Under the pieces are notes generated by a model, which had not been told where the DNA came from, searched no databases, and worked only from the letters and a program-made list of their open reading frames with translations. Positions 1 through 64,000 of a stretch of DNA of 64,000 nt are shown one piece after another. The DNA lies in the NCBI GenBank assembly GCA_002722245.1, contig PBLA01000027.1:62001-126000 (forward strand), written 5' to 3'. The stretch comes from Flavobacteriales bacterium (GTDB lineage Bacteria; Bacteroidota; Bacteroidia; Flavobacteriales_C; GCA-002722245). How positions within the stretch are numbered: the stretch's first letter is position 1; the number at the start of each line of letters is the position of its first letter. A program made the position numbers and the translations under genes.

Positions 1-62
1 TAACTGGAATCATTGCGATCTTTTTCTTTGAACAAGCTCAAAGAGTAAAGGCGCAACTTTAA
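1..62 (+). CDS. C-terminal tail of a membrane protein (partial)
   Basis: The frame read from position 3 stays open to a TAA at 60-62 and gives a short hydrophobic stretch (GIIAIFFF) followed by a charged tail (EQAQRVKAQL). It looks like the last transmembrane helix and cytosolic end of an integral membrane protein. The stop lies 10 bases before the Wzz-like gene, and an O-antigen polymerase follows, so a polysaccharide flippase or another polysaccharide-assembly membrane protein is the best guess. That guess is context only: about 19 residues are too few to assign a family. Confidence 0.5.
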   Translation, partial: TGIIAIFFFEQAQRVKAQL

Positions 63-72
63 AAAAGAAAGC

Positions 73-1032
73 ATGAAAAAGTATTTTGAAAATGATGAAA
101 TTCTTGGTTTGCTCTGGAGGTGGAGAAAACCATTACTTATAGTTTTTGTTGTTTCGTTTCTTGGCGCAGCAATTTTTTCCTCTCCTATTTTCATAAAACC
201 AAAATTCAAATCTTTCGCCAGAGTTTATCCTACAAACCTGAAAAAATATTCTGAAGAGTCGCCTACCGAGCAGATGATTCAGTTGTTAGAGTCTGATGCA
301 ATTAGAGATAAAGTATGTGAAAAATTTCAGCTGGATACAATTTTTGATATTGAAAAGGATGATCCTCATTATCGAGATTTAATGTATAAAGAATATTCAG
401 ATCATGTTCAATTTCAAAAAACAAAGTTTGAGTCTGTGGAAATCGAGGTGTTGAGTACAAATCCTAAGGTAGCTTATGAGGCGGTGAAATCTATTATTGA
501 TTTGTACAATGTGGAGGTAAAGCGACTACAAGATGAAAAGTTGATAGAGGCTGTTAATACAGTAAAGGAGATGATGGAGCAAAAAAGAGAGGAGAGAGAT
601 CGTTTGGAAGAAAGATTAGGTGTTTTACGAAAAGAGTATGGTATACTTGATTATAAAAGTCAGGTTAAAAATTTATCGAAAGAATACTATAAAATGTTAG
701 CGAAAGGAAATTCTTCTCCTGGAAAGGTTCAAAAAGTAAAAGATGAGCTAGATAATTTAAAGCAAAAGGGAGTTGAATATGAAAATTTATCTGGACGATT
801 ATGGAGTGCTCGAGATTCCTATAACAGTTATAAATTAAAGTATGAAGAACATGTTAAAGAATTAAATAGAAAGAAGGAATACGCTGTAAATATTGTAAAC
901 CCATATGAAGCAGATAAAAAAACGTATCCGATTCGATGGCTTATTGTGGTAGTGTCTGTTGCTATCTCTTTGTTTGGTGCACTAGGATTAGTTTCCTTTT
1001 TAGATAGACTTGAGCGTAAAAAAGTAGCTTAG
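73..1032 (+). CDS. Wzz/chain-length-determinant-like polysaccharide protein
   Basis: A 319-residue inner-membrane protein with the Wzz topology: a short cytosolic N-terminus, a transmembrane helix at about residues 20-40, a long periplasmic region that is heavily charged and coiled-coil-like at about 150-275, and a second helix at about 287-309 just after a Pro-containing stretch (NPYEADKKTYP). Proteins of this family set the length of surface polysaccharide chains by contacting the polymerase. There is no cytosolic kinase domain, unlike the Wzc-type protein at 46700-49093. It is followed after a single base by an O-antigen polymerase/ligase gene, which supports the role. The exact polysaccharide is unknown. 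Confidence 0.8.
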   Translation: MKKYFENDEILGLLWRWRKPLLIVFVVSFLGAAIFSSPIFIKPKFKSFARVYPTNLKKYSEESPTEQMIQLLESDAIRDKVCEKFQLDTIFDIEKDDPHYRDLMYKEYSDHVQFQKTKFESVEIEVLSTNPKVAYEAVKSIIDLYNVEVKRLQDEKLIEAVNTVKEMMEQKREERDRLEERLGVLRKEYGILDYKSQVKNLSKEYYKMLAKGNSSPGKVQKVKDELDNLKQKGVEYENLSGRLWSARDSYNSYKLKYEEHVKELNRKKEYAVNIVNPYEADKKTYPIRWLIVVVSVAISLFGALGLVSFLDRLERKKVA

Positions 1033-1033
1033 T

Positions 1034-2470
1034 TTGTTAGATTCTGCAAAAAAAATATGGTTTTACAGTCTTAGTATTCTTTTTATTGTTGCTAATGGTG
1101 CTTTGTTGTATAATGAACGATATGAATTATTAGGTTTTCCTGTTTTAATTTTTCTTGTTTATCTCGCTGTTTTTAAGTTGGATGTGTTGTATTACATTGT
1201 TATGTTCCTTGTGCCTTTGTCGGTTAATCTCGATGATGCGGGAATAGATTTGGGGATCGGTATTGCTTTACCTACTGAGCCGCTCATAGTAGGGATGATG
1301 ATTATGTTCATTTTAAAACTTTTTTTTGATGGTGGTTTTGAAAAATCGGTCATTAAACATCCTGTTTCTCAATTAATTCTCTTTCATATTGCTTGGATTG
1401 CATTAACTGCTATCACGAGTTCAGACCCTATTGTTTCGATAAAGTTTCTACTTAGTAGAATATGGTTTGTGAGTGTTTTTTATTTCATAGCCTCCCAAGT
1501 ATTAAAATCGCCTGAGAATCAACGTAAAATGGTTTGGTTATATATTTTAGGATTTTTACCCGTGTTAATATATACCTTCAGTGAGCATGCTGTCCGAAAT
1601 TTTGATCAGGCTAGCGCCAATTGGGTAATGAATCCATTTTTTAATGATCATACTTCCTATGGTGCCTGTTTAGCAATGGTGATTCCTTTCCTTCTATGGC
1701 AGTGTTTTTCGCCTCGTATAGAGGGAGTTAAACGACTATTGATTTTTGTGTTAACCATTATATTTGCGGTTGCATTAATTTTATCTTACACGCGAGCTGC
1801 ATGGGTAAGTTTGGTAGGAGCTTTAGGAGTGTTTATAATTTTAAGGTTTAAAATAAAATCTTGGATTGTGTTATCGAGTGCGTTTACTGTATTTGTATTG
1901 TTGTATTCAACGCTTGATTCTTTATTAATTAATATGGAACAAAACAAGCAAGATTCATCTTCAAACCTAACCGAACATGTGGAGTCGATTTCTAATGTAA
2001 GTTCCGATGCTTCTAATCTCGAACGAATAAACCGATGGAAATCTGCCTGGGAAATGTTTCAAGATAAACCTCTTTTTGGATTTGGACCAGGGACCTATGC
2101 ATTTGAATACGCCCCTTATCAACAGAGTAAAGACAAAACAATCATAAGCACCAATGCAGGAGATGGAGGTAATGCTCATAGTGAGTACCTTGGGCCATTG
2201 TCTGAGCAAGGTTTGATTGGCTCGCTTTTAATGATTTCCATTGTAATAAGTGTCATTATTGCTGGAGTGCGCGTGTATAAAAGTAATTTACCCAAGGAGT
2301 CACGAATGATCGGCTTATCGGTTTTTTTAGGATTAATTACGTATTATTTGCACGGGATTTTAAATAACTTTTTGGATACGGATAAGGCCTCTGCCTTGTT
2401 TTGGGGATTCTCGGTTATTATACTCATTCTTGACATTCAATCAAGAAATTTTGAAAAGGAACAGGTTTAA
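1034..2470 (+). CDS. O-antigen ligase/polymerase family protein (Wzy_C)
   Basis: A 478-residue polytopic inner-membrane protein with about 10-12 hydrophobic helices. The Wzy_C region (about residues 235-400) shows the family pattern: SYTRAAW at 251-257 within a helix, then the large periplasmic loop with RINRWKSAWEMF, PLFGFGPGTY and AHSEYL (381-386) before the next helix. Such enzymes join polysaccharide repeat units or ligate glycan to a lipid or protein acceptor, and sequence alone does not separate polymerase from ligase. The start is a TTG one base after the stop of the Wzz-like gene, so the two are probably translationally coupled. The gene ends four bases from a convergent hydrolase gene. 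Confidence 0.85.
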   Translation: MLDSAKKIWFYSLSILFIVANGALLYNERYELLGFPVLIFLVYLAVFKLDVLYYIVMFLVPLSVNLDDAGIDLGIGIALPTEPLIVGMMIMFILKLFFDGGFEKSVIKHPVSQLILFHIAWIALTAITSSDPIVSIKFLLSRIWFVSVFYFIASQVLKSPENQRKMVWLYILGFLPVLIYTFSEHAVRNFDQASANWVMNPFFNDHTSYGACLAMVIPFLLWQCFSPRIEGVKRLLIFVLTIIFAVALILSYTRAAWVSLVGALGVFIILRFKIKSWIVLSSAFTVFVLLYSTLDSLLINMEQNKQDSSSNLTEHVESISNVSSDASNLERINRWKSAWEMFQDKPLFGFGPGTYAFEYAPYQQSKDKTIISTNAGDGGNAHSEYLGPLSEQGLIGSLLMISIVISVIIAGVRVYKSNLPKESRMIGLSVFLGLITYYLHGILNNFLDTDKASALFWGFSVIILILDIQSRNFEKEQV

Positions 2471-2474
2471 TTTT

Positions 2475-3392
2475 TTAGCGGGTACTCGACTTATTTAAAA
2501 ATTCAAGAATTACATTAAGATATTCTTTCCCTCCAATTTGATGAAGATTCAAATGACCGGCTTCATTAATTTCCAAGTGAGTTACATTCTTAATTTTTTT
2601 TGCATTCTTTTGGGCGTGAAACAGTGGGATTCGTTGGTCTCTTTTCCCATGCGCCAGTAGAACTGGAGACTCTATTTGGTTGCAATAATGAGATGGATTA
2701 ACACTATCTGAAGGGAAACCTGCCAATTCAGATGCTTTATCTATACAAAAGGGAAATATTTTTTGTGTAATGAATGATTGAGTTGATATTCCTGTTAATC
2801 GGGAGAAATAATGAGTGCATACGGCTTTAAAATTATAAAATGTACTTTCTATTATACCAAATTTTATTCTATGGTCATATGCCATAGCCTGCAGACCAAT
2901 AGCTCCCCCCAATGATTGACCAAAGACTCCAATTCTCGAGCATCCTTTTTTTTCAAGTTCATCAATGAGTAGATGAATGTCTTTTTTTTCATGGTATCCA
3001 AAAGAGCAATAGGTACCTTCACTCATTCCATGTCCTCTGAGGTCAATTGCTACAAATTGATAGCCATGATCGAATAACCACTTACCTAATGATAAAAAAG
3101 ACTCTTTTCTAGATCGTATGCCGTGCAATAGGATTATTGTTCCTTTGCATAGTGTTGGACGATCTGAAATAAATCCTTCAAGCTTTAACTGATCCTCAGA
3201 GTACCAATTAAAGTAATGGCCTTTATTAGATTTAAAGAAGAGATCTTTTAGTGGTTCTACCTCTGTTCCAACGATAGGGGGTTGAACCTGAACAATCATT
3301 CTGGGTGTTAGCCAATAGGTAATCAAAAAGAAAAGCGCTCCCAAAATTATAAAGAGCAAAAAAAACGTTTTAAATCGCTTAATCATTTTCAT
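2475..3392 (-). CDS. Membrane-anchored alpha/beta hydrolase
   Basis: 305 residues with one N-terminal membrane helix (about 8-27), then an alpha/beta-hydrolase fold. Visible elements are the oxyanion segment LLHGIR (88-93), the nucleophile elbow GQSLGG with Ser160, an acid in HGKRDQ (Asp252) and His280 in EAGHLNLH. This is the layout of the BEM46/YqkD-like serine hydrolases, which have broad esterase or amidase activity and usually no known substrate. The catalytic domain is probably outside the cytosol or bound to the membrane surface. It converges on the polymerase gene with a four-base gap and seems to be a single-gene unit. Confidence 0.8.
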   Translation of the reverse strand: MKMIKRFKTFFLLFIILGALFFLITYWLTPRMIVQVQPPIVGTEVEPLKDLFFKSNKGHYFNWYSEDQLKLEGFISDRPTLCKGTIILLHGIRSRKESFLSLGKWLFDHGYQFVAIDLRGHGMSEGTYCSFGYHEKKDIHLLIDELEKKGCSRIGVFGQSLGGAIGLQAMAYDHRIKFGIIESTFYNFKAVCTHYFSRLTGISTQSFITQKIFPFCIDKASELAGFPSDSVNPSHYCNQIESPVLLAHGKRDQRIPLFHAQKNAKKIKNVTHLEINEAGHLNLHQIGGKEYLNVILEFLNKSSTR

Positions 3393-3460
3393 TTTAGTGA
3401 ATGTAACTAAAACAAAAAAGGAGGGAAAGCGGTTTAAGATAGTTTAAGAAATAAGTATGA

Positions 3461-4267
3461 TTAGAGGGTTAAATCAATTTCAATCGTACCTTCATTAATG
3501 GTGTTTGAAGGTTCATATTCAATACTTTTTGCTTGTTGAATAGCAATATTAATTAAACAGGGATCTTGAGAAGTGCCTCCTCTGTCAGCAGCATAAATTA
3601 CTTTTCCTGCTCGATCAATTTTAATGTAAATTTTGATAATACCTGTTTTGGTACATCTGTTTTCTTTCAAATTTAGATTTACAGGTTTTCTATTATCAAT
3701 TACCCATTGATCGCCTGTTCCACCTGCACCGGATGGACCACTTACTGCTCCACCTGATCCAGCACCCGGACCAGGTGAGGAAGAGGCTCCTGGACCCGAA
3801 CTTGGATCGCCTATTTTTGGCGTGCCACCACCTGATGGGAGGTTTTTCAACCAACTTGAAACTTCAGGCTTTACCTCTTTTGTAGGTTGTTTTTCTTCTG
3901 GTTTCTCCACCGAAGGAGTATCTTTTTTCTTGGCGATTTTATCATCTTCATTCAGGGAAATATCGCTTAAGTCATCCGTGATTGTTTGAGATTCTTCTTG
4001 AACTGTTTCTGGTGGAGGAGTTTGTTCAACAGGTGGTGTGATATCTGTGTTTTGTACTTTGGATGCCAGTTCAGTGTTGTCCATACCATCAAGTTCCCAA
4101 CCTATTTCAATTACGCCTGGTATTGGATCAATTTTATCCATTTTATAGGCACAAAGAAGAAGTATAAGAATAACATGAACAACTGTTGTAATAATTGCTC
4201 CTTTACGTTTTCTGTTTTTTACCTCTTGTTTTGATTCCATTTTACTTTGTACCGGCTTCCGTTGCAA
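3461..4267 (-). CDS. TonB-family energy transducer
   Basis: 268 residues: a basic N-terminus, a single membrane anchor (about 23-41), a long Pro/Glu/Lys periplasmic linker, a Gly/Ser/Pro-rich stretch (about 145-180), and a C-terminal domain with a TonB/TolA-like beta-alpha-beta look (GIIKIYIKIDRAGKVIYA ... IAIQQAKSIEYEP). TonB-type proteins pass proton-motive energy from ExbB/ExbD to outer-membrane transporters. The start overlaps the end of exbD by 26 bases and the three genes run exbB-exbD-tonB. The C-terminus contains two cysteines (in NRCTK and QDPCLI), a possible disulfide, as is common in Bacteroidota transducers of this type. Confidence 0.8.
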   Translation of the reverse strand: MQRKPVQSKMESKQEVKNRKRKGAIITTVVHVILILLLCAYKMDKIDPIPGVIEIGWELDGMDNTELASKVQNTDITPPVEQTPPPETVQEESQTITDDLSDISLNEDDKIAKKKDTPSVEKPEEKQPTKEVKPEVSSWLKNLPSGGGTPKIGDPSSGPGASSSPGPGAGSGGAVSGPSGAGGTGDQWVIDNRKPVNLNLKENRCTKTGIIKIYIKIDRAGKVIYAADRGGTSQDPCLINIAIQQAKSIEYEPSNTINEGTIEIDLTL

Positions 4268-4652
4268 TAACCACTTTTTTATAGCCTAGATTTTTAATGT
4301 CTGCAAATAATGAAACTCCTTTTTCTAGAGGAATTCCTCCATCTGCTTCTAGTTTAATGGCAGGTTGTTTACCCTCTGGAAAAACTTTTGTTCCCAAATT
4401 AGAAAGTAATAAATCATAAGACATTTTTACTTGATCCAAATAGTAATTTCCATCTAAATCAATTGATACTACAATCTTTGGAACATTTCTATCTTTTGTG
4501 TTTTGGTGGGTGTTTGGTAAATCTACACCTATTCCAGGTGGAGTAACAAACGTAGAAAGGACAATGAAAAAGATCAATAAAAGAAAGACAATGTCGGTCA
4601 TACTCGACATGTTAAAAGTAGCATCAACTTTTTTTCTTGTTCTCGTTTTCAT
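4242..4652 (-). CDS. exbD: Biopolymer transporter ExbD
   Basis: 136 residues with the ExbD/TolR plan: a short cytosolic N-terminus, one membrane helix (about 20-37), and a small periplasmic domain. The proton-carrying aspartate is Asp20 in SSMTDIVFLLLIFFIV, at the usual place at the start of the helix. With ExbB it forms the proton channel that energises the TonB protein encoded next. It begins one base after exbB and overlaps the tonB start, which indicates one transcript. TolR would be the main alternative, but the TonB-like partner downstream favours ExbD. Confidence 0.88.
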   Translation of the reverse strand: MKTRTRKKVDATFNMSSMTDIVFLLLIFFIVLSTFVTPPGIGVDLPNTHQNTKDRNVPKIVVSIDLDGNYYLDQVKMSYDLLLSNLGTKVFPEGKQPAIKLEADGGIPLEKGVSLFADIKNLGYKKVVIATEAGTK

Positions 4653-4653
4653 C

Positions 4654-5403
4654 TTATTGCGCTGGTTCGTTAAGCAAATCCATGAATTCTAATGAGGAAT
4701 CTTCCATTTTGTGCACTACTTTGTCTACTTTAGCAACGAGTAGGTTGTACCCTAAATAGGCAACAATCCCAACAATTAATCCAGCAACGGTTGTTGTCAT
4801 AGCATACATAATACCTTCAGACAAATCTCCAATTTCAACTCCTGAATCTTTCGCTCCGTCCGCCATTTTATGAAACGTATTCATCATTCCTAGTACCGTT
4901 CCCAAAAATCCAATCATTGGAGCAGCTCCGGAAATTGTGGCTAAGATGGAAAGGTTTTTCTCCATATTTGAAACTTCTAATGTGGCCACATTGTCAATTG
5001 ATGTACTAATGTCCTCCAAAGGTCTTCCCAAACGCGATATCCCTTTATGTAACATTCTACCCACAGGTGTGTTTTCTTGAGAACAGATGATTTTCGCTTC
5101 ATTAATTTTTCCTTGTGAAACATTATTTTTCAAATTATTCATAAAGGAGGTGTCAATTTTATTTGCTTTTTGAATAGCGAAATACCTTTCCACCCATATG
5201 TAAACAGCGATTACTGATAACACAAATAAGGGCACCATAATTGGCCAAGAATCAATGATTAAATCAATGATTAGAATACCTTCGGATGTGGCCGTTTCTG
5301 TTGTGTTTTCTATCCCTGAGGTTATTGCGTTTTCCGCAGTTGAAATTGTGTTTTCAGCGTCTCCTGTAATGTTTAATTGCAATTTAAATAAGTCCCTTAA
5401 CAT
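4654..5403 (-). CDS. exbB: MotA/TolQ/ExbB proton channel protein
   Basis: 249 residues. After an N-terminal segment of about 45 residues rich in Thr/Glu/Ala there are three membrane helices (about 49-68, 150-172 and 195-220). The conserved ExbB core GAAPMIGFLGTVLGMMNTFHKMA and the following GIMYAMTTTVAGLIVGI are present. It forms the pentameric stator-like channel with ExbD and drives TonB-dependent uptake. It is the first gene of the exbB-exbD-tonB unit, with about 80 bases separating it from the terminator of the upstream nhaD gene. The polar N-terminal extension before the first helix is longer than in E. coli ExbB. Confidence 0.9.
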   Translation of the reverse strand: MLRDLFKLQLNITGDAENTISTAENAITSGIENTTETATSEGILIIDLIIDSWPIMVPLFVLSVIAVYIWVERYFAIQKANKIDTSFMNNLKNNVSQGKINEAKIICSQENTPVGRMLHKGISRLGRPLEDISTSIDNVATLEVSNMEKNLSILATISGAAPMIGFLGTVLGMMNTFHKMADGAKDSGVEIGDLSEGIMYAMTTTVAGLIVGIVAYLGYNLLVAKVDKVVHKMEDSSLEFMDLLNEPAQ

Positions 5404-5485
5404 AATTTTTATTATTGAAATCCAACGATGTGGAGTAAAAATTTATTGTGTAATATGAAAATAGAACAACTATGGAAGTTGTTGC

Positions 5486-5521
5486 AAAAAAAAAGGATGT
5501 TCTTTTGAACATCCTTTTTTT
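5486..5521 (-). terminator. Rho-independent terminator after nhaD
   Basis: A perfect hairpin, GGATGTTC/GAACATCC with a TTTT loop (stem arms 5495-5502 and 5507-5514), lies between an A-run and a T-run, so it could work on either strand. On the minus strand it sits 17 bases past the nhaD stop and ahead of exbB, which makes the two transcription units separate. Confidence 0.85.
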
Positions 5522-5537
5522 GAATAAGTAATTTTAT

Positions 5538-6896
5538 TTATGAAACAATAAGTATGTAAGTGGCAGCGCCAGCTACATATCCAATAATTGCCAACAAACT
5601 AATCTTTTTTAAATACCATATAAAATCGATTTTTTCTAATCCCATTACCGCAACACCAGCAGCCGATCCAATAATTAAGCAGGAACCACCCGTTCCGGCA
5701 CACAACGCCAGGAATTCCCAAAAAGATCCATTTGGCATAAAGTCAACTAAATCAGAAGCCCCCGCAATGGCCTCTGCCATTTGAGGTTTATACATACCTT
5801 GGGCAGCGGCAACTAAGGGAACATTATCTACAATAGAAGACAAAAATCCGATTGACATATTTATAGCATAATTATTTTGCAATGTGTCTTGAAGCCAAGA
5901 TGCCATTATGTTTAAATGTCCAATTTCCTGTAAAGCAGCAACAGCTAAAAGAATACCTAAGAAGAAAAGTACAGATGAGGTATCAACCTTTCTTAAAACG
6001 GAAATTACAGATAAATGCATTTTGTGTGATGTTTCTTTTTTTCGATGCATAATTTCCGTTAAAGTCCAAACAACTCCAAGTGATAACATCATTCCTGTAA
6101 AAGGAGGTAAATGAGTAGTTGCCTTAAAGATAGGTACGAATAATAGTCCACATACTCCTACTACTAAAAGAGTGATTTTTTCACCTTGTGTGGTTTCAAA
6201 TTTGTTTCCGTTTTTACTATCATCTTCAGGACGTTTTACGTCTCCTTTCATAATGAAACTTAAAACTAGAAGAGGTACTAGTAGAGCAACGAAAGAAGGA
6301 ATAATTAGGGAAGGAATAGCGATTCCCACAGGATCAGTTAATTGCTCTCCAATCCATAACATCGTTGTAGTAACATCACCTATAACGGACCATGCTCCAC
6401 CTGCATTTGCCGCAATTACTACAATCCCTGCAAACATCCATCTTGTTTGTTTATCACCAACTAGTTTTCTAAGTAATGAAATCATTACTATTGCAGTAGT
6501 AAGGTTATCTAGTAATGCGGAGAAAAAGAAAGACAATATTGCAATTGTCCACAACAATTTAACTTTATTAGTAGTTCTGATTTTATTTGTTATTAACTTA
6601 AATCCATTATGTTCGTCAATGGTTTCAACAATTGTCATAGCTCCCAATAGAAAAAGAAGTATGTTAGCTATGTCATACATGTGATGATAGAGGCCTGCAT
6701 TTCCAGAGCTTCCATGCGCAAGTACATGGTGAGCTGCGTCAGCAGATTCGTTTACATCAACTAAGAAGAAAGAATATATTGCCCAACAAATCATTCCAGT
6801 AATAAGTGCTGTCGGGGCCTTATCTATATGTATTTTATGCTCCAAGGCAATCATTAGATAACCTACGATAAAAACTACAACCATTAACATTTCCAT
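5538..6896 (-). CDS. nhaD: NhaD-type Na+/H+ antiporter
   Basis: 452 residues, almost entirely hydrophobic, with about 11-13 membrane helices, as in the NhaD/ArsB-like ion transporter superfamily. Recognisable family segments are FFFSALLDNLTTAIVM, IVVIAANAGGAWSVIGDVTTTMLW and FLSSIVDNVPLVAA, with Asn/Asp residues in the broken helices that bind the cation. It exports Na+ (or Li+) in exchange for protons, as expected of a marine or brackish organism. It is a single-gene unit with its own promoter-like -7 box at 6940-6947 and a strong terminator downstream. Confidence 0.9.
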   Translation of the reverse strand: MEMLMVVVFIVGYLMIALEHKIHIDKAPTALITGMICWAIYSFFLVDVNESADAAHHVLAHGSSGNAGLYHHMYDIANILLFLLGAMTIVETIDEHNGFKLITNKIRTTNKVKLLWTIAILSFFFSALLDNLTTAIVMISLLRKLVGDKQTRWMFAGIVVIAANAGGAWSVIGDVTTTMLWIGEQLTDPVGIAIPSLIIPSFVALLVPLLVLSFIMKGDVKRPEDDSKNGNKFETTQGEKITLLVVGVCGLLFVPIFKATTHLPPFTGMMLSLGVVWTLTEIMHRKKETSHKMHLSVISVLRKVDTSSVLFFLGILLAVAALQEIGHLNIMASWLQDTLQNNYAINMSIGFLSSIVDNVPLVAAAQGMYKPQMAEAIAGASDLVDFMPNGSFWEFLALCAGTGGSCLIIGSAAGVAVMGLEKIDFIWYLKKISLLAIIGYVAGAATYILIVS

Positions 6897-6939
6897 AAAA
6901 AGTAAATTTAAATCCCTTTCAAGGGGGTGATTTCAGCCG

Positions 6940-6947
6940 CAAAGGTA
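6940..6947 (-). promoter_or_regulatory. Bacteroidota-type -7 promoter box for nhaD
   Basis: On the minus strand this reads TACCTTTG, an exact match to the Bacteroidota primary-sigma -7 consensus TAnnTTTG. A TTTC lies near the -33 position (around 6966-6970) in place of TTTG. Transcription would start near 6934 and leave a leader of about 38 bases before nhaD. The box also argues against recQ starting as early as 6927. Confidence 0.5.
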
Positions 6948-7043
6948 ACATTCCAATATGATAGCATGAAATTATCCATCTTATTTTTTAAATATTCCCA
7001 AATTACAGAGCATGTTCACCACTTTTACGGCTATCTTTATGAG

Positions 7044-9164
7044 GTGAAAACAAAGGCACTTGAGGTATTAAAAACGGTATATGGTTTTGACAATTTTCGA
7101 CCATTACAATGGGAGATAATCGAATCTGTTTTACAGAAAAAAGATGTGCTTACTTTAATGCCAACGGGTGGAGGTAAATCGCTCTGTTTCCAAATACCTG
7201 CATTAATGAATGAAGGGGTTACTGTTGTTGTTTCTCCTTTAATTGCGTTAATGAAAGATCAGGTGGAAGGATTGATTGGTAATGGGATTTCTGCAGCTTA
7301 TCTTAATTCCTCTCAAAGTACAGTTGAGCAAGATGATATTGTTCAATTACTTAGAACAGGAAGTATTAAATTACTTTATGTTTCTCCGGAGAAATTGATT
7401 TCAGATCATTTTTTATCCTTTTTAGGAACCCTACATGTTAGTTTATTCGCTATTGATGAAGCGCATTGTATTTCGGCGTGGGGACATGACTTTCGACCTG
7501 AATATGCACAAATGGGGTTGCTTAGAAAAAAGTTTCAAGGCGTTCCTTTAATTGCATTAACTGCTACTGCTGATAAGCTAACAAGAAAAGATATTGTAGA
7601 TCAATTGGCTCTTGATCGTCCATCAATTTTTATATCATCCTTTGATCGTCCTAATTTGAGTTTAACCGTTCTTCCTGGTAAAAAAAGGTTTGAGCGAATT
7701 GTAGATTTTTTAATTGATCATAAAGGGGAGGCGGGGATCATTTATTGCTTGAGCAGAAAGAGCACAGAAAATTTAGCGACTAAATTAAAGGCTCAAGGAT
7801 TTTCAGCGATCTGTTATCATGCAGGTATGAATTCTCATGAACGGCAAAAAGCTCAAGAATATTTTATTAATGATGAAGTTAATATAGTGTGCGCAACCGT
7901 TGCTTTTGGAATGGGTATTGATAAATCAAATGTTCGTTTTGTTATTCATTATAATCTTCCAAAAAACATTAAAGGATATTACCAGGAAATCGGACGGGCT
8001 GGACGTGATGGGGTAGATGCAGATACATTGTTGTTTTACAGTTATGCTGATGTAGTTCAATTGAATCAATTTATTGAGCAATCGGGGCAAAAGGAGTTTC
8101 AAGCTGCCAAGTTGAAAAGAATGCAAGATTATACCGAGGCAAGAATTTGTAGAAGAAAGGTGCTGTTGGCTTATTTTGGTGAAGTGTTAGAAGAGAATTG
8201 TGGAAATTGTGATGTGTGTAAAAATCCACCTCAAATCTTTGATGGAACTCGTATTGCTCAAATGGCCTTAAGTGCTATTGCCCGAGTGAACGAGCAAGAA
8301 CCTGTTGGGGTAATTATTGAAATTATAAAGGGAAGTTCTCGCTCAGAAATCTATGAAAAGGGCTATCATGAACTTAAAACATTTGGTGTAGGGGATTCAT
8401 ACACTTTTAAAGAATGGCAAAATTTTATGCTACAACTTTTGAGTTTGGGATATTTTGAGGTTGCCTATGATGATTACAACAAGCTTCGCTTAACAGCGTT
8501 AAGTAGAGATGTGCTTTTTGAAGGGAAACGTGTGGAATTGGTCGATGCGCAAGAAATGGAAAAACAATTGGAGAAATCAAGAGCAGTTTCTAAGCCTCAA
8601 GAACTTACTTTAAATGAGGAACTATTTGAAATATTAAGATCGGTTCGATCCCGTTTAGCGAGAGAGTATGGTATTCCGCCTTATTTAATTTTTAGTGATG
8701 CTACTCTTAAGTCGATGACTGGAAAACAACCAGGTTCAAAAAAGGAGATGTTGAATGTGAGTGGTGTAGGAGAACATAAATTAGATAAGTATGGGGAGGA
8801 TTTTCTTAATGTCATACAAGATTTTACAAGTAAGAATAAAAAGAAGAAAGGAGATTCTTACAAGGAAACACTTCATATGTTGTTAAAAGGCATGAGTATT
8901 GTTGAGGTTTCAAATGAAAGAAATTTAAAAGAAGCTACAATTTACAGCCATTTAATACAATTATTTAAAACGGGAGAGTTAACAGATATTAGTCAGTTTA
9001 TCCCTTTCGATGAATATCAGAAAGTACGAGATTACTTGAATCATTATCCTTTCGAAGGTAAGGTAAAACCGATCTTCTTGGCATTGAATGAAAAGGTGAG
9101 TTATGAAAAGATTCGATTAATTGTGGAGGTGTGGAAATTGAACAATGTATCGATTGATAACTAG
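7044..9164 (+). CDS. recQ: ATP-dependent DNA helicase RecQ
   Basis: A 3'-5' superfamily-2 helicase for recombination and stalled forks. From the GTG at 7044 it has about 706 residues: Walker A TGGGKS (41-46), DEAH (138-141), the helicase C-lobe with GRAGRDG, a four-cysteine zinc site (Cys369, 386, 389, 392), an RQC region, an HRDC domain (about 525-595) and a C-terminal helical extension. The frame is open back to a GTG at 6927, but the extra 39 residues do not resemble RecQ and cover the nhaD promoter. I therefore prefer 7044, which puts KTKALEVLKTVYGFDNFRPLQ at the N-terminus as in the family. An ATG at 6966 is another option. Confidence 0.93.
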   Translation: MKTKALEVLKTVYGFDNFRPLQWEIIESVLQKKDVLTLMPTGGGKSLCFQIPALMNEGVTVVVSPLIALMKDQVEGLIGNGISAAYLNSSQSTVEQDDIVQLLRTGSIKLLYVSPEKLISDHFLSFLGTLHVSLFAIDEAHCISAWGHDFRPEYAQMGLLRKKFQGVPLIALTATADKLTRKDIVDQLALDRPSIFISSFDRPNLSLTVLPGKKRFERIVDFLIDHKGEAGIIYCLSRKSTENLATKLKAQGFSAICYHAGMNSHERQKAQEYFINDEVNIVCATVAFGMGIDKSNVRFVIHYNLPKNIKGYYQEIGRAGRDGVDADTLLFYSYADVVQLNQFIEQSGQKEFQAAKLKRMQDYTEARICRRKVLLAYFGEVLEENCGNCDVCKNPPQIFDGTRIAQMALSAIARVNEQEPVGVIIEIIKGSSRSEIYEKGYHELKTFGVGDSYTFKEWQNFMLQLLSLGYFEVAYDDYNKLRLTALSRDVLFEGKRVELVDAQEMEKQLEKSRAVSKPQELTLNEELFEILRSVRSRLAREYGIPPYLIFSDATLKSMTGKQPGSKKEMLNVSGVGEHKLDKYGEDFLNVIQDFTSKNKKKKGDSYKETLHMLLKGMSIVEVSNERNLKEATIYSHLIQLFKTGELTDISQFIPFDEYQKVRDYLNHYPFEGKVKPIFLALNEKVSYEKIRLIVEVWKLNNVSIDN

Positions 9165-9165
9165 C

Positions 9166-9198
9166 AAAAAAAAGAGAAGTTAAAACTTCTCTTTTTTT
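9166..9198. terminator. Bidirectional terminator between recQ and the DUF3127 gene
   Basis: Stem AGAGAAGT/ACTTCTCT (9173-9180 and 9185-9192) with a TAAA loop, flanked by an A-run on the left and a T-run on the right. It sits directly between two convergent genes and should stop transcripts from both sides. Confidence 0.8.
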
Positions 9199-9216
9199 GA
9201 TTCGCTATGTATAAAT

Positions 9217-9576
9217 TTAGAAGGGTAAATCGTCATCACTTCCTCCTTCAATTGTTGCTGCAGGAGGAATGTCTGATCCTATTGGTGCAGGAACTGAATC
9301 AGCCGCCTCAATTCTCCAAGCGTCCAGAGAGTTAAAGTATTTTACTTCACCTTGTGGAGATGTCCATTCTCGTCCTCTAATGTTAAAATTAACTGTAACC
9401 TCACCTCCAACTTGGAATCCGTCCAACAGTGCACACCTGTCTTGCGTTGCTTGAAATTGAACATGCTGGGGATACTGAGATGATTCGTCAGTCAATACAA
9501 ATTCTCTTACGGAGAATTTATCGGATACTTGTCTTGTTTCTTTTACCTCTTTTAATCTTCCTTTTAATTGAAACAT
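9217..9576 (-). CDS. DUF3127 OB-fold-like protein with an SSB-type C-terminal tail
   Basis: 119 residues. The N-terminal part (about 1-95) matches the small Bacteroidota DUF3127 family: LKGRLKEVKETRQVSDKFSVREFVLTDES, then QFQATQDRCALLD and NFNIRGREWTSPQGE. This is an OB-fold-like beta-rich domain thought to resemble single-stranded-DNA-binding proteins. A short Pro/Ala linker leads to the acidic tip SDDDLPF, close to the SSB C-terminal peptide (DDDIPF) that docks DNA-repair partners. It is convergent with recQ, which is notable because RecQ is an SSB-tail partner in other bacteria. DNA binding is inferred, not shown. Confidence 0.75.
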   Translation of the reverse strand: MFQLKGRLKEVKETRQVSDKFSVREFVLTDESSQYPQHVQFQATQDRCALLDGFQVGGEVTVNFNIRGREWTSPQGEVKYFNSLDAWRIEAADSVPAPIGSDIPPAATIEGGSDDDLPF

Positions 9577-9893
9577 AATCTTTTTATCTAAATGAATTAA
9601 AAAACAAATCTAGGACAGAAGCAATTGGTAATTTATATTCTTTGGTTTAAAGTTTTCAACTTTTTTTCCTTTTATTCAACATAAAATGAAATTTGTTAAA
9701 ATATCAGTGTTTTTTATCTTTCAATCTTGTCTTTTTGATTTCTAACGGATTTATTTCTTTGGATACAATTGTGTCAAACAAAGATTCATATGTTTGTGTG
9801 GTAGATATTAAGCTTTAAACCCTAAAAAAAGAACAGAAATGTTTCCATATTTAGGAAAAGTATGTATCTTTGGCCTCCAATTTTTTGAAAGAA
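9577..9893. other. Non-coding stretch before tRNA-Leu
   Basis: About 317 AT-rich bases without a credible gene. It carries a -7-like box for the DUF3127 gene on the minus strand (CAAATCTA at 9605-9612, read as TAGATTTG) and the tRNA promoter at 9842-9872. Pyrimidine-rich runs occur around 9650-9740. I see no further hairpin with a T-run. Confidence 0.5.
9842..9872 (+). promoter_or_regulatory. Promoter of tRNA-Leu
   Basis: TTTC at 9842-9845, a 19-base spacer and TATCTTTG at 9865-9872: near-exact Bacteroidota -33 and -7 boxes (TTTG-N19-TAnnTTTG). The predicted start is near 9879, about 15 bases before the mature tRNA. Confidence 0.65.
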
Positions 9894-9975
9894 GCGGGTG
9901 TGGTGAAATTGGTAGACACGCTAGACTTAGGATCTAGTGCCTCACGGCGTGGGGGTTCGAGTCCCTCCACCCGCA
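9894..9975 (+). tRNA. tRNA-Leu (anticodon TAG)
   Basis: An 82-base type II tRNA with a long variable arm, as expected for leucine. The acceptor stem GCGGGTG (9894-9900) pairs with CACCCGC (9968-9974) and the discriminator is A9975. The anticodon stem CTAGA/TCTAG encloses the loop CTTAGGA, which gives anticodon TAG and reads CUA and related Leu codons. The T arm contains GGTTCGAGTCC. CCA is not encoded. A T-run follows directly (9977-9982). Confidence 0.97.
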
Positions 9976-10017
9976 CTTTTTTCTACCAGTAATCGCTCCC
10001 CATAAAATTTTTTTTAA

Positions 10018-11367
10018 ATGAATATTATACAAGAAAACGTAGACGCATTAAACGCTGTCCTTAAGGTTGAAGTTGAAGAAAAGGATTACGCTGACAAGGT
10101 TAACCAATTTTTGAAAAAGCAACAGAAAACAGCTGCTATGCAAGGTTTTCGCCCAGGAAAGGTTCCCTTTGGATTGATTAAGAAAATGTATGGAGTTAAT
10201 GCCAAGGTAGAAGAAATCCAAAAGGTAATTAATGAGGGCATTTTTAAATATATTGAAGATGAAAAACTTGATGTACTCGGTCAACCTCTTCCAAAGGAAG
10301 ATGAGCAACAAATTGATTGGAGTGCACAAAAAGAGTTTACTTTCCAGTATGAATTAGGGCTTTCTCCGGAAATTAATGTAAAATTAACAGCTAATAAGAA
10401 GTTTATTTCATACGATATTCAACCGGATGAAAATTTGATTGACAAGTATGTTGAAGAAATCACTATGCGTTATGGTACAGTGGGTACAGGAGATATCGTA
10501 GAGGAGAAGGATATTGTTGTTGCCGATATTGCGGAATTGGAAAATGGGGAACTAAAAGAAGGTGGATTGGCTAAGCTTGCAAATGTATCAATTGAGCGTG
10601 TTACCGATGATTTTAAAAAGAAATTGTTAGGATTAGCACCAGACGCGGAACTTAAAGTTGATATTGCTGAGGTTTATGGACCGGGATCTGAGGCTGCTAC
10701 ATTATTAGATGTTACTGAACAGGATATTGAGGCTGCTGGTAATGAATTTCAGTTTAAAGTGGTTTCTATATCTAGAATGCAACCTGCGGAGCTAAATCAA
10801 GAACTATTTGATAAAGTATATGGTGTTGGAACGGTTGAAACAATTGAAGATTTCAGGAAAAAGTTGTCTGAAGAAGCAAAAGGAATGTTGGATGGACAAG
10901 GAAAAAGTAAATTAAGAAATGATATTGTTGAGTATCTATTGGACTCCGTAAAATTTGATTTGCCGGATTCCTTCTTGAAAAAATTCATTCAAGCAACTGC
11001 TAAAGAACCTGTGACAATGGAGCAAATTGAAGCAGATTATGATCAGCACAGTTCAACATTTAGATGGCAATTAATTGAGAATAAGTTGATTCAGGAGAAT
11101 GATATTAAGGTTGAAGAAGTTGAAGTTAAAAATAAGGCGAAAGAGATGATTGCAGCTAATTTTAAGCAGTTTGGTCAGGAAGTGCCAGCTGAGGAATTAG
11201 ATAATTACGCAGCCAATGTTTTAGCGAAGCAAGAAGAGCGTCAGCGTATGTACAATGAAATCTACTCGGATAAAATTTTAGAATTGGTTTCTTCTAAATG
11301 CAAATTGGAGTCCAAAGAAATTACCTACGATGATTTTGTAAAGTTAGCCGCTAAAAAAAATAGCTAG
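10018..11367 (+). CDS. tig: Trigger factor, ribosome-associated chaperone
   Basis: 449 residues. The N-terminal ribosome-binding domain (about 1-115) has the signature GFRPGKVPFGLIKKMYG, which docks at the exit tunnel. The middle region (about 155-240) sits where the FKBP-type prolyl isomerase domain lies but looks weakly conserved, as in many Bacteroidota. The helical C-terminal domain (about 245-449) forms the chaperone cradle. It binds nascent chains co-translationally. Upstream of clpP and clpX this is the classical tig-clpP-clpX order, but palindromes and terminators separate the genes here. Confidence 0.93.
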   Translation: MNIIQENVDALNAVLKVEVEEKDYADKVNQFLKKQQKTAAMQGFRPGKVPFGLIKKMYGVNAKVEEIQKVINEGIFKYIEDEKLDVLGQPLPKEDEQQIDWSAQKEFTFQYELGLSPEINVKLTANKKFISYDIQPDENLIDKYVEEITMRYGTVGTGDIVEEKDIVVADIAELENGELKEGGLAKLANVSIERVTDDFKKKLLGLAPDAELKVDIAEVYGPGSEAATLLDVTEQDIEAAGNEFQFKVVSISRMQPAELNQELFDKVYGVGTVETIEDFRKKLSEEAKGMLDGQGKSKLRNDIVEYLLDSVKFDLPDSFLKKFIQATAKEPVTMEQIEADYDQHSSTFRWQLIENKLIQENDIKVEEVEVKNKAKEMIAANFKQFGQEVPAEELDNYAANVLAKQEERQRMYNEIYSDKILELVSSKCKLESKEITYDDFVKLAAKKNS

Positions 11368-11413
11368 AGCTATTAACGGTTACGTTTTAATTTCTTTTCA
11401 TATAATTTATTAG

Positions 11414-11437
11414 AGATGCGACAAATTTGTCGCATCT
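11414..11437 (+). terminator. Perfect 24-base palindrome after tig
   Basis: A 12-base perfect inverted repeat with no spacer (arms AGATGCGACAAA and TTTGTCGCATCT). As RNA it forms a strong hairpin 46 bases after the tig stop, followed by TTAGTTT, a weak U-tract. It may be a terminator or attenuator between tig and clpP. A DNA-binding site is the alternative. Confidence 0.55.
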
Positions 11438-11449
11438 TTAGTTTAAAGC

Positions 11450-11478
11450 AGAATGAATTCAGAATGTTGATTCATTCT
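11450..11478. promoter_or_regulatory. Inverted repeat upstream of clpP
   Basis: AGAATGAAT (11450-11458) and ATTCATTCT (11470-11478) form a perfect 9-base inverted repeat with an 11-base spacer. The spacer itself contains another AGAATG. The right arm ends 33 bases before the clpP start. It could be an operator for a heat-shock-type regulator or an RNA hairpin in the leader. No known Bacteroidota motif is recognised. Confidence 0.4.
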
Positions 11479-11511
11479 AAAATCCTAAATAATTTTAAAA
11501 ATTAAAATAAT

Positions 11512-12180
11512 ATGTTCGACGCAGGTAAGGAATTTAAAAAGTTTGCTGTAAAAGATCAAGGGATCTCAAGCATGCATATGGATAGCTATATTGAGTCATC
11601 AATGACACCGTATATTGTTGAGGAACGCCAATTAAATGTTGCTCAAATGGATGTTTTTTCAAGGTTAATGATGGATAGGATCATTTTTTTAGGAACAGGA
11701 GTGAATGATCATATGGCCAATATTATTCAAGCTCAATTATTGTTTTTGGAGTCCTTGGATGCTGAAAAGGATATTCAAATTTACTTGAATTCTCCGGGAG
11801 GTTCGGTGTATGCAGGATTAGGAATATATGATACAATGCAATACATTAATCCTGACGTTGCTACTATTTGTACAGGAATGGCTGCTTCTATGGGGGCTGT
11901 TTTGTTATGTGCTGGTGCAGAAGGAAAGAGAACTGCTTTGCAACATTCAAGAGTGATGATTCATCAGCCTCTTGGCGGTGCGCAAGGGCAGGCTTCGGAT
12001 ATTGAGATAACTGCAAGGGAAATTCAAAAACTTAAGAAAGAGCTTTACACCATTATTGCAAATCATTCGGGTCAGTCTTATGATAAGGTTTGGGAGGATT
12101 CAGATCGAGATTATTGGATGATTGCAGAGGAAGCAAAAGAGTATGGAATGATTGATGAAGTTTTGGTAAAGAAAAAGTAA
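11512..12180 (+). CDS. clpP: ATP-dependent Clp protease proteolytic subunit
   Basis: 222 residues, the typical length including a propeptide-like N-terminus. The serine-protease triad is visible at Ser126 (GMAASMGAV), His151 ([19 protein letters not shown]) and Asp200 (DSDRDYWM), with the expected spacing. It assembles into the barrel-shaped tetradecamer that degrades unfolded or tagged proteins fed in by ClpX, whose gene follows. The promoter must lie between 11380 and 11511, where two inverted repeats occur. Its own terminator at 12200-12241 separates it from clpX. Confidence 0.97.
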
Positions 12181-12199
12181 TAAAAGTAACTAAACAGAC

Positions 12200-12241
12200 A
12201 ACCGCTTGAGTAATTATAAGTCTATTGCTCAAGCGGTTTTT
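12200..12241 (+). terminator. Rho-independent terminator between clpP and clpX
   Basis: ACCGCTTGAG (12201-12210) pairs with CTCAAGCGGT (12228-12237), a perfect 10-bp GC-containing stem with a 17-base loop, followed by a T-run. It lies 20 bases after clpP and 9 bases before clpX, so clpX very probably has its own start of transcription. Confidence 0.85.
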
Positions 12242-12249
12242 GTATCTTT

Positions 12250-13506
12250 ATGTCTATGGACAAAAATAGTCAGGTAAAATGTTCCTTTTGTGGAAGAGAG
12301 AAAAAAGACACTAATGTCTTAATTGCTGGGATTGAAGGGTATATCTGTGACAGTTGTGTAACTCAAGCGCAAGGAATTGTCAAGGAGGAAAGTTCTGCTA
12401 AAATTAATGCCAATTTAGATCATGAGTTGAAATTAATGAAGCCCATCGAAATCAAGAAGCATTTGGATCAGTATGTAATTGGTCAAGACAAGGCTAAAAA
12501 AGTGTTGTCTGTTGCGGTTTATAATCACTATAAACGTTTAGCGCAACAAACGAAAAAAATAGGAGCTGATGATGGTGTGGAAATTGAAAAGTCTAATATT
12601 TTATTGGTAGGTGAAACAGGAACTGGTAAAACGTTACTGGCGCGAACTATTGCAAAGATTTTAAATGTGCCATTTTGTATTGCTGATGCTACGGTGTTAA
12701 CGGAGGCTGGATATGTTGGTGAAGATGTAGAAGCTATTTTATCAAGATTATTGCAAGCTGCAGATTATGACGTGGAATCTACTGAGCGAGGGATTGTATT
12801 CATTGATGAGATCGATAAGATCGCGCGAAAATCAGACAACCCTTCTATTTCTAGGGATGTGAGTGGTGAAGGAGTACAGCAAGCAATGTTAAAACTTTTG
12901 GAAGGAAGTGTTGTTGGTGTTCCTCCGCAAGGGGGTAGAAAACATCCTGAACAAAAATTGGTTCAAATAAATACTAAGAATATTCTTTTTGTTTGTGGAG
13001 GTGCTTTTGATGGTATACAGAAATTGATCGAAAAAAGAGTTAAATCTCAATCTTTAGGTTTTCAGGCGAGCAAGACGTTAGCTTCAATTGATAAATCTGA
13101 TTTATTGAAATATGTTTCTCCAGAGGATATTAAGTCTTTTGGATTGATTCCCGAGCTCATTGGTCGTTTGCCCGTTTTTTCTCATCTAAAACCATTAGAC
13201 AGATCTGCTTTAAGACGTATTTTAACTGAGCCTAAAAACGCACTGGTAAAGCAATATGTTAAGCTTTTTGAAATTGATAAAATTAAACTTGAGTTTCATA
13301 AAGAAGTGCTAGATTTTATTGTTGACAAAGCGGTTGAGTATAAATTAGGGGCAAGAGGTCTGCGTTCAATTTGTGAAACGATTATGGTAGACGCGATGTT
13401 TGACCTTCCAACAAATACGGAGAATGAACAAACGTTTGTGGTAACAAAGTCCTATGCACTCGAACGATTATCTGGAGATACGCTAAAAAATCTTAAGGTC
13501 GCATAA
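12250..13506 (+). CDS. clpX: ATP-dependent protease ATP-binding subunit ClpX
   Basis: 418 residues. An N-terminal C4 zinc-binding domain (Cys11, Cys14, Cys33, Cys36) is followed by the AAA+ module: Walker A GETGTGKT, pore loop GYVGED, Walker [10 protein letters not shown], the RKH loop GGRKHPEQ and sensor-2 GARGLRS. The ClpP-docking loop carries LGF (in KSQSLGFQ) where E. coli has IGF. It unfolds substrates and passes them to ClpP. The annotated ATG at 12250 falls inside a -7-like sequence (TATCTTTA, 12243-12250). An ATG two codons later (12256) is as plausible and could begin a near-leaderless mRNA. Confidence 0.97.
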
Positions 13507-13532
13507 TTGAATGATGACATCAATTTAATATT

Positions 13533-14558
13533 TTGAGTGATGCGAATTTCCTCAGAAATAAGAATTTAACTATGAGAAGACATATTGAAGGATTTATTGA
13601 GCAATTGGAGAAGGCTTTTCAAATTGGTGATGAATCCATTTTTAGCTCCGTTGATCGAAAAATATCTAATGTGCTTATCTGCGGATTAGGTGGCTCAGGG
13701 ATTGGAGGAACACTCGTTGGAAAAATTGCTCAAATAAGCATAAAAGTTCCGATATCGGTATGTCAAGATTATCATATTCCAGCTTTTGTTAATAATGACA
13801 CTTTAGTGATTGTTAGTTCGTATAGTGGGAATACCGAAGAAACCCTTGCAGCAGTAAAAGAAGCACAAAAAAGAGGTGCTGAAATCGCTGCTGTGACCTC
13901 GGGTGGAGAGTTGAAGGAGATCTGTGACTCAAATGGCTATAATTATATTTTAATCCCTGGTGGAAACCCGCCAAGGACATGTTTAGGGTTCTCATTTACT
14001 GAGCAGATTTTTATTTTAGTGAAGTATAGGTTGTTAAATGACTCTGTTTTGGAGGATTTAAAATCGGCTATAATATTGTTGAGAAATAATGATGAGTCGA
14101 TTAAAAAGGAGGCGAATGAGGTTGCTGAGGCGTTATTGGGTAAATTACCCATAGTATATTCAGTTGATCAATTCGAACCAGTGAGTATTCGTTTTCGACA
14201 ACAGTTAAATGAAAATAGTAAGGAGCTCTGTTGGCATCAAAAATTTCCAGAGTTAAATCATAATGAGATGGTTGGTTGGGCAGCAGGAAATGTGAATTTA
14301 TCGGTTGTCATTTTAAGAAATCAAGATGACTATTATCGTACACAAGAACGAATTGAATTCATGAAAGGTGTGGTTGAGGAAAAAGGAGCTTCGGTGACTG
14401 AAATTTGGAGTAAAGGCGCTTCTTTTATTGAAAAAGCGATTTACCTTATCTATTTGACAGATTGGGCTTCTTTGTTCATTGCTGATAAAAAAGGGATAGA
14501 TCCTGTTGAGATTCGAGTAATTGATGCTTTAAAAGGACATTTAGCAACGATCAAATAG
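13533..14558 (+). CDS. Bifunctional phosphoglucose/phosphomannose isomerase (SIS domains)
   Basis: 341 residues with two sugar-isomerase (SIS) domains. The sugar-phosphate-binding motifs are LICGLGGSGIGGTLVG and VIVSSYSGNTEETLAA in the first domain, and FRQQLNENSKELCWHQKFPELNHNEMVGW in the second, which is the signature of the PGI/PMI family. It interconverts glucose-6-P or mannose-6-P with fructose-6-P in the cytosol. The start shown is TTG; an in-frame ATG at 13572 (MRRHIEGFI) is a good alternative that loses 13 residues. It overlaps the lipB start by one base, which implies one transcript. Confidence 0.85.
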   Translation: MSDANFLRNKNLTMRRHIEGFIEQLEKAFQIGDESIFSSVDRKISNVLICGLGGSGIGGTLVGKIAQISIKVPISVCQDYHIPAFVNNDTLVIVSSYSGNTEETLAAVKEAQKRGAEIAAVTSGGELKEICDSNGYNYILIPGGNPPRTCLGFSFTEQIFILVKYRLLNDSVLEDLKSAIILLRNNDESIKKEANEVAEALLGKLPIVYSVDQFEPVSIRFRQQLNENSKELCWHQKFPELNHNEMVGWAAGNVNLSVVILRNQDDYYRTQERIEFMKGVVEEKGASVTEIWSKGASFIEKAIYLIYLTDWASLFIADKKGIDPVEIRVIDALKGHLATIK

Positions 14559-15262
14559 TGAATAAGGAAGTTAGGCTAATTCATAAAGGCTTGATTGATT
14601 ACAAGGAGTGTTTTGATTTTCAAACAGATCTCTTTAATTCTATTGTTCAACATAAAATAGCCTTAAGGAAAGGACTTGTCCAAGAACAAAATACGCCTAA
14701 CTATTTCATTTTCTGTGAACATCCGCACGTTTATACACTCGGAAAAACAGGTGATGAGAGTAATTTATTAGTAGATCGTGATGCATTGATGCTAAAAGGG
14801 GCCAGTTTTTATCCCATAAACAGAGGGGGAGATATAACGTATCACGGTCCTGGACAAATTGTAGGGTATCCTATTTTAGATTTGGATAATTTTTTCACGG
14901 ACATTAATCGCTATTTGCGCTTGTTGGAGGAATCAGTTATTTTGACGTTAAAAAATTTTGGTATTCAATCTGGAAGAGTTAAAGGCTTAACAGGAGTTTG
15001 GATTGATGGAGATGATCCAAGTAGGGCAAGAAAAATATGTGCATTGGGGGTTAAATTATCGCGTTGGGTTACTATGCATGGTTTTGCCTTTAATATAAAT
15101 ACTGATTTGAGTTATTTTGATCATATTGTTCCTTGTGGTATTTCAGATAAGTCTGTGACTTCTTTAGAACGCGAATTAGGATCCACTCAAAACATTCAAG
15201 AGGTCCAATCAATTTTATTAAATCATTTGATCAATCTTTTTGAGTTCAAAATTGTTTTATAA
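14558..15262 (+). CDS. lipB: Octanoyl-[ACP]:protein N-octanoyltransferase LipB
   Basis: 234 residues. It moves octanoyl from acyl carrier protein to lipoyl domains, the first step of endogenous lipoate synthesis. The family signature RGGDITYHGPGQIVGYPILDL spans about 89-109. The catalytic lysine is Lys159 in ARKICALGVKLSRW and the catalytic cysteine is Cys193 in HIVPCGIS, with the standard spacing. The GTG start shares its first base with the stop of the isomerase gene, so translation is coupled. LipA is not in the window. Confidence 0.95.
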   Translation: MNKEVRLIHKGLIDYKECFDFQTDLFNSIVQHKIALRKGLVQEQNTPNYFIFCEHPHVYTLGKTGDESNLLVDRDALMLKGASFYPINRGGDITYHGPGQIVGYPILDLDNFFTDINRYLRLLEESVILTLKNFGIQSGRVKGLTGVWIDGDDPSRARKICALGVKLSRWVTMHGFAFNINTDLSYFDHIVPCGISDKSVTSLERELGSTQNIQEVQSILLNHLINLFEFKIVL

Positions 15263-15312
15263 CGTAATATTTAAATCGTATAACATTTATAATCAACTTT
15301 CGTAGCAGGGTT

Positions 15313-16476
15313 ATGCGATTACTAAAAAAGTTTTTCAAAGGCTTATTTATTGTTTTGATTTTTGCCAATGTTGCTATTTGGTTAACGGGTAATACCCATT
15401 TGTATAAAGGATTAACAGATACCTATTTTCAATTACGATCAAAACCTACAATAGATGATCCTGATATTTTTTCTACAAGAACCTTAAAAGCAAAGGAAAC
15501 GAAATCATGGATGATGTCTCCAAAAGCAAACAAAATGACCTTATCCAAGGCCACTTTAATAACACATGATACTTTGCAAACAAAAGCATTTTTGGTTATT
15601 CAGGGGAATGAAATTATTCACGAATCCTACTATGGTGGTTATACCAAAGATCAATTATCAAATTCCTTTTCCATGGCAAAAACAGTCTTGAGTATTGCAA
15701 CAGGTATTGCAATTAAGGAAGGGAAAATTTCATTAGATGCCTCCGTGCATGATTACATTCCTGAGTTTGTTCGTAAAGAGGATGCTGGTCTTAAGGTGAA
15801 GCACTTATTAACCATGACTTCCGGAATGAATTTTAAGGAGAGTTATGGGAATCCTTTTGGTTTTATGGCTAAAGCATATTATGGAACGGATTTAAGATCA
15901 CTTACTAAGGGGTATCAGCTAGAACGTCCTCCTGGGACCCAGTATATGTATTTAGGGGGGAATAATTTATTATTAGGGTTTGTGCTTGAAAAATCTCTGG
16001 GCGTAAAAATAGGAGATTATTGTTCGGAAAAAATCTGGGGGAAATTAGGGATGGAAAATGATGCAAAATGGATTTTAGATCATGAGGATGGTGATGAAAA
16101 AACATTCACAGGTATATATGCCACAGCGCGAGATTTTGCGAAGCTGGGGAAGTTGTATTTGAATAAAGGAAATATGTATGGTCATCAGATAGTTGATTCA
16201 AATTACGTAGCTGCTTCTGTTTCTCCTATTAATATTCCAGATGAAAATAATCGGGAAACGGATTATTATGGGTACTCATGGTGGTTGGCTAAATACAACG
16301 AGCATGATGTTTTTTACATGCGAGGTATTCTGGGACAATATGTTATTTGTGTGCCAGATAAAGACTTAATTATAACGCGATTAGGTCAATTTAGAAGTAA
16401 GGATCGGGAGCGTGATGGCGTTACACCAAAAGATGTTTGGATTTATTTGGATGAGGCTTTCAGACTAATTGATTAG
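15313..16476 (+). CDS. Serine hydrolase of the class C beta-lactamase fold
   Basis: 387 residues with an N-terminal membrane segment (about 9-25), so probably anchored or exported. The catalytic SxxK is Ser120-Met-Ala-Lys123 (NSFSMAKT). The second motif, normally YxN or YSN, reads Tyr213-Leu-Gly in PGTQYMYLGGNN. The third region is RGILGQYVICVPDKDLI in place of KTG. The pattern resembles the NylB/6-aminohexanoate-dimer-hydrolase-like branch and not true beta-lactamases. Possible roles are peptide, ester or cell-wall amide hydrolysis. A short gap of 50 bases follows lipB, so it may have its own promoter. Confidence 0.8.
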   Translation: MRLLKKFFKGLFIVLIFANVAIWLTGNTHLYKGLTDTYFQLRSKPTIDDPDIFSTRTLKAKETKSWMMSPKANKMTLSKATLITHDTLQTKAFLVIQGNEIIHESYYGGYTKDQLSNSFSMAKTVLSIATGIAIKEGKISLDASVHDYIPEFVRKEDAGLKVKHLLTMTSGMNFKESYGNPFGFMAKAYYGTDLRSLTKGYQLERPPGTQYMYLGGNNLLLGFVLEKSLGVKIGDYCSEKIWGKLGMENDAKWILDHEDGDEKTFTGIYATARDFAKLGKLYLNKGNMYGHQIVDSNYVAASVSPINIPDENNRETDYYGYSWWLAKYNEHDVFYMRGILGQYVICVPDKDLIITRLGQFRSKDRERDGVTPKDVWIYLDEAFRLID

Positions 16477-16499
16477 CTTTACAGCCAAATTTTTTCAAA

Positions 16500-16907
16500 A
16501 TGAAAAAGGATATCCAAATACGCGAAGTATCTGATGTATATGTGGCCGTGGTAAATGAAGAAAATAACCAGGGGCATAATGAATGGAATGCGTATTTAAT
16601 AAATGATAAAGAGGAACCCATTGAAAATACATTTGTTTCTTCAAAAGGATATTTAATTGATGTTCATGGGAAGGTGCTCAAATCATCCACGCTTCGACAT
16701 TACTACAAAGTAGTGCCTGCAAAATCATTCCAAAAAATTGAAATTGTTGTTGAAGATGTTCTCCATTTGAATAATGAATATTTTGTTTCCTTCTATCATA
16801 ATGGTCATCTTTTGGATAAAAAGTTTGTATTCCTACCCGAAACAATCAATGATAAAAATCTCTCTTTAATTCCCGTTATTGGAAAAAAAGGAGTCTGGAT
16901 TAAATAA
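16500..16907 (+). CDS. Conserved Bacteroidota protein of unknown function
   Basis: 135 residues, soluble, without signal peptide or membrane segment. It has alternating beta-rich segments (VYVAVVNEEN, WNAYLINDKEE, FVSSKGYLID, LRHYYKVVPAKSFQKIEIV, EYFVSFYHNGHLLDKKFVF). I recognise the pattern as a short cytosolic family common in Bacteroidota that databases sometimes label, without basis, as a phenylalanyl-tRNA synthetase subunit. No catalytic motif is visible. It lies 23 bases after the serine hydrolase and is probably co-transcribed with it. Confidence 0.75.
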   Translation: MKKDIQIREVSDVYVAVVNEENNQGHNEWNAYLINDKEEPIENTFVSSKGYLIDVHGKVLKSSTLRHYYKVVPAKSFQKIEIVVEDVLHLNNEYFVSFYHNGHLLDKKFVFLPETINDKNLSLIPVIGKKGVWIK

Positions 16908-16927
16908 GAGCGAGTTTTTGGTTGGAA

Positions 16928-18103
16928 CTATTTTTCCATTTTGGCTAAAACGCCAAATACTGGGTGGCCTTCATCATAACAAATATGAAAACTCGTTCGC
17001 GCCAGATTGATATAGGTTAATTTTTCCTTTAAATTATTTGCTAACTCATATGCCTGTGCAATATGGAGTTGAATATGACCACGGTATTCCATGTTGTATG
17101 ATTCATTTGTGAGTTTTTGCTGGTAAAAACTGAGAAGTTCATCCAAATAATTCGTTTGAACATAGAGTTCAATAAGATCAGTATTGATGGCGTGTGATTT
17201 CCAATCTATACTAAACATACTTTCGGTAGTAATTCTTGCCTTCGCTAATTGATCTAGTGCAAGAAAAGAGGATAATAAGGTGTGGTAAACTTGATAATTT
17301 CCCGGAATCATTTGATCACACTTTAGTAATATTGAAATGGCTTCTTTATGGTTTCCTAACTTATTTAATAGGTTTCCTGCCATTTGTCCCGCATCACATT
17401 TATATACAATATATTTATAGAGTTTAAAAGCCATCAAAGCATGACTTAATGCTTTTTGATTGCTGTCTCGCTCGGCATACAAATACGCGATATTGTAATG
17501 GGTTGGAGCGTATGAAGAGTCTAGTTTGAGTGATCGTTCAAAGTATTGAAAAGCAAGGTTTACTTGTTCGTTTAGGGTGTAGAAATAGCCTAAAGCATAA
17601 AGTGATAAATAGTCACGAACTCCATTTTCATCAGCTTTTTTAAACGAATCATGCATTAATCTCAATACTTCATGCTTGTTTTTCACCCATTTTCTACCGT
17701 AAAGGATGAAGATGTCATAATAATAATCACCTTTTGTTTTGTAGAGGGCATAATTGTTTGGGCTTTCTGTGATGAGAGAATCAATTATTGCGTCAATTTT
17801 AAACGGAAATACCGAAATCATTTTTTGACTGGCAAGTTGCTTTTGTTGGAGTAAGTTTTCGCCTTTAGGAACATTTACAAATGCAAATGCTTGGTGAGAA
17901 ATACTTTTTACATGATATTTTAAGCACAAGTCAATTTTTCGAAGGTTTACCTCAATTTTATTTTCGTTGTTTTCAATTGAATCAAGTTTTTTCCAGGCAT
18001 CTAAATATCTTTTGGAGCCTATTAGTGAATCTACCTCACTGAAGTTAGTAGCACACAGAAGATGAATGGAAAAGAAAAAGATTAAAGCCAAAGGGATTCG
18101 CAT
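16928..18103 (-). CDS. Secreted tetratricopeptide-repeat protein
   Basis: 391 residues beginning with a signal peptide (about 1-18, hydrophobic core LALIFFFSIHLLCA). The rest is alpha-helical with TPR-like units, clearest around 160-300 (LSLYALGYFYTLNEQVNLAFQYFERSLKLD, PTHYNIAYLYAERDSNQKALSHALMAFKLY). TPR proteins act as scaffolds; here the protein would lie in the periplasm or on the outer membrane. No partner or enzyme domain is visible. It is a single-gene unit, divergent from gdhA and convergent with the small gene at 16500. Confidence 0.75.
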   Translation of the reverse strand: MRIPLALIFFFSIHLLCATNFSEVDSLIGSKRYLDAWKKLDSIENNENKIEVNLRKIDLCLKYHVKSISHQAFAFVNVPKGENLLQQKQLASQKMISVFPFKIDAIIDSLITESPNNYALYKTKGDYYYDIFILYGRKWVKNKHEVLRLMHDSFKKADENGVRDYLSLYALGYFYTLNEQVNLAFQYFERSLKLDSSYAPTHYNIAYLYAERDSNQKALSHALMAFKLYKYIVYKCDAGQMAGNLLNKLGNHKEAISILLKCDQMIPGNYQVYHTLLSSFLALDQLAKARITTESMFSIDWKSHAINTDLIELYVQTNYLDELLSFYQQKLTNESYNMEYRGHIQLHIAQAYELANNLKEKLTYINLARTSFHICYDEGHPVFGVLAKMEK

Positions 18104-18239
18104 GGTGTAAATTTAATTGAAATGATTTTAATTTTTCACGATTAAAACTGGACAATTAACATACATACGTGTATCAAAAATTAAAAAATTACAGTTAAAC
18201 AAAGAAATAGAGATGTAATATTAAACAAACTCATTACAG

Positions 18240-19589
18240 ATGGTGGGAAAATTTCAAGATCAGGTCAATGCATTTATGAAAAATGCCACATTACGAAATG
18301 CACATGAGCCTGAATTTATCCAATCAATCCAAGAGGTTGCGGAAACCATTATTCCATTCATGGATAAGAATAAACCCTATAAAAAAGCTAATATTTTGGA
18401 ACGAATTATTGAACCTGAGCGGGTGATTTATTTTCGAGTTCCTTGGTTTACTGATAAAGGACAATATATGGTTAATAGGGGGTTTAGAATAGAGATGAAT
18501 AGTGCTATCGGTCCTTACAAAGGTGGATTAAGATTTCATCCATCTGTTAACCTTTCCATTTTGAAATTTTTAGCATTTGAACAAGTGTTTAAAAATAGTT
18601 TAACGACTCTTCCTATGGGAGGAGGTAAAGGAGGAGCAGATTTTAATCCCAAGGGAAAATCCGATAGAGAGGTAATGAATTTTTGTCAGTCTTTCATGAC
18701 TGAATTGAGTCGTCATATTGGTCCTGATACGGATGTTCCAGCTGGAGATATTGGAGTAGGAGCTAGAGAAATTGGGTATTTGTTTGGTCAGTACAAGAGA
18801 ATTCAAAACGAATTCACGGGTGTTTTAACCGGGAAAGGTCTTTCATATGGTGGCTCACTGATTAGACCAGAGGCTACGGGTTATGGTGCAGTTTATTTTG
18901 CTGAGCAAATGTTACAGAAAAAGAGTTTAGATTTTGAGGGGATGCGCGTGGTAATTTCTGGTTCTGGTAATGTCGCTCAATATGCGTGTGAAAAAATTAT
19001 TGAATTAGGGGGAGTTCCTGTGACTATGAGTGATTCTTCCGGTTTTATATACGATCCAAATGGAATTGATATTGAAAAGCTGGCGTTTATAAAACAACTT
19101 AAAAATATAAAGCGTGGGCGAATTAAAGAATACGCTGCTTATTATGGATGTGATTATCATGAGGGTCATCGTCCGTGGAGTGTTGTGTGTGATGTTGCCT
19201 TCCCATGCGCCACACAAAATGAATTAGATGAAGAAGCTGCTATTCAATTGGTTAAGAATGGAGTGAAATGTGTTACAGAGGGCGCAAATATGCCAACTAC
19301 TCCTAAAGCGATTGAAGTATTCGAGGCGAATAATATTCTTTTTTCTCCAGGTAAAGCAAGTAATGCAGGAGGTGTAGCAACCTCTGGACTTGAAATGTCC
19401 CAAAATTCATTAAGAATGAGTTGGACAAGAGAAGAAGTGGATTCGAAATTAAAAGAAATTATGATTGGTATTCATGAAACGTGTGTTGAATTTGGAAAGG
19501 AAGGCAGGTATGTTAATTATATAAAAGGTGCCAATATTGGTGGTTTCATTAAGGTAGCTGATGCAATGATTGCTCAAGGACATGTTTAA
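18240..19589 (+). CDS. gdhA: NADP-specific glutamate dehydrogenase
   Basis: 449 residues, the length of hexameric bacterial GDH. It shows the substrate-binding and catalytic core PMGGGKGGADFNPKGKSDREVM, the PAGDIGVGAREIGYLFGQYK segment, the Rossmann-fold VVISGSGNVAQYACEK and the TEGANMPTT segment. It catalyses reductive amination of 2-oxoglutarate with ammonium, the main low-affinity ammonia assimilation step. The start chosen is the ATG that gives MVGKFQDQVNAFM. The 136-base intergenic region shared with the TPR gene must hold its promoter, but I see no clear -7 box. There is no operon partner. Confidence 0.95.
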   Translation: MVGKFQDQVNAFMKNATLRNAHEPEFIQSIQEVAETIIPFMDKNKPYKKANILERIIEPERVIYFRVPWFTDKGQYMVNRGFRIEMNSAIGPYKGGLRFHPSVNLSILKFLAFEQVFKNSLTTLPMGGGKGGADFNPKGKSDREVMNFCQSFMTELSRHIGPDTDVPAGDIGVGAREIGYLFGQYKRIQNEFTGVLTGKGLSYGGSLIRPEATGYGAVYFAEQMLQKKSLDFEGMRVVISGSGNVAQYACEKIIELGGVPVTMSDSSGFIYDPNGIDIEKLAFIKQLKNIKRGRIKEYAAYYGCDYHEGHRPWSVVCDVAFPCATQNELDEEAAIQLVKNGVKCVTEGANMPTTPKAIEVFEANNILFSPGKASNAGGVATSGLEMSQNSLRMSWTREEVDSKLKEIMIGIHETCVEFGKEGRYVNYIKGANIGGFIKVADAMIAQGHV

Positions 19590-19610
19590 TTAACTATCGA
19601 AAGAATTTGT

Positions 19611-19618
19611 TAACTTTG
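19611..19618 (+). promoter_or_regulatory. -7 promoter box for the bactofilin-atpZ unit
   Basis: TAACTTTG matches TAnnTTTG exactly and lies 22 bases after the gdhA stop and 22 bases before the bactofilin ATG. No good TTTG is present at -33 (a TTTA with a 22-base spacer is the nearest). The expected leader is about 15 bases. Confidence 0.5.
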
Positions 19619-19639
19619 CCCGTTAGAAAGAGATAAGTT

Positions 19640-20068
19640 ATGTTTAATAAAGGAAAATCAGACGAGATGGAAACTCCACAAACTTTTGATACCAATGCAA
19701 TTGATCGAATCGCTGAAGGTACTGTTTTAGAAGGATCAGTAAATTCTGCTCGAAGTATTCGAATAGATGGAAGAGTAAAAGGTTCTATTGTATGTGGTGG
19801 ACGTGTAGTAGTGGGAAAAACAGGAGTAGTTGACGGTGAGATTGAATGTGATTCTGCTGATATTGAAGGGACTTTAAATTCCACTATTCAAGTGAATGGT
19901 TTGTTAGAGCTAAGACCGACTGCGATCTTAAATGGTGAAATTAAAGTAAGTAAAATCAGTGTGGAAGCTGGTGCTCAATTAAATGGAAATATTGATATGG
20001 GAGGGACAGTAAAGTCCATTTCGGGAACCGAGAATAAATCAGAAACAGTTGTCGAAAAAACAGCGTAA
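19640..20068 (+). CDS. Bactofilin (polymer-forming cytoskeletal protein)
   Basis: 142 residues. The central part (about 25-125) is a run of short beta-strands with regular Gly and small hydrophobic positions (TVLEGSVNSARSIRIDGRVKG, GRVVVGKTGVVDGEIECDS, LLELRPTAILNGEIKVSK, GAQLNGNIDMGG), the right-handed beta-helix of bactofilins. These self-polymerise in the cytosol near the membrane and organise envelope or wall-synthesis functions. The flanking N- and C-termini are polar and probably disordered. In other Flavobacteriales a bactofilin precedes atpZ and the ATP synthase genes; here only the first part of that cluster is present. Confidence 0.9.
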   Translation: MFNKGKSDEMETPQTFDTNAIDRIAEGTVLEGSVNSARSIRIDGRVKGSIVCGGRVVVGKTGVVDGEIECDSADIEGTLNSTIQVNGLLELRPTAILNGEIKVSKISVEAGAQLNGNIDMGGTVKSISGTENKSETVVEKTA

Positions 20069-20249
20069 TAATTTTCTAAAATATTCAGGAATGGCGTTTT
20101 CAATGATCGCTCCAATTGTGTTTGGAGTGTATCTTGGGAAGTATTTAGATGCTAAATTTGATTCCAAAATCTGGTTGGTTGTGTTGTCATTAGTAGGCGT
20201 GTTTGCTGGCCTTTATTTAGCCTTGAAAGATTTTATTAAGTCAGAATGA
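20049..20249 (+). CDS. AtpZ/AtpI-family small membrane protein
   Basis: 66 residues with two membrane helices (about 14-30 and 40-60) joined by the short charged loop GKYLDAKFDSK. AtpZ/AtpI proteins help Mg2+/Ca2+ transport or c-ring assembly of F-type ATP synthase. The TTG start overlaps the bactofilin end by 20 bases and gives MSKKQRNNFLKYSGMAFSM, which fits the family N-terminus. The internal ATG at 20091 would cut into the first helix and is less likely. The next gene begins four bases before its stop. Confidence 0.8.
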   Translation: MSKKQRNNFLKYSGMAFSMIAPIVFGVYLGKYLDAKFDSKIWLVVLSLVGVFAGLYLALKDFIKSE

Positions 20250-20629
20250 TTAAAGATATTATTCGTTATATAGTTCTCAGTGGCCTTCTGTACGGAGGCC
20301 ATTATTTTTTGTCTTACAAATATCCTGACAGAGGTTTGGTGGAGAATAGAGAGGTTGTTCATGTATTTATGCTTGTATTATTTTTAACGTGTCATTTACT
20401 AGTACGATTAATAAGTAAGCGATTTAATATTCTTTTAGGGCAGGTATTTTTGGGATTTAGTGTGGTAAAGTTGATCTTGTCTGGTGTGTTTATGTTTGTT
20501 TTGATGAAGGTATCTGAAGAAGTATTATCAAAAACATTTATTATTACTACAATGACCTCCTATTTTAGTTATTTATTATTAGATGTAATAACTATGCTCG
20601 GAGTGATTAATCGAGATGTAGAAAACTAA
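20246..20629 (+). CDS. Four-helix membrane protein next to atpZ
   Basis: 127 residues with four predicted membrane helices (about 6-24, 38-56, 66-86, 98-118) and very short loops. The start overlaps atpZ by four bases (ATGA), so it is translated from the same message. In related genomes a small membrane protein of this type sits between atpZ and atpB and may be an ATP synthase assembly factor. I know it only from context and do not recognise a characterised family. The reading frame ends four bases inside the convergent rhodanese gene, and no atpB follows. Confidence 0.7.
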   Translation: MIKDIIRYIVLSGLLYGGHYFLSYKYPDRGLVENREVVHVFMLVLFLTCHLLVRLISKRFNILLGQVFLGFSVVKLILSGVFMFVLMKVSEEVLSKTFIITTMTSYFSYLLLDVITMLGVINRDVEN

Positions 20630-21006
20630 TTTTTTCTAAAAGCCTTAATTCCTCCTCGTAAATCAATTACCTTTTTAAATCCTAGTTTAAAAAATACTTT
20701 TCTGGATTTTTTACTTCTTCCACCTGAGTGACAGAAGACAAAAACAGTTTTTTTGTTATCAAGTTGTGCTATTTTCAATGGGAAGTTTTTGTTGTAAAAA
20801 TCTATGTTTAAAGCATCGAGTATACTTCCTTGATTGTATTCATTTACTGTTCGGACATCAATTAGTATACTTTGATCTTTAAAATGGTTGTATTCTTCTA
20901 TAAATTGATTTGGATCCATTTTTAGATACGTGTGTTCTGAATATCTTGAGGATAAGCACGAAAGATTAATTTGCATAATCACAAGTATGTATAAAAGACG
21001 TTTCAT
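20626..21006 (-). CDS. Exported rhodanese-like protein
   Basis: 126 residues. A hydrophobic N-terminus (MKRLLYILVIMQINLSC) looks like a signal peptide, possibly of the lipoprotein type with Cys17, although the lipobox NLSC is not ideal. The rest is one rhodanese domain: LIDVRTVNEYNQGSI (the substrate-fold strand and helix) and the active loop VFCHSGGRSKKS with the catalytic cysteine of the CxxGxR form. It would bind persulfide sulfur in the periplasm. The stop region overlaps the end of the convergent membrane-protein gene by four bases. Confidence 0.82.
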   Translation of the reverse strand: MKRLLYILVIMQINLSCLSSRYSEHTYLKMDPNQFIEEYNHFKDQSILIDVRTVNEYNQGSILDALNIDFYNKNFPLKIAQLDNKKTVFVFCHSGGRSKKSRKVFFKLGFKKVIDLRGGIKAFRKN

Positions 21007-21221
21007 GATACCATAGGTATATGTTTACATTACGTATGGTTGATTCATCAGTTACGAATACAAATTAGAATCCGATCAATAAAGAGAAATTCATTTAACC
21101 ACAGATGTCAGCGCAATAAGCAAAATGCTGTTGATCAAAAAATACTGAGGTGAACGAGTAATAAATTAGAGGATTAACTCACTTTGTGTAGGGCTAGACG
21201 ACTTGAGTTTTATAAAACAAT

Positions 21222-21770
21222 TTATCCCACCATTTTATATTTATCTAGAAGATCGGGCCAGTTCCAAATATAATTTTTTGTGGCATCTTCAATTGATTTG
21301 ATAATAATAGGATTTGGGGTATTCATTTTTTGAAAATGATCTACTTGACAATCATTAATACCAAACTTGTTAAATATAGCTGTCGCCATTGCTTTTGGTA
21401 AATCATCAATTGATCGATCGATTCCAGTAATATACTCTTCGTAATTATTAATTTGCTCTAAGGTGAGGTCGTGTTCTCTATCCTGAAGACTCTCAATGAA
21501 TTCATCAATTATTAGAATTCTCATTCTATTTAATTGATTAGATTCAAAATGAAATTTAAGGTTATAGAGATTTGCACTGAAAATAATATAAAGAAACCAT
21601 TCCAATTGGTGAGGCTTAATTGATGGGCTTTCTTTTAACTCTGGAACATCATTTAAAAAATCAGTTAGTGTGGGAAAAGTCTCTTCAGCGAGTTCATTCA
21701 GCGTACTCACCATGACTTTAGCAACGTGCTGCTCTTTTAACTTTTTTTTCCCAAACAATGAAAACGACAT
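21222..21770 (-). CDS. Protein of unknown function
   Basis: 182 residues, soluble, no signal peptide, mostly helical by composition. It has a short basic N-terminus (FGKKKLKEQ) and a Trp-rich C-terminus (YIWNWPDLLDKYK). I do not recognise a family or catalytic motif. Codon use and composition match the neighbours. It stands alone: 215 bases of non-coding DNA separate it from the rhodanese gene and about 100 bases from the hemerythrin gene upstream. Hairpin-prone AT palindromes follow its stop (for example GTTTTATAAAAC near 21210). Confidence 0.6.
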   Translation of the reverse strand: MSFSLFGKKKLKEQHVAKVMVSTLNELAEETFPTLTDFLNDVPELKESPSIKPHQLEWFLYIIFSANLYNLKFHFESNQLNRMRILIIDEFIESLQDREHDLTLEQINNYEEYITGIDRSIDDLPKAMATAIFNKFGINDCQVDHFQKMNTPNPIIIKSIEDATKNYIWNWPDLLDKYKMVG

Positions 21771-21870
21771 CTCTTATATTCTTGCAATCACTAACAAATA
21801 TAACAGAAGGATTAGGGGAAGGTTTCGATTTACACTCTTAATTATTAACGAGGGAAAGTGAATTATGATT

Positions 21871-22416
21871 TTATTTCACCTCAAGTTCTTGTTCTAAAAC
21901 ACTAGCTTTAGTAAAAAGTAGATTGTTTTCTAATTCATGATGAGTGTCCAAGTCTTCATCAAATTCTTTTAGTTTGAAATATAGAAAATGAATTGAGGGT
22001 TCTGCATCATGAGGAGCAGTGAAATTATTCGTTAACTCCTTGATTTTATCCATAATATCATGGCTGTCATCGTGTTCTTCTTCCATCATTTCAATAGGTC
22101 TTGATAATGTTCCGAAAGAAGCCGCTTCTACTTTTGATCCTGCAGATTTACTTTCTGCTAATTTTTTAAAATACGGAAATAAAACCTCCTCTTCTTTCAC
22201 AAGGTGAATGGCTAAGTCATCGGTGAATTCAGTGAAAAGGACCTTTATTTGTTTAATAACTTCATTTTGAGTAGTTCCTTCAAGCTTATCGATTAACTTT
22301 AAAATAAGAGGGTAATTAGCCTTTAAATAAGCATGGTGCGTATTCATGATATGATCAACAAGGTCATCTAAATTCCATGATCGTAACATTTTAAAATACT
22401 CTTCGGACTGTATCAT
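21871..22416 (-). CDS. Hemerythrin-domain protein related to RIC/YtfE repair proteins
   Basis: 181 residues forming one four-helix hemerythrin domain. Likely di-iron ligands are His27/His28 (THHAYLK), His71 and Glu75 (HLVKEEE), His115 and His119 (EHDDSH), and His160 with Glu164 (HHELEN). The spacing matches the C-terminal domain of RIC/YtfE proteins that repair iron-sulfur clusters after nitric oxide or oxidative stress. The N-terminal ScdA/DUF542 domain of full-length RIC is missing, so repair activity is uncertain; oxygen or NO sensing is the alternative. It is divergent from the B12-dependent ribonucleotide reductase, with a 92-base shared promoter region. Confidence 0.85.
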   Translation of the reverse strand: MIQSEEYFKMLRSWNLDDLVDHIMNTHHAYLKANYPLILKLIDKLEGTTQNEVIKQIKVLFTEFTDDLAIHLVKEEEVLFPYFKKLAESKSAGSKVEAASFGTLSRPIEMMEEEHDDSHDIMDKIKELTNNFTAPHDAEPSIHFLYFKLKEFDEDLDTHHELENNLLFTKASVLEQELEVK

Positions 22417-22466
22417 AATAAAATTATTTAGAGTAAATTTCGTAATAATTGTCTTAGTATAAAACC

Positions 22467-22479
22467 TTTAACTGTTAAA
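22467..22479. promoter_or_regulatory. Palindrome in the hemerythrin-nrdJ intergenic region
   Basis: TTTAACTGTTAAA is a perfect 6-base inverted repeat around one central base. It lies 30 bases before nrdJ and 51 bases before the hemerythrin gene on the other strand, a fitting place for an operator shared by the two divergent genes. It is not the NrdR box, and FNR/CRP boxes normally have a different core. Such AT-rich palindromes also arise by chance. Confidence 0.3.
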
Positions 22480-22508
22480 TACGATTAATATACCTATAAA
22501 TAGTTACT

Positions 22509-25001
22509 ATGGGAATCAATCTTCAATCGAGTGAAAAGAAAGCTTTGTTAGACTATTTTCAAGGTGATGAATTAGCGGCAGATGTTTGGCTAGAGAAATA
22601 TGCTTTAAAATCTTCAAAAGGAAATTTTTTGGAAACATCTCCTGATGAAATGCATACCAGGATGGCACGTGAGTTTTTTCGTGTTGAGAACGGGTATGGT
22701 AAATCAAAAATTAATGATAAGGACTTGTCAGATTATGGGAAAGAAAGGAAGGCATTAACCTTTGAAACGATATTGGGGTATTTTAAAAATTTTAAATACT
22801 TGATTCCCCAAGGAAGTGTAATGGCTAATTTAGGAGATCCATTTCGTTGTAATTCCTTGTCTAATTGTGTAGTTATTCCTGAAATTTTAGATTCTTACGG
22901 AGGGATTTTTTATGCTGATCAACAGTTAGCGCAATTGTATAAAAGAAGATGCGGGGTGGGAGTAGACATTTCTAATTTACGTCCATTTGACATGGAGGTG
23001 AAAAATTCTGCAGGTACAACTTCTGGTGCGGTTTCTTTTATGGATCGTTTTTCCAATACCACTCGAGAAGTTGCTCAGCACGGAAGAAGGGGTGCTTTAA
23101 TGATGACAATGGATGTAAGACATCCTGAGATACTACAATTTATAAAGTCAAAACAAGATTTAACAAAGGTTACTGGAGCAAACATAAGTGTTAAACTAAC
23201 AAATGATTTTATGAGGGCAGTGAGGGAAAACAAATCATTTCAATTACAATGGCCAGTTGAATCCGACAATCCCAAAGTCATTGAATCTGTTCAAGCTCAA
23301 GCTATATGGCATGAAATAATAAAATCTGCTCATAAAACAGCAGAACCTGGTGTGTTATTTTGGGATCAGCAACATTTTTATAGTACCTCTTCAGTGTATC
23401 CCCAGTTTAAAAACGTATCCACAAATCCATGTTCTGAAATCGCAATGCAAGGGGGAGATAGTTGCCGATTAATGGCGATTAATTTATTTTCTTTTGTTCA
23501 TAATGCCTTTACAGCGAACGCCTTTTTTGATTACGAAAAACTTTATGAAGTAGCTTATGAGGGAATGCGATTAATGGATGATTTAGTGGATTTAGAGCTC
23601 GAGCATATCAATCGCATTGTAGATAAAATAAAAAATGATCCTGAACCTGATCTTATAAAGGATGTAGAGCTACGTATTTGGACACTTTTGAAAAAGAATA
23701 CAGAGGAGGGGCGTCGAACAGGTTTAGGTTTTACAGGTTTAGCGGATGCTCTGGCTGCACTTGATTTAAAGTATGATTCACAAAAGGCCCTTTTAGAAAT
23801 TGACTCAATAATGAGAACAAAGTTTCAAGGTGAAATTGATTCCACAATTGACATGGCTATTCAAAGAGGGTGTTTTCATGGATACGATAAGGAAATTGAA
23901 AAACAATCTGATTTTGTTTGGAAAATGATGTATGTAGAATTTCCGGAGGCTTGGGAGCGAATGCAGTCTTATGGGAGACGAAACGTATCATTTAGTACTG
24001 TTGCGCCAACAGGGACATTAAGTTTATTGACACGTACTTCATCTGGTATTGAACCAGTTTATATGTTATCCTACAAGAGAAGAAAGAAAGTGAATAAACC
24101 AACAGATAATTCAATAACAGACCTTCTTGGAGACCATTGGGAAGAGTTTGAAGTTTTTCATCCAAAGTTTGCGTTGTGGAGGAACGAGAATAAAAAAAAG
24201 AAGACAGAAGATTCGCCATATTATGGAAGTACTGCTAAAGAGATTAATTGGGAAAGTAGAATTGCAATTCAAAAAATTGTTCAGAAATACACAACTCATT
24301 CGATTAGTAGCACAATTAATCTTCCTGCAAACGTAACTGTAGAAAAAGTCTCTGAGATTTACAGAAGAGCTTGGGAAGAGGGCTTAAAAGGAATTACAGT
24401 ATACAGAGAGGGGTCAAGAGATGGCGTGTTAGTAAGCTCTGGTAGTAATAAAGAGGAAGGATTTAAAAAAAGACCAGAAGTTATTCAGTCTGAAATAATC
24501 CGATTTAGAAATGAGTCGGAACAATGGATTGCTGTAATTGGCTTAATCAATGAAAAACCCTACGAAATTTTTACAGGAAAAATTGATCATGAATTTATTA
24601 TTCCAGATTGGGTTCAAAAGGGATGGATAATCAAAGTGAAAGGAAGAAGTGGTAAAAGGTATGATTTTCAATATTTAGAACCTAGTGGTGAGATCATAAC
24701 TATTGAAGGTTTATCAAGAGCTTTTGAAAGTGAATATTGGAATTATGCAAAACTCATATCTGGAATGTTAAGGTTGAACATGCCAATTGATCAAGTAGTG
24801 AAATTGGTGGAAGGTTTAAATCTATATGATGATTCCATAAATACATGGAAGAATGGAGTATCGAGAGCATTAAGACATTTTATATCCGATGGGGTAATAA
24901 AAGAAGGAAGTACTTGTCCGTCATGCGGAATGGAAAATTCCTTGGAATATAAGGAAGGTTGTCTAAAATGTAATAATTGCGGATTTACTGAATGCACATA
25001 A
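22509..25001 (+). CDS. nrdJ: Adenosylcobalamin-dependent ribonucleotide reductase (class II)
   Basis: 830 residues. It reduces ribonucleotides to deoxyribonucleotides with a radical made from vitamin B12, with or without oxygen. The reductase barrel shows CNSLSNCVVIPE, RRCGVGVDISNLRP, TNPCSEIAMQGGDSCRL, RTGLGFTGLADALAALDL and the ATP/substrate loop SFSTVAPTGTLSLLTRTSSGIEP. The C-terminal part (about 660-800) is a TSCPD-like domain, followed by a zinc-ribbon end, CPSC...CLKCNNCGF, that carries the redox cysteines. Length and order fit NrdJ. No B12 riboswitch is visible in the 92-base upstream region. Confidence 0.93.
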   Translation: MGINLQSSEKKALLDYFQGDELAADVWLEKYALKSSKGNFLETSPDEMHTRMAREFFRVENGYGKSKINDKDLSDYGKERKALTFETILGYFKNFKYLIPQGSVMANLGDPFRCNSLSNCVVIPEILDSYGGIFYADQQLAQLYKRRCGVGVDISNLRPFDMEVKNSAGTTSGAVSFMDRFSNTTREVAQHGRRGALMMTMDVRHPEILQFIKSKQDLTKVTGANISVKLTNDFMRAVRENKSFQLQWPVESDNPKVIESVQAQAIWHEIIKSAHKTAEPGVLFWDQQHFYSTSSVYPQFKNVSTNPCSEIAMQGGDSCRLMAINLFSFVHNAFTANAFFDYEKLYEVAYEGMRLMDDLVDLELEHINRIVDKIKNDPEPDLIKDVELRIWTLLKKNTEEGRRTGLGFTGLADALAALDLKYDSQKALLEIDSIMRTKFQGEIDSTIDMAIQRGCFHGYDKEIEKQSDFVWKMMYVEFPEAWERMQSYGRRNVSFSTVAPTGTLSLLTRTSSGIEPVYMLSYKRRKKVNKPTDNSITDLLGDHWEEFEVFHPKFALWRNENKKKKTEDSPYYGSTAKEINWESRIAIQKIVQKYTTHSISSTINLPANVTVEKVSEIYRRAWEEGLKGITVYREGSRDGVLVSSGSNKEEGFKKRPEVIQSEIIRFRNESEQWIAVIGLINEKPYEIFTGKIDHEFIIPDWVQKGWIIKVKGRSGKRYDFQYLEPSGEIITIEGLSRAFESEYWNYAKLISGMLRLNMPIDQVVKLVEGLNLYDDSINTWKNGVSRALRHFISDGVIKEGSTCPSCGMENSLEYKEGCLKCNNCGFTECT

Positions 25002-25029
25002 AAAAAGCCACTCAGTGAGTGGGCTTTTT
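25002..25029 (+). terminator. Rho-independent terminator after nrdJ
   Basis: GCCACTC (25007-25013) pairs with GAGTGG-GC (from 25017) with one bulged G, an AGT loop, an A-run before and a T-run after. It starts right after the nrdJ stop. Confidence 0.8.
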
Positions 25030-25076
25030 ACTTATTATTAAATCACATCACATATTAATAAAAGTCCTTAATTCAC

Positions 25077-25187
25077 TTGTTTAAAACGAACGCAGATTAT
25101 AGTTCCAATGCGGTGGTGACTAAAAATGGTACTTCTTTTGATTTAGGTGGGGTAATCTCATCACGCAAAGTTGAAACGTTAAAATAA
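25077..25187 (+). CDS. Possible short gene or gene remnant before tlyA
   Basis: A 36-codon frame beginning with TTG and ending in TAA, reading MFKTNADYSSNAVV..., then ...GGVISSRKVETLK. Its codon and residue use look like coding sequence, and a separate terminator hairpin follows 22 bases after the stop (25209-25239), which would make little sense for empty intergenic DNA between nrdJ's own terminator and tlyA. In-frame TAA codons lie just upstream. It could be a small protein, the remaining 3' end of a decayed gene, or an sRNA that happens to have an open frame. I do not recognise homologues. Confidence 0.35.
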   Translation: MFKTNADYSSNAVVTKNGTSFDLGGVISSRKVETLK

Positions 25188-25208
25188 TTACAACAATATT
25201 TGTATCGT

Positions 25209-25239
25209 AAGCCGAGGTTCATTGAGCTTCGGCTTTTTT
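25209..25239 (+). terminator. Rho-independent terminator upstream of tlyA
   Basis: AAGCCGAGG (25209-25217) pairs with CTTCGGCTT (25227-25235), including one G-U pair, followed by a T-run to 25239. It ends two bases before the earliest possible tlyA start (TTG 25241) and belongs to whatever is transcribed from 25031-25208. Confidence 0.75.
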
Positions 25240-25264
25240 ATTGCTTAACTTTAAAAGAAAAAAG

Positions 25265-26005
25265 GTGCGATTAGATAATTATTTAGTTGAAGTTAAGTCG
25301 GTAAAAAGTAGAAGTTGGGCTAAAAAATTAATTCAAGAACAAAAGGTTGTTGTAAATGGAGTACCTGCAAAAAAGGCTGGACTTGAAATCTCAGATTCAG
25401 ATACGATAGAAATACTTGAAGATTTTAAGTACGTAAGTAGAGCAGGGTATAAGCTTGAAAAAGCAATTGAGGAGTTTAAAGTTAAAACTCAAAACAGAGT
25501 TTGTTTAGATTTAGGTGCTAGCACTGGAGGGTTTACTCATTGTTTGTTGCAAAATGGAGCTTCTCATGTTTATGGGATAGATGTTGGAGAAGGCCAGATG
25601 GATCAAGGATTAAGGAATGACCCTAAAGTAACATGCATAGAGAAGGTAAATGCTAGGATGTTGGATGATTTAATTCGAACAAAGCTTATACCGCCTTTTG
25701 AACCTATTCCAGATTTAGTTGTTGCCGACTTATCATTTATTTCTTTAACATTGGTGTTAAAAGCTGTTGTGAATGCAGTATCCCCACATTCTGAATTTAT
25801 TGTTTTAGTAAAGCCTCAGTTTGAATTAGGTCAAGAAGCATTAAACAAAAAAGGTGTTGTAGCAGATAATAGGGTGAGAATAAAGGCTCTTGATAAAATA
25901 ACTGACTTTTGTAAAGAGAATGGTTGGCTTGTTTTAAATTCAACTCAATCACCAATTAAAGGAGGGGACGGTAATGTGGAGTATATTCTGCATTTTAAGT
26001 CCTAA
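25265..26005 (+). CDS. tlyA: TlyA-family rRNA 2'-O-methyltransferase
   Basis: 246 residues from the GTG at 25265. An N-terminal S4 RNA-binding domain (RLDNYLVEVKSVKSRSWAKKLIQEQKVVVNG, about 1-55) is followed by a FtsJ-like SAM methyltransferase domain with YKLEKAIEEF, CLDLGASTGGFTHCLLQNGA, VADLSFISLTLVLKA and VLVKPQFELGQEAL. TlyA proteins 2'-O-methylate cytidines in rRNA. A TTG at 25241 would add eight residues but sits directly on the end of a terminator hairpin, so the GTG, which starts at the first conserved S4 residue, is preferred. Confidence 0.88.
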   Translation: MRLDNYLVEVKSVKSRSWAKKLIQEQKVVVNGVPAKKAGLEISDSDTIEILEDFKYVSRAGYKLEKAIEEFKVKTQNRVCLDLGASTGGFTHCLLQNGASHVYGIDVGEGQMDQGLRNDPKVTCIEKVNARMLDDLIRTKLIPPFEPIPDLVVADLSFISLTLVLKAVVNAVSPHSEFIVLVKPQFELGQEALNKKGVVADNRVRIKALDKITDFCKENGWLVLNSTQSPIKGGDGNVEYILHFKS

Positions 26006-26023
26006 TTTATCTAACTATCTTTA
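25994..26023 (+). promoter_or_regulatory. Possible promoter for the 26042 gene
   Basis: TTTA (25994-25997), an 18-base spacer and TATCTTTA (26016-26023): one mismatch in each Bacteroidota box. It lies 19 bases before the next start codon. Weak evidence. Confidence 0.25.
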
Positions 26024-26041
26024 CTAAAAGATTTATTAATT

Positions 26042-26614
26042 ATGCAGGAGGATCCGTTTGAGTATATGAAAAAGGAAGAAATTCCGAAAGAATTTTATTC
26101 TGATTTAGAGAATGCACCTTTTTGTTCATGTACATTTTGTAATAAAGATCTATTGAGTGGTAGTGAGTTATATATGATTGAAAAATCTTACAAAATAAAT
26201 CCTGTAAATGATAAAAGAAATACAATCTTTGAATATGCTATATGTGCATCTTGTAGTTTTCGTAAAATGCAAGCGATGAGCGAAGAAAGTGTTCAGAATA
26301 TACAGGCTTATATGCAAGAGAAATTTGTAATTGATGATTGGGATAGTAGCCGAAAACTGCATTTTGAAAGGTGTGTGGTTACTGGTAAGCCTGTTTCTGA
26401 ACTTGAGGAGTATAATATGATAGGTCAATTTATAGGAAATGAAATGATTATCGGACAATTTCCTGTGGTGATGAGTCCTTCTATTGGAGAGGAACTCCAG
26501 GAATTGCTTTCTCAACAAACAAAGGATGAATTTGATGATTTTATGAGTACTATTAATAACGTTCCGCCAGAACTTAAAGAACTTTTTAAATCAAAAAGAC
26601 CCGTTCTCGTATAA
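26042..26614 (+). CDS. Cys-rich, zinc-ribbon-like protein of unknown function
   Basis: 190 residues, soluble and acidic. The N-terminal third holds Cys28, Cys30, Cys33, Cys68 and Cys71 (FCSCTFCNKD and ICASCSFRK), which could bind one zinc as a ribbon. The rest is Met/Glu-rich and helical, with another Cys in FERCVVTGKP. I do not know a named family. Its stop overlaps the start of the following methyltransferase gene, so the two are translated together and may act in the same process. Confidence 0.65.
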   Translation: MQEDPFEYMKKEEIPKEFYSDLENAPFCSCTFCNKDLLSGSELYMIEKSYKINPVNDKRNTIFEYAICASCSFRKMQAMSEESVQNIQAYMQEKFVIDDWDSSRKLHFERCVVTGKPVSELEEYNMIGQFIGNEMIIGQFPVVMSPSIGEELQELLSQQTKDEFDDFMSTINNVPPELKELFKSKRPVLV

Positions 26615-27318
26615 TGCAGTTACGCGATAATAAAATAGCTACAGGTGGATATCGCTATGCGAGTAAAATCTTTTTATTCCTTTTTGGTCCTAAATTACTC
26701 AAAGGGGCAAACGAAATGATTTTTTGGTGGTACAAGAAGATTTTTGAGGGGAAGTTTAAGAATGAACATTTTGAAGCTTTTTTTACTACATTTTTTAATC
26801 TTTCCTTTGACGATTTTGACGATAAAAAAATTCTTGATGTGGGTTGCGGTCCCAGGGGTAGTTTAGAGTGGGCACATCATGCTCAAGAAAGAGTTGGGTT
26901 GGATCCATTGGCGAATCAGTATTTGAAAATGGGTGGAAAGAATCATAAAATGCAGTACATAAAGTCAGGTGCCGAATCGATTCCTTTTGAAAATAATTAT
27001 TTTGATTTTGTTTCATCTTTAAATTCTTTAGATCATGTAGATGATTTAAATCAATGTATTCAAGAAATAAAAAGGGTTGTAAAAAAAGGAGGGTATTTTT
27101 TACTTATTGCAGATATTCACTCTTTTCCAACTGTAGCTGAGCCCAGTAATTTTGGTTGGAATGTTGCTGATAAATTTAAACCTGAATTTTCTGTTCAAAT
27201 GGAAAAACATTTTGAAGGAAGTAATATGTACAAGAGTTTAAGGGAAAATATTCTTTTTGATCATACCGATAAGAGAGATCGGTACGGAATTTTGGCATTA
27301 AAAATGCGAAAAAATTAA
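26614..27318 (+). CDS. Class I SAM-dependent methyltransferase
   Basis: 234 residues. The SAM-binding motif I is KKILDVGCGPRGSLEWA (about 70-86), followed by VGLDPLANQY and a motif IV-like FVSSLNSLDHVDDLNQCI, the usual order of the Methyltransf_11 fold. The substrate is not evident. The first 65 residues are helical and may bind substrate or membrane (IFLFLFGPKLLKGANEMIFWWYKK is hydrophobic). It overlaps the Cys-rich gene by one base and converges on the phosphatase gene with a four-base overlap. Confidence 0.8.
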   Translation: MQLRDNKIATGGYRYASKIFLFLFGPKLLKGANEMIFWWYKKIFEGKFKNEHFEAFFTTFFNLSFDDFDDKKILDVGCGPRGSLEWAHHAQERVGLDPLANQYLKMGGKNHKMQYIKSGAESIPFENNYFDFVSSLNSLDHVDDLNQCIQEIKRVVKKGGYFLLIADIHSFPTVAEPSNFGWNVADKFKPEFSVQMEKHFEGSNMYKSLRENILFDHTDKRDRYGILALKMRKN

Positions 27319-28541
27319 AGGAATTTACAACTGAGTATTGCAATATCATCTACAAAGGGTTCCTCTTCTTTGAATTGTTCCAAATCTTTCATCAAAAAGG
27401 TATTTAGTTCCGCCATTGAAGCTTTTTTCTTTTTTATTATGGATTCCATAACTCTTGTGGTGCCATATTCTTCCTTTTTGTTGTTTTCAACCTCCACTAA
27501 ACCGTCAGTATACATAACCAGCGAGGCATTCTGCTTAAGATCGATAACGCCTATTTTAGGAGATGGTAAGTAATCCAACATACCTAAACCAGGACATCCG
27601 TCCTTGAGTTGAAGAATTTCGGTTCCGTTTTTTAATACAGGTGGATTATGGCCGCAATTGACATATGTTAATTGACGACTCTCAATATTATAGGTCGCAA
27701 TAAACATAGTGATAAACTTTTCTCCTTTTGCATTTCGAATTACCTTGTCATTAAGGTATTGAACCAGTTCGGGTAAACTTACAGAATGAGTTACACCAGC
27801 TTGAAGATTCGCTTGAAAATTACTCATTAATATTGCTGCGGAAACTCCTTTACCAGATACATCCGCAATACACATGGCAATTTCAGTTTTGTTTACCCAA
27901 ATGACATCATAGTAATCACCACCTACTTGTTGGTGACTTTTATAAAAGGCTGCTATGTCTAGGTGTTCATCTTGTGGGAGCGTTGTTGGCAATAGCATCC
28001 CTTGCATTTGACTAGCAAGTTCCAATTCTTTCTTCACTCGTTCTTGTCGAATAGCTTCTTTAGCAAGGTTTTTATTTTCTATAGCAACCGATATAATATT
28101 AGTAAAGGTTTGAATAAAAGGAAGATGCTTAATGATTGGACTAATTTGAATTGCTTCATTGATGATGTCACCAATAAGAAGATAGGCAAGCGGTTTAGTT
28201 TTGTGAAAAACAGGAATAATTAAATCAAATCCATCAAAGATGGCTTCAGATTTTGAATTAACTTCTTCAATTTCTTCATATATTAAGAGGTCTTGTTCTA
28301 CATTAATATTTAGTTTTTCACCCTCTAATCCATACCAAGTTGCTAAATTCCATTCTGATTCATAGATGTATAGCGCTATTTTCTCAATATCCAGTTCCCG
28401 GAGGACCTTTTCATATATTCCAAAGAGTTCTTCTTTGGTAACATTGCTATTAATGGCTAGTGTAACTTCAAGTAAAGCGTCCAGTTTAAGATCTTTGATC
28501 TTAATTTTATTTTGAGCACGCTTTAATGATTTCACTGCCAT
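27315..28541 (-). CDS. GAF-like and SpoIIE-type PP2C phosphatase
   Basis: 408 residues. About 30-170 resembles a GAF sensor domain. About 190-408 is a SpoIIE/RsbU serine phosphatase domain: LASQMQGMLLPTTLP (linker helix), YYDVIWVNKTEIAMCIADVSGKGVSAAILMSN (metal-binding Asp), YVNCGHNPPVL, LVMYTDGLVEVEN and the final FVDDIAILSCK. Such enzymes dephosphorylate anti-sigma-antagonist proteins or other regulators in response to the GAF signal. No anti-sigma antagonist is encoded nearby. It follows efp after 108 bases and may be a separate unit. Confidence 0.88.
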   Translation of the reverse strand: MAVKSLKRAQNKIKIKDLKLDALLEVTLAINSNVTKEELFGIYEKVLRELDIEKIALYIYESEWNLATWYGLEGEKLNINVEQDLLIYEEIEEVNSKSEAIFDGFDLIIPVFHKTKPLAYLLIGDIINEAIQISPIIKHLPFIQTFTNIISVAIENKNLAKEAIRQERVKKELELASQMQGMLLPTTLPQDEHLDIAAFYKSHQQVGGDYYDVIWVNKTEIAMCIADVSGKGVSAAILMSNFQANLQAGVTHSVSLPELVQYLNDKVIRNAKGEKFITMFIATYNIESRQLTYVNCGHNPPVLKNGTEILQLKDGCPGLGMLDYLPSPKIGVIDLKQNASLVMYTDGLVEVENNKKEEYGTTRVMESIIKKKKASMAELNTFLMKDLEQFKEEEPFVDDIAILSCKFL

Positions 28542-28649
28542 TTCCTTTATCTAATGTATCAAAAAGGTAACAAAAAATTACGATATTGAGACCTGTAGCT
28601 ATTCTGCTACTTGATTATCATTCACGTATAATCGATTCAGTAAGTGAAT

Positions 28650-29216
28650 TTATTTTTTTACACGTTCATTGTAGTCCCCCGATCGCGTATCGATTTTGAC
28701 GATATCTCCTTGATTAACAAATAAGGGTACTCTTATTTCTGCTCCTGTTTCAATTTTAGCAGGTTTGGTTGCATTTGTTGCTGTATTTCCCTTCACTCCA
28801 GGCTCAGTATAAGTGATTTCAAATTCAACATATTGAGGTAATTCAACACCCAATACTTCTTCGTTTTCAGCATGAACCATTACTTCAACCTCCATTCCGT
28901 CTTTAAGGAATTTAGGTGCGCTAATTAATTCTTCGTTTACGGCAGTTTGTTCATATGTTTCTGAGTTCATGAGATTATACCCCATATCGTCTTTATACAA
29001 AAACTGGTAATTTCTCGTTTCAATTCGAACGGTTTCGATTTTTACGCCCGCTGTAAACGTGTTGGTAATGACTTTACCATTCTCAAGGTTCCGAAGTTTT
29101 GTTCGCACAAAGGCTGGGCCTTTTCCCGGTTTTACATGTTGAAATTCAATGATTTTAACAATTTTACCATTATAATTGAAACATAATCCGTTTCTGAAAT
29201 CAGCTGTCGTTGCCAT
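28650..29216 (-). CDS. efp: Translation elongation factor P
   Basis: 188 residues with the three beta-barrel domains of EF-P: the KOW-like N-terminal domain with FNYNGKIVKIIEFQHVKPGKGPAF, the OB domain with YEQTAVNEELI, and the C-terminal domain with TNATKPAKIETGAEIRVPLFVNQGDIVKIDTRSGDY (family signature). Lys32 in KPGKGPAF is the tip residue that enters the peptidyl-transferase centre and is often modified. It relieves stalling at polyproline. It is the fifth gene of the HD-lpxD-lpxC/fabZ-lpxA-efp row, with seven bases to lpxA, a conserved association in Bacteroidota. Confidence 0.97.
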   Translation of the reverse strand: MATTADFRNGLCFNYNGKIVKIIEFQHVKPGKGPAFVRTKLRNLENGKVITNTFTAGVKIETVRIETRNYQFLYKDDMGYNLMNSETYEQTAVNEELISAPKFLKDGMEVEVMVHAENEEVLGVELPQYVEFEITYTEPGVKGNTATNATKPAKIETGAEIRVPLFVNQGDIVKIDTRSGDYNERVKK

Positions 29217-29223
29217 TTATTAT

Positions 29224-30003
29224 TTATTTAAAGTATCCTTTCATAATACCACGTTTGGAATCTTGAATGAATGAAATTATTTCATCTCTTTCTTTACTAG
29301 CCTTCACTTCTGCTTCTATGAAATTTACGGCTTGTGTATTATTCATTCCTCGTAGATAAATAATTCGATACAATTCTTGAATTTCCTGAATTTTCTCAGG
29401 TTTAAAATTCCTTCTTCTTAAACCAATTGAATTAATTCCAATGTAAGAGATAGGATCTCGACCTGCTTTGACATAAGGAGGAATGTCTTTATTAATTAAA
29501 GCACCACCACTAATCATTGCGTGTTTTCCTATGTGACAGAATTGATGAACTAATGTACCTCCTCCCAGAATAGCGAATTCATCGATGTCAACATGACCAC
29601 CAAGGTTTGTGCTATTGGCTAAAATGGCGTTATTGCCCACAGAACAATCATGTGCGATGTGCACATAAGCCATAAGTAGTACGTTATCTCCTACCACAGT
29701 TTTATGCCGATCTTCTGTCCCTCTGTTTACGGTAACACATTCTCGAATTGTAACATTGTCTCCAATGATGGCTAGGGATTCTTCTCCATTGAATTTAAGA
29801 TCCTGTGGAATGGCACCAATTACTGCTCCTGGGAAAACACGACAATTTTTACCAATTCTACTTCCCTCCATTATGGTTACATTCGGACCGATCCAAGTAC
29901 CCTCACCAATTTCTACATTTTTTTCTATCGTAACGAAGGGTTCAATAACTACATTTTTAGCAATTTTTGATTGAGGATGTATGTAGGCTAAAGGTTGGTG
30001 CAT
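29224..30003 (-). CDS. lpxA: UDP-N-acetylglucosamine acyltransferase LpxA
   Basis: 259 residues, the usual LpxA length. A left-handed beta-helix built of hexapeptide repeats (IHPQSKIAKNVVIEPFVTIEKNVEIGEGTWIGPNVTIMEGSRIG and onward) covers about 5-190. The catalytic His lies in MAYVHIAHDCSVGNN. The C-terminal helical part (FKPEKIQEIQELYRIIYLRG) is typical. It adds the first 3-hydroxyacyl chain to UDP-GlcNAc in lipid A synthesis, using acyl-ACP. It begins one base after lpxC/fabZ ends. Confidence 0.96.
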   Translation of the reverse strand: MHQPLAYIHPQSKIAKNVVIEPFVTIEKNVEIGEGTWIGPNVTIMEGSRIGKNCRVFPGAVIGAIPQDLKFNGEESLAIIGDNVTIRECVTVNRGTEDRHKTVVGDNVLLMAYVHIAHDCSVGNNAILANSTNLGGHVDIDEFAILGGGTLVHQFCHIGKHAMISGGALINKDIPPYVKAGRDPISYIGINSIGLRRRNFKPEKIQEIQELYRIIYLRGMNNTQAVNFIEAEVKASKERDEIISFIQDSKRGIMKGYFK

Positions 30004-30004
30004 G

Positions 30005-31381
30005 TTACTTTACTTTATCAATTTTGGCCATCATTTCCGCTTCGGTTACCAATGTCCCATTTACATAAGCTTTTCCAGCCATGTGTGCTACACCTCTTCT
30101 GTATGGAGTGAGATAACTAATTTCAAAAACGATCTGATCACCTGGAACTACCATTTTTCTAAACTTAACCTTATCTATTTTCATGAAATAAGTGAGGTAA
30201 TTTTCTGGGTCTTCGAATTGAGATAACACTAATACTCCTCCTACTTGAGCCATTGCCTCTACTTGCAAAACTCCAGGGAAAATAGGTTGGTCTGGGAAAT
30301 GGCCCCTAAATAGGTCTTCATTCACCGATACATTTTTAACTCCAACTACTTTGTCTGGAGAAAGTTCAATGATTCTGTCCACCATAAGCATTGGAGGACG
30401 GTGAGGAAGAATTTTTTTGATGCCTTCTACATCAAGTACAGTTTTTGAAACGTCAAATTTGGTTTCCATTTCTTTTGATCTTTTTTTTATAAGTTTTGCG
30501 AATTCAGTATTGGGGCCATGACCAGGTTTTGTGGCAATAATCTTTCCTTTGATCGGCTTTCCAACAAGGGTTAAATCTCCTACAATATCCAAAAGTTTAT
30601 GACGTGCGGCTTCGTTTTCATGACGAAGTTCAATATTATCTAATATGCCTTTGGAGGTTACCTCAACAGTTGGTTTTCCTAATAATTGTGCAATTTGATT
30701 TAATCGTTCCTTTTCGATAACCTTATCAACAACTACAATGGCATTACTTAAATCTCCTCCTTTGATTAAATTATTTTGTGCTAAAAATTCTAATTCATGC
30801 AGAAAACAAAATGTTCTTGACGAGGCGATCTCATCTTCAAAATCTTGAATGTTCTCCATGCTTGCATGTTGTTGGCCAAGGACTGGAGAGTCATAATCAA
30901 TCATTGATTTCACGCTGAAATGATCATCTGGAAGTGCGATGAGTTCGATTCCTTGATCTTCTATAGAAAATTTAATAGGTTCCTTTATTATTAAATAGTC
31001 TTTTTCGGAATCTTGTTCTTTTATTCCCGCTTCTTTTAGAATATTAACGAATGGGGTGGAACTTCCATCCATGATTGGAACCTCTTGGGCATCAATCTTG
31101 ATAAGGCAATTATCTATTCCTAGACCGGTTAGCGCAGCAAGTGAATGCTCAATAGTTGAAACAGAGTTTCCGTTTTTAGTAAGGGTTGTTCCTCTTTGAA
31201 CCTCACTCACATAATCTACATTAGCTTCAATTATGGGATGGTCCTCAAGATCAATTCTTTGAAATTTAATACCAAAGTTTTCTTGTGCAGGACAAAATGT
31301 TAAATTAACTTTTTGACCAGTATGTAACCCAATATCTGTTAAAGAAACTTCCTTTGAAATTGTCTTTTGCTTTTCACCCAT
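30005..31381 (-). CDS. lpxC/fabZ: Fusion of LpxC deacetylase and FabZ dehydratase
   Basis: 458 residues in two enzymes. Residues about 1-305 are LpxC, the zinc enzyme that commits UDP-3-O-acyl-GlcNAc to lipid A: zinc ligands His79 (STIEHS), His261 and Asp265 (RHKLLDIVGD), and His288 (KPGHGPN). Residues about 315-458 are FabZ, the 3-hydroxyacyl-ACP dehydratase: LPHRPPMLMVDRI with His327, then GHFPDQPIFPGVLQVEAMAQ. The two enzymes compete for or use hydroxyacyl-ACP, so the fusion may balance lipid A and fatty acid synthesis. The fusion is the rule in Bacteroidota. Confidence 0.97.
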   Translation of the reverse strand: MGEKQKTISKEVSLTDIGLHTGQKVNLTFCPAQENFGIKFQRIDLEDHPIIEANVDYVSEVQRGTTLTKNGNSVSTIEHSLAALTGLGIDNCLIKIDAQEVPIMDGSSTPFVNILKEAGIKEQDSEKDYLIIKEPIKFSIEDQGIELIALPDDHFSVKSMIDYDSPVLGQQHASMENIQDFEDEIASSRTFCFLHELEFLAQNNLIKGGDLSNAIVVVDKVIEKERLNQIAQLLGKPTVEVTSKGILDNIELRHENEAARHKLLDIVGDLTLVGKPIKGKIIATKPGHGPNTEFAKLIKKRSKEMETKFDVSKTVLDVEGIKKILPHRPPMLMVDRIIELSPDKVVGVKNVSVNEDLFRGHFPDQPIFPGVLQVEAMAQVGGVLVLSQFEDPENYLTYFMKIDKVKFRKMVVPGDQIVFEISYLTPYRRGVAHMAGKAYVNGTLVTEAEMMAKIDKVK

Positions 31382-31414
31382 AAAATCAACTCTAGCATAC
31401 CAAAAGTAATGCTT

Positions 31415-32455
31415 TTATTCCTTATCGGATAATTTGGACATTTGTTTTTCCAAATTATTGATCTTTTCTTGAATTTTAGGGAGGTTTCTGAATCCAACTA
31501 AGCTTTTTTGGTACGATTTTACATCAAAAGCTGGTGATCCTTGCCAAATTGAATTTTTGGTTAAAATGGATTTTCCTATTCCTGATTGTGCAGCAATTTT
31601 AACGCCCTCTTCTATGATAATATGACCTACAATACCAACTTGTCCGCCAATCATGCAGTTTTTTCCAATTTTTGTTGAACCAGCTACCCCAGATTGAGCA
31701 GCAATTACAGTGTTTTCTCCAACTTCAACATTATGGGCAATTTGGATGAGGTTATCTAGTTTCACACCTTTTTTAATGGTAGTTGACCCCATGGTTGCAC
31801 GATCAATACTACAATTTGCTCCTATCTCTACATGATCTTCAATCACTACATTACCAATTTGAGGTATTTTGTTGTATTGATTCTCTGAATTTGGAGCGAA
31901 GCCAAACCCGTCACTACCTATAATAGTTCCACTATGGATGGTGCAGTTTGAACCGATTGAACAACCATTGTAGATGGCACAGTTTGGATATATGACGGTA
32001 TTATCACCAATGCTGATATTGTTTTCAATGACAACATTCGAATGTATGGATACGTTATCTCCAATTTTTACATTTTTTCCAATTTTTACGAAAGCACCTA
32101 TATATTCGTTTTTTCCAATTTGTGTATTATTTCCAATAAAATTGGGCTCCTCTCTGCCTGTTAAACGAGGCTTCATTTCTTCATATTTTTGTAACAGTAT
32201 TGCAAATGCTCCATAGGCATCAGGAACCCGAATAAGCGTCGTTTTTACCGCTTTTTGTAACTGCAGATCTTTGCTAACAATAACGGCAGATGATGAACAA
32301 TTATATAAATATTCTTCATATTTTGGATTGGCCAAAAATGAGAGTGCGCCAGGTGTTCCTTCCTCGATTTTTGCAAAAGTGTTTATCTCTGCCTCTGGAT
32401 TTCCCTCTATTGTTCCTTGGATTAAAGCGGCTATTTGTTGAGCAGTAAATGTCAT
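31415..32455 (-). CDS. lpxD: UDP-3-O-acylglucosamine N-acyltransferase LpxD
   Basis: 346 residues. An N-terminal uridine-binding domain (about 1-100, with GALSFLANPKYEEYLYNCSSSAVIV) precedes a left-handed beta-helix of hexapeptide repeats (about 105-300, for example IGKNEYIGAFVKIGKNVKIG) and a C-terminal coiled helix. The catalytic His is in NLIQIAHNVEVGEN. It adds the second acyl chain in lipid A synthesis. It overlaps the HD gene by four bases (ATGA) and precedes lpxC/fabZ by 33 bases. Confidence 0.96.
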   Translation of the reverse strand: MTFTAQQIAALIQGTIEGNPEAEINTFAKIEEGTPGALSFLANPKYEEYLYNCSSSAVIVSKDLQLQKAVKTTLIRVPDAYGAFAILLQKYEEMKPRLTGREEPNFIGNNTQIGKNEYIGAFVKIGKNVKIGDNVSIHSNVVIENNISIGDNTVIYPNCAIYNGCSIGSNCTIHSGTIIGSDGFGFAPNSENQYNKIPQIGNVVIEDHVEIGANCSIDRATMGSTTIKKGVKLDNLIQIAHNVEVGENTVIAAQSGVAGSTKIGKNCMIGGQVGIVGHIIIEEGVKIAAQSGIGKSILTKNSIWQGSPAFDVKSYQKSLVGFRNLPKIQEKINNLEKQMSKLSDKE

Positions 32456-33681
32456 AATACTAATGATTTTGGGTAACAGATAAAAAACTTTGTTACCGGT
32501 GTGGAAAGACTAGAAATATTTAATTGGTCCGAGGCCTCTGCTATGTCTTTTGTCGTTTTGTTTTTATACAAAATACTTATTCTGTCTTTTTTTTGGTTGT
32601 AAGCATTGTTTTGTATGGTGTCACTAAAAACAAAATATTGAACATCCTCAGGATCGATGTTTAATTGCTTAACAGCTTTTATTCTTAATTCGTTAATATA
32701 CTCTGCATTATAAGGTTGTGATGAAATCTCAATTCGATATAATTTTCGATTAATCATCATGTCACAGAGTAAAGCAAGAGTTTTATCTGAATATTTTGAC
32801 CATTCTTTAACGCAAGTGAAAATATCGTTGTCATCTAATTGGGCAAATTCTCGCAACAAATCTGGATTTAGCTTAAAGTCATCGAGTGAACTATTAGATT
32901 GTAAAAACTTTTTTAATGATTTTGTACAAAATAGAGGCTCTCCCTGAATAACTAGAGCTTTGGCTTTTGTAAGAATATTAATGACTAAAAATTCAGCAGC
33001 AACCACTGTTTTATGAAGGTAAACCTGCCAATACATAATTCTTCTTGCTACGAGGAACTTTTCAATGGAATAAATCCCTTTTTCATCAATGACCAATTCA
33101 TCATTATGGACATTTAACAATTTAATGATTCGGTCTACACCAACAACACCCTCATTTACTCCTGTGTAGAAACTATCTCTATTTAGGTAGTCAAGTCGGT
33201 CTACATCTAACTGACTACTAATGAGTTGATGGAGGAATTTTTTGTGGTATTTATTTGTGAAAATCTCAATTGTTAAATCAAGTTCACCATTGAATTCCCT
33301 GTTTAATTCTTCCATAAAAAGAATAGAGAGCTCCTCATGATTAATGCCATTGACAAGCGTAAACTCCAATGCGTGAGAGAAGGGACCATGTCCTATATCA
33401 TGCAAAAGCACACCGCAGATTACCGCTTTGCATTCTTCTTCAGATATTTGATGTCCTTTCGATTGTAAGATTTCAATTGCCTGTTTTGCCAAATGCATTG
33501 CTCCAATAACATGATGGAATCTTGAATGGTAAGCACCAGGGTAAACCATGCTGGTTAGCCCGAGTTGTCTAATTCTTCTTAATCTTTGAAAATAAGGGTG
33601 TTCAATGATGTCAAAAACAATATCAAAAGGGATGTTGACAAATCCATATACTGGATCGTTGATAATCTTTTTTTTATTCAG
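32452..33681 (-). CDS. HD-domain phosphohydrolase with a probable non-AUG start
   Basis: About 409 residues if it begins at the CTG at 33681-33679. The first ATG is at 33549, but the reading frame upstream continues with obvious family sequence (KKKIINDPVYGF, HPYFQRLRRIRQLGL) joined to MVYPGAYHSRFHHVIGAMHL. From the stop TAA upstream (33709-33711) to that ATG there is no in-frame ATG, GTG or TTG. HD metal ligands are visible: His in RFHH, HDIGHGPFSH, and Asp in SSQLDVDRLDYL. The domain fits dNTP triphosphohydrolase-like HD proteins of unknown substrate. It overlaps lpxD by four bases and heads the lipid A operon. Confidence 0.85.
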   Translation of the reverse strand: MNKKKIINDPVYGFVNIPFDIVFDIIEHPYFQRLRRIRQLGLTSMVYPGAYHSRFHHVIGAMHLAKQAIEILQSKGHQISEEECKAVICGVLLHDIGHGPFSHALEFTLVNGINHEELSILFMEELNREFNGELDLTIEIFTNKYHKKFLHQLISSQLDVDRLDYLNRDSFYTGVNEGVVGVDRIIKLLNVHNDELVIDEKGIYSIEKFLVARRIMYWQVYLHKTVVAAEFLVINILTKAKALVIQGEPLFCTKSLKKFLQSNSSLDDFKLNPDLLREFAQLDDNDIFTCVKEWSKYSDKTLALLCDMMINRKLYRIEISSQPYNAEYINELRIKAVKQLNIDPEDVQYFVFSDTIQNNAYNQKKDRISILYKNKTTKDIAEASDQLNISSLSTPVTKFFICYPKSLVL

Positions 33682-33755
33682 TTTGATATCGATGACTTTT
33701 TTTGTTCTTTTTTAAAACGGAACTTATTAATTCCTATTTTTAGAGCAGACACCTT

Positions 33756-33763
33756 CAAAATTA
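33756..33763 (-). promoter_or_regulatory. -7 promoter box for the HD-lpx-efp operon
   Basis: On the minus strand this reads TAATTTTG, matching TAnnTTTG. It would start transcription near 33749, about 68 bases before the proposed CTG start. The -33 box is poor and would lie inside the porX start. Moderate to weak support. Confidence 0.35.
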
Positions 33764-33773
33764 AGATTTTTTA

Positions 33774-35327
33774 ATGGATATGATTAAAATTTTATGGGCA
33801 GATGATGAAATTGAATTATTGAAGCCACATATTCTATTTTTAGAAAGAAAAAACTACAGTGTGAAACCTGTAAAAAGTGGAGACGAGGCGATTGAAGAGG
33901 TCGCTAAATCACATTTTGATGTGGTGTTTTTGGATGAAAATATGCCTGGTGTATCAGGGTTAGATGCGTTGTTGGAGATTAAAAAGCTGAAAAAGAGCCT
34001 TCCAGTCGTTATGATTACTAAAAGTGAAGAGGAGCATATTATGGAAGAAGCAATTGGAGGTGAAATTTCTGATTATCTTATAAAGCCTGTTAATCCGAAT
34101 CAGATCTTACTTTCTTTGAAAAAAATTCTTGATAATTCGCGATTAATTAGTGAAAAATCTACGCTTGATTATCAAAAGGAATTTCGTCAAATTAGCATGG
34201 AGCTTTCAGATAGGCTAGATGCTAAGGATTGGATAAATATTCAAAAAAAACTGGTGTATTGGGATTTAAAGCTTGCTCAGGGAGAGGAGTCAGGTATGGG
34301 GGAGATACTTCATGCACAAAGGCAGGAGGCCAACCAGTCTTTCTGTAAATATGTTGAACGAAACTATGTGGAATGGTTGAACAATCCAGATGAAGACACT
34401 CCAATTTTATCCCACACTTTATTGGAAAAGAAATTAATCCCTGAATTGTCAGAATCTCCAACATTTCTCATTGTTTTGGATTGTCTTCGTTATGATCAGT
34501 GGCGAACACTTCAATCCGAATTTTCTAAACATTTTTTAATTGAAGAGGACGAATGTTACTTTTCTATTTTACCTACTGCAACACAATTTGCAAGAAACGC
34601 ACTTTTTGCGGGACTTATGCCTTCAGAAATTCAAAGACAATTTCCTCAATATTGGATCGATGAGGATGAAGAGGAAAAAAAGAATGACCATGAAGAGGAA
34701 CTCCTTCGTGCTTTGTTAAAGAGGAATGGTAAGAATGAGTTAAAAATAACCTACAATAAAATAACTAATTTACACGGAGCACGTAGATTACTGGATAGAT
34801 TTCATGAATTGAAACAGAATGATTTAAATGTGATTGTGTACAATTTTGTAGACACTCTTTCTCATGCACGAACAGATTTTAAAGTGATGAGGGAACTTGC
34901 TGAGGATGAAAAAGGGTACAGAAGTATTACGAAGTCATGGTTTGAAAATTCACCATTATTAGAGATGTTGAAGCAATTAAAAGGATCAGGAGCAAAAGTG
35001 GTATTAACTACCGATCACGGATCAGTTTTGGTGGATCAACCACGAAAAGTTATGGGAGATAAAAACATCAGTACTAACCTTCGTTATAAAGCGGGTAGAA
35101 ATATGAACTATGTGCATAAAGAGGTGTATGAAGTAGATGATCCAGCGGATGTTTTTTTACCGAAATTAAACATAAGTACACGTTATATTTTTGCAAGAAA
35201 CAACGATTTTTTTGCTTACCCGAATAACTACAATCATTACGTTAAACATTACAGGAATACATTACAACATGGAGGTATAAGTATGGAAGAAATGATTGTT
35301 CCAATTGTTATTATGAAAAGTAAATAG
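33774..35327 (+). CDS. porX: PorX: response regulator with PglZ phosphodiesterase domain
   Basis: 517 residues. The receiver domain (about 1-125) has the acidic pair Asp10/Asp11 (WADDE), the phosphoacceptor Asp54 (VVFLDENMPG), Thr82 (MITKSEE) and Lys103 (DYLIKP). After a helical linker comes a PglZ/alkaline-phosphatase-like domain (about 220-510): LIVLDCLRYDQW, ILPTATQFARNALFAG, YNFVDTLSHARTDF and VVLTTDHGSV. This architecture is PorX, which with kinase PorY controls type IX secretion genes and hydrolyses oligonucleotide signals. An ATG two codons later is an equally good start. porY is not in the window. tsaE starts right after its stop. Confidence 0.95.
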   Translation: MDMIKILWADDEIELLKPHILFLERKNYSVKPVKSGDEAIEEVAKSHFDVVFLDENMPGVSGLDALLEIKKLKKSLPVVMITKSEEEHIMEEAIGGEISDYLIKPVNPNQILLSLKKILDNSRLISEKSTLDYQKEFRQISMELSDRLDAKDWINIQKKLVYWDLKLAQGEESGMGEILHAQRQEANQSFCKYVERNYVEWLNNPDEDTPILSHTLLEKKLIPELSESPTFLIVLDCLRYDQWRTLQSEFSKHFLIEEDECYFSILPTATQFARNALFAGLMPSEIQRQFPQYWIDEDEEEKKNDHEEELLRALLKRNGKNELKITYNKITNLHGARRLLDRFHELKQNDLNVIVYNFVDTLSHARTDFKVMRELAEDEKGYRSITKSWFENSPLLEMLKQLKGSGAKVVLTTDHGSVLVDQPRKVMGDKNISTNLRYKAGRNMNYVHKEVYEVDDPADVFLPKLNISTRYIFARNNDFFAYPNNYNHYVKHYRNTLQHGGISMEEMIVPIVIMKSK

Positions 35328-35741
35328 ATGAAGTTGACAGCTGATAAATTGGAAGAGATCCCTAGTGTTGCCCAATCTTTGTTGGAAACTACTCATGATA
35401 GGAGAATTATTTTATTTGATGGGAAAATGGGTGTAGGAAAAACTACTTTGATAAAAGAAATTTGTTTAAAATTAGGTGTAGAAGAAAATGTGAGTAGCCC
35501 TACTTTTGGGATTGTTAATCATTATATAGGCAAACAATCTGATGTTTATCATTTTGATGCGTATCGATTAGAGAATGAAAATGAGGCGCTTGATATTGGG
35601 TTTGAGGAGTATTTATATTCTGGTCATTGGTGTTTTATTGAGTGGCCTGAAAAAGTTGAAAATTTATTACCTTCTTCTCATGAGATCATGCATGTGCTAA
35701 TAGAAGACACCGACGGAAAAAGAACCTATACGTTTACATAA
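35328..35741 (+). CDS. tsaE: tRNA threonylcarbamoyladenosine ATPase TsaE
   Basis: 137 residues. P-loop FDGKMGVGKTTLIKEIC (about 28-44), the switch-like VSSPTFGIVNHY, and the VYHFDAYRLENENEALDIGFEEYL and CFIEWPEKVENLLP segments typical of TsaE/YjeE. It works with TsaB and TsaD to make t6A37 in tRNAs reading ANN codons. The ATG follows the porX stop directly and the ald gene begins three bases after its stop, so porX-tsaE-ald form one transcript, a common order in Bacteroidota. Confidence 0.95.
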   Translation: MKLTADKLEEIPSVAQSLLETTHDRRIILFDGKMGVGKTTLIKEICLKLGVEENVSSPTFGIVNHYIGKQSDVYHFDAYRLENENEALDIGFEEYLYSGHWCFIEWPEKVENLLPSSHEIMHVLIEDTDGKRTYTFT

Positions 35742-35744
35742 TTT

Positions 35745-36965
35745 ATGAAGTCATCAGATTTAATAAAGCATCTAACGGAAAGTGGCTTAATGCCTCAAGA
35801 GGAAATGCTTGAAGTAGCTCGAGGAGAGCAGAGTTTATTTATTGGAATACCAAAAGAAACAGCTTTACAGGAAAATAGAGTTCCTTTGGTGCCTGATAGT
35901 GTGGGGTTATTAGTCAATAACGGGCATCGAGTGATTGTTGAATCTAACGCTGGTGCAGCAGCAAATTTCACAGATAAAGATTACAGCGAAGCTGGAGCTG
36001 AGATTGTTTATGAGGCAAAGCAAGCCTACAAAGCGAATATAATCATCAAGGTTGCTCCTCCTACGTTGGATGAAATATCGATGTTGGATGTTGCTCAAAA
36101 ACAGGTGTTGTTTTCTGCACTACAACTCACTGCTCAGCCCAAGGATTGTATTCAGGCTTTGATGAAAAAGAAAGTTACTGGAATTGCGTATGATTTTATC
36201 AAAGATCGAGAAGGTTTGTATCCAATTGTTCGTAGTATGAGTGAAATTGCTGGAAATACCTCGATCCTGATTGCGGCTGAATTGTTAAGTAATGCCAATG
36301 GAGGTCATGGCGTAATGATGGGGGGTATTCCTGGAGTAAAGCCCACAGAGGTTGTGATTTTAGGAGCAGGAGGAGTAGGGGAGTTTGCTGCAAGAAGTGC
36401 CTTGGGATTGGGTGCAAATGTGAAAATTTTTGATGATGAATCACATCGACTAAGAAGAACGCTAAATAATCTAGGACAGCGCGTGTACTCATCTATTTTA
36501 CAACCAAAAATACTTAAGAAAGTCCTTAAGAATGCTGATGTTGTAATTGGGGCATTACGGCCTAAAAACGGAAGAACTCCTTGTGTTGTGACAGAAGAAA
36601 TGGTCTCCGAAATGAAATTTGGTTCTGTAATTATTGATGTGAGTATTGATACAGGAGGGTGCTTTGAAACGTCACAAGTCAAGTCGCTAGAAGATCCTAT
36701 TTATAAACAATATGGAGTCACCCATTATTGTGTCCCAAATATTGCATCTCGTGTAAGCAGAACAGCTTCTTATGCGTTAAGTAATGTGTTTACTCCTCTT
36801 TTACTTGATATAGGAGAAGGTGGTGGTCTTCAAAAAATGATGCATACACAATGTGGGATAAAGCATGGTGTTTATATGTATAAAGGGATTTTAACCAGTA
36901 AAGTCTTGGGTGAAACATTTAATCTGCCATACAAAGATTTAGATCTTCTAATGATGGCGATTTAA
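35745..36965 (+). CDS. ald: Alanine dehydrogenase
   Basis: 406 residues. It catalyses NAD-dependent interconversion of L-alanine and pyruvate plus ammonia. It shows the AlaDH/PNT N-terminal signature IGIPKETALQENRVPLVPDSV, the catalytic Lys region ANIIIKVAPP, and the NAD-binding fold VVILGAGGVGEFAARSALGLGANVKIFDD. An N-terminal extension of about 30 residues (SSDLIKHLTESGLMPQEEM) precedes the catalytic domain, as in other Bacteroidota members, which makes it longer than the 370-residue Bacillus type. A weak terminator hairpin follows at 36988. Confidence 0.92.
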   Translation: MKSSDLIKHLTESGLMPQEEMLEVARGEQSLFIGIPKETALQENRVPLVPDSVGLLVNNGHRVIVESNAGAAANFTDKDYSEAGAEIVYEAKQAYKANIIIKVAPPTLDEISMLDVAQKQVLFSALQLTAQPKDCIQALMKKKVTGIAYDFIKDREGLYPIVRSMSEIAGNTSILIAAELLSNANGGHGVMMGGIPGVKPTEVVILGAGGVGEFAARSALGLGANVKIFDDESHRLRRTLNNLGQRVYSSILQPKILKKVLKNADVVIGALRPKNGRTPCVVTEEMVSEMKFGSVIIDVSIDTGGCFETSQVKSLEDPIYKQYGVTHYCVPNIASRVSRTASYALSNVFTPLLLDIGEGGGLQKMMHTQCGIKHGVYMYKGILTSKVLGETFNLPYKDLDLLMMAI

Positions 36966-36987
36966 TGATTGAATACACGCTTAAACC

Positions 36988-37007
36988 AAGCAGGTGATCT
37001 GCTTTTT
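36988..37007 (+). terminator. Terminator after ald
   Basis: AAGCAG (36988-36993) and CTGCTT (36999-37004) enclose a 5-base loop and lead into a short T-run. It lies 23 bases after the ald stop. The stem is short. Confidence 0.5.
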
Positions 37008-37059
37008 AAGACGATTTAAAAAAGTATGGGGAAGGACGACTGCCAATGAAAGTAATGAT

Positions 37060-38076
37060 TTACTTCAATTCAATCTTTTTAAATTTATCAATGATTTGAT
37101 TAAATCCCTCCGGTAAATCTGATTCGAAGAACTTTATTTCTTTAGTGGTGGGATGCTCAAAACTTAGGCTTTTTGCATGAAGGGCCTGACCAGGGATTAA
37201 ATTAAAGCAGTTTTGTATAAATCGTCTATAGGAAGCAGAATTTTGTCCTTTTAGTATTTTCTCTCCTCCGTATTCCGGATCATTGAATAATGGATGACCA
37301 ATTGATTTCATATGAATTCGAATTTGATGTGTACGACCAGTTTCAAGCTTACATTCAACGAGTGTAACATATCCTAATCTTTGGATGACTTTATAGTTTG
37401 TAATCGCATGTTTTCCTATTTCACCCTCAAATTCAAAGGTGTCCATTACTTTTCTGTTTTTTACGCTTCGAGCAAGATTTGTTTTTATTGTTCCCTCATC
37501 TTGTTTAACATTTCCCCAAACCAGAGCTACATACTTTCTATTTATTGTTCTGTCAAAAAATTGTTTGGCTAATTTTATCATTGCTGCATCTGTTTTAGCA
37601 ATAACTAAGAGTCCAGAGGTGTTTTTGTCAATGCGATGAACTAATCCTGGCCGGTGATTTAACTCCGGACTTGTTGGGAGTTGGCCAAAGTGAAAAATTA
37701 AGGCGTTAATTAATGTGTCCTTATAGTTCCCATAACCCGGGTGAACAACTTGACCGGCTATTTTATTGACAATAATTAAATCATCGTCTTCATAGATGAC
37801 ATTAATAGGTATGTCTTGAGGAATTAAATCGAGAATCTTAGGTTCTTCAGGCACAACCATTTGAATAACATCGGAAGGTTTTACCTTATAATTTGATTTA
37901 ACAGGTTGTGAATTAACGAGAATATTACCTGATTTAGCGGCCTCTTGAATTTTATTACGAGAGGTGTTTTCCAAACGGTCAAGTAAGAATTTATCAATTC
38001 TTAAGGGTTTTTGTCCTGGATCAGCAATGACTTTGAATACCTCAAATAATTCTTTCTCGTCTAATTCCTCTTCCAT
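37060..38076 (-). CDS. rluD: RluA/RluD-family 23S rRNA pseudouridine synthase
   Basis: 338 residues. An S4 RNA-binding domain (about 18-75, RIDKFLLDRLENTSRNKIQEAAKSGNILVN) precedes the RluA catalytic domain, with VIYEDDDLIIVNKIAGQVVHPG, the active-site motif HRIDKNTSGLLV (catalytic Asp) and ETGRTHQIRIHMKSIGHPLFND. It isomerises uridines in 23S rRNA, most likely in helix 69 as RluD does, although the sub-type is inferred. It begins three bases after the PASTA gene ends, so both are on one transcript. Confidence 0.9.
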   Translation of the reverse strand: MEEELDEKELFEVFKVIADPGQKPLRIDKFLLDRLENTSRNKIQEAAKSGNILVNSQPVKSNYKVKPSDVIQMVVPEEPKILDLIPQDIPINVIYEDDDLIIVNKIAGQVVHPGYGNYKDTLINALIFHFGQLPTSPELNHRPGLVHRIDKNTSGLLVIAKTDAAMIKLAKQFFDRTINRKYVALVWGNVKQDEGTIKTNLARSVKNRKVMDTFEFEGEIGKHAITNYKVIQRLGYVTLVECKLETGRTHQIRIHMKSIGHPLFNDPEYGGEKILKGQNSASYRRFIQNCFNLIPGQALHAKSLSFEHPTTKEIKFFESDLPEGFNQIIDKFKKIELK

Positions 38077-38079
38077 GAA

Positions 38080-38889
38080 TTATTTACAATCGGTATTGAT
38101 TTTCAAGGTTGTGTCGCAGGAATAAAAAATGGATACTTCTTTTCCAATTTTTATATCATCACCACAGGCAGGTCGCTGTAGCGTAATTCGCGCTAAACTC
38201 GAATCGATTCCTTCCACACATGCACCGTCCCCTGATTCCATTACAGATACATTTAGTAATCTTTTTTTAAGGGTGTGTACGGCCTCCTTAAGTGGTAATC
38301 CTAATACTTTAGGTGTTCGTATTTTTTCTCCTCCGTCATGTCCTACAACAAGCCATATTTTAGATCCAGCTTTAAGTTTATCGCCATCTTTTAGGGTTCT
38401 TCCTTTTGTGTCTTTAAATCCCAGAACGATATTATCATAATCATGAGGAACAAGAATTGTAGAATCATGTTCAATATCAATACTTGAGATATACTCTAAT
38501 GCCTCTCTTGCTGTAGATGTTCCCTTAACAATACTGCCAATGGAGAGTTTTATCATTTTATCGGACCGAGCATTAATTGTTAAATAGATTTTTCTTCCAT
38601 CTTTTACAGAATCTCCTGGTTCTGGTTTTTGGTCAACAACAATTCCTTTGGGTAATTTTCTTTCCCAAACAGAATCCATAATTTCATAACGAAAACCTTT
38701 GTTTACCAAGTTAGTGTCAATATCAGTGATTTTTTTATTCACCACGTTAGGCACGGCTACTTTTTCTCCATGTTTGGTAAGTCCATCGAGGTAATTGTCC
38801 AAAATAAATAACCCGATTACAAGAAGCAATAGCGCGATAAGAAGGTTGATAAAGAAAGCTTTGGAAAAGAAAAATTTGATGAATTTCAT
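38080..38889 (-). CDS. Membrane-anchored PASTA-domain protein
   Basis: 269 residues: a short cytosolic N-terminus, a membrane helix (about 12-30), and three consecutive PASTA-like units in the periplasm (about 42-108, 112-180, 190-262), recognisable by VPNVVNKKITDIDTNLVNKGFRYEI, PEPGDSVKDG and TPKVLGLPLKEAVHTLKKRLLNVSV. PASTA domains bind peptidoglycan fragments in Ser/Thr kinases and penicillin-binding proteins. Here there is no kinase or transpeptidase domain. Two cysteines in the last unit (DGACVEG, RPACGDD) may form a disulfide. A cell-wall role is inferred. It sits just upstream of rluD. Confidence 0.85.
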   Translation of the reverse strand: MKFIKFFFSKAFFINLLIALLLLVIGLFILDNYLDGLTKHGEKVAVPNVVNKKITDIDTNLVNKGFRYEIMDSVWERKLPKGIVVDQKPEPGDSVKDGRKIYLTINARSDKMIKLSIGSIVKGTSTAREALEYISSIDIEHDSTILVPHDYDNIVLGFKDTKGRTLKDGDKLKAGSKIWLVVGHDGGEKIRTPKVLGLPLKEAVHTLKKRLLNVSVMESGDGACVEGIDSSLARITLQRPACGDDIKIGKEVSIFYSCDTTLKINTDCK

Positions 38890-38966
38890 AGGACTAATTT
38901 AACAACTAACACCTTTTTCAAAAAGTAGATTTATTATTTGTTGTAAATTCAGATTATTTGCAAAGG

Positions 38967-38991
38967 AAAAGCCACTTGTATGGGGGCTTTT
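38967..38991 (-). terminator. Terminator after the calcium-motif protein gene
   Basis: AAAAGCC (38967-38973) pairs with GGCTTTT (38985-38991). On the minus strand the hairpin lies 17 bases beyond the stop of the 39008 gene and ends in TTTT. It separates that gene from the PASTA-rluD unit. Confidence 0.5.
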
Positions 38992-39007
38992 GCTCCGTTT
39001 TTTGAAC

Positions 39008-40384
39008 TTACTGATCAAAGTAATAATCAATTAATTTATGAAGGTCACCCAATCTTAGATCTAATTTACCATCGAAATAATTATCTATACTTTGGTAAAT
39101 CTCTTTTGAATTTATTTCACCATCTCCATTAAGATCACAAATTTTCTTTATTTCTTCAATGGGTCTTTTACTAGGAGTTACTTTAGAATTAATTAGTTTT
39201 CTGTCAGCTTTACCACTATTAATAATTTGATATTCTGCATCTGTTTCATCTCCTTGACACATACTTGGATAATATTGACACAATTCTTGGCGCAAGGTGA
39301 AATTCGTCGTGTCTAAGGCAGCTTCAGCAACAAGGCTATCAGGAATACCAACGCCATTAGAATCTATTTTTGCTACTTCTTTTTTAGTTTTTATTTCATC
39401 ATCCATATAATCAGGTATACCATCTTCGTCGCTATCTTTTGGGCAACCATGGCGATCCACTTCAATACCTTCTTCCGTATCGTTACACTTGTCATCAATA
39501 TCTAAAACACCATCAGCATCACTATCGGCTTTGAGTAGAGATACAAAATCGATATCATCAAATTGGTTGGAGGATTCTTCTTTAGAAACATATCCTGAAG
39601 GATTAAAAATTAAACTTATAGAGGAGTTCATGTAAACATCATTCGCTTCTCCACCTATATGACCATCCAGGAAATCAGTATTTGTAAAAGAAACTGTTTG
39701 CATCAGTTGAGCTTGAAGATATGATGTGATGTGAAAATTAAAACCGGCACCTACTACATAACCTAATGCTGTTTTTTGTTCCCCATTTGGAACAGCAATT
39801 GTTGTTTCGTAATCGTAGTCTCTCTGAAGAGTAGGGGTTGTTAAAGGGTTTCCAGTTGATTGAGCTTCATCTCTGATTGTTCCATCGGTCCAATAATAGT
39901 AGGTAGCGCCATTTTCATCTAATAAATCCGTTTTAGGATCAAAGCTTAAATAATTAACTCCAAAAGATAAAAAAGGGTCTATTGGGTATTTTTCTGCAAG
40001 CATGTAACCATTAGCAAAATGAAAGTTGCCACTTATTCCTCCCGATAAAATAGTGGTATAGAAGTTATCATTATCACCTCCATTTTTTTCGTTTTTGACT
40101 AAAGATCCATAACCAACATTAATACCAAGACCTAAAACACTTTTTATTTTGTATTCTAAACCACCTCTTAGAGAAGTTTGAAAATTTTCGGTAGTTCCTA
40201 AATTCTTTATTAATCCAACGTCACCCCTGTAATTGTATAAACCAATTCCCATGTTATAGGTAAGCGGGATATGTTTTTTAGGTGCTTTGTCCTCCACATT
40301 AGATGTGTCAGTTGACTCTTGTGCGATTCCTTTTTTTATTCCAAAAAGCAAACAAACAAGAAAGATTATGTGTAAAAATTTCAT
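39008..40384 (-). CDS. Outer-membrane beta-barrel-like protein with thrombospondin-3 and EF-hand repeats
   Basis: 458 residues. A signal peptide (1-21) is followed by a beta-rich domain (about 40-262) with alternating hydrophobic strands resembling an outer-membrane barrel. Then come calcium-binding thrombospondin type 3 repeats (about 286-330: DSDADGVLDIDD, DSDEDGIPDYMDD) with the paired cysteines Cys300 and Cys314. The C-terminus (417-458) holds a canonical EF-hand loop, DLNGDGEINSKE, and a second degenerate copy, together dockerin-like. The OmpA peptidoglycan-binding domain usual after such repeats is absent. The function is unknown; a structural or adhesive surface role is possible. Confidence 0.7.
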   Translation of the reverse strand: MKFLHIIFLVCLLFGIKKGIAQESTDTSNVEDKAPKKHIPLTYNMGIGLYNYRGDVGLIKNLGTTENFQTSLRGGLEYKIKSVLGLGINVGYGSLVKNEKNGGDNDNFYTTILSGGISGNFHFANGYMLAEKYPIDPFLSFGVNYLSFDPKTDLLDENGATYYYWTDGTIRDEAQSTGNPLTTPTLQRDYDYETTIAVPNGEQKTALGYVVGAGFNFHITSYLQAQLMQTVSFTNTDFLDGHIGGEANDVYMNSSISLIFNPSGYVSKEESSNQFDDIDFVSLLKADSDADGVLDIDDKCNDTEEGIEVDRHGCPKDSDEDGIPDYMDDEIKTKKEVAKIDSNGVGIPDSLVAEAALDTTNFTLRQELCQYYPSMCQGDETDAEYQIINSGKADRKLINSKVTPSKRPIEEIKKICDLNGDGEINSKEIYQSIDNYFDGKLDLRLGDLHKLIDYYFDQ

Positions 40385-40462
40385 TCCCTAAATTTTGGTA
40401 CTAATTGACTAATTTATAGAAAATTAGTCAGACATGGGTAGTAATTTACTAATAATTACAAG

Positions 40463-41170
40463 TTAAAAGTTCGGTTTAAGGGTGTATTTGGAATAGAAGT
40501 CATTAATGATTTTAAGGGCTTCGTCTGATGTGTCAACAACATGGAAGAGGTTCAAATCTTTTTCGGAAATTTTACCATTTTTCAATAAAGAGTTTTTAAT
40601 CCAGTCAACCATACCTCCCCAAAATTCTGTTCCTACAAGGACAATGGGGAACATCCCTATTTTACTGGTTTGAATTAATGTTATGGCCTCAAATAATTCA
40701 TCAAGTGTTCCAAAACCTCCCGGTAAGACAACAAAGCCTTGAGCGTATTTTACGAACATAACCTTTCTGACAAAGAAAAAATCGAAGTCAATTTTCTTAT
40801 CTCGGTCGATATATTTATTGTGGAATTCCTCAAAGGGCAATGATATATTTAAGCCTACAGATTTTCCTCCTCCTCGATTTGCTCCTTTGTTTGCTGCCTC
40901 CATTATTCCTGGGCCGCCACCAGTAATTACTCCATATCCATGTTGCGTGATTTTATATGCTAAATCTTCTGCTAGTATGTAAAAATGATCGTCCTCTTTA
41001 GTTCTTGCAGAACCAAAAATGGATACACAAGGTCCAATTCGACCTAGTTTTTCAAAAGCATCAACAAATTCGGATAGGACTTTAAAAATAACCCATGAGT
41101 CGTTGGTTTTTATTTCATTCCAATTTTTTTCGGAAAATGCTTCAATTATTTTTTTTTCCTGATCTTTCAT
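40463..41170 (-). CDS. TIGR00730/LOG-family Rossmann protein
   Basis: 235 residues. It contains the lysine-decarboxylase-like or LOG fold: VSIFGSART, YGVITGGGPGIMEAANKGA and FVVLPGGFGTLDELFEA, which form the nucleotide-binding and catalytic loops. LOG proteins cleave cytokinin-type or purine nucleoside monophosphates to free base and ribose phosphate. The bacterial role is probably nucleotide salvage or quality control. It is downstream of uvrA with a gap of 66 bases. Confidence 0.88.
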   Translation of the reverse strand: MKDQEKKIIEAFSEKNWNEIKTNDSWVIFKVLSEFVDAFEKLGRIGPCVSIFGSARTKEDDHFYILAEDLAYKITQHGYGVITGGGPGIMEAANKGANRGGGKSVGLNISLPFEEFHNKYIDRDKKIDFDFFFVRKVMFVKYAQGFVVLPGGFGTLDELFEAITLIQTSKIGMFPIVLVGTEFWGGMVDWIKNSLLKNGKISEKDLNLFHVVDTSDEALKIINDFYSKYTLKPNF

Positions 41171-41236
41171 GTGAACGTGTGATTAGCGGTGAGAAAAAAG
41201 CCTAAGTAAATAGTTTACTAGAATTCGTTTAAAAAG

Positions 41237-44059
41237 TTACTTGAGTTCTTTCTTTAGAAACTGTCCAGTGATGCTTTTATTGTTTTTAGCTACACTCTCT
41301 GGAGTACCTTGTGCAACTATTTGACCTCCTTGCTTACCTCCTTCTGGACCAATATCAACAATATAGTCGGCAACTTTTATAACATCAAGATTGTGCTCTA
41401 TAACGACAACGGTGTTTCCTTTATCAACAATTTTTTGAAGTACACGGTTTAATACATAAATGTCTTCGAAGTGCAGACCTGTGGTAGGTTCGTCTAATAC
41501 AAAAATTGTTTTACCTGTTGATTTTTTAGAAAGTTCGGTTGCGAGTTTAATTCTCTGAGCTTCTCCTCCGGATAAGGTAGTAGATGCTTGACCAAGTTGA
41601 AGATACCCTAGTCCTACGTCGTTTAAGGTTTCTAGTTTTCGCTTAATTTTTGGTTGGGCATCAAAGAAAGTATATGCCTCAGATATTGACATGTTTAATA
41701 CTTCACTAATATTTTTACCCTTGTGTTTAACCTGTAGTGTTTCTTTATTATACCTCTTTCCTTGGCATGCCTTACAGGTGACGAATACATCGGGAAGAAA
41801 GTTCATTTCAATTGTTTCAACACCCGCTCCTTTACATTCCTCACATCTCCCTCCCGAGATATTAAATGAAAATCTTCCAGGTTTAAACCCATTAATTTTT
41901 GCTTGAGGTTGAAGAGCAAATAGATTTCGAATGTCTGTAAACATTCCTGTATAGGTTGCTGGATTTGATCTCGGTGTTCTTCCAATTGGAGATTGATCAA
42001 TCTGAATAATTTTATCTACATGTTCTAGACCTGTTACTGATTTAAATGGTAAAGGTGCAATTTTACTCTTATAAACATGATTGTAAAGCAGTGGAATAAG
42101 GGTGTCGTTAATTAGAGTTGATTTCCCGCTGCCTGAAATTCCAGTTATACAAGTAAAGTTTCCGATTGGAATTCGAAGATCAATATTTTTTAAATTGTGA
42201 CCGGAAGCTCCTTTTAATTGAATACATGTTTTATTAATAAGTCGTCGTCTTGGAATTTGTATCTCTTTTTTTTCAGTAAGGTATTGATAAGTTGTACTTT
42301 CTTGATTTGATAGTTTTGTTAGGTGGCCTTGGTCAATAATTTTACCGCCATATTTTCCTGCCTTTGGTCCTATGTCAACAATATGATCAGCTTCCTGCAT
42401 GATTTCTTTATCGTGCTCAACAACAATGATTGAATTTCCATTATCTCTGAGTTTTTTAAGGGCTTTGATCAATCTTTTATTATCTCTTTGATGAAGTCCA
42501 ATACTAGGTTCATCTAAAATATAAAGGACACCTACAAGTTTTGCGCCGATTTGATTAGCGAGTCTTATTCGTTGACTTTCCCCACCAGATAGTGTTTTTG
42601 CTGTTCGATTGAGGTGTAAATAATCAAGTCCAACATCGAGCAAAAATTGAACCTTATTTAGTGTTTCTTTAATGATTTCATATGCAATTTTTTTTTGCAC
42701 ATCATTAAGAGTGTGGTGTAAATTACTGAGCCAGTTTTTTAGTTCTTGAATATCTAGATGAGCGAGATCTGAAATAGATTTACCATTGATTTTAAAATGA
42801 TCAGCTTCTTTTTTTAAACGACCACCGTTGCAACTTGAACATGTTGAACTACTCATATAGCTCTTCAACCAGCGGTTTTCAGATGAATTTTTAAATTCAT
42901 TTAACTGCTGTAAGTAGTGAAGAACACCCTCAAATTTAATGGTTGCGTTCTTTAAGGTGTTTTCACTTCCAAACATTAATGCATGAACAAATTCACTGGA
43001 GTGTTTTGAAAATGGTTGTTCAAGAGATTCTCCGTAGGAATCAGCAAGTTCCTCAATGATTTTAAAGATATAGTTCTTTTTTTTCTTACCTAATGGAAAT
43101 AGGGCTCCTTTTGCGATTGATCTTTTTTTATCCGGTACAATTTTTTTCTCGTCAAAGGAGTAGACTTCTCCAAGTCCATTACATGTTGGGCATGCTCCAT
43201 AGGGACTATTGAAGGAAAATAAATTAGGTTCTGGAAGTTTATATGAAATACCGGAGCTAGGACAGGTTAAATGTTGACTGTAAAACTGAAGAAAATTGGC
43301 TTCTTTGGTAGATACTATTAAAGAACCTTTACCAACTGTTAACGCAGTTGATAAAGAACGTTTAAACCGTTGGTCTTGATAAGAATTATGGTCAATCATT
43401 AACCGGTCTATAATAACTTCTATGTCGTGTGTTTTATACCTATCAGCCTGTAGGCCTTTTACAATTTCTACTATTTCTCCGTCAATTCTAACCTTTGAGT
43501 ACCCTTGTTTTCCTAGTTTTTCAAATAATTCTCTATAGTGACCTTTTCTTCCTTTTACTAAAGGTGCCATGAGGTAAATTCCATTATTAGCGAACTTTTC
43601 AGTAATACTTTCCCCAATTTGCTGAGTGGTGTAACTTACCATTCGTTCACCGGTTTCATAGCTATAGGCATCAGCAACTCTTGCAAAAAGTAATCTTAAA
43701 AAGTCATATATCTCGGTTATCGTTCCTACTGTTGACCTAGGACTTTTTGACGTGGTTTTTTGTTCAATAGCGATAACAGGACTAAGGCCTGTTATCTTTT
43801 CTACATTGGGTCTTTTCATATTGCCAATGAACTGTCTTGCGTAGGCGGAGAAGGATTCCATATACCTTCGTTGACCCTCTGCATAAATCGTATCAAAGGC
43901 AAGGCTTGACTTTCCACTACCACTTAATCCGGTTATTACAACCAATTTATTTCGGGGGATCTCTAGGGAAATGTTTTTGAGATTATGCTCTTTGGCACCT
44001 TCAATTTTAATGAACTCTGATTCGGAAAAACAGTTCCATTTTGCACTTTTCTCTTTCAA
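41237..44059 (-). CDS. uvrA: Excinuclease ABC subunit UvrA
   Basis: 940 residues, the normal UvrA length. Two ABC ATPase modules are present with Walker A GLSGSGKSSL (about 44-53) and GISGSGKSTL in the second half, and two signature motifs LSGGESQR and LSGGEAQR. Zinc-binding modules CPTCNGLG and CEECKGAGVE...CKACQGKRY are intact. It scans DNA for bulky lesions with UvrB in nucleotide excision repair. It begins three bases after the lytic transglycosylase gene ends and appears to share its transcript. Confidence 0.97.
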   Translation of the reverse strand: MKEKSAKWNCFSESEFIKIEGAKEHNLKNISLEIPRNKLVVITGLSGSGKSSLAFDTIYAEGQRRYMESFSAYARQFIGNMKRPNVEKITGLSPVIAIEQKTTSKSPRSTVGTITEIYDFLRLLFARVADAYSYETGERMVSYTTQQIGESITEKFANNGIYLMAPLVKGRKGHYRELFEKLGKQGYSKVRIDGEIVEIVKGLQADRYKTHDIEVIIDRLMIDHNSYQDQRFKRSLSTALTVGKGSLIVSTKEANFLQFYSQHLTCPSSGISYKLPEPNLFSFNSPYGACPTCNGLGEVYSFDEKKIVPDKKRSIAKGALFPLGKKKKNYIFKIIEELADSYGESLEQPFSKHSSEFVHALMFGSENTLKNATIKFEGVLHYLQQLNEFKNSSENRWLKSYMSSSTCSSCNGGRLKKEADHFKINGKSISDLAHLDIQELKNWLSNLHHTLNDVQKKIAYEIIKETLNKVQFLLDVGLDYLHLNRTAKTLSGGESQRIRLANQIGAKLVGVLYILDEPSIGLHQRDNKRLIKALKKLRDNGNSIIVVEHDKEIMQEADHIVDIGPKAGKYGGKIIDQGHLTKLSNQESTTYQYLTEKKEIQIPRRRLINKTCIQLKGASGHNLKNIDLRIPIGNFTCITGISGSGKSTLINDTLIPLLYNHVYKSKIAPLPFKSVTGLEHVDKIIQIDQSPIGRTPRSNPATYTGMFTDIRNLFALQPQAKINGFKPGRFSFNISGGRCEECKGAGVETIEMNFLPDVFVTCKACQGKRYNKETLQVKHKGKNISEVLNMSISEAYTFFDAQPKIKRKLETLNDVGLGYLQLGQASTTLSGGEAQRIKLATELSKKSTGKTIFVLDEPTTGLHFEDIYVLNRVLQKIVDKGNTVVVIEHNLDVIKVADYIVDIGPEGGKQGGQIVAQGTPESVAKNNKSITGQFLKKELK

Positions 44060-44062
44060 TCG

Positions 44063-45082
44063 CTATTGGTTTTTGGTACTATCAGAATGTACCGATTTAA
44101 TGGGCTTTATGAGGTTGTTTTGATAATCATTCAGTGAATCAATACTATCTTTTTTATTGTTTGTGTAAACATAAAAGTCTTTGGTGAGTAGGTGCAAATG
44201 ATAACGTTTCTTATTGGGGTTTTTCAATGATCTTTGCCTTAACCAAGGATTACCTAATTTCAATATTTTATAGTTAATACCTTGCTGTTTAGCAAAGGTT
44301 GCTAAATTAGATATTGTAGTATCTATTGTAATTGTTTTGTAATGGACCGGTGAATAGCGATCATGTTCATGCAAGTTAAATCCATATTGCTCGGGATGCT
44401 CAAGGATTAATTTATAAGTGATAATTCTAAAAACATATCTGGCAGTTTCAGAATTTAGTAAAAGGTCATAATAATTATTGACTTGTTGTCGATTAAGGTT
44501 TTTTTCAAGACCATACATACCCATATTATATGAGGCAGCCACCAAAGTCCAGGATCCAAATTTTTTATAGGCATCATTTAGATAGTCACAAGCAGCTTGA
44601 GTTGACTTCTCTAGATTATATCTCTCATCAACCTCCTTGTTTATTTCAAGTCCAAATTCTCTTCCCGTTTTTTCCATAAATTGCCAATAACCTTTAGCTC
44701 CTGCAGGTGAAACAACATTTTTCAACCCGCTTTCTGCAATCACAAGATATTTGAAATCATTGGGTATTTTATTTTTTTTAAGAATAGGTTCAATAATTGG
44801 GAAAAATTTTCCTGCCCTTTTATAATATAGAAGAATTGATGAATGCCAGTATGCATTTTTTATAATTTCCTTATCCAATCGTTCTCGTATATCTCTACTC
44901 TCTAAAGGAACCAATTCTTCACAAAAGTGAACCTTTTTTGGTAGAGGGTGTGATTTTGCGACGTAATACAGGCTTTCATCAAAATTTAAGTTTGCTACTT
45001 TTTTTGAGAAAGTAAATAATTGTAAGCAAGCAACTAAAACAATTACAGTTGCAGAGATGGTATAAATTTTATTATTCTGCAT
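44063..45082 (-). CDS. Lytic transglycosylase (SLT/MltD type)
   Basis: 339 residues with an N-terminal membrane or signal segment (about 9-25) and an SLT domain (about 100-235). The catalytic Glu117 lies in YLVIAESGLKN, followed by the family motifs SPAGAKGYWQFM and LVAASYNMGMYGL. It cleaves peptidoglycan glycan strands to anhydromuropeptides. The C-terminal part (about 265-310) resembles a degenerate LysM-like region (ISNLATFAKQQGINYKILKLGNPWL). It overlaps the upstream glycosyl-phosphate transferase gene by 11 bases. Confidence 0.87.
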   Translation of the reverse strand: MQNNKIYTISATVIVLVACLQLFTFSKKVANLNFDESLYYVAKSHPLPKKVHFCEELVPLESRDIRERLDKEIIKNAYWHSSILLYYKRAGKFFPIIEPILKKNKIPNDFKYLVIAESGLKNVVSPAGAKGYWQFMEKTGREFGLEINKEVDERYNLEKSTQAACDYLNDAYKKFGSWTLVAASYNMGMYGLEKNLNRQQVNNYYDLLLNSETARYVFRIITYKLILEHPEQYGFNLHEHDRYSPVHYKTITIDTTISNLATFAKQQGINYKILKLGNPWLRQRSLKNPNKKRYHLHLLTKDFYVYTNNKKDSIDSLNDYQNNLIKPIKSVHSDSTKNQ

Positions 45083-46121
45083 TGGCTCTTTTTCTTTTTG
45101 TTATTCCAAAAAGGAAGCCAAATGTACCAAGCATTAATACAACTACTCCAATAATAACACCTGTATTCCATTCTTTTACTTGGTAATTAAAGTAAAGACT
45201 AATTCCTCCGCAAACAAAGGTCATGGTCAAAAAGAAAATAGCTATATATCGGTCTTTTAAGCCTAGATAAGAGAGATGATGCGTTGTATGATCTCTTCCA
45301 CCAACAAATGGACTTTGACCTCTTGCTATTCTATTAATGGTAACCGTAGTTGTGTCAATTATTGAAGGAAGGAAAGCAAGAATAGGGGTGATGGCTTTAG
45401 GAAAGAATGAAGTGTCTTCAAATTTGTACCCGTTCCAAAAGAAGTATATACCTAATGCCGCAAGTAATGCGCCGAGGAATTGACTTCCAGTATCTCCCAT
45501 ATACATTCGAGATGGATTCCAATTGTAATATAAAAATCCAATTAAGGCAGCTACTGTTCCAAGAAGAACCCAAAAATAGAGGTGGTTTAAATCTTGAGTT
45601 AATACTAAAGTAAAAAGTGCCGTGGAGATTACTCCAATCGAGACAGAGGTAGTGATGCCATCCATATTATCCAACATATTTATGGAATTCATCATACCGG
45701 TAACCCATACGAAGGTTAAAGCATAGTTAATTAAGGTGTTGTCAAATAATGTAATGTAGTTGTTTGTCGCAATTAAAGCAACGGCTGCAGCAAATTGTCC
45801 TAGGAATTTTAAAAAAGGTTTCGTGTTGTAGGCATCATCGGCTAAACCAACTAAAAAACCAATGGAACTAGCAATTAATACTCCGAAAAATTCTAGCGGT
45901 ATATCGGATGAAGCAAATATTATGGCATATACTGCAAATGATAAAAGAAATACAATATAAAATGAAATTCCCCCAAAAGCGGGCTTTGAGGTACTTCCCC
46001 ATCTGATCTCTGTTGTTCCCGGATTATTCTTCGTTCCCATTGTTCTTGAAAATTTGAGAAACAATCCATTGATTAGTAATGAGAAGGCTGTGGCTACAAT
46101 AAAGAATATGATATATTGCAT
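45072..46121 (-). CDS. MraY/WecA-family glycosyl-phosphate transferase
   Basis: 349 residues with about 10-11 membrane helices. It shows the family's cytosolic catalytic motifs: GLADDAYNTKP (Asp95-Asp96), NMLDNMDGI and GGRDHTTHHLSYLG (the His motif). The enzymes join a sugar-1-phosphate, usually GlcNAc, to undecaprenyl phosphate and so prime O-antigen or capsule synthesis. The polysaccharide export genes upstream favour a WecA-like role over MraY itself, whose gene would be in the division cluster. Fully in line with the wza-wzc-rfbC row. Confidence 0.85.
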   Translation of the reverse strand: MQYIIFFIVATAFSLLINGLFLKFSRTMGTKNNPGTTEIRWGSTSKPAFGGISFYIVFLLSFAVYAIIFASSDIPLEFFGVLIASSIGFLVGLADDAYNTKPFLKFLGQFAAAVALIATNNYITLFDNTLINYALTFVWVTGMMNSINMLDNMDGITTSVSIGVISTALFTLVLTQDLNHLYFWVLLGTVAALIGFLYYNWNPSRMYMGDTGSQFLGALLAALGIYFFWNGYKFEDTSFFPKAITPILAFLPSIIDTTTVTINRIARGQSPFVGGRDHTTHHLSYLGLKDRYIAIFFLTMTFVCGGISLYFNYQVKEWNTGVIIGVVVLMLGTFGFLFGITKRKRANAE

Positions 46122-46160
46122 AATTTCTCTTTCGTTTAGATTATAAAAGTAGTAAGCAGT

Positions 46161-46703
46161 CTAAAATTGACTAGTAAAATTTTTAAATAATTCTCCTTCA
46201 TTATCTTTTGTTGAGGTTACTGGATTTTTTGTGTCCCATTTTATATTCAAGGTTGGATCATTCCATTTTATTGCGCCCTCCGATTCCTTATGGTAATAAT
46301 TGGTGACTTTGTAGGAAAAAATGGTGTCATTTTCTAAGGTTTCAAAACCATGGGCAAATCCCGGTGGAATCCAAAGCATTTTAAAATTATTTTCCGACAA
46401 AAGAACTTTGAAGCTTTTACCATACGTAGGCGATTTTTTTCTGATGTCTACAATTACATCATTGACGGCTCCTTTGATTACTCGAACTAACTTACCTTGA
46501 GCAAAAGGAGGTGCCTGAAAATGCAAACCTCTTAATACACCTTTTGAAGATAAAGACTGGTTGTCTTGCACGAAGTTTAAAGGTCCAATTATTTCTTCAA
46601 GACATTTTTTATTAAAAGATTCCATAAAGTAACCTCTGTGATCACCAAAAACATTGGGAGTGATTACATATGCATCAATTAAAGTTGTTTCTTCAAACGT
46701 CAT
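46161..46703 (-). CDS. rfbC: dTDP-4-dehydrorhamnose 3,5-epimerase
   Basis: 180 residues, a cupin enzyme of dTDP-rhamnose synthesis. Family segments are GDHRGYFMESFNKK, NQSLSSKGVLRGLHFQAPPFAQGKLVRV (catalytic His in RGLHFQ), VDIRKKSPTYGKSF and WIPPGFAHGFETLEND. The ATG overlaps the end of wzc by four bases. The other genes of the pathway (rfbA, rfbB, rfbD) are not in the window, so they must lie elsewhere or in the polysaccharide locus beyond the left edge. Confidence 0.95.
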   Translation of the reverse strand: MTFEETTLIDAYVITPNVFGDHRGYFMESFNKKCLEEIIGPLNFVQDNQSLSSKGVLRGLHFQAPPFAQGKLVRVIKGAVNDVIVDIRKKSPTYGKSFKVLLSENNFKMLWIPPGFAHGFETLENDTIFSYKVTNYYHKESEGAIKWNDPTLNIKWDTKNPVTSTKDNEGELFKNFTSQF

Positions 46704-49093
46704 GACTTTACAAATAGTTTTTTCCAGCTTGGTTTTTCCTTTTCTTGTTTTTCCTCATAGTATCCATTTGAGCCACCATAGCCATATCCGTAACCGTATC
46801 CATACTTGCTGTATCCGCTATATCTTTTGCCTCCATCTGCTCCATTTAGTATAATAGATAAGTTTCTTATTCCCTTTTTGTCTTTAAGAATCTGTATGTT
46901 TTTTAGAAACATTTTTTTAGAAAAGTGCGCCCTAACGATGTATATTGGATAGTCAACTTTAGATATTATTGGCAATGCATCGGTTACTATACCAACAGGA
47001 GGAGTGTCAATAACTATCACATCATAAACTTCTCTAAGTTGATTAAATATATTGGTCATTTTTTTACTGATAATTAATTCTGATGGATTGGGAGGGATAG
47101 GACCCGCAGTGATAAAATGAAGATTTTCTAAATTACTTTTTTGAATACATTCGTCTAAGGTTGTTTTTCCAATCAGTAGCGTACTCATACCAACCGTATT
47201 TTGAACATTAAAACCAATATGTGTTTTGGGTTTTCGCATGTCTAAATCCAAAATGATTACCTTTTTTTCGGAAAAAGCAATAATTCCCCCGAGATTAATC
47301 GCTATGAATGTTTTTCCTTCACCAGAAATAGTTGAGGTAACAGTTAGTATTTTAGAATCTTCACTATTGGAGATGAATTGTAGGTTTGAGCGTATTGATC
47401 GAAAGGCTTCTGACATCAATGATTTCGGATTTTTATCAACAATTAATTGGGATACAGGTACTGCATCTCTAAAAGAAGGTACCATGCCTAAAATAGGTAT
47501 GTTATTGGTGTGTCTCATTACATCTCCAGTAGATGAGACCGTATTGTGAAGAAGATATTTTATTACAATTATAATCAGTCCAATAATTAATCCGATCGAA
47601 CAACCTATTATAAAATTTGTCATCTTGTCAGGAGCAATGGGAACTATATTCGCTTTCGCGGGCTCAATGATTTCGTTATCGGATACAAATCCAGCTTTTA
47701 CCATTTCATATTCTGCTTTTTTAGTAAGCAATTTAGAATAGTAGTCACTGTTTATTTCATACATTCTTTCTAAATGCAGATAATCTGAATTATGATCAAA
47801 ATCTTTTACTTTTGATGCTTTTGCTACTACATAGCTTGTTAAACGTTCATCAATGAGTTGAATGTTTTCTCTTAATTCAACAATTAAGTTTGAAACAACT
47901 TCCTTCAAATCATTTAGTTGCAACTTAATTTGAAAGTCAATTTCTTTTACTTCATAAGACTCTTCGGTTACTCGAAAGCTTAATTCTCTCCTTTTAGCCA
48001 GTAACTGTTTTAAACTTGTTCCCACAGAAGAGAGGTATTTATTGGTAGAGTTTAGCAATAAAATAGAATACAACTCTTCGTTAGAAGGATTTTCGGATAG
48101 TTTTAATTGGAATTGAGTAAAATCTGACAATGAAGCTTGTAATTCGATTTTCTCATTTTCGTCTTTTCCTTTTAAATCTCTTGTTAATTGATTGTAGTCA
48201 AAATCGTCTTTAGTTTCTGAAGAACCAAGTTCCTTATAGGGTTTTAAGAGTTTTCTGTAGTATTCTAGTCGTTTATTAATTTTTACTACCTGATCATCTG
48301 TGAATTTAATCATTTGATTTGCGGACTCCTTCTTTTTAGAAATATTTGAAATTAGGAACGCAGAGGCTAAACTGTTGACAATATCGGCGCATTTTTCAGG
48401 ATGATCTCCTGAATAACCTATTTTGATTGTTTTAGCTCTTACATTAAAGATACTAACATCGAGACCTTTTGAAAAATGATTCACAATTTGCTTTTCATTA
48501 TTAATCATAAATAAAAATTTCAGATTCTGATCACTTAATTTATTTTGATTAATGTTGGAGATATTAATTTTAAGAGCTAATCCTTCAAAATCAGTCCAAG
48601 TATTCACGGGGACAATCGTATTGGAACTTGGATCATCATTAAAACTAAGAAGGGCGCATCCTTTTACAAATTCAATTTGAATCAGTTTATTTAAAACAGA
48701 TTTGTCTTTAATCTGATAAGAGATTTTGTATTTACTCGAACGATAGTTCTCAGTATTCAAAAATTTCCCTTTAGAGTAATAGTTAACATCCAGCTTTAGG
48801 TCTGCCAATGCTTCACTTAACATCTTTTTAGACTTTAGCCTACTCATTTCAGCCACCAAATTGGTTTCATAAATGTTTTCAAAATTCATCATTTGATTCA
48901 CATCGTTTTTTTCTGAAATTTTTACGACACTGGAGGCATAATAGGTAGGAGTAGTATATCGATTTACAAAAAAAGCGAATCCAGCACCCATTAAAATGAG
49001 TAGAATTGTCAAGAATAGATTTCTTCGAATAATTAGAAGCGCGAGCCCTAAATCGAATTCATCGTTCAAAATTGAAAGTTTTTCCTTTTCCAT
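46700..49093 (-). CDS. wzc: Wzc-type polysaccharide co-polymerase and tyrosine autokinase
   Basis: 797 residues. The Wzz domain has membrane helices at about 27-44 and 500-522 and a large periplasmic coiled-coil part between. The cytosolic BY-kinase follows (about 550-755): Walker A ISGEGKTF (around 590), Walker A' VIILDLDMRKPK and Walker B VIVIDTPP. The C-terminal tail (758-779) is a cluster of about ten tyrosines alternating with glycine, the autophosphorylation tail. It controls export and length of capsular or exopolysaccharide with Wza, encoded two bases upstream. No Wzb phosphatase is present. Confidence 0.94.
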   Translation of the reverse strand: MEKEKLSILNDEFDLGLALLIIRRNLFLTILLILMGAGFAFFVNRYTTPTYYASSVVKISEKNDVNQMMNFENIYETNLVAEMSRLKSKKMLSEALADLKLDVNYYSKGKFLNTENYRSSKYKISYQIKDKSVLNKLIQIEFVKGCALLSFNDDPSSNTIVPVNTWTDFEGLALKINISNINQNKLSDQNLKFLFMINNEKQIVNHFSKGLDVSIFNVRAKTIKIGYSGDHPEKCADIVNSLASAFLISNISKKKESANQMIKFTDDQVVKINKRLEYYRKLLKPYKELGSSETKDDFDYNQLTRDLKGKDENEKIELQASLSDFTQFQLKLSENPSNEELYSILLLNSTNKYLSSVGTSLKQLLAKRRELSFRVTEESYEVKEIDFQIKLQLNDLKEVVSNLIVELRENIQLIDERLTSYVVAKASKVKDFDHNSDYLHLERMYEINSDYYSKLLTKKAEYEMVKAGFVSDNEIIEPAKANIVPIAPDKMTNFIIGCSIGLIIGLIIIVIKYLLHNTVSSTGDVMRHTNNIPILGMVPSFRDAVPVSQLIVDKNPKSLMSEAFRSIRSNLQFISNSEDSKILTVTSTISGEGKTFIAINLGGIIAFSEKKVIILDLDMRKPKTHIGFNVQNTVGMSTLLIGKTTLDECIQKSNLENLHFITAGPIPPNPSELIISKKMTNIFNQLREVYDVIVIDTPPVGIVTDALPIISKVDYPIYIVRAHFSKKMFLKNIQILKDKKGIRNLSIILNGADGGKRYSGYSKYGYGYGYGYGGSNGYYEEKQEKEKPSWKKLFVKS

Positions 49094-49094
49094 G

Positions 49095-49871
49095 TTAAGG
49101 CTGTTGCACGAGTGTGTATACTAAAAGTAATGAGCTTAAAAATCCTAGGGTTGAACCTATATCTCTAGAAATCCTGTTGCCATAATTGATGAATGGGTCG
49201 ATGTATATTATATCACCTGCTTGCATACTGAGATCTGCTTGCTTCATTCCATCAATTGTAGATAGGTTAATCTTATAAATGTCTGGTTTTTTTAAATCGC
49301 CTCGAATAATTTTAATTCTACTTGCATTACCTTCATTGTAAACTCCTCCAACTTGTGCTAAAACCTCAAAAAGTGTGGTGTTTTCATTTTGTAATTGAAA
49401 GACACTTGCGCTGTAACCACCCTGGAAAATATAAATTCTACGATTAAAAATTTGAGCGATAACAAAAGGTGAATTCACTTGACTTTCAAGTATTTTTTCG
49501 AATTTCGTTTCAATTTCGTTCAGCGTTAATCCAACAACTTTTACCTTACCTACCATAGGGATCTTAATGGTGCTGTCCGAGCGAACTTTGTAACCAAAAC
49601 CAAGACCGCCTTGCCCTTGACTTCCCTGTCCTTGACCACCCTGACCACCTCTTTGGTTGCCAACGCCAACAAAACCGTAACCGTCATTTGAAAACATTTG
49701 AATTGAGATTTGGTCATCAACAGCAATTCGATACGGTTTTTTGTAATTCACAGAATCAACAAATTGCTTGAATTTGTAATTTGTAGGGGTTTTAAGCATT
49801 CGACTTTTATCCAAAGTAGAACAACTGGATAGTATGCTTATTATAATGCTGATTAAAATTAATAATCTCAT
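49095..49871 (-). CDS. wza: Wza-like polysaccharide export lipoprotein
   Basis: 258 residues. The lipobox LSSC places the lipidated cysteine at Cys17. The polysaccharide export (Poly_export) domain begins with YRIAVDDQISIQMF and continues with STIKIPMVGKVKVVGLTLNEIE. A SLBB-like part follows (about 140-225, VFQLQNENTTLFEVLAQVGGV), with a C-terminal hydrophobic helix (about 232-252) that may cross the outer membrane. A Gly/Gln-rich insert of about 20 residues (72-92) splits the export domain. It is shorter than E. coli Wza (379). It lies between a glycosyltransferase gene and wzc. Confidence 0.9.
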   Translation of the reverse strand: MRLLILISIIISILSSCSTLDKSRMLKTPTNYKFKQFVDSVNYKKPYRIAVDDQISIQMFSNDGYGFVGVGNQRGGQGGQGQGSQGQGGLGFGYKVRSDSTIKIPMVGKVKVVGLTLNEIETKFEKILESQVNSPFVIAQIFNRRIYIFQGGYSASVFQLQNENTTLFEVLAQVGGVYNEGNASRIKIIRGDLKKPDIYKINLSTIDGMKQADLSMQAGDIIYIDPFINYGNRISRDIGSTLGFLSSLLLVYTLVQQP

Positions 49872-51055
49872 TTATCCAATAATTTTTTGTACAATGAATC
49901 AATATCTTTTACAAGCCTTCTGTAACTGAAACTGTTTTTCACATGGTTCCATCCGTTTTGCTTCATTTCTTGGCGTTTGGCATCATTTTCAATTAATTCC
50001 AGTAAATTTTGTGCATAACCATCAATATCATTGATTTGACTTAGCAAGCCGGTTTTTCCATTTACGACTATGTTTTCAATTCCCCCAACATTTGTAGATA
50101 CAACAGGATTATTACACGCTTGAGCCTCAATTAGACTAACAGGAGTCCCTTCATTTAAACTCGATAGGGCTATGATGTCCATTCCAGCATTTACCACATC
50201 AATATTTCTTATCCACGAGGTAAATGTAAGCGGGGTTTTTCTGAATTCAATATTGCTTTGAGAATATTCTATTCCTAACGTTTCTGTTAAAGCGATTATA
50301 TCTTCTTTAGATTCCCCGTCTCCTACAATAAAAGCTCGAACATTCCTTTTAGTGCTGTTTAAAACTTTTTTTAGTGCTTTAAGGAATAATGTGTGATTTT
50401 TTATCGGAACTAGTCGTCCAATAATTCCGATGGCAATTTCATCATCGGAAACTTGATACTGTTCTCTAAATTGAATTCTTTTCTGATCAAGATCGGTTTG
50501 AAAACGATCCAAATCAAATCCTAACGGAATGACATCTATTTTATCGCTTGACGTAATTTTATGAATTTCGCCTAACTCTTTTTTTTGTAATTCAGAGATC
50601 GCAACAATTGCTGTGCTTTTTTCAGCTAGTTTTTTTTCAATCCGTTTAAATACGGATGTTTTGGCTTTACTGAAATAACTATGAAATACATGGCCATGAA
50701 ACGTGTGTACTACCGCAGGGACTTTACATGAAAATGCGGCCATTCTTCCCAGAGTTCCAGCTTTTGAAGCATGAGTGTGCACAATATCGGGCTTAAACTC
50801 TTCGATAATTTGTTTTATTTTTTTGTATGCTGCGTAATCATTCCCAAAGCGAATGGCTCGCCTCATTTCGGGGATAATAAGAGGTTTGATTCCAAGTTCA
50901 TCCAAAATATGTTGGGATGAATCTTCACTATCTTCTTTATCTCCTCCAATAAGAAGGGTTTCATACTCTTCAGGAAGATACTTGGTCAGATAGGCAGCAT
51001 TGTATGTAGGCCCACCTAGATTAAACCGATTAATAATCCTTAAAACCTTTGGCAT
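49868..51055 (-). CDS. Glycosyltransferase family 4
   Basis: 395 residues with the GT-B fold. The N-terminal acceptor domain has FNLGGPTYNAAYLTKYLP and PDIVHTHASKAGTLGR. The C-terminal donor domain has AIGIIGRLVPIKNHTLFLKALKKV, AFIVGDGESKEDI and the nucleotide-sugar binding LSSLNEGTPVSLIEAQACNNPVVSTNVGGIENIV. It adds a hexose or similar sugar to the growing polysaccharide repeat unit on the cytosolic face. It overlaps wza by four bases. The sugar cannot be told from sequence. Confidence 0.9.
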   Translation of the reverse strand: MPKVLRIINRFNLGGPTYNAAYLTKYLPEEYETLLIGGDKEDSEDSSQHILDELGIKPLIIPEMRRAIRFGNDYAAYKKIKQIIEEFKPDIVHTHASKAGTLGRMAAFSCKVPAVVHTFHGHVFHSYFSKAKTSVFKRIEKKLAEKSTAIVAISELQKKELGEIHKITSSDKIDVIPLGFDLDRFQTDLDQKRIQFREQYQVSDDEIAIGIIGRLVPIKNHTLFLKALKKVLNSTKRNVRAFIVGDGESKEDIIALTETLGIEYSQSNIEFRKTPLTFTSWIRNIDVVNAGMDIIALSSLNEGTPVSLIEAQACNNPVVSTNVGGIENIVVNGKTGLLSQINDIDGYAQNLLELIENDAKRQEMKQNGWNHVKNSFSYRRLVKDIDSLYKKLLDK

Positions 51056-51128
51056 TTCATTTTAAATCAAACGCTAAAATAGTTAAAATAATGCAGAAAA
51101 TCATTGCTTCTGCGCTCTCATTAGTGGT

Positions 51129-53012
51129 TTAAATCATCCATTTTTTCCACCAATGTTGAAAAACTACGAGAGCCCATATAGATGCAGCAGAATCCTCTGG
51201 ATTAGAGGATGTTAACTTCTTTCTTATTTGTTGAATCGTTGGCCAGTCAAAAATATTTTGGTGTTCAATGAAGTCTCTATTTAAATAATCTCGCTCTATT
51301 TTTTCGGATAGCGCCCCATTAAACCATTTTAAAAGTGGTACTTCAAATCCATGCTTTGGTCGCTTAAATAGAGCCTCGGGTAAATCTTCCCTAAAGGTTT
51401 CTTGAAGGATTTTCTTTTTAATTCCTTTTTGAATTTTGAATGAAGAAGGAATTTGAAATGCAAACTCTACAAGAGAGTGGTCAAGAAATGGTACCCTTAC
51501 TTCTAGGCTGTTGTTCATACTATTTAGGTCCACTTTGGTGAGCATATCGCTAACGAGAACCTGATGAACATCTTGCATTAAAACTCCGTTAAAATCCTCT
51601 TCGTCGAGTTCATTACAGAGAAGCGAATGTTTTCGATTGCTAAATTTAGCATCCTCGTTTTTAAGTAGAAATTTTCTCGCCGATTTATCGTCTTGAATTC
51701 CAGCCCAATCCCAGTATCTTTCTTTATTTCCTTTTTTCACACCTTCTGAAAATCGTAATAATTGACGATTTAAATTTCCAATTTTTGAGTTTCTAGATTT
51801 TGGTAATATCCTCCAAAGTGGAGTCCCGCTTCCAATAATTTTATTTTTTAAATTATTTTCTCTTACCATAAATTCGGCCATATGTTTGTTATATCCACTG
51901 AAGATTTCATCCGCTCCGTCACCTGATAGCGCAACGGTTGCTTTTTTTCTCGTGTGCATACTTAGAATATTCACAGCTAAACCAGAACTGTCTGCAAATG
52001 GTTCATCTGTATAATCAAGTACCTGGTTTAATTGGTTAAACAAATCATCATTGGTTAATGAGAAAACAGTATGGTTGGTTTTGTATTTATCAGCGACAAG
52101 TCGTGCATATTTTGTTTCATCAAATAAAGGCTCATCCTTATAGCCAATTGAAAACGTATTAAGGTGTTTTGTATGTTTAGATGCAAGAGCTACAATAACA
52201 GATGAGTCAATGCCTCCACTTAAAAAAGCTCCAAGTGGTACATCAGCTACCATCCTTTTTACAATACTTTCCTCAAGCAGTTCTCTGAGTTTTTGTTGAG
52301 CAGTTTCATAATGAGTAAAGTTATAATTCTTGAAATTGTAGGGTAGTTCGTAATATTTTTTAAAGGTTTGTTTTCCCGCTCTCCAACTCATTAGTTCACC
52401 TGGTTGAATTTTTTTGCAGTTTTGAATAATGGAATAAGGTTGCGGGATATAATTAAATTTTAAGTAGAGTTGAAGTGAGGCAAAATCAAGCGATTTGATT
52501 ATATCAAATTGAAAGATTGCTTTCATCTCAGAGCCAAAAATGATTTGATGTTCATCTTGATAAACATGAAGAGGTTTTATTCCAAAACGGTCGCGAGCAA
52601 CAATCAAGTTCTCTTCCTCTTTATCATAAAATGCAAAACCAAAAAATCCATTTAATTGTTGAATTCCTTTTTCTCCAAATTCAATTAAATGGTAAAGTAG
52701 AACTTCTGTGTCCGAGGAGGTTTTAAATGTATATCCTTTATTAGATAAAACTTGTCGGAGCTGTTTGAAATTGTAAATTTCCCCATTGAAACTGATTACA
52801 TAACGATCATTTTCGCTGGTAAAGGGTTGTGTTGCGCCTTCACTCGTATCGAGGATACTTAAACGCGCATGTCCTAAACCAACATTTTTATGAGTGAATA
52901 TACCATTAGCATCAGGCCCTCGATGATAAAGAGCCTGTACCGCATTTTCTAAGTGACTAAAATTGGCTTTTCCAATTTCATCCTTTGCTATAACTCCTAC
53001 AATTCCACACAT
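51129..53012 (-). CDS. asnB: Glutamine-hydrolysing asparagine synthase
   Basis: 627 residues. The N-terminal glutaminase domain starts with the nucleophile Cys2 (MCGIVGV) and has NGEIYNF and RDRFGIKPL. The synthase domain carries the PP-loop SGGIDSS (265-271) and SGDGADEIFSGY. It transfers the amide nitrogen of glutamine to aspartate. Asparagine synthase homologues also occur in polysaccharide loci, where they amidate sugar acids; its place at the head of the gt-wza-wzc-rfbC row makes that possible here. The gap of 73 bases to the glycosyltransferase gene leaves room for another promoter. Confidence 0.9.
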   Translation of the reverse strand: MCGIVGVIAKDEIGKANFSHLENAVQALYHRGPDANGIFTHKNVGLGHARLSILDTSEGATQPFTSENDRYVISFNGEIYNFKQLRQVLSNKGYTFKTSSDTEVLLYHLIEFGEKGIQQLNGFFGFAFYDKEEENLIVARDRFGIKPLHVYQDEHQIIFGSEMKAIFQFDIIKSLDFASLQLYLKFNYIPQPYSIIQNCKKIQPGELMSWRAGKQTFKKYYELPYNFKNYNFTHYETAQQKLRELLEESIVKRMVADVPLGAFLSGGIDSSVIVALASKHTKHLNTFSIGYKDEPLFDETKYARLVADKYKTNHTVFSLTNDDLFNQLNQVLDYTDEPFADSSGLAVNILSMHTRKKATVALSGDGADEIFSGYNKHMAEFMVRENNLKNKIIGSGTPLWRILPKSRNSKIGNLNRQLLRFSEGVKKGNKERYWDWAGIQDDKSARKFLLKNEDAKFSNRKHSLLCNELDEEDFNGVLMQDVHQVLVSDMLTKVDLNSMNNSLEVRVPFLDHSLVEFAFQIPSSFKIQKGIKKKILQETFREDLPEALFKRPKHGFEVPLLKWFNGALSEKIERDYLNRDFIEHQNIFDWPTIQQIRKKLTSSNPEDSAASIWALVVFQHWWKKWMI

Positions 53013-53032
53013 TCTCCTTTTCTGTGAGGTGC

Positions 53033-53040
53033 CAAATATA
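53033..53040 (-). promoter_or_regulatory. -7 promoter box for asnB
   Basis: On the minus strand this reads TATATTTG, an exact TAnnTTTG match, 21 bases before the asnB start. No clear TTTG is found at -33. Transcription would begin near 53026, with a leader of about 14 bases. Confidence 0.4.
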
Positions 53041-53106
53041 CGGAAACAAATACTCCTAGTGTGTTATTGATGAAATTTACTCGAATTAAATTTTATGTTG
53101 CATCAA

Positions 53107-54087
53107 TCATTTAAAGGTGATATATACTGTGTAATCTTTTGGAATTCTTTTTTTTCCTTTATCCCAGGAAGAAAGATCCAATACTTCCGTTTTTATTCGT
53201 TCTTCTAATTCAGAAGTAACTAATGATTGAATGTCAACTGTTTTTACTTTTCCTTTAGAAGTGACATTAAATGTAAAAACAATTGTAGATTGCTCTTTTG
53301 GGATATCCTTATCATTAATATGAGGTTTAAGCTTTTTGAATATTGTTTTCTCTAATGCGCGATCTCCACCTTGGTATTCCACAAGGTCGGAAGCGGTGTA
53401 GTTTTCATTTTTAAATTTATTTGGAATAGTTTGTAAAACTCTTATGCCTTGAACTTTTCGTTGGGGTTGAGTATAAGAAGGTTTGAATTTATTGTTATTA
53501 GCGGTTTTTGTTTGCTTCTTTAAATCAGTATTTATTTTGTCTGTGATGACGGTGTCAATTGGTGTGGGGCTATATATGGAATCGATAGAGATAGTCTTAT
53601 TATTGAGCGTTTCAAAACCAGGTTCGTTTGATTTCTTTTGGTTGTTAAAAAGTGAATTTTGATGTTTTATATTCTCGATATCTTGATTTTTTTCACCCTG
53701 TGAAGACTTTTTACTTTTTATATCTTTTTGATTAGGCGCGGGAAGGTTTAAGGATGAATTAGGTGTTATAGCAGATTCCTTTGGTGAAGGATCAATTATC
53801 CAAAATAGAAAAGATAACACAGTAACCGCGAGTATACTGGTGAAAAGATATCGCAAATTATTACTGGATTGCTTAACAGGGTATTTTTTCAATATCCTTT
53901 GCGATATTCGTTTTACTGAGATTAAATCCTTGGAGTGAATTAATTCAATAGCAGATTTTGATAAATCACAATTCTCTAGCCTATCCTCGTATAACTGAAG
54001 CAGTTCCTGATCATTGGTGTTTTTCACTAAAAGCTCCAACTCTTCACTGGAAAGTCCAAGATGATTATATGAGTGTTTCTTTTTCAC
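53107..54087 (-). CDS. Anti-sigma-like membrane protein with a TonB-type C-terminus
   Basis: 326 residues. The cytosolic N-terminus (about 1-78) is helical and charged. One membrane helix follows (about 80-98), then a long Lys/Asn/Ser-rich periplasmic linker (about 100-210) and a C-terminal domain (about 215-326) with GGDRALEKTIFKKLKPH and STIVFTFNVTSKGKVKTVDIQSLV, which looks like the TonB C-terminal fold. Its start overlaps the sigma factor gene by four bases, the usual place of an anti-sigma factor. I infer that it holds the sigma factor at the membrane and senses an envelope signal. A plain TonB transducer is the alternative. Confidence 0.65.
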   Translation of the reverse strand: MKKKHSYNHLGLSSEELELLVKNTNDQELLQLYEDRLENCDLSKSAIELIHSKDLISVKRISQRILKKYPVKQSSNNLRYLFTSILAVTVLSFLFWIIDPSPKESAITPNSSLNLPAPNQKDIKSKKSSQGEKNQDIENIKHQNSLFNNQKKSNEPGFETLNNKTISIDSIYSPTPIDTVITDKINTDLKKQTKTANNNKFKPSYTQPQRKVQGIRVLQTIPNKFKNENYTASDLVEYQGGDRALEKTIFKKLKPHINDKDIPKEQSTIVFTFNVTSKGKVKTVDIQSLVTSELEERIKTEVLDLSSWDKGKKRIPKDYTVYITFK

Positions 54088-54650
54088 TTTTTTTGAATAA
54101 GTAATTTTAAATTTCGTTTTCCGTTTTGAATAAAACTTTTAATTTCTTTGAGTGTAAACCCTGTTTTCAATGCTATTTCCTTATAACTATATCCCTTAAA
54201 ATAAAATAATTCAATACATTCTTTCTGTTGAGATTTAATTTCACCAAGTGCCTTTTGAAGTGTATTTATTTTATTATGAAGTAATAATTCGTTCTCAAGC
54301 GTCTCTTCAAAGTCATCATTGGATTCTATATCAGACTCTATCCCATTATATTCATTCTTTTTTTTCACCTTGAAGCAGTGATATTTTGTAACACTATAGA
54401 TCCAAGCATTAAAATTGGTTATTGAGTGTGTCTTTAAATCCGTCACAATAATTTCAAAAATTTGCTGAACGACATCTTCTGTTTTTTGCTCATTTTTTAA
54501 AATTCCCAAGGCAATGGCTGCAACTAGGTGAGCATATCTAGTAAAAAGTTCACCTAGAGCATTCATGTCATCATCGGACTTGTATATACTAATTAACTCT
54601 CTATCAAGGAGTCGATTATATTTCGTTTTTCGTTTAAACACTACACACAA
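54084..54650 (-). CDS. ECF-type RNA polymerase sigma factor
   Basis: 188 residues with sigma region 2 (about 30-95, LGELFTRYAHLVAAIALGILKNEQKTEDVVQQIFEIIVTDL, -10 binding) and region 4 (about 130-180, LGEIKSQQKECIELFYFKGYSYKEIALKTGFTLKEIKSFIQNGKRNL, helix-turn-helix). It lacks regions 1 and 3, so it is group IV (ECF). The TTG at 54650 and a GTG at 54641 are both possible starts and no ATG fits. An imperfect palindrome (CAACCTAT...ATAGGGTTG, 54648-54668) covers the start. The gene directly downstream encodes its presumed membrane regulator. Confidence 0.87.
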   Translation of the reverse strand: MCVVFKRKTKYNRLLDRELISIYKSDDDMNALGELFTRYAHLVAAIALGILKNEQKTEDVVQQIFEIIVTDLKTHSITNFNAWIYSVTKYHCFKVKKKNEYNGIESDIESNDDFEETLENELLLHNKINTLQKALGEIKSQQKECIELFYFKGYSYKEIALKTGFTLKEIKSFIQNGKRNLKLLIQKK

Positions 54651-54878
54651 CCTATTGGTATAGGGTTGTTAAGTTATGAAATTCCATAAACTCCTAATAA
54701 AAAACATAAAATATAGTTCAATAACACTATACTTAACGATTAGATATACGTATGATTATCTCTTAGTAAATAGCATAGAAAGTGGAATAAATGATATGCA
54801 GGATTTGATATGTTATCATGGGTTGAAGTGTGAAAGAACATTCTTTTCTATTGTTGCTTTTACTAAATTTACTACTGA
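54651..54878. other. Divergent promoter region between the sigma factor and the DUF5686 gene
   Basis: 228 very AT-rich bases between two divergent genes. An ATG-initiated 68-codon frame (54676-54882) runs across it and ends in an ATGA overlap with the next gene, but its residue use is poor and I do not call it. The sequence TAAATTTA at 54864-54871 is the closest to a -7 box for the plus-strand gene. The region is the likely target of the sigma factor if it is autoregulated. Confidence 0.35.
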
Positions 54879-57314
54879 ATGAAATGGGGTTTAACGATAT
54901 TGTTTTTTACGCAGGTTGTTTTTGTTTTTGCACAAAACTTGCAAGGGTTAGTTTCAAATCATGAAGGTAATATCCCTATTCCTTATGCTAATATTTCATG
55001 GGTTAAAAATCATACGGGTACAGTCGCAAATTCTAGAGGTGAATTTTCAATTCCTTTTTTCACGAATGATTCACTGGTTATTTCGGCGATTGGATTTCAG
55101 CCTATTAAAAGAGCATCAGCTCAGCTCGTAAACAATGATCATTATTCCTTATTCAAGTCATCTGAAGTTCTTAACGATGTTAATATTGAGATTACTAAAA
55201 AGAAAATTAAGCGAAAACGAAAGTCTGATCCAGCATATATTTTGCATAAAAAGATCACCAGTAGAAAAGATGAAAACGATTTAAAAAAACGTTCTTTTTA
55301 CTCGTGTAATATCTATAATAAAATAGAGGTTGATTTGAATAATATTGATTCAAATACTAAGGATTTGATTTTCTTTAAACCACTATCGTTTGTCTTTGAG
55401 CATCCCGATACAGTAAGTTTAGGTAAGCCTTTTTCGCCAATTTTTTTATGTGAAGGGTACTCTAAATATTTTTATAAAAATCCTGGAGAGGAGAAAGAAT
55501 TGATTCTAGCTTCAAAAAATGCAGGTATTCAGGTTCCGTCAATCGCTCAGTATACGGGGAACGTATATACGGATTATAATATTTATTCAAATTATATCCG
55601 ATTATTTCAAAAACAATTTGTTTCCCCTATTGCAGGAGCCAGCTGGTTAACATATAATTTTTATTTGACAGATTCAATCTCTCGAGGAGACACTGTTTTT
55701 TACAGGTTGGATTTTAAGCCAAGGCGAAAACAAGATTTGGCTTTTGAGGGTTATCTTATTACAAATAATATCACACATGGTGTTTGTGAAATTGAGTTTA
55801 GTGTTCCGAAGCAGTGTAATATAAATTTTGTAGAAGAATTTAGAGTACATCAATATTATTCTCACCATGACTCAATATGGCTTTTGTCCAAGGAGGAGAT
55901 CACTATTGATGTGAACCCATGGGATAAAACGTATGGCTTTTACGTTAGAAAAAACACACATTGGATTAATTATTCTTTTGAAAACGAGGGGGCGAAAGGA
56001 GTGTTTTTATCCACTCAAAAAACTCTTGTAAAAGATTCTGCTTATCAATTTGGTGATCTTTTATTGAAACGATATCGACCAAAGTCAATCAATGAAAAAG
56101 ATAGAAAGATTTATCAAGATATTGATCGAGCAGTGAATACACCCTACCTAAAAAGACTAGAAAATTTTTCAATTATGGCTTATTCAGGGTATTATCCATT
56201 TAAACTTTGGGAGTATGGGCCTTATTATACTTCGTATAGTTTTAATAATGTAGAAGGGAATAGATTTAGATTTTCTCTACAAACAACGCAATCACTATTG
56301 AAAAAAACTCGTTTCAGGGGCCATTTAGCCTATGGCGATTTAGATAGTAAATGGAAGTATAGGGGAATGTTTACGCATTTTTATGGTTTTCGTAAATGGC
56401 GATTTGTTGAGTTTGAATATTTTAATGATTATGAAGTGTTTAGCGCGAGTAATGACGCATTTCAAGAAGATAACATTTTGGCATCATTAACTCGTAGAGT
56501 GAATCCAAAGTATACATTTACTCAAAGAACAAGATTACAATGGTTGCATGAATGGCAAAATGGGTTACATAATTCCATTGAAATTAAATCTGAAAACTTA
56601 AGGCCTGTAGGGAATCTTATCTTTAAAACACCAAATGGCGAAGTGAAGGATCAATTAAAATTCAATACCATTACGTTTGGGGGGAGATTAGCGTTAAATG
56701 AACGATTTGTTCGTTATGGTTTTAGGCGTTTAAGTTTAAATACGACTAAACCAAGGTTTAATTATGCTTACACGCACGGATTTGTCATTAAAAATACTGG
56801 TTTTGAATTTCATAAATTGGAAATTGAAATGACCGATAGGTATTTTTTAGGTTTCTTTGGTTTTATTGATTTAAAAATTTTTGTTGGAAAAATTTGGGGG
56901 GCAGTTCCATATCCGATGCTTTTAAATCATCGAGGAAATGATTCTTATTACTTTGATAGTGATGCTTTTAATTTAATGAATCCATTTGAGTTTGCATCAG
57001 ATCAACAAATCGGATGTTTAAGTAAATATAATTTGAATGGTTTGTTATTTAATCGATTACCGTTGATTAAACGGTTTAATTTAAGATCTTTCCTTTTTGG
57101 TAATGCGGTGATAGGAACATTAAGGCCGTCACATAACGATCAAATTTTACTTCCAAATGGTTTGTCTGCCCTCAATCAACCCTATTTTGAAGCAGGTTTT
57201 GGTATAGAAAATATATTCAAACTATTGAGATTAGATTTTATTTGGAGATTAACTAATACTAACTCGAATGTGCAAAAATTCGGCATAACGATTGATCTTG
57301 TTCCTAATTTTTAA
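54879..57314 (+). CDS. DUF5686/carboxypeptidase-regulatory-like outer-membrane protein
   Basis: 811 residues. A signal peptide (1-18) is followed by a carboxypeptidase D regulatory-like beta-sandwich (about 20-105: LQGLVSNHEGNIPIPYANISWVKNHTGTVANSRGEFSIPF). Then comes the conserved DUF5686 core (KSDPAYILHKKITSRKDEND, about 118-138) and a long C-terminal part rich in aromatic amphipathic strands that ends in Phe, as in outer-membrane barrels. The family is Bacteroidota-specific and of unknown function. It is divergent from the sigma/anti-sigma pair and so may be their target. Confidence 0.88.
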   Translation: MKWGLTILFFTQVVFVFAQNLQGLVSNHEGNIPIPYANISWVKNHTGTVANSRGEFSIPFFTNDSLVISAIGFQPIKRASAQLVNNDHYSLFKSSEVLNDVNIEITKKKIKRKRKSDPAYILHKKITSRKDENDLKKRSFYSCNIYNKIEVDLNNIDSNTKDLIFFKPLSFVFEHPDTVSLGKPFSPIFLCEGYSKYFYKNPGEEKELILASKNAGIQVPSIAQYTGNVYTDYNIYSNYIRLFQKQFVSPIAGASWLTYNFYLTDSISRGDTVFYRLDFKPRRKQDLAFEGYLITNNITHGVCEIEFSVPKQCNINFVEEFRVHQYYSHHDSIWLLSKEEITIDVNPWDKTYGFYVRKNTHWINYSFENEGAKGVFLSTQKTLVKDSAYQFGDLLLKRYRPKSINEKDRKIYQDIDRAVNTPYLKRLENFSIMAYSGYYPFKLWEYGPYYTSYSFNNVEGNRFRFSLQTTQSLLKKTRFRGHLAYGDLDSKWKYRGMFTHFYGFRKWRFVEFEYFNDYEVFSASNDAFQEDNILASLTRRVNPKYTFTQRTRLQWLHEWQNGLHNSIEIKSENLRPVGNLIFKTPNGEVKDQLKFNTITFGGRLALNERFVRYGFRRLSLNTTKPRFNYAYTHGFVIKNTGFEFHKLEIEMTDRYFLGFFGFIDLKIFVGKIWGAVPYPMLLNHRGNDSYYFDSDAFNLMNPFEFASDQQIGCLSKYNLNGLLFNRLPLIKRFNLRSFLFGNAVIGTLRPSHNDQILLPNGLSALNQPYFEAGFGIENIFKLLRLDFIWRLTNTNSNVQKFGITIDLVPNF

Positions 57315-58609
57315 AGATGTATTCGATTTGAATTAAAATCTTTTCCTGTTGGACTTTGAAAAACATGTAATTCAAATTCAGGTAAAATTGCAATAATATG
57401 ATCAAAAATATCGGCTTGAATACGCTCATATAATGCCCATCTTTGTTCGGTACTAAACACATATATTTCAATAGGTATTCCTCTTTCATCAGGCGCTAAC
57501 TGGCGAACTAAAAATGTCATGTCTTTGGTGATTTCAGGAATGTTTTCAAGATACCTTTCTAGGTAAGCCCTAAATGAACCAAGGTTTGTTAACTTTCTTA
57601 CGTTGGCTGAGTGTATTGGGTCTTTACCTGAGTTAAAATTGTATATTTCAGATTTTTTATTTTGAAAATACGTTTTTAATAAGTCAATATTTTCAAGTTT
57701 TTCTTGAAGCGCTTCATTACAAAATTTCACAGAATTCATATCGATACTAATCGATCTCTTAATTCTTCTACCACCGCTTTCGCTCATGCCTCTCCAATTT
57801 TTAAAAGCATCAGAAACAAAAGAGTAAGTGGGAACGGTTGTAATTGTCTTATCCCAGTTTTGAACTTTTACCGTTTGTAGTTTTATTTCAATAATATTAC
57901 CATCTGCACCATATTTAGGGAATTCTACCCAATCCCCAATTTTAACCATATCATTAGCAGCAATTTGAATGCTTCCTACAAACCCTAGTATCGTATCTTT
58001 AAACACTAACATAAGGACAACAGACATCGCTCCTAAGGCGGAGAATATTCCAAAAGGAGATTTATTAACTAATATAGAAATGATGTAAATTCCTCCTAAA
58101 ATATATACGATTAATCGAACCAATTGCATGTAACTGTCCATTGGCTTATCCTTAAGAAATGGACGCGATTCTAAATAAAACTGGAATGCCTTAAAAAATG
58201 CAATTATGGTTAGCATAAATCCCACAGTAAGGTACAAATCCGATAATTTATCTGATATGGTAATCCAGGCAGGATGACCTTTATAGAGAACAGGAGCAAA
58301 GACACCAATAAGAACGGCAGGAACAATGTGAGCAACATTTCTAAACACGCGCTTTTCAACTAGAATATCATCCCAGGTGTTTTTTGTTTTTTTTATGATT
58401 CTTTCAATAGCAACAAGAATAAGTTTCCGAGCTACCCAATCAGCTAGAAAGCAGAATCCTATTAAACTGGCTGTGATAAGAATCATTTTGATGATTTGCA
58501 GTAGGTTTCCCGATAGGCCAATATGTTTCAGTAAATCATGAATGATGTGCGAATAAGAGGAACCCCATTCTTGAATAAAATCGCTTGTTTTACTGTTGAA
58601 ATCAATCAT
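57311..58609 (-). CDS. MscS-family mechanosensitive ion channel
   Basis: 432 residues. About five membrane helices in the first 220 residues are followed by the MscS core: the pore helix FSALGAMSVVLMLVFKDTILGFVGSIQIAANDMVKIGDWVEFP (about 190-232), the beta domain KYGADGNIIEIKLQTVKVQNWDKTITTVPTYSFVSDAFKNWRGM and a C-terminal alpha/beta domain. It opens under membrane tension to release solutes after hypo-osmotic shock. The larger N-terminus resembles the YbdG/MscM-like branch. The gene starts four bases after the regulator gene ends and its end overlaps the DUF5686 gene end by four bases. Confidence 0.9.
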   Translation of the reverse strand: MIDFNSKTSDFIQEWGSSYSHIIHDLLKHIGLSGNLLQIIKMILITASLIGFCFLADWVARKLILVAIERIIKKTKNTWDDILVEKRVFRNVAHIVPAVLIGVFAPVLYKGHPAWITISDKLSDLYLTVGFMLTIIAFFKAFQFYLESRPFLKDKPMDSYMQLVRLIVYILGGIYIISILVNKSPFGIFSALGAMSVVLMLVFKDTILGFVGSIQIAANDMVKIGDWVEFPKYGADGNIIEIKLQTVKVQNWDKTITTVPTYSFVSDAFKNWRGMSESGGRRIKRSISIDMNSVKFCNEALQEKLENIDLLKTYFQNKKSEIYNFNSGKDPIHSANVRKLTNLGSFRAYLERYLENIPEITKDMTFLVRQLAPDERGIPIEIYVFSTEQRWALYERIQADIFDHIIAILPEFELHVFQSPTGKDFNSNRIHL

Positions 58610-58612
58610 GTT

Positions 58613-59314
58613 TTACGTAAAGTTAAATTTATATCCTATTCCACGTACTGAGTGAAAGTATTTAGGAGACTTAGGGTCAATTTCAAAATACTTCCTAAAG
58701 TTTAAAAGATAATTATCAATAGTCCGAGTACTTGGGTAAACATCTACCCCCCAGATTAATTCTAATATTGTATCTCTCGAAACGACTTCATTTTTTCGTT
58801 CAATTAAAAGTTTTAATAATTGAATTTCACGAGCTGTAAGTTGACCTTTTTGATCATTTATCCCTTCATACTCATAAGTTGTGAAATTGATCATATTTGA
58901 GCCAAAGTTAAATTTCTCTTCAATTTCAGATCTGTTTTGTCGTAATTTTTCTCCTTTTTTAATTAAAATTTGAATTCGGAGTAAAAGCTCCTCAAGATTA
59001 AATGGTTTTAATAAATAATCATCTGCTCCGGCTTTTAGACCTTGAATTCGATCTGTACTGGATCCTTTAGCTGATAAGATAAGTATTGGAATTTCGCTGT
59101 CTTTGAGTCTGATCGTTTCACACACTGTTAAGCCATCTACATTTGGAAGCATAATATCTAATAGGATGAGATCGAATCGTTGATTCTCCCATAGATCAAT
59201 GGCTTTTTTTCCATCTTCTGCAATTTTAACTGTGTAATCCTCCAGTTCTAAATTTAGTTTAATAGCATCAATAAGGTGCTCCTCATCTTCAACTAATAGA
59301 ATTCGCTTTTGCAT
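58613..59314 (-). CDS. OmpR/PhoB-family response regulator
   Basis: 233 residues. The receiver domain (about 1-118) carries the acidic triad and phosphoacceptor Asp53 (LILLDIMLPNVDG), a Ser/Thr in LILSAKGSS and Lys in DYLLKPFNLEELL. The winged-helix DNA-binding domain (about 138-233) has LTAREIQLLKLLIERKNEVVSRDTILELIWG and RTIDNYLLNFRKYF. Its partner histidine kinase is not adjacent; the next gene on the transcript is the MscS channel. The upstream region holds a -7 box at 59319 and three phased ATTAA(C/A) repeats, which suggests autoregulation. Confidence 0.93.
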   Translation of the reverse strand: MQKRILLVEDEEHLIDAIKLNLELEDYTVKIAEDGKKAIDLWENQRFDLILLDIMLPNVDGLTVCETIRLKDSEIPILILSAKGSSTDRIQGLKAGADDYLLKPFNLEELLLRIQILIKKGEKLRQNRSEIEEKFNFGSNMINFTTYEYEGINDQKGQLTAREIQLLKLLIERKNEVVSRDTILELIWGVDVYPSTRTIDNYLLNFRKYFEIDPKSPKYFHSVRGIGYKFNFT

Positions 59315-59318
59315 ATGC

Positions 59319-59326
59319 CAAAATTA
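59319..59326 (-). promoter_or_regulatory. -7 promoter box for the response regulator
   Basis: On the minus strand this reads TAATTTTG, an exact TAnnTTTG match, with TTTA at -33 (59345-59348) and an 18-base spacer. It lies only 5 bases before the ATG at 59314, so transcription would begin at or very near the start codon, giving a leaderless or almost leaderless mRNA. Confidence 0.5.
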
Positions 59327-59348
59327 ACGTAATTAACCGTAAATTAAA
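59323..59348. repeat. Phased ATTAA(C/A) direct repeats before the response regulator
   Basis: ATTAAC at 59323-59328, ATTAAC at 59332-59337 and ATTAAA at 59343-59348, with GTA between the copies. The first-base spacings are 9 and 11, about two turns of the helix overall. OmpR-family regulators bind tandem direct repeats of this kind. It overlaps the -7 to -33 region of the regulator's promoter. Confidence 0.4.
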
Positions 59349-59383
59349 CAACTCAAGAAATGTGAATGCGTCAATAAACTGAA

Positions 59384-60883
59384 GTGAAGAGATTATTATC
59401 ATTATTTTTTATTGTTTTCAGCACCTTTGTTCAAGGTCAAATTGAATTGTCTCAACCTGATCAAGAACAATTAGATCGACTACAAAATTTGGGTAATGTT
59501 GCTTCTGTGTTACTGGATACGGTAATCACTTTTTTGCCTAATAATAATATCCAAGTGTCTGCTGAAAATGCAGAGTCGATTAATTTATATTTTGAGAAGT
59601 TCAGGCTTGTACCTGGAAGTAAGTTATCCATTTTTGACCAAAATCATAAATTTGTATTTGAATATACTGAGCAATCTAATTCGGATGGTGGTGCTTTTGC
59701 GATCCCCCCTGTAAAGGGTGAAAAAATTGTTTTAGAGTATTCGGGTGATCTTTTTCACTCGGAAATTGTTATTAGTCAAGTGGGCTATTTCTTTAAAAAA
59801 AATGAGGATGTTCAAAACTCAGGTTTTTGCCAAGTCGATATAAATTGTTCAGAGGGCAACCAATGGCAGGATGAAAAAAAAGGGATTATTCGTCTTTTGC
59901 TAAAAAAAAGTAGTACTACAGTGTACTGTTCGGGATCATTAATGAATAATACTGCACAAGATTGTCGCCCTTATATTCTCTCTGCAGATCATTGTATTGC
60001 GGGAGTTTCTGAAAGTGGTTTGGAGCAGTCAATCGCATTAATAAATTATGAAAACAAAAACTGTAATGCGGATGTTTCTCAATCTGATGTCGCGCTAACG
60101 GGATTAAAAAAACGTGCGTCTTCAAACTTCAGTGGTGGTTCTGATTTTTTGTTATTGGAATTGAATGAAGATATCCCTTCTGAATATCAAGTATACTACA
60201 ATGGTTGGGAGATGGTTGAAGATACATTTAATAGCGGTGTTTCCATCCATCATCCCAAAGGAGATGTTAAGAAAATTTCAACGTATAGTACCATGTTAGT
60301 TACTCCAAATGTTGATGACCTACTCAATTCAGCCTATTGGGAGGTTATTTGGCAAGAAACAAATAATGGGCATGGTGTAACAGAAACAGGGAGCTCTGGG
60401 GCACCAATTTTCAATCAAAGACATTTAGTAGTAGGCTATTTATCTGTTGGTTTATCATTTTGTACAAAACCAAATGAACCTGACTATTACGGAAAATTAA
60501 GTTATGCATGGGAGGAAAGTCCTGATTCTTCAAAAAGGTTAGACGTTTGGTTAGATCCAATCAACACGAATCAAACGACATTAATAGGAAGCTATTACCC
60601 TTGTGATGATAGTATTCCAAAGAGTGAAAGGGAGTTTATCCAAAATGATTTTCAAGTTCGTTTTTCGGAACATAAATTACATGTAACAATGTTTCAGAAT
60701 CATGCAAAGCAGATGGTGATTGAACTAATTAATCTTGAGGGTAAAACGATAGTTTCAAAAAGATTTAACTCAAAAGTAATTGATGAATATTTAGATTTAA
60801 CGAAACTTAGTCAAGGCCTTTATTTTTTAAAAATAACCGAAAATAATCGACAAAGAATTGAACGATTTGCTGTGTTCAATTAG
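59384..60883 (+). CDS. Trypsin-like serine protease exported by the type IX secretion system
   Basis: 499 residues. A GTG start gives a signal peptide (1-18, cleavage near VQGQ). An N-terminal region (20-145) precedes a chymotrypsin-fold protease with the triad His203 (SADHCIAG), Asp254 (GGSDFLLLEL) and Ser338 (TGSSGAPIF). Cysteine pairs suggest disulfides, as in lysyl endopeptidases. The C-terminus (about 425-499) is a T9SS type A sorting domain with IELINLEGKTI, GLYFLKI and a final aromatic strand, which directs transport across the outer membrane and is then removed. It is divergent from the response regulator. Confidence 0.9.
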   Translation: MKRLLSLFFIVFSTFVQGQIELSQPDQEQLDRLQNLGNVASVLLDTVITFLPNNNIQVSAENAESINLYFEKFRLVPGSKLSIFDQNHKFVFEYTEQSNSDGGAFAIPPVKGEKIVLEYSGDLFHSEIVISQVGYFFKKNEDVQNSGFCQVDINCSEGNQWQDEKKGIIRLLLKKSSTTVYCSGSLMNNTAQDCRPYILSADHCIAGVSESGLEQSIALINYENKNCNADVSQSDVALTGLKKRASSNFSGGSDFLLLELNEDIPSEYQVYYNGWEMVEDTFNSGVSIHHPKGDVKKISTYSTMLVTPNVDDLLNSAYWEVIWQETNNGHGVTETGSSGAPIFNQRHLVVGYLSVGLSFCTKPNEPDYYGKLSYAWEESPDSSKRLDVWLDPINTNQTTLIGSYYPCDDSIPKSEREFIQNDFQVRFSEHKLHVTMFQNHAKQMVIELINLEGKTIVSKRFNSKVIDEYLDLTKLSQGLYFLKITENNRQRIERFAVFN

Positions 60884-60926
60884 TTTGAGTGATTACCTCA
60901 TAGGTACATTACTTAATAAATTAGGT

Positions 60927-60934
60927 TAAATTTG
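60927..60934 (+). promoter_or_regulatory. -7 promoter box for the men operon
   Basis: TAAATTTG is an exact TAnnTTTG match that ends five bases before the menF ATG at 60940. A start at the usual distance would give a leaderless or almost leaderless mRNA. No TTTG occurs at -33. Confidence 0.4.
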
Positions 60935-60939
60935 CAGCA

Positions 60940-61899
60940 ATGGCTAAGGCTCTCTATAAATTGGCAAATAGTGCAAGCATTAACATCATTGAAGGTGAGT
61001 TTGTAAAAGGAATTGAACCAGGGTTCATATTTGCTGATTTTTCTGGAAATGAGCAATTTACTATTCAGGCAAACAAACGTTCCAAACTATCGGTTGATGA
61101 AGTTAATAGGCTTTCTATAAAAGCGACAACTTCTACGGAATGGGAAACAACTTCTAAGGAAGATTATGATTTTGGTTTTACCATTATTAAGAATGAAATT
61201 GACCATAAGCATATAAGTAAGGCTATTTTATCAAGAAAGAAAGTAATTGATCTTTCCGTTAATGCAATTCAATTATTTTTAGATTTATGTGCATCTTACC
61301 CCGATTCTCATATTTTTTTAACCGAAACATTAGCAGGTGATTTATGGATTGGTGCAACACCAGAAACCTTACTTTCTGAATTTAATGGAGTGTTTGAAAC
61401 GATGTCTTTAGCTGGAACAAAAAAAGAGTTAGAAACTCCTTGGACGGAAAAAGAGTATGAGGAACAACGCATTGTGACCAATTCAATAATTGGAGAACTT
61501 TATAAAGTTAATGTTGATCCTCAATTAAAAGATTTGGAAACCGTTAAAGCTGGAGCGGTTTATCATTTACGTAACCGTATAATATTTAACTGTCAGTATC
61601 CTACAATTGATGTGGCACAAGCACTTCACCCTACTCCAGCTATCTCTGGTTACCCTAAAAATCAAGCAATAGCTACAATAAAAATTGCAGAGAATCATTC
61701 GAGAAATTATTATTGCGGTTTTGGAGGACCTTATAATCAGAATGGTTTAACGCATTTATTTGTCAATTTACGATGTGCCTCCATTTCGCAAAATCAAATT
61801 TGTTTATATGTTGGAGGGGGAATCACTAAACGATCTAAATTGGAGGAGGAATGGGAAGAATGTGAAAAGAAAGCAAAGTCGATTCTTAATTTTCTGTAA
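60940..61899 (+). CDS. menF: Isochorismate synthase (chorismate-binding enzyme)
   Basis: 319 residues, shorter than many members because the N-terminal part is reduced. The chorismate-binding core is intact: LSRKKVIDLSVN, GATPETLLSEFNGVFETMSLAGTKK, EEQRIVTNSII, LHPTPAISGYPK, and GGPYNQNGLTHLFVNLRCASI followed by YVGGGI and WEECEKKAKSIL. It isomerises chorismate to isochorismate, the first step of menaquinone synthesis. menD and menA follow, with 15 bases to menD, so this is the menaquinone operon and not a siderophore or salicylate pathway. Confidence 0.9.
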   Translation: MAKALYKLANSASINIIEGEFVKGIEPGFIFADFSGNEQFTIQANKRSKLSVDEVNRLSIKATTSTEWETTSKEDYDFGFTIIKNEIDHKHISKAILSRKKVIDLSVNAIQLFLDLCASYPDSHIFLTETLAGDLWIGATPETLLSEFNGVFETMSLAGTKKELETPWTEKEYEEQRIVTNSIIGELYKVNVDPQLKDLETVKAGAVYHLRNRIIFNCQYPTIDVAQALHPTPAISGYPKNQAIATIKIAENHSRNYYCGFGGPYNQNGLTHLFVNLRCASISQNQICLYVGGGITKRSKLEEEWEECEKKAKSILNFL

Positions 61900-61914
61900 T
61901 TTTATAGTAAAGTT

Positions 61915-63615
61915 GTGCAATTGGAATTATCGGATAAAATTTTAGTTCGGGATTTAGTGGAGATATGTGCTCAAAAGGGTATCAAGCACGTGGTTATTTC
62001 TTCTGGATCTCGAAATGCCCCATTAATTATCTCTTTTAATCGGCATCCTAATTTTATTTGTCACACGGCAGTGGATGAACGATGTGCTGCTTTTTTTGCT
62101 TTGGGACTTGCTCAGCAGTTGAAACAGCCCGTAGCTATATGCTGTACTTCTGGCTCAGCAGCTTTAAATTATTCACCAGGAATTGTGGAAGCGTATTATC
62201 AAAAAATTCCTCTCCTCGTGTTAACTGCTGATCGACCTCCTGAATGGATTGATCAAATGGATGGTCAAACTATACGGCAGTCAAAAATTTATTCTAATTA
62301 TATAAAAGGATCTTTTGATTTTCCTGTTGATGTGAAAACAGAGGACGATCGATGGTATGCACAGCGTATGGTGAATGAAGCCATCGAGATGACTCAATAT
62401 CCAGAGGCGGGTCCTGTACATATTAATTTACCATTTCGAGAGCCTTTATATGGTGTTAGAAATTATGTTGAGGAAGAACCTCCTAAAATTTATTCAACCA
62501 CAAAAACAAAACTAGAGCTCCCTGAAAATGAAATACGTATACTAAAAGAAGCGTGGAGTAGTTTTGATAAGATATTAGTTATCACTGGACTTCTTCATCC
62601 TAACGAAGAACTTAATGTTGCTTTGAATCAGTTGTCTGAACAGCGAAATGTAGGTATTCTCACAGAAACTACTTCGAATGTTTTCGGCTTAAAGTTTAAT
62701 AGGAGTATTGATCGTTTGATCGCAGGTATTGAAGGAGAAGAAGAGGTGTTTAGGCCTAATCTGCTTGTGACATTGGGAGGGGCAGTTGTAAGTAAAAAAG
62801 TTAAGGCTTATTTGCGTCATTATCAACCGCACGAACACTGGCACATAAACGCATCTAATGATAATGTAGATACTTACCAGTCACTTACGAAAATTATACC
62901 ATTGGCTCCTGAAAAAATTCTTCCATTTTTAAAGGGAGATAAGAAATCAGCATACAGAGATTTATGGTTAAAAAAAGATCATACACTTCAAAAAATTTAT
63001 AATAAGTTTTTAGAACGTATTCCTTTTTGTGATTTAAAAGCATTTGAAATTATTTTTGATTTCATTCCATCAAAAAGTCATCTTCAACTGGCTAATTCAA
63101 CGGTTGTTCGATATAGTAATTTGTTTGATCAACCTACCCTTAAACAGTTTGAATGTTTTAGTAATAGAGGAACAAGTGGTATTGATGGTACCTTAAGTAC
63201 AGCTGTTGGAGCAGCCAAGGCGCTTCCTGATAAAATGATTACGTTGATTACAGGAGATCTTTCATTTTTTTATGATTCAAATGCTCTGTGGATTTCTCCA
63301 CTTCCTAATAATTTGAGGATTATATGTATAAATAATGGGGGAGGAAGTATTTTTAGAATAATTAATGGTCCCTCAGAAATAGATGAGCTTGAATCTTATT
63401 TTGAATCAAAGCATGAATTAAACGCCAAGAATATAGCGAAGACTTTTAATGTTGGTTATTATGGATGTCATTCAAAAGAGGAGTTAAATTTTAATTTAGA
63501 GAAAGTTTATTCAAAAGAAAATAACCAAATTGCTTTAATTGAAGTGTTTACTGATAATGAATTGAATCCATCGGTTTTAAAGCGCTATTTTGAAGAGTTA
63601 AAGTCCAAAAAATGA
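61915..63615 (+). CDS. menD: SEPHCHC synthase MenD
   Basis: 566 residues, a thiamine-diphosphate enzyme that joins isochorismate with the succinic semialdehyde unit from 2-oxoglutarate in menaquinone synthesis. The N-terminal PYR domain has VVISSGSRNAPLIISF and the catalytic-site segment FHTAVDERCAAFFALGLAQ-like sequence (CHTAVDERCAAFFALG). The C-terminal PP domain has ISNRGTSGIDGTLSTAVGAAKA-like sequence (CFSNRGTSGIDGTLSTAVG) and GDLSFFYDSNALW...NNGGGSIF. The GTG start and the TTG two codons later are both possible; menA begins six bases after the stop. Confidence 0.95.
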   Translation: MQLELSDKILVRDLVEICAQKGIKHVVISSGSRNAPLIISFNRHPNFICHTAVDERCAAFFALGLAQQLKQPVAICCTSGSAALNYSPGIVEAYYQKIPLLVLTADRPPEWIDQMDGQTIRQSKIYSNYIKGSFDFPVDVKTEDDRWYAQRMVNEAIEMTQYPEAGPVHINLPFREPLYGVRNYVEEEPPKIYSTTKTKLELPENEIRILKEAWSSFDKILVITGLLHPNEELNVALNQLSEQRNVGILTETTSNVFGLKFNRSIDRLIAGIEGEEEVFRPNLLVTLGGAVVSKKVKAYLRHYQPHEHWHINASNDNVDTYQSLTKIIPLAPEKILPFLKGDKKSAYRDLWLKKDHTLQKIYNKFLERIPFCDLKAFEIIFDFIPSKSHLQLANSTVVRYSNLFDQPTLKQFECFSNRGTSGIDGTLSTAVGAAKALPDKMITLITGDLSFFYDSNALWISPLPNNLRIICINNGGGSIFRIINGPSEIDELESYFESKHELNAKNIAKTFNVGYYGCHSKEELNFNLEKVYSKENNQIALIEVFTDNELNPSVLKRYFEELKSKK

Positions 63616-63621
63616 AAACAT

Positions 63622-64000
63622 ATGTCTACAGTGAAAGACTGGTTGTCCGCATTTAGATTAAGAACTCTTCCTTTAGCATTTTCCTGCATAATAATGGGTA
63701 GTGCAGTTGCTTATCAAAAAGGGTTTTTCAAATGGAATGTTTTTGTACTTTCTATTTTAACGGCTCTTTTTCTTCAAATTTTATCAAACCTAGCAAATGA
63801 TTACGGAGATGCAAAAAAGGGTACAGATAATGAGAATAGAATTGGACCTCTTCGAGCAATTCAGTCTGGATCAATAACTTTAATACAAATGAAAAAGGCT
63901 ATTGTTATTGCTGTTATCCTCAGTTTTGTAAGTGGTCTTTTTTTAATCCTTAATGCGTTTAATTATCAAGCCTTTTGGAATATTGTTTTGTTTGTTCTTT
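63622..64000 (+). CDS. menA: 1,4-dihydroxy-2-naphthoate polyprenyltransferase MenA (partial)
   Basis: The ATG at 63622 opens a frame that runs off the window with no stop in 126 codons. It encodes MSTVKDWLSAFRLRTLPLAFS, a membrane helix, ILTALFLQILSNLANDYGDAKKGTDNENRIGP with the prenyl-diphosphate-binding NDxxD motif, and further helices (IVIAVILSFVSGLFLIL). This is the UbiA/MenA prenyltransferase pattern. MenA attaches the isoprenoid chain to DHNA in the inner membrane. Six bases separate it from menD, so it is the third gene of the operon. Confidence 0.93.
   Translation, partial: MSTVKDWLSAFRLRTLPLAFSCIIMGSAVAYQKGFFKWNVFVLSILTALFLQILSNLANDYGDAKKGTDNENRIGPLRAIQSGSITLIQMKKAIVIAVILSFVSGLFLILNAFNYQAFWNIVLFVL

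Follow-up and report, generated by a model that had tools for sequence, protein, structure and literature searches.

A conserved AUC/AUA codon as the probable translation start of a SAMHD1-like HD phosphohydrolase gene in a genus of Flavobacteriales

Translation of an HD-domain phosphohydrolase gene, located directly upstream of lpxD in a Flavobacteriales bacterium, probably starts at a near-cognate AUC codon (33693-33691; AUA in one sister species). From the aligned sequences, the best explanation appears to be a conserved AUC/AUA start of the kind known from infC and sigR. A first-pass annotation of the window (the whole 64,000-nucleotide stretch analysed, whose positions are used throughout) had proposed that a non-canonical start limits translation of this gene, as AUU does in infC; the comparison with relatives favours that idea, but not the specific codon, CTG, that it named. 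The features discussed are given in Table 1.

Table 1. Features of the HD gene and its surroundings (window positions).
Feature	Position	Strand	Evidence or remark
HD-domain phosphohydrolase CDS (COG1078/SAMHD1-like), 413 aa	32452..33693	-	Proposed ATC to TAA stop; Pfam, 2q14, purifying selection
Proposed start codon ATC	33691..33693	-	ATC/ATA in 5/5 congeners; sole start-zone column with a shared near-cognate codon
CTG put forward in the first-pass annotation	33679..33681	-	AGA/CGA/CGA/AGA in four congeners, not conserved
First in-frame ATG, internal methionine, not start	33547..33549	-	~45 conserved residues upstream; synonymous/nonsynonymous 16-27 vs 3-8
A7 tract, A-rich initiation region, no Shine-Dalgarno	33697..33703	-	A-run present in 5/5 genomes
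TAATTTTG, Bacteroidota -7 promoter box of the HD-lpx operon	33756..33763	-	TAnnTTTG 62-67 nt upstream of ATC/ATA, 5/5
lpxD, next in operon, ATG start	31415..32455	-	4-nt overlap with HD gene end; ATG in 63/63 homologues
porX-like response regulator, divergent, ATG start	33774..35327	+	Divergent from HD in 141/141 loci with both

The HD-phosphohydrolase frame extends over 32452-33711 on the minus strand and is preceded by an in-frame TAA at 33714-33712, a stop codon that the first-pass annotation had recognised but placed at 33711-33709. When the frame was re-read, no in-frame ATG, GTG or TTG was met between 33711 and the ATG at 33549, as had been claimed. Among the 56 non-overlapping long ORFs of the window, this gene alone has its first canonical start later than codon 18. 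In a larger sample of the same genome (364 kb, the window plus 300 kb taken from other parts; ORFs of 120 aa or more), the first canonical start fell beyond codon 50 in 3 of 306 ORFs. The second of these three is a DUF4178 gene whose domain is located after its ATG, and a Pfam search with the third matched no family. The first canonical start of the HD gene comes later than chance would produce.

The HD phosphohydrolase encoded here is intact. Both PF01966 (HD) and PF19276 (HD_assoc_2) scored above cut-off in Pfam, and the closest solved structure, the phosphohydrolase 2q14, was aligned over query residues 13-415 (E=1e-143). The HD-family residues RFHH, HDIGHG and SQLDVDRLDY were found at positions 64, 104 and 166 of the translated frame, in which the ATC codon is residue 7, and the H...HD...D residues and HD-associated region of SAMHD1/EF1143-like COG1078 enzymes are present. 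HD and HD-associated domains, with full-length alignment, are shared with 2q14 and with the EF1143/SAMHD1 dNTPase family (2o6i); those proteins are known through structure or activity. Scores against the NCBIfam dGTPase equivalog models were far under cut-off, and dNTP hydrolysis is predicted purely from family membership. Nothing was found on a special start codon in the 2q14/EF1143/SAMHD1 family.

The claim that family residues precede the ATG at 33549 was borne out: the alignment to 2q14 begins at query residue 13, SAMHD1 homology spans the same N-terminal region, and the region KKKIINDPVYGF...HPYFQRLRRIRQLGL upstream of that ATG is present in 194/194 class homologues examined. Because homology to 2q14 and SAMHD1 covers the region before 33549, the N-terminal block belongs to the fold. 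In the interval from the proposed start to this ATG, the five congeners differ mostly at third positions, with 16-27 synonymous against 3-8 nonsynonymous codon differences per pair; one close pair showed 4 synonymous and 0 nonsynonymous differences. Such strong purifying selection on the codons downstream of ATC/ATA indicates that the stretch is translated. A shorter protein, starting at the ATG or at an Ile codon in the conserved block (ATT ATC before AAC GAT CCA), is improbable. The ATT/ATC at -2/-1 (start positions were anchored on the Asn of the NDP motif) and the Met at 33549 are both present in 5/5 congeners, but a start at 33549 would lose about 45 residues conserved as far as SAMHD1 and under purifying selection, and NKKK, retained with synonymous AAA/AAG swaps, lies within the protein where starts are canonical.

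The 5' ends of homologues were read at 194 loci across the class, including 182 distinct ones outside the genus (deduplicated; named and unnamed records partly overlap), and five genomes of the genus and ten of the order were compared. ATG, GTG or TTG was found 7-17 codons before NDP in 180 of the 182 homologues outside the genus, the two exceptions having GTG at 22 and TTG at 5 codons. A canonical start in this zone was found in 0/5 genus genomes. As in other genes with conserved near-cognate starts, such as infC and sigR, the start zone is thus free of ATG, GTG and TTG and one codon is kept at a single aligned position in 5/5 genomes: column -11 reads ATC, ATA, ATC, ATC and ATC. GAA or GAT follows in all five, and ATHGAW is invariant while the codons at both sides vary. 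Columns -2/-1 are also near-cognate in all five, but these encode the Ile-Ile of the conserved motif. Two pairs among the five genomes are close, and the sample amounts to about three independent lineages with one evolutionary origin.

The CTG at 33681-33679, whose position had been given correctly, lies four codons downstream of ATC/ATA. A start there in this genome would give MNKKKIINDP; the codon is near-cognate with A at -1 to -3, and more homologues in the class start at -7 before NDP than anywhere else (55/187, mostly TTG AAT AAA). However, the column reads AGA or CGA in 4/4 congeners, which would still need another start, and the sole solution shared by all is ATC/ATA. CTG was rejected as a conserved start and is an unlikely one in this genome. 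The first-pass annotation had suggested aligning close relatives to see whether the CTG, or else an ATT or ATC, is kept and whether they use ATG at that place; the codon that proved to be conserved is ATC/ATA, present in all five genomes, whereas the CTG occurs in one and was probably wrongly chosen, and homologues outside the genus use some ATG but mostly UUG or GUG. In this genome only, CTG or GTC could serve as a start too.

Two of the five congeners have no canonical in-frame start whatsoever. In two others the sole in-frame canonical codon is a TTG that closes the TAATTTTG promoter box as its final three bases and is therefore expected to stay outside the transcript; the fifth has just a leader TTG 11 codons upstream, which is out of frame in its nearest relative. 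The box takes the form TA[AG]TTTTG in the five congeners, and -7 boxes were present in 108/192 homologous leaders against about 21 expected from shuffling. Distances from box to ATC/ATA are 62, 65, 66, 66 and 67 nt in the five genomes; as the distance is not kept modulo three, the interval is leader and not coding. Likewise, the reading frame is not conserved between species upstream of ATC/ATA and is conserved downstream. An A-run of differing length precedes the codon in 5/5 genomes, with A at -4 and -6 relative to it in 5/5. The base best known to promote initiation, A at -3, occurs in only 3/5 congeners; this genome has G there. In Bacteroidota, A-rich unstructured leaders are preferred and Shine-Dalgarno pairing is not used, and in Flavobacterium an A-rich context promotes initiation (PMC6847099).

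The A7/A8 runs would be available for slippage, and ribosomal frameshifting or transcript slippage there from an upstream out-of-frame canonical start might make the N-terminus; this genome carries an out-of-frame GTG ORF of 24 codons (minus strand, 33752 to a TGA at 33680-33678). Out-of-frame starts and ORF lengths vary between lineages, however, from 4 to 24 codons in different frames, and no conserved upstream ORF or slip-to-frame arrangement was found across the congeners, the 24-codon ORF not being conserved; this origin is very improbable. The same ORF begins just past the promoter box, and its TGA overlaps the CTG. A sequencing or assembly error, whether an A-run indel or a substituted start codon, is scarcely credible. 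A-runs are error-prone and the genome is a 34-contig assembly, but five separately assembled genomes have no canonical start in the zone, with A-run lengths that differ. A second species, assembled independently (G002, L005), is without any canonical start and three more are without one in the zone, which excludes an assembly indel. The congener comparison effectively rules out sequencing error, initiation at 33549 and conserved frameshifting.

Within 33729-33763, the HD operon -7 box (33763-33756) is separated from the start codon of porX by 10 nt. Immediately downstream of the box is a conserved TAAAAATAGG block, which reads CCTATTTTTA on the other strand. CCTATTTTTA may be the porX -7 element, in which case the divergent HD and porX promoters would interlock.

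Start codons of the HD gene were compared with those of neighbouring genes at the same loci. Where HD and porX were both found they were adjacent in 139 of 141 loci, with ATG as the porX start in all, and HD was directly upstream of lpxD at 54/65 loci containing both. Among 180 distinct homologues in the class Bacteroidia, HD starts were TTG in 77, ATG in 70 and GTG in 33. UUG or GUG is therefore used in 110/180 (about 61%), against 0/279 in the neighbours, which all start with ATG (lpxD 63/63, lpxC-fabZ 63/63, efp 17/17, porX 136/136; 279/279), a difference with a Fisher p of about 1e-57 on undeduplicated counts and with relatedness ignored. Counts for lpxA were left out, as rows reading 'none' were probably matches to lpxD hexapeptide repeats. 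These sequence comparisons point to weak initiation that is specific to the HD gene, old and recurrent. Since about 61% of HD genes start with UUG or GUG while the neighbours all start with ATG, weak initiation seems to be selected, and the purpose of that selection is probably to keep the SAMHD1-like protein scarce.

In a tree of 113 homologues, the genomes with AUH starts form one clade with 100% local support. The sister genus has UUG and GUG starts only, and two of its genomes (L088, L089) carry TTG in the column aligned with ATC/ATA. The simplest path would be from a weak canonical start to AUH once, with retention afterwards. With UUG or GUG used in most of the class, AUC/AUA would stand at the far end of a tendency to weak starts that is itself long-standing. 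It is possible, though rather unlikely, that AUC/AUA is used but arose by neutral drift without a regulatory role: it has one evolutionary origin, and the HD gene switches start codon frequently (27 or more times on the tree). Against drift, ATC/ATA persists in lineages whose proteins have diverged by about 23%, the adjacent genes never leave ATG, and a survey of close genomes counted AUG to AUU switches at 1 in 61,358 (PMC5622118). At one further locus, L159 (G054:C75), the nearest canonical start of the HD homologue is a GTG at -22, outside the usual zone, and ATT ATT stands at -17/-16; this may be a second, independent AUU start.

By established translation biology, initiator fMet-tRNA would pair with just the first two bases of AUC or AUA, and IF3 would disfavour the initiation complex on such a codon. 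IF3 discriminates against codons whose third base pairs weakly with the initiator anticodon (PMC10158994). Pairing at two positions together with IF3 discrimination would imply an HD protein made at a low level set by the balance of IF3 and 30S, and low, IF3-sensitive synthesis is accordingly what would be expected. IF3 is encoded in 3/5 genus genomes, this one included. Its gene infC starts with ATG in both congeners in which it was read, and was rejected as a second AUH-start gene of the genus. The arrangement might serve to hold a dNTPase-like enzyme below the amounts of LpxD, LpxC and LpxA, which are made from the shared mRNA. We tentatively suggest, as a possibility that is more doubtful than the start codon itself, that an IF3-gated, genus-wide AUC/AUA start derived from weak UUG/GUG acts as a translational valve, linking how much SAMHD1-like dNTPase is made from the lipid A operon mRNA to the state of the initiation machinery.

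To our knowledge, very few natural starts other than AUG, GUG and UUG are conserved across species (infC, sigR and a handful more). The precedents include infC starts of ATT, and of ATC in Streptomyces, and the GTC of sigR (PMC5472188). Like the HD gene, infC (AUU in E. coli, ATC in Streptomyces) has a near-cognate AUH codon that is expected to be disfavoured by IF3 and is conserved among relatives; there IF3 regulates its own gene, whereas the HD phosphohydrolase has no known link to initiation. Streptomyces sigR resembles it in having a conserved non-canonical start that is overlooked by gene finders. The sigR start holds its product below the level of a same-operon partner (PMC5472188); the HD gene is not known to have such a partner, and differs in codon (AUC/AUA against GTC) and in phylum, and an effect of IF3 on it is a prediction. 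Text searches of the literature found no description of non-canonical starts in Bacteroidota and no papers on HD/lpxD operons.

Bacteroidota ribosomes, being independent of Shine-Dalgarno pairing, may be more dependent on the start codon. With gene finders limited to three start codons, the HD protein would be annotated about 50 residues too short. Across the class, one gene is biased towards UUG/GUG while its neighbours always use ATG, which makes it a clean natural example of selection for weak initiation, and one that can be tested in culturable relatives.
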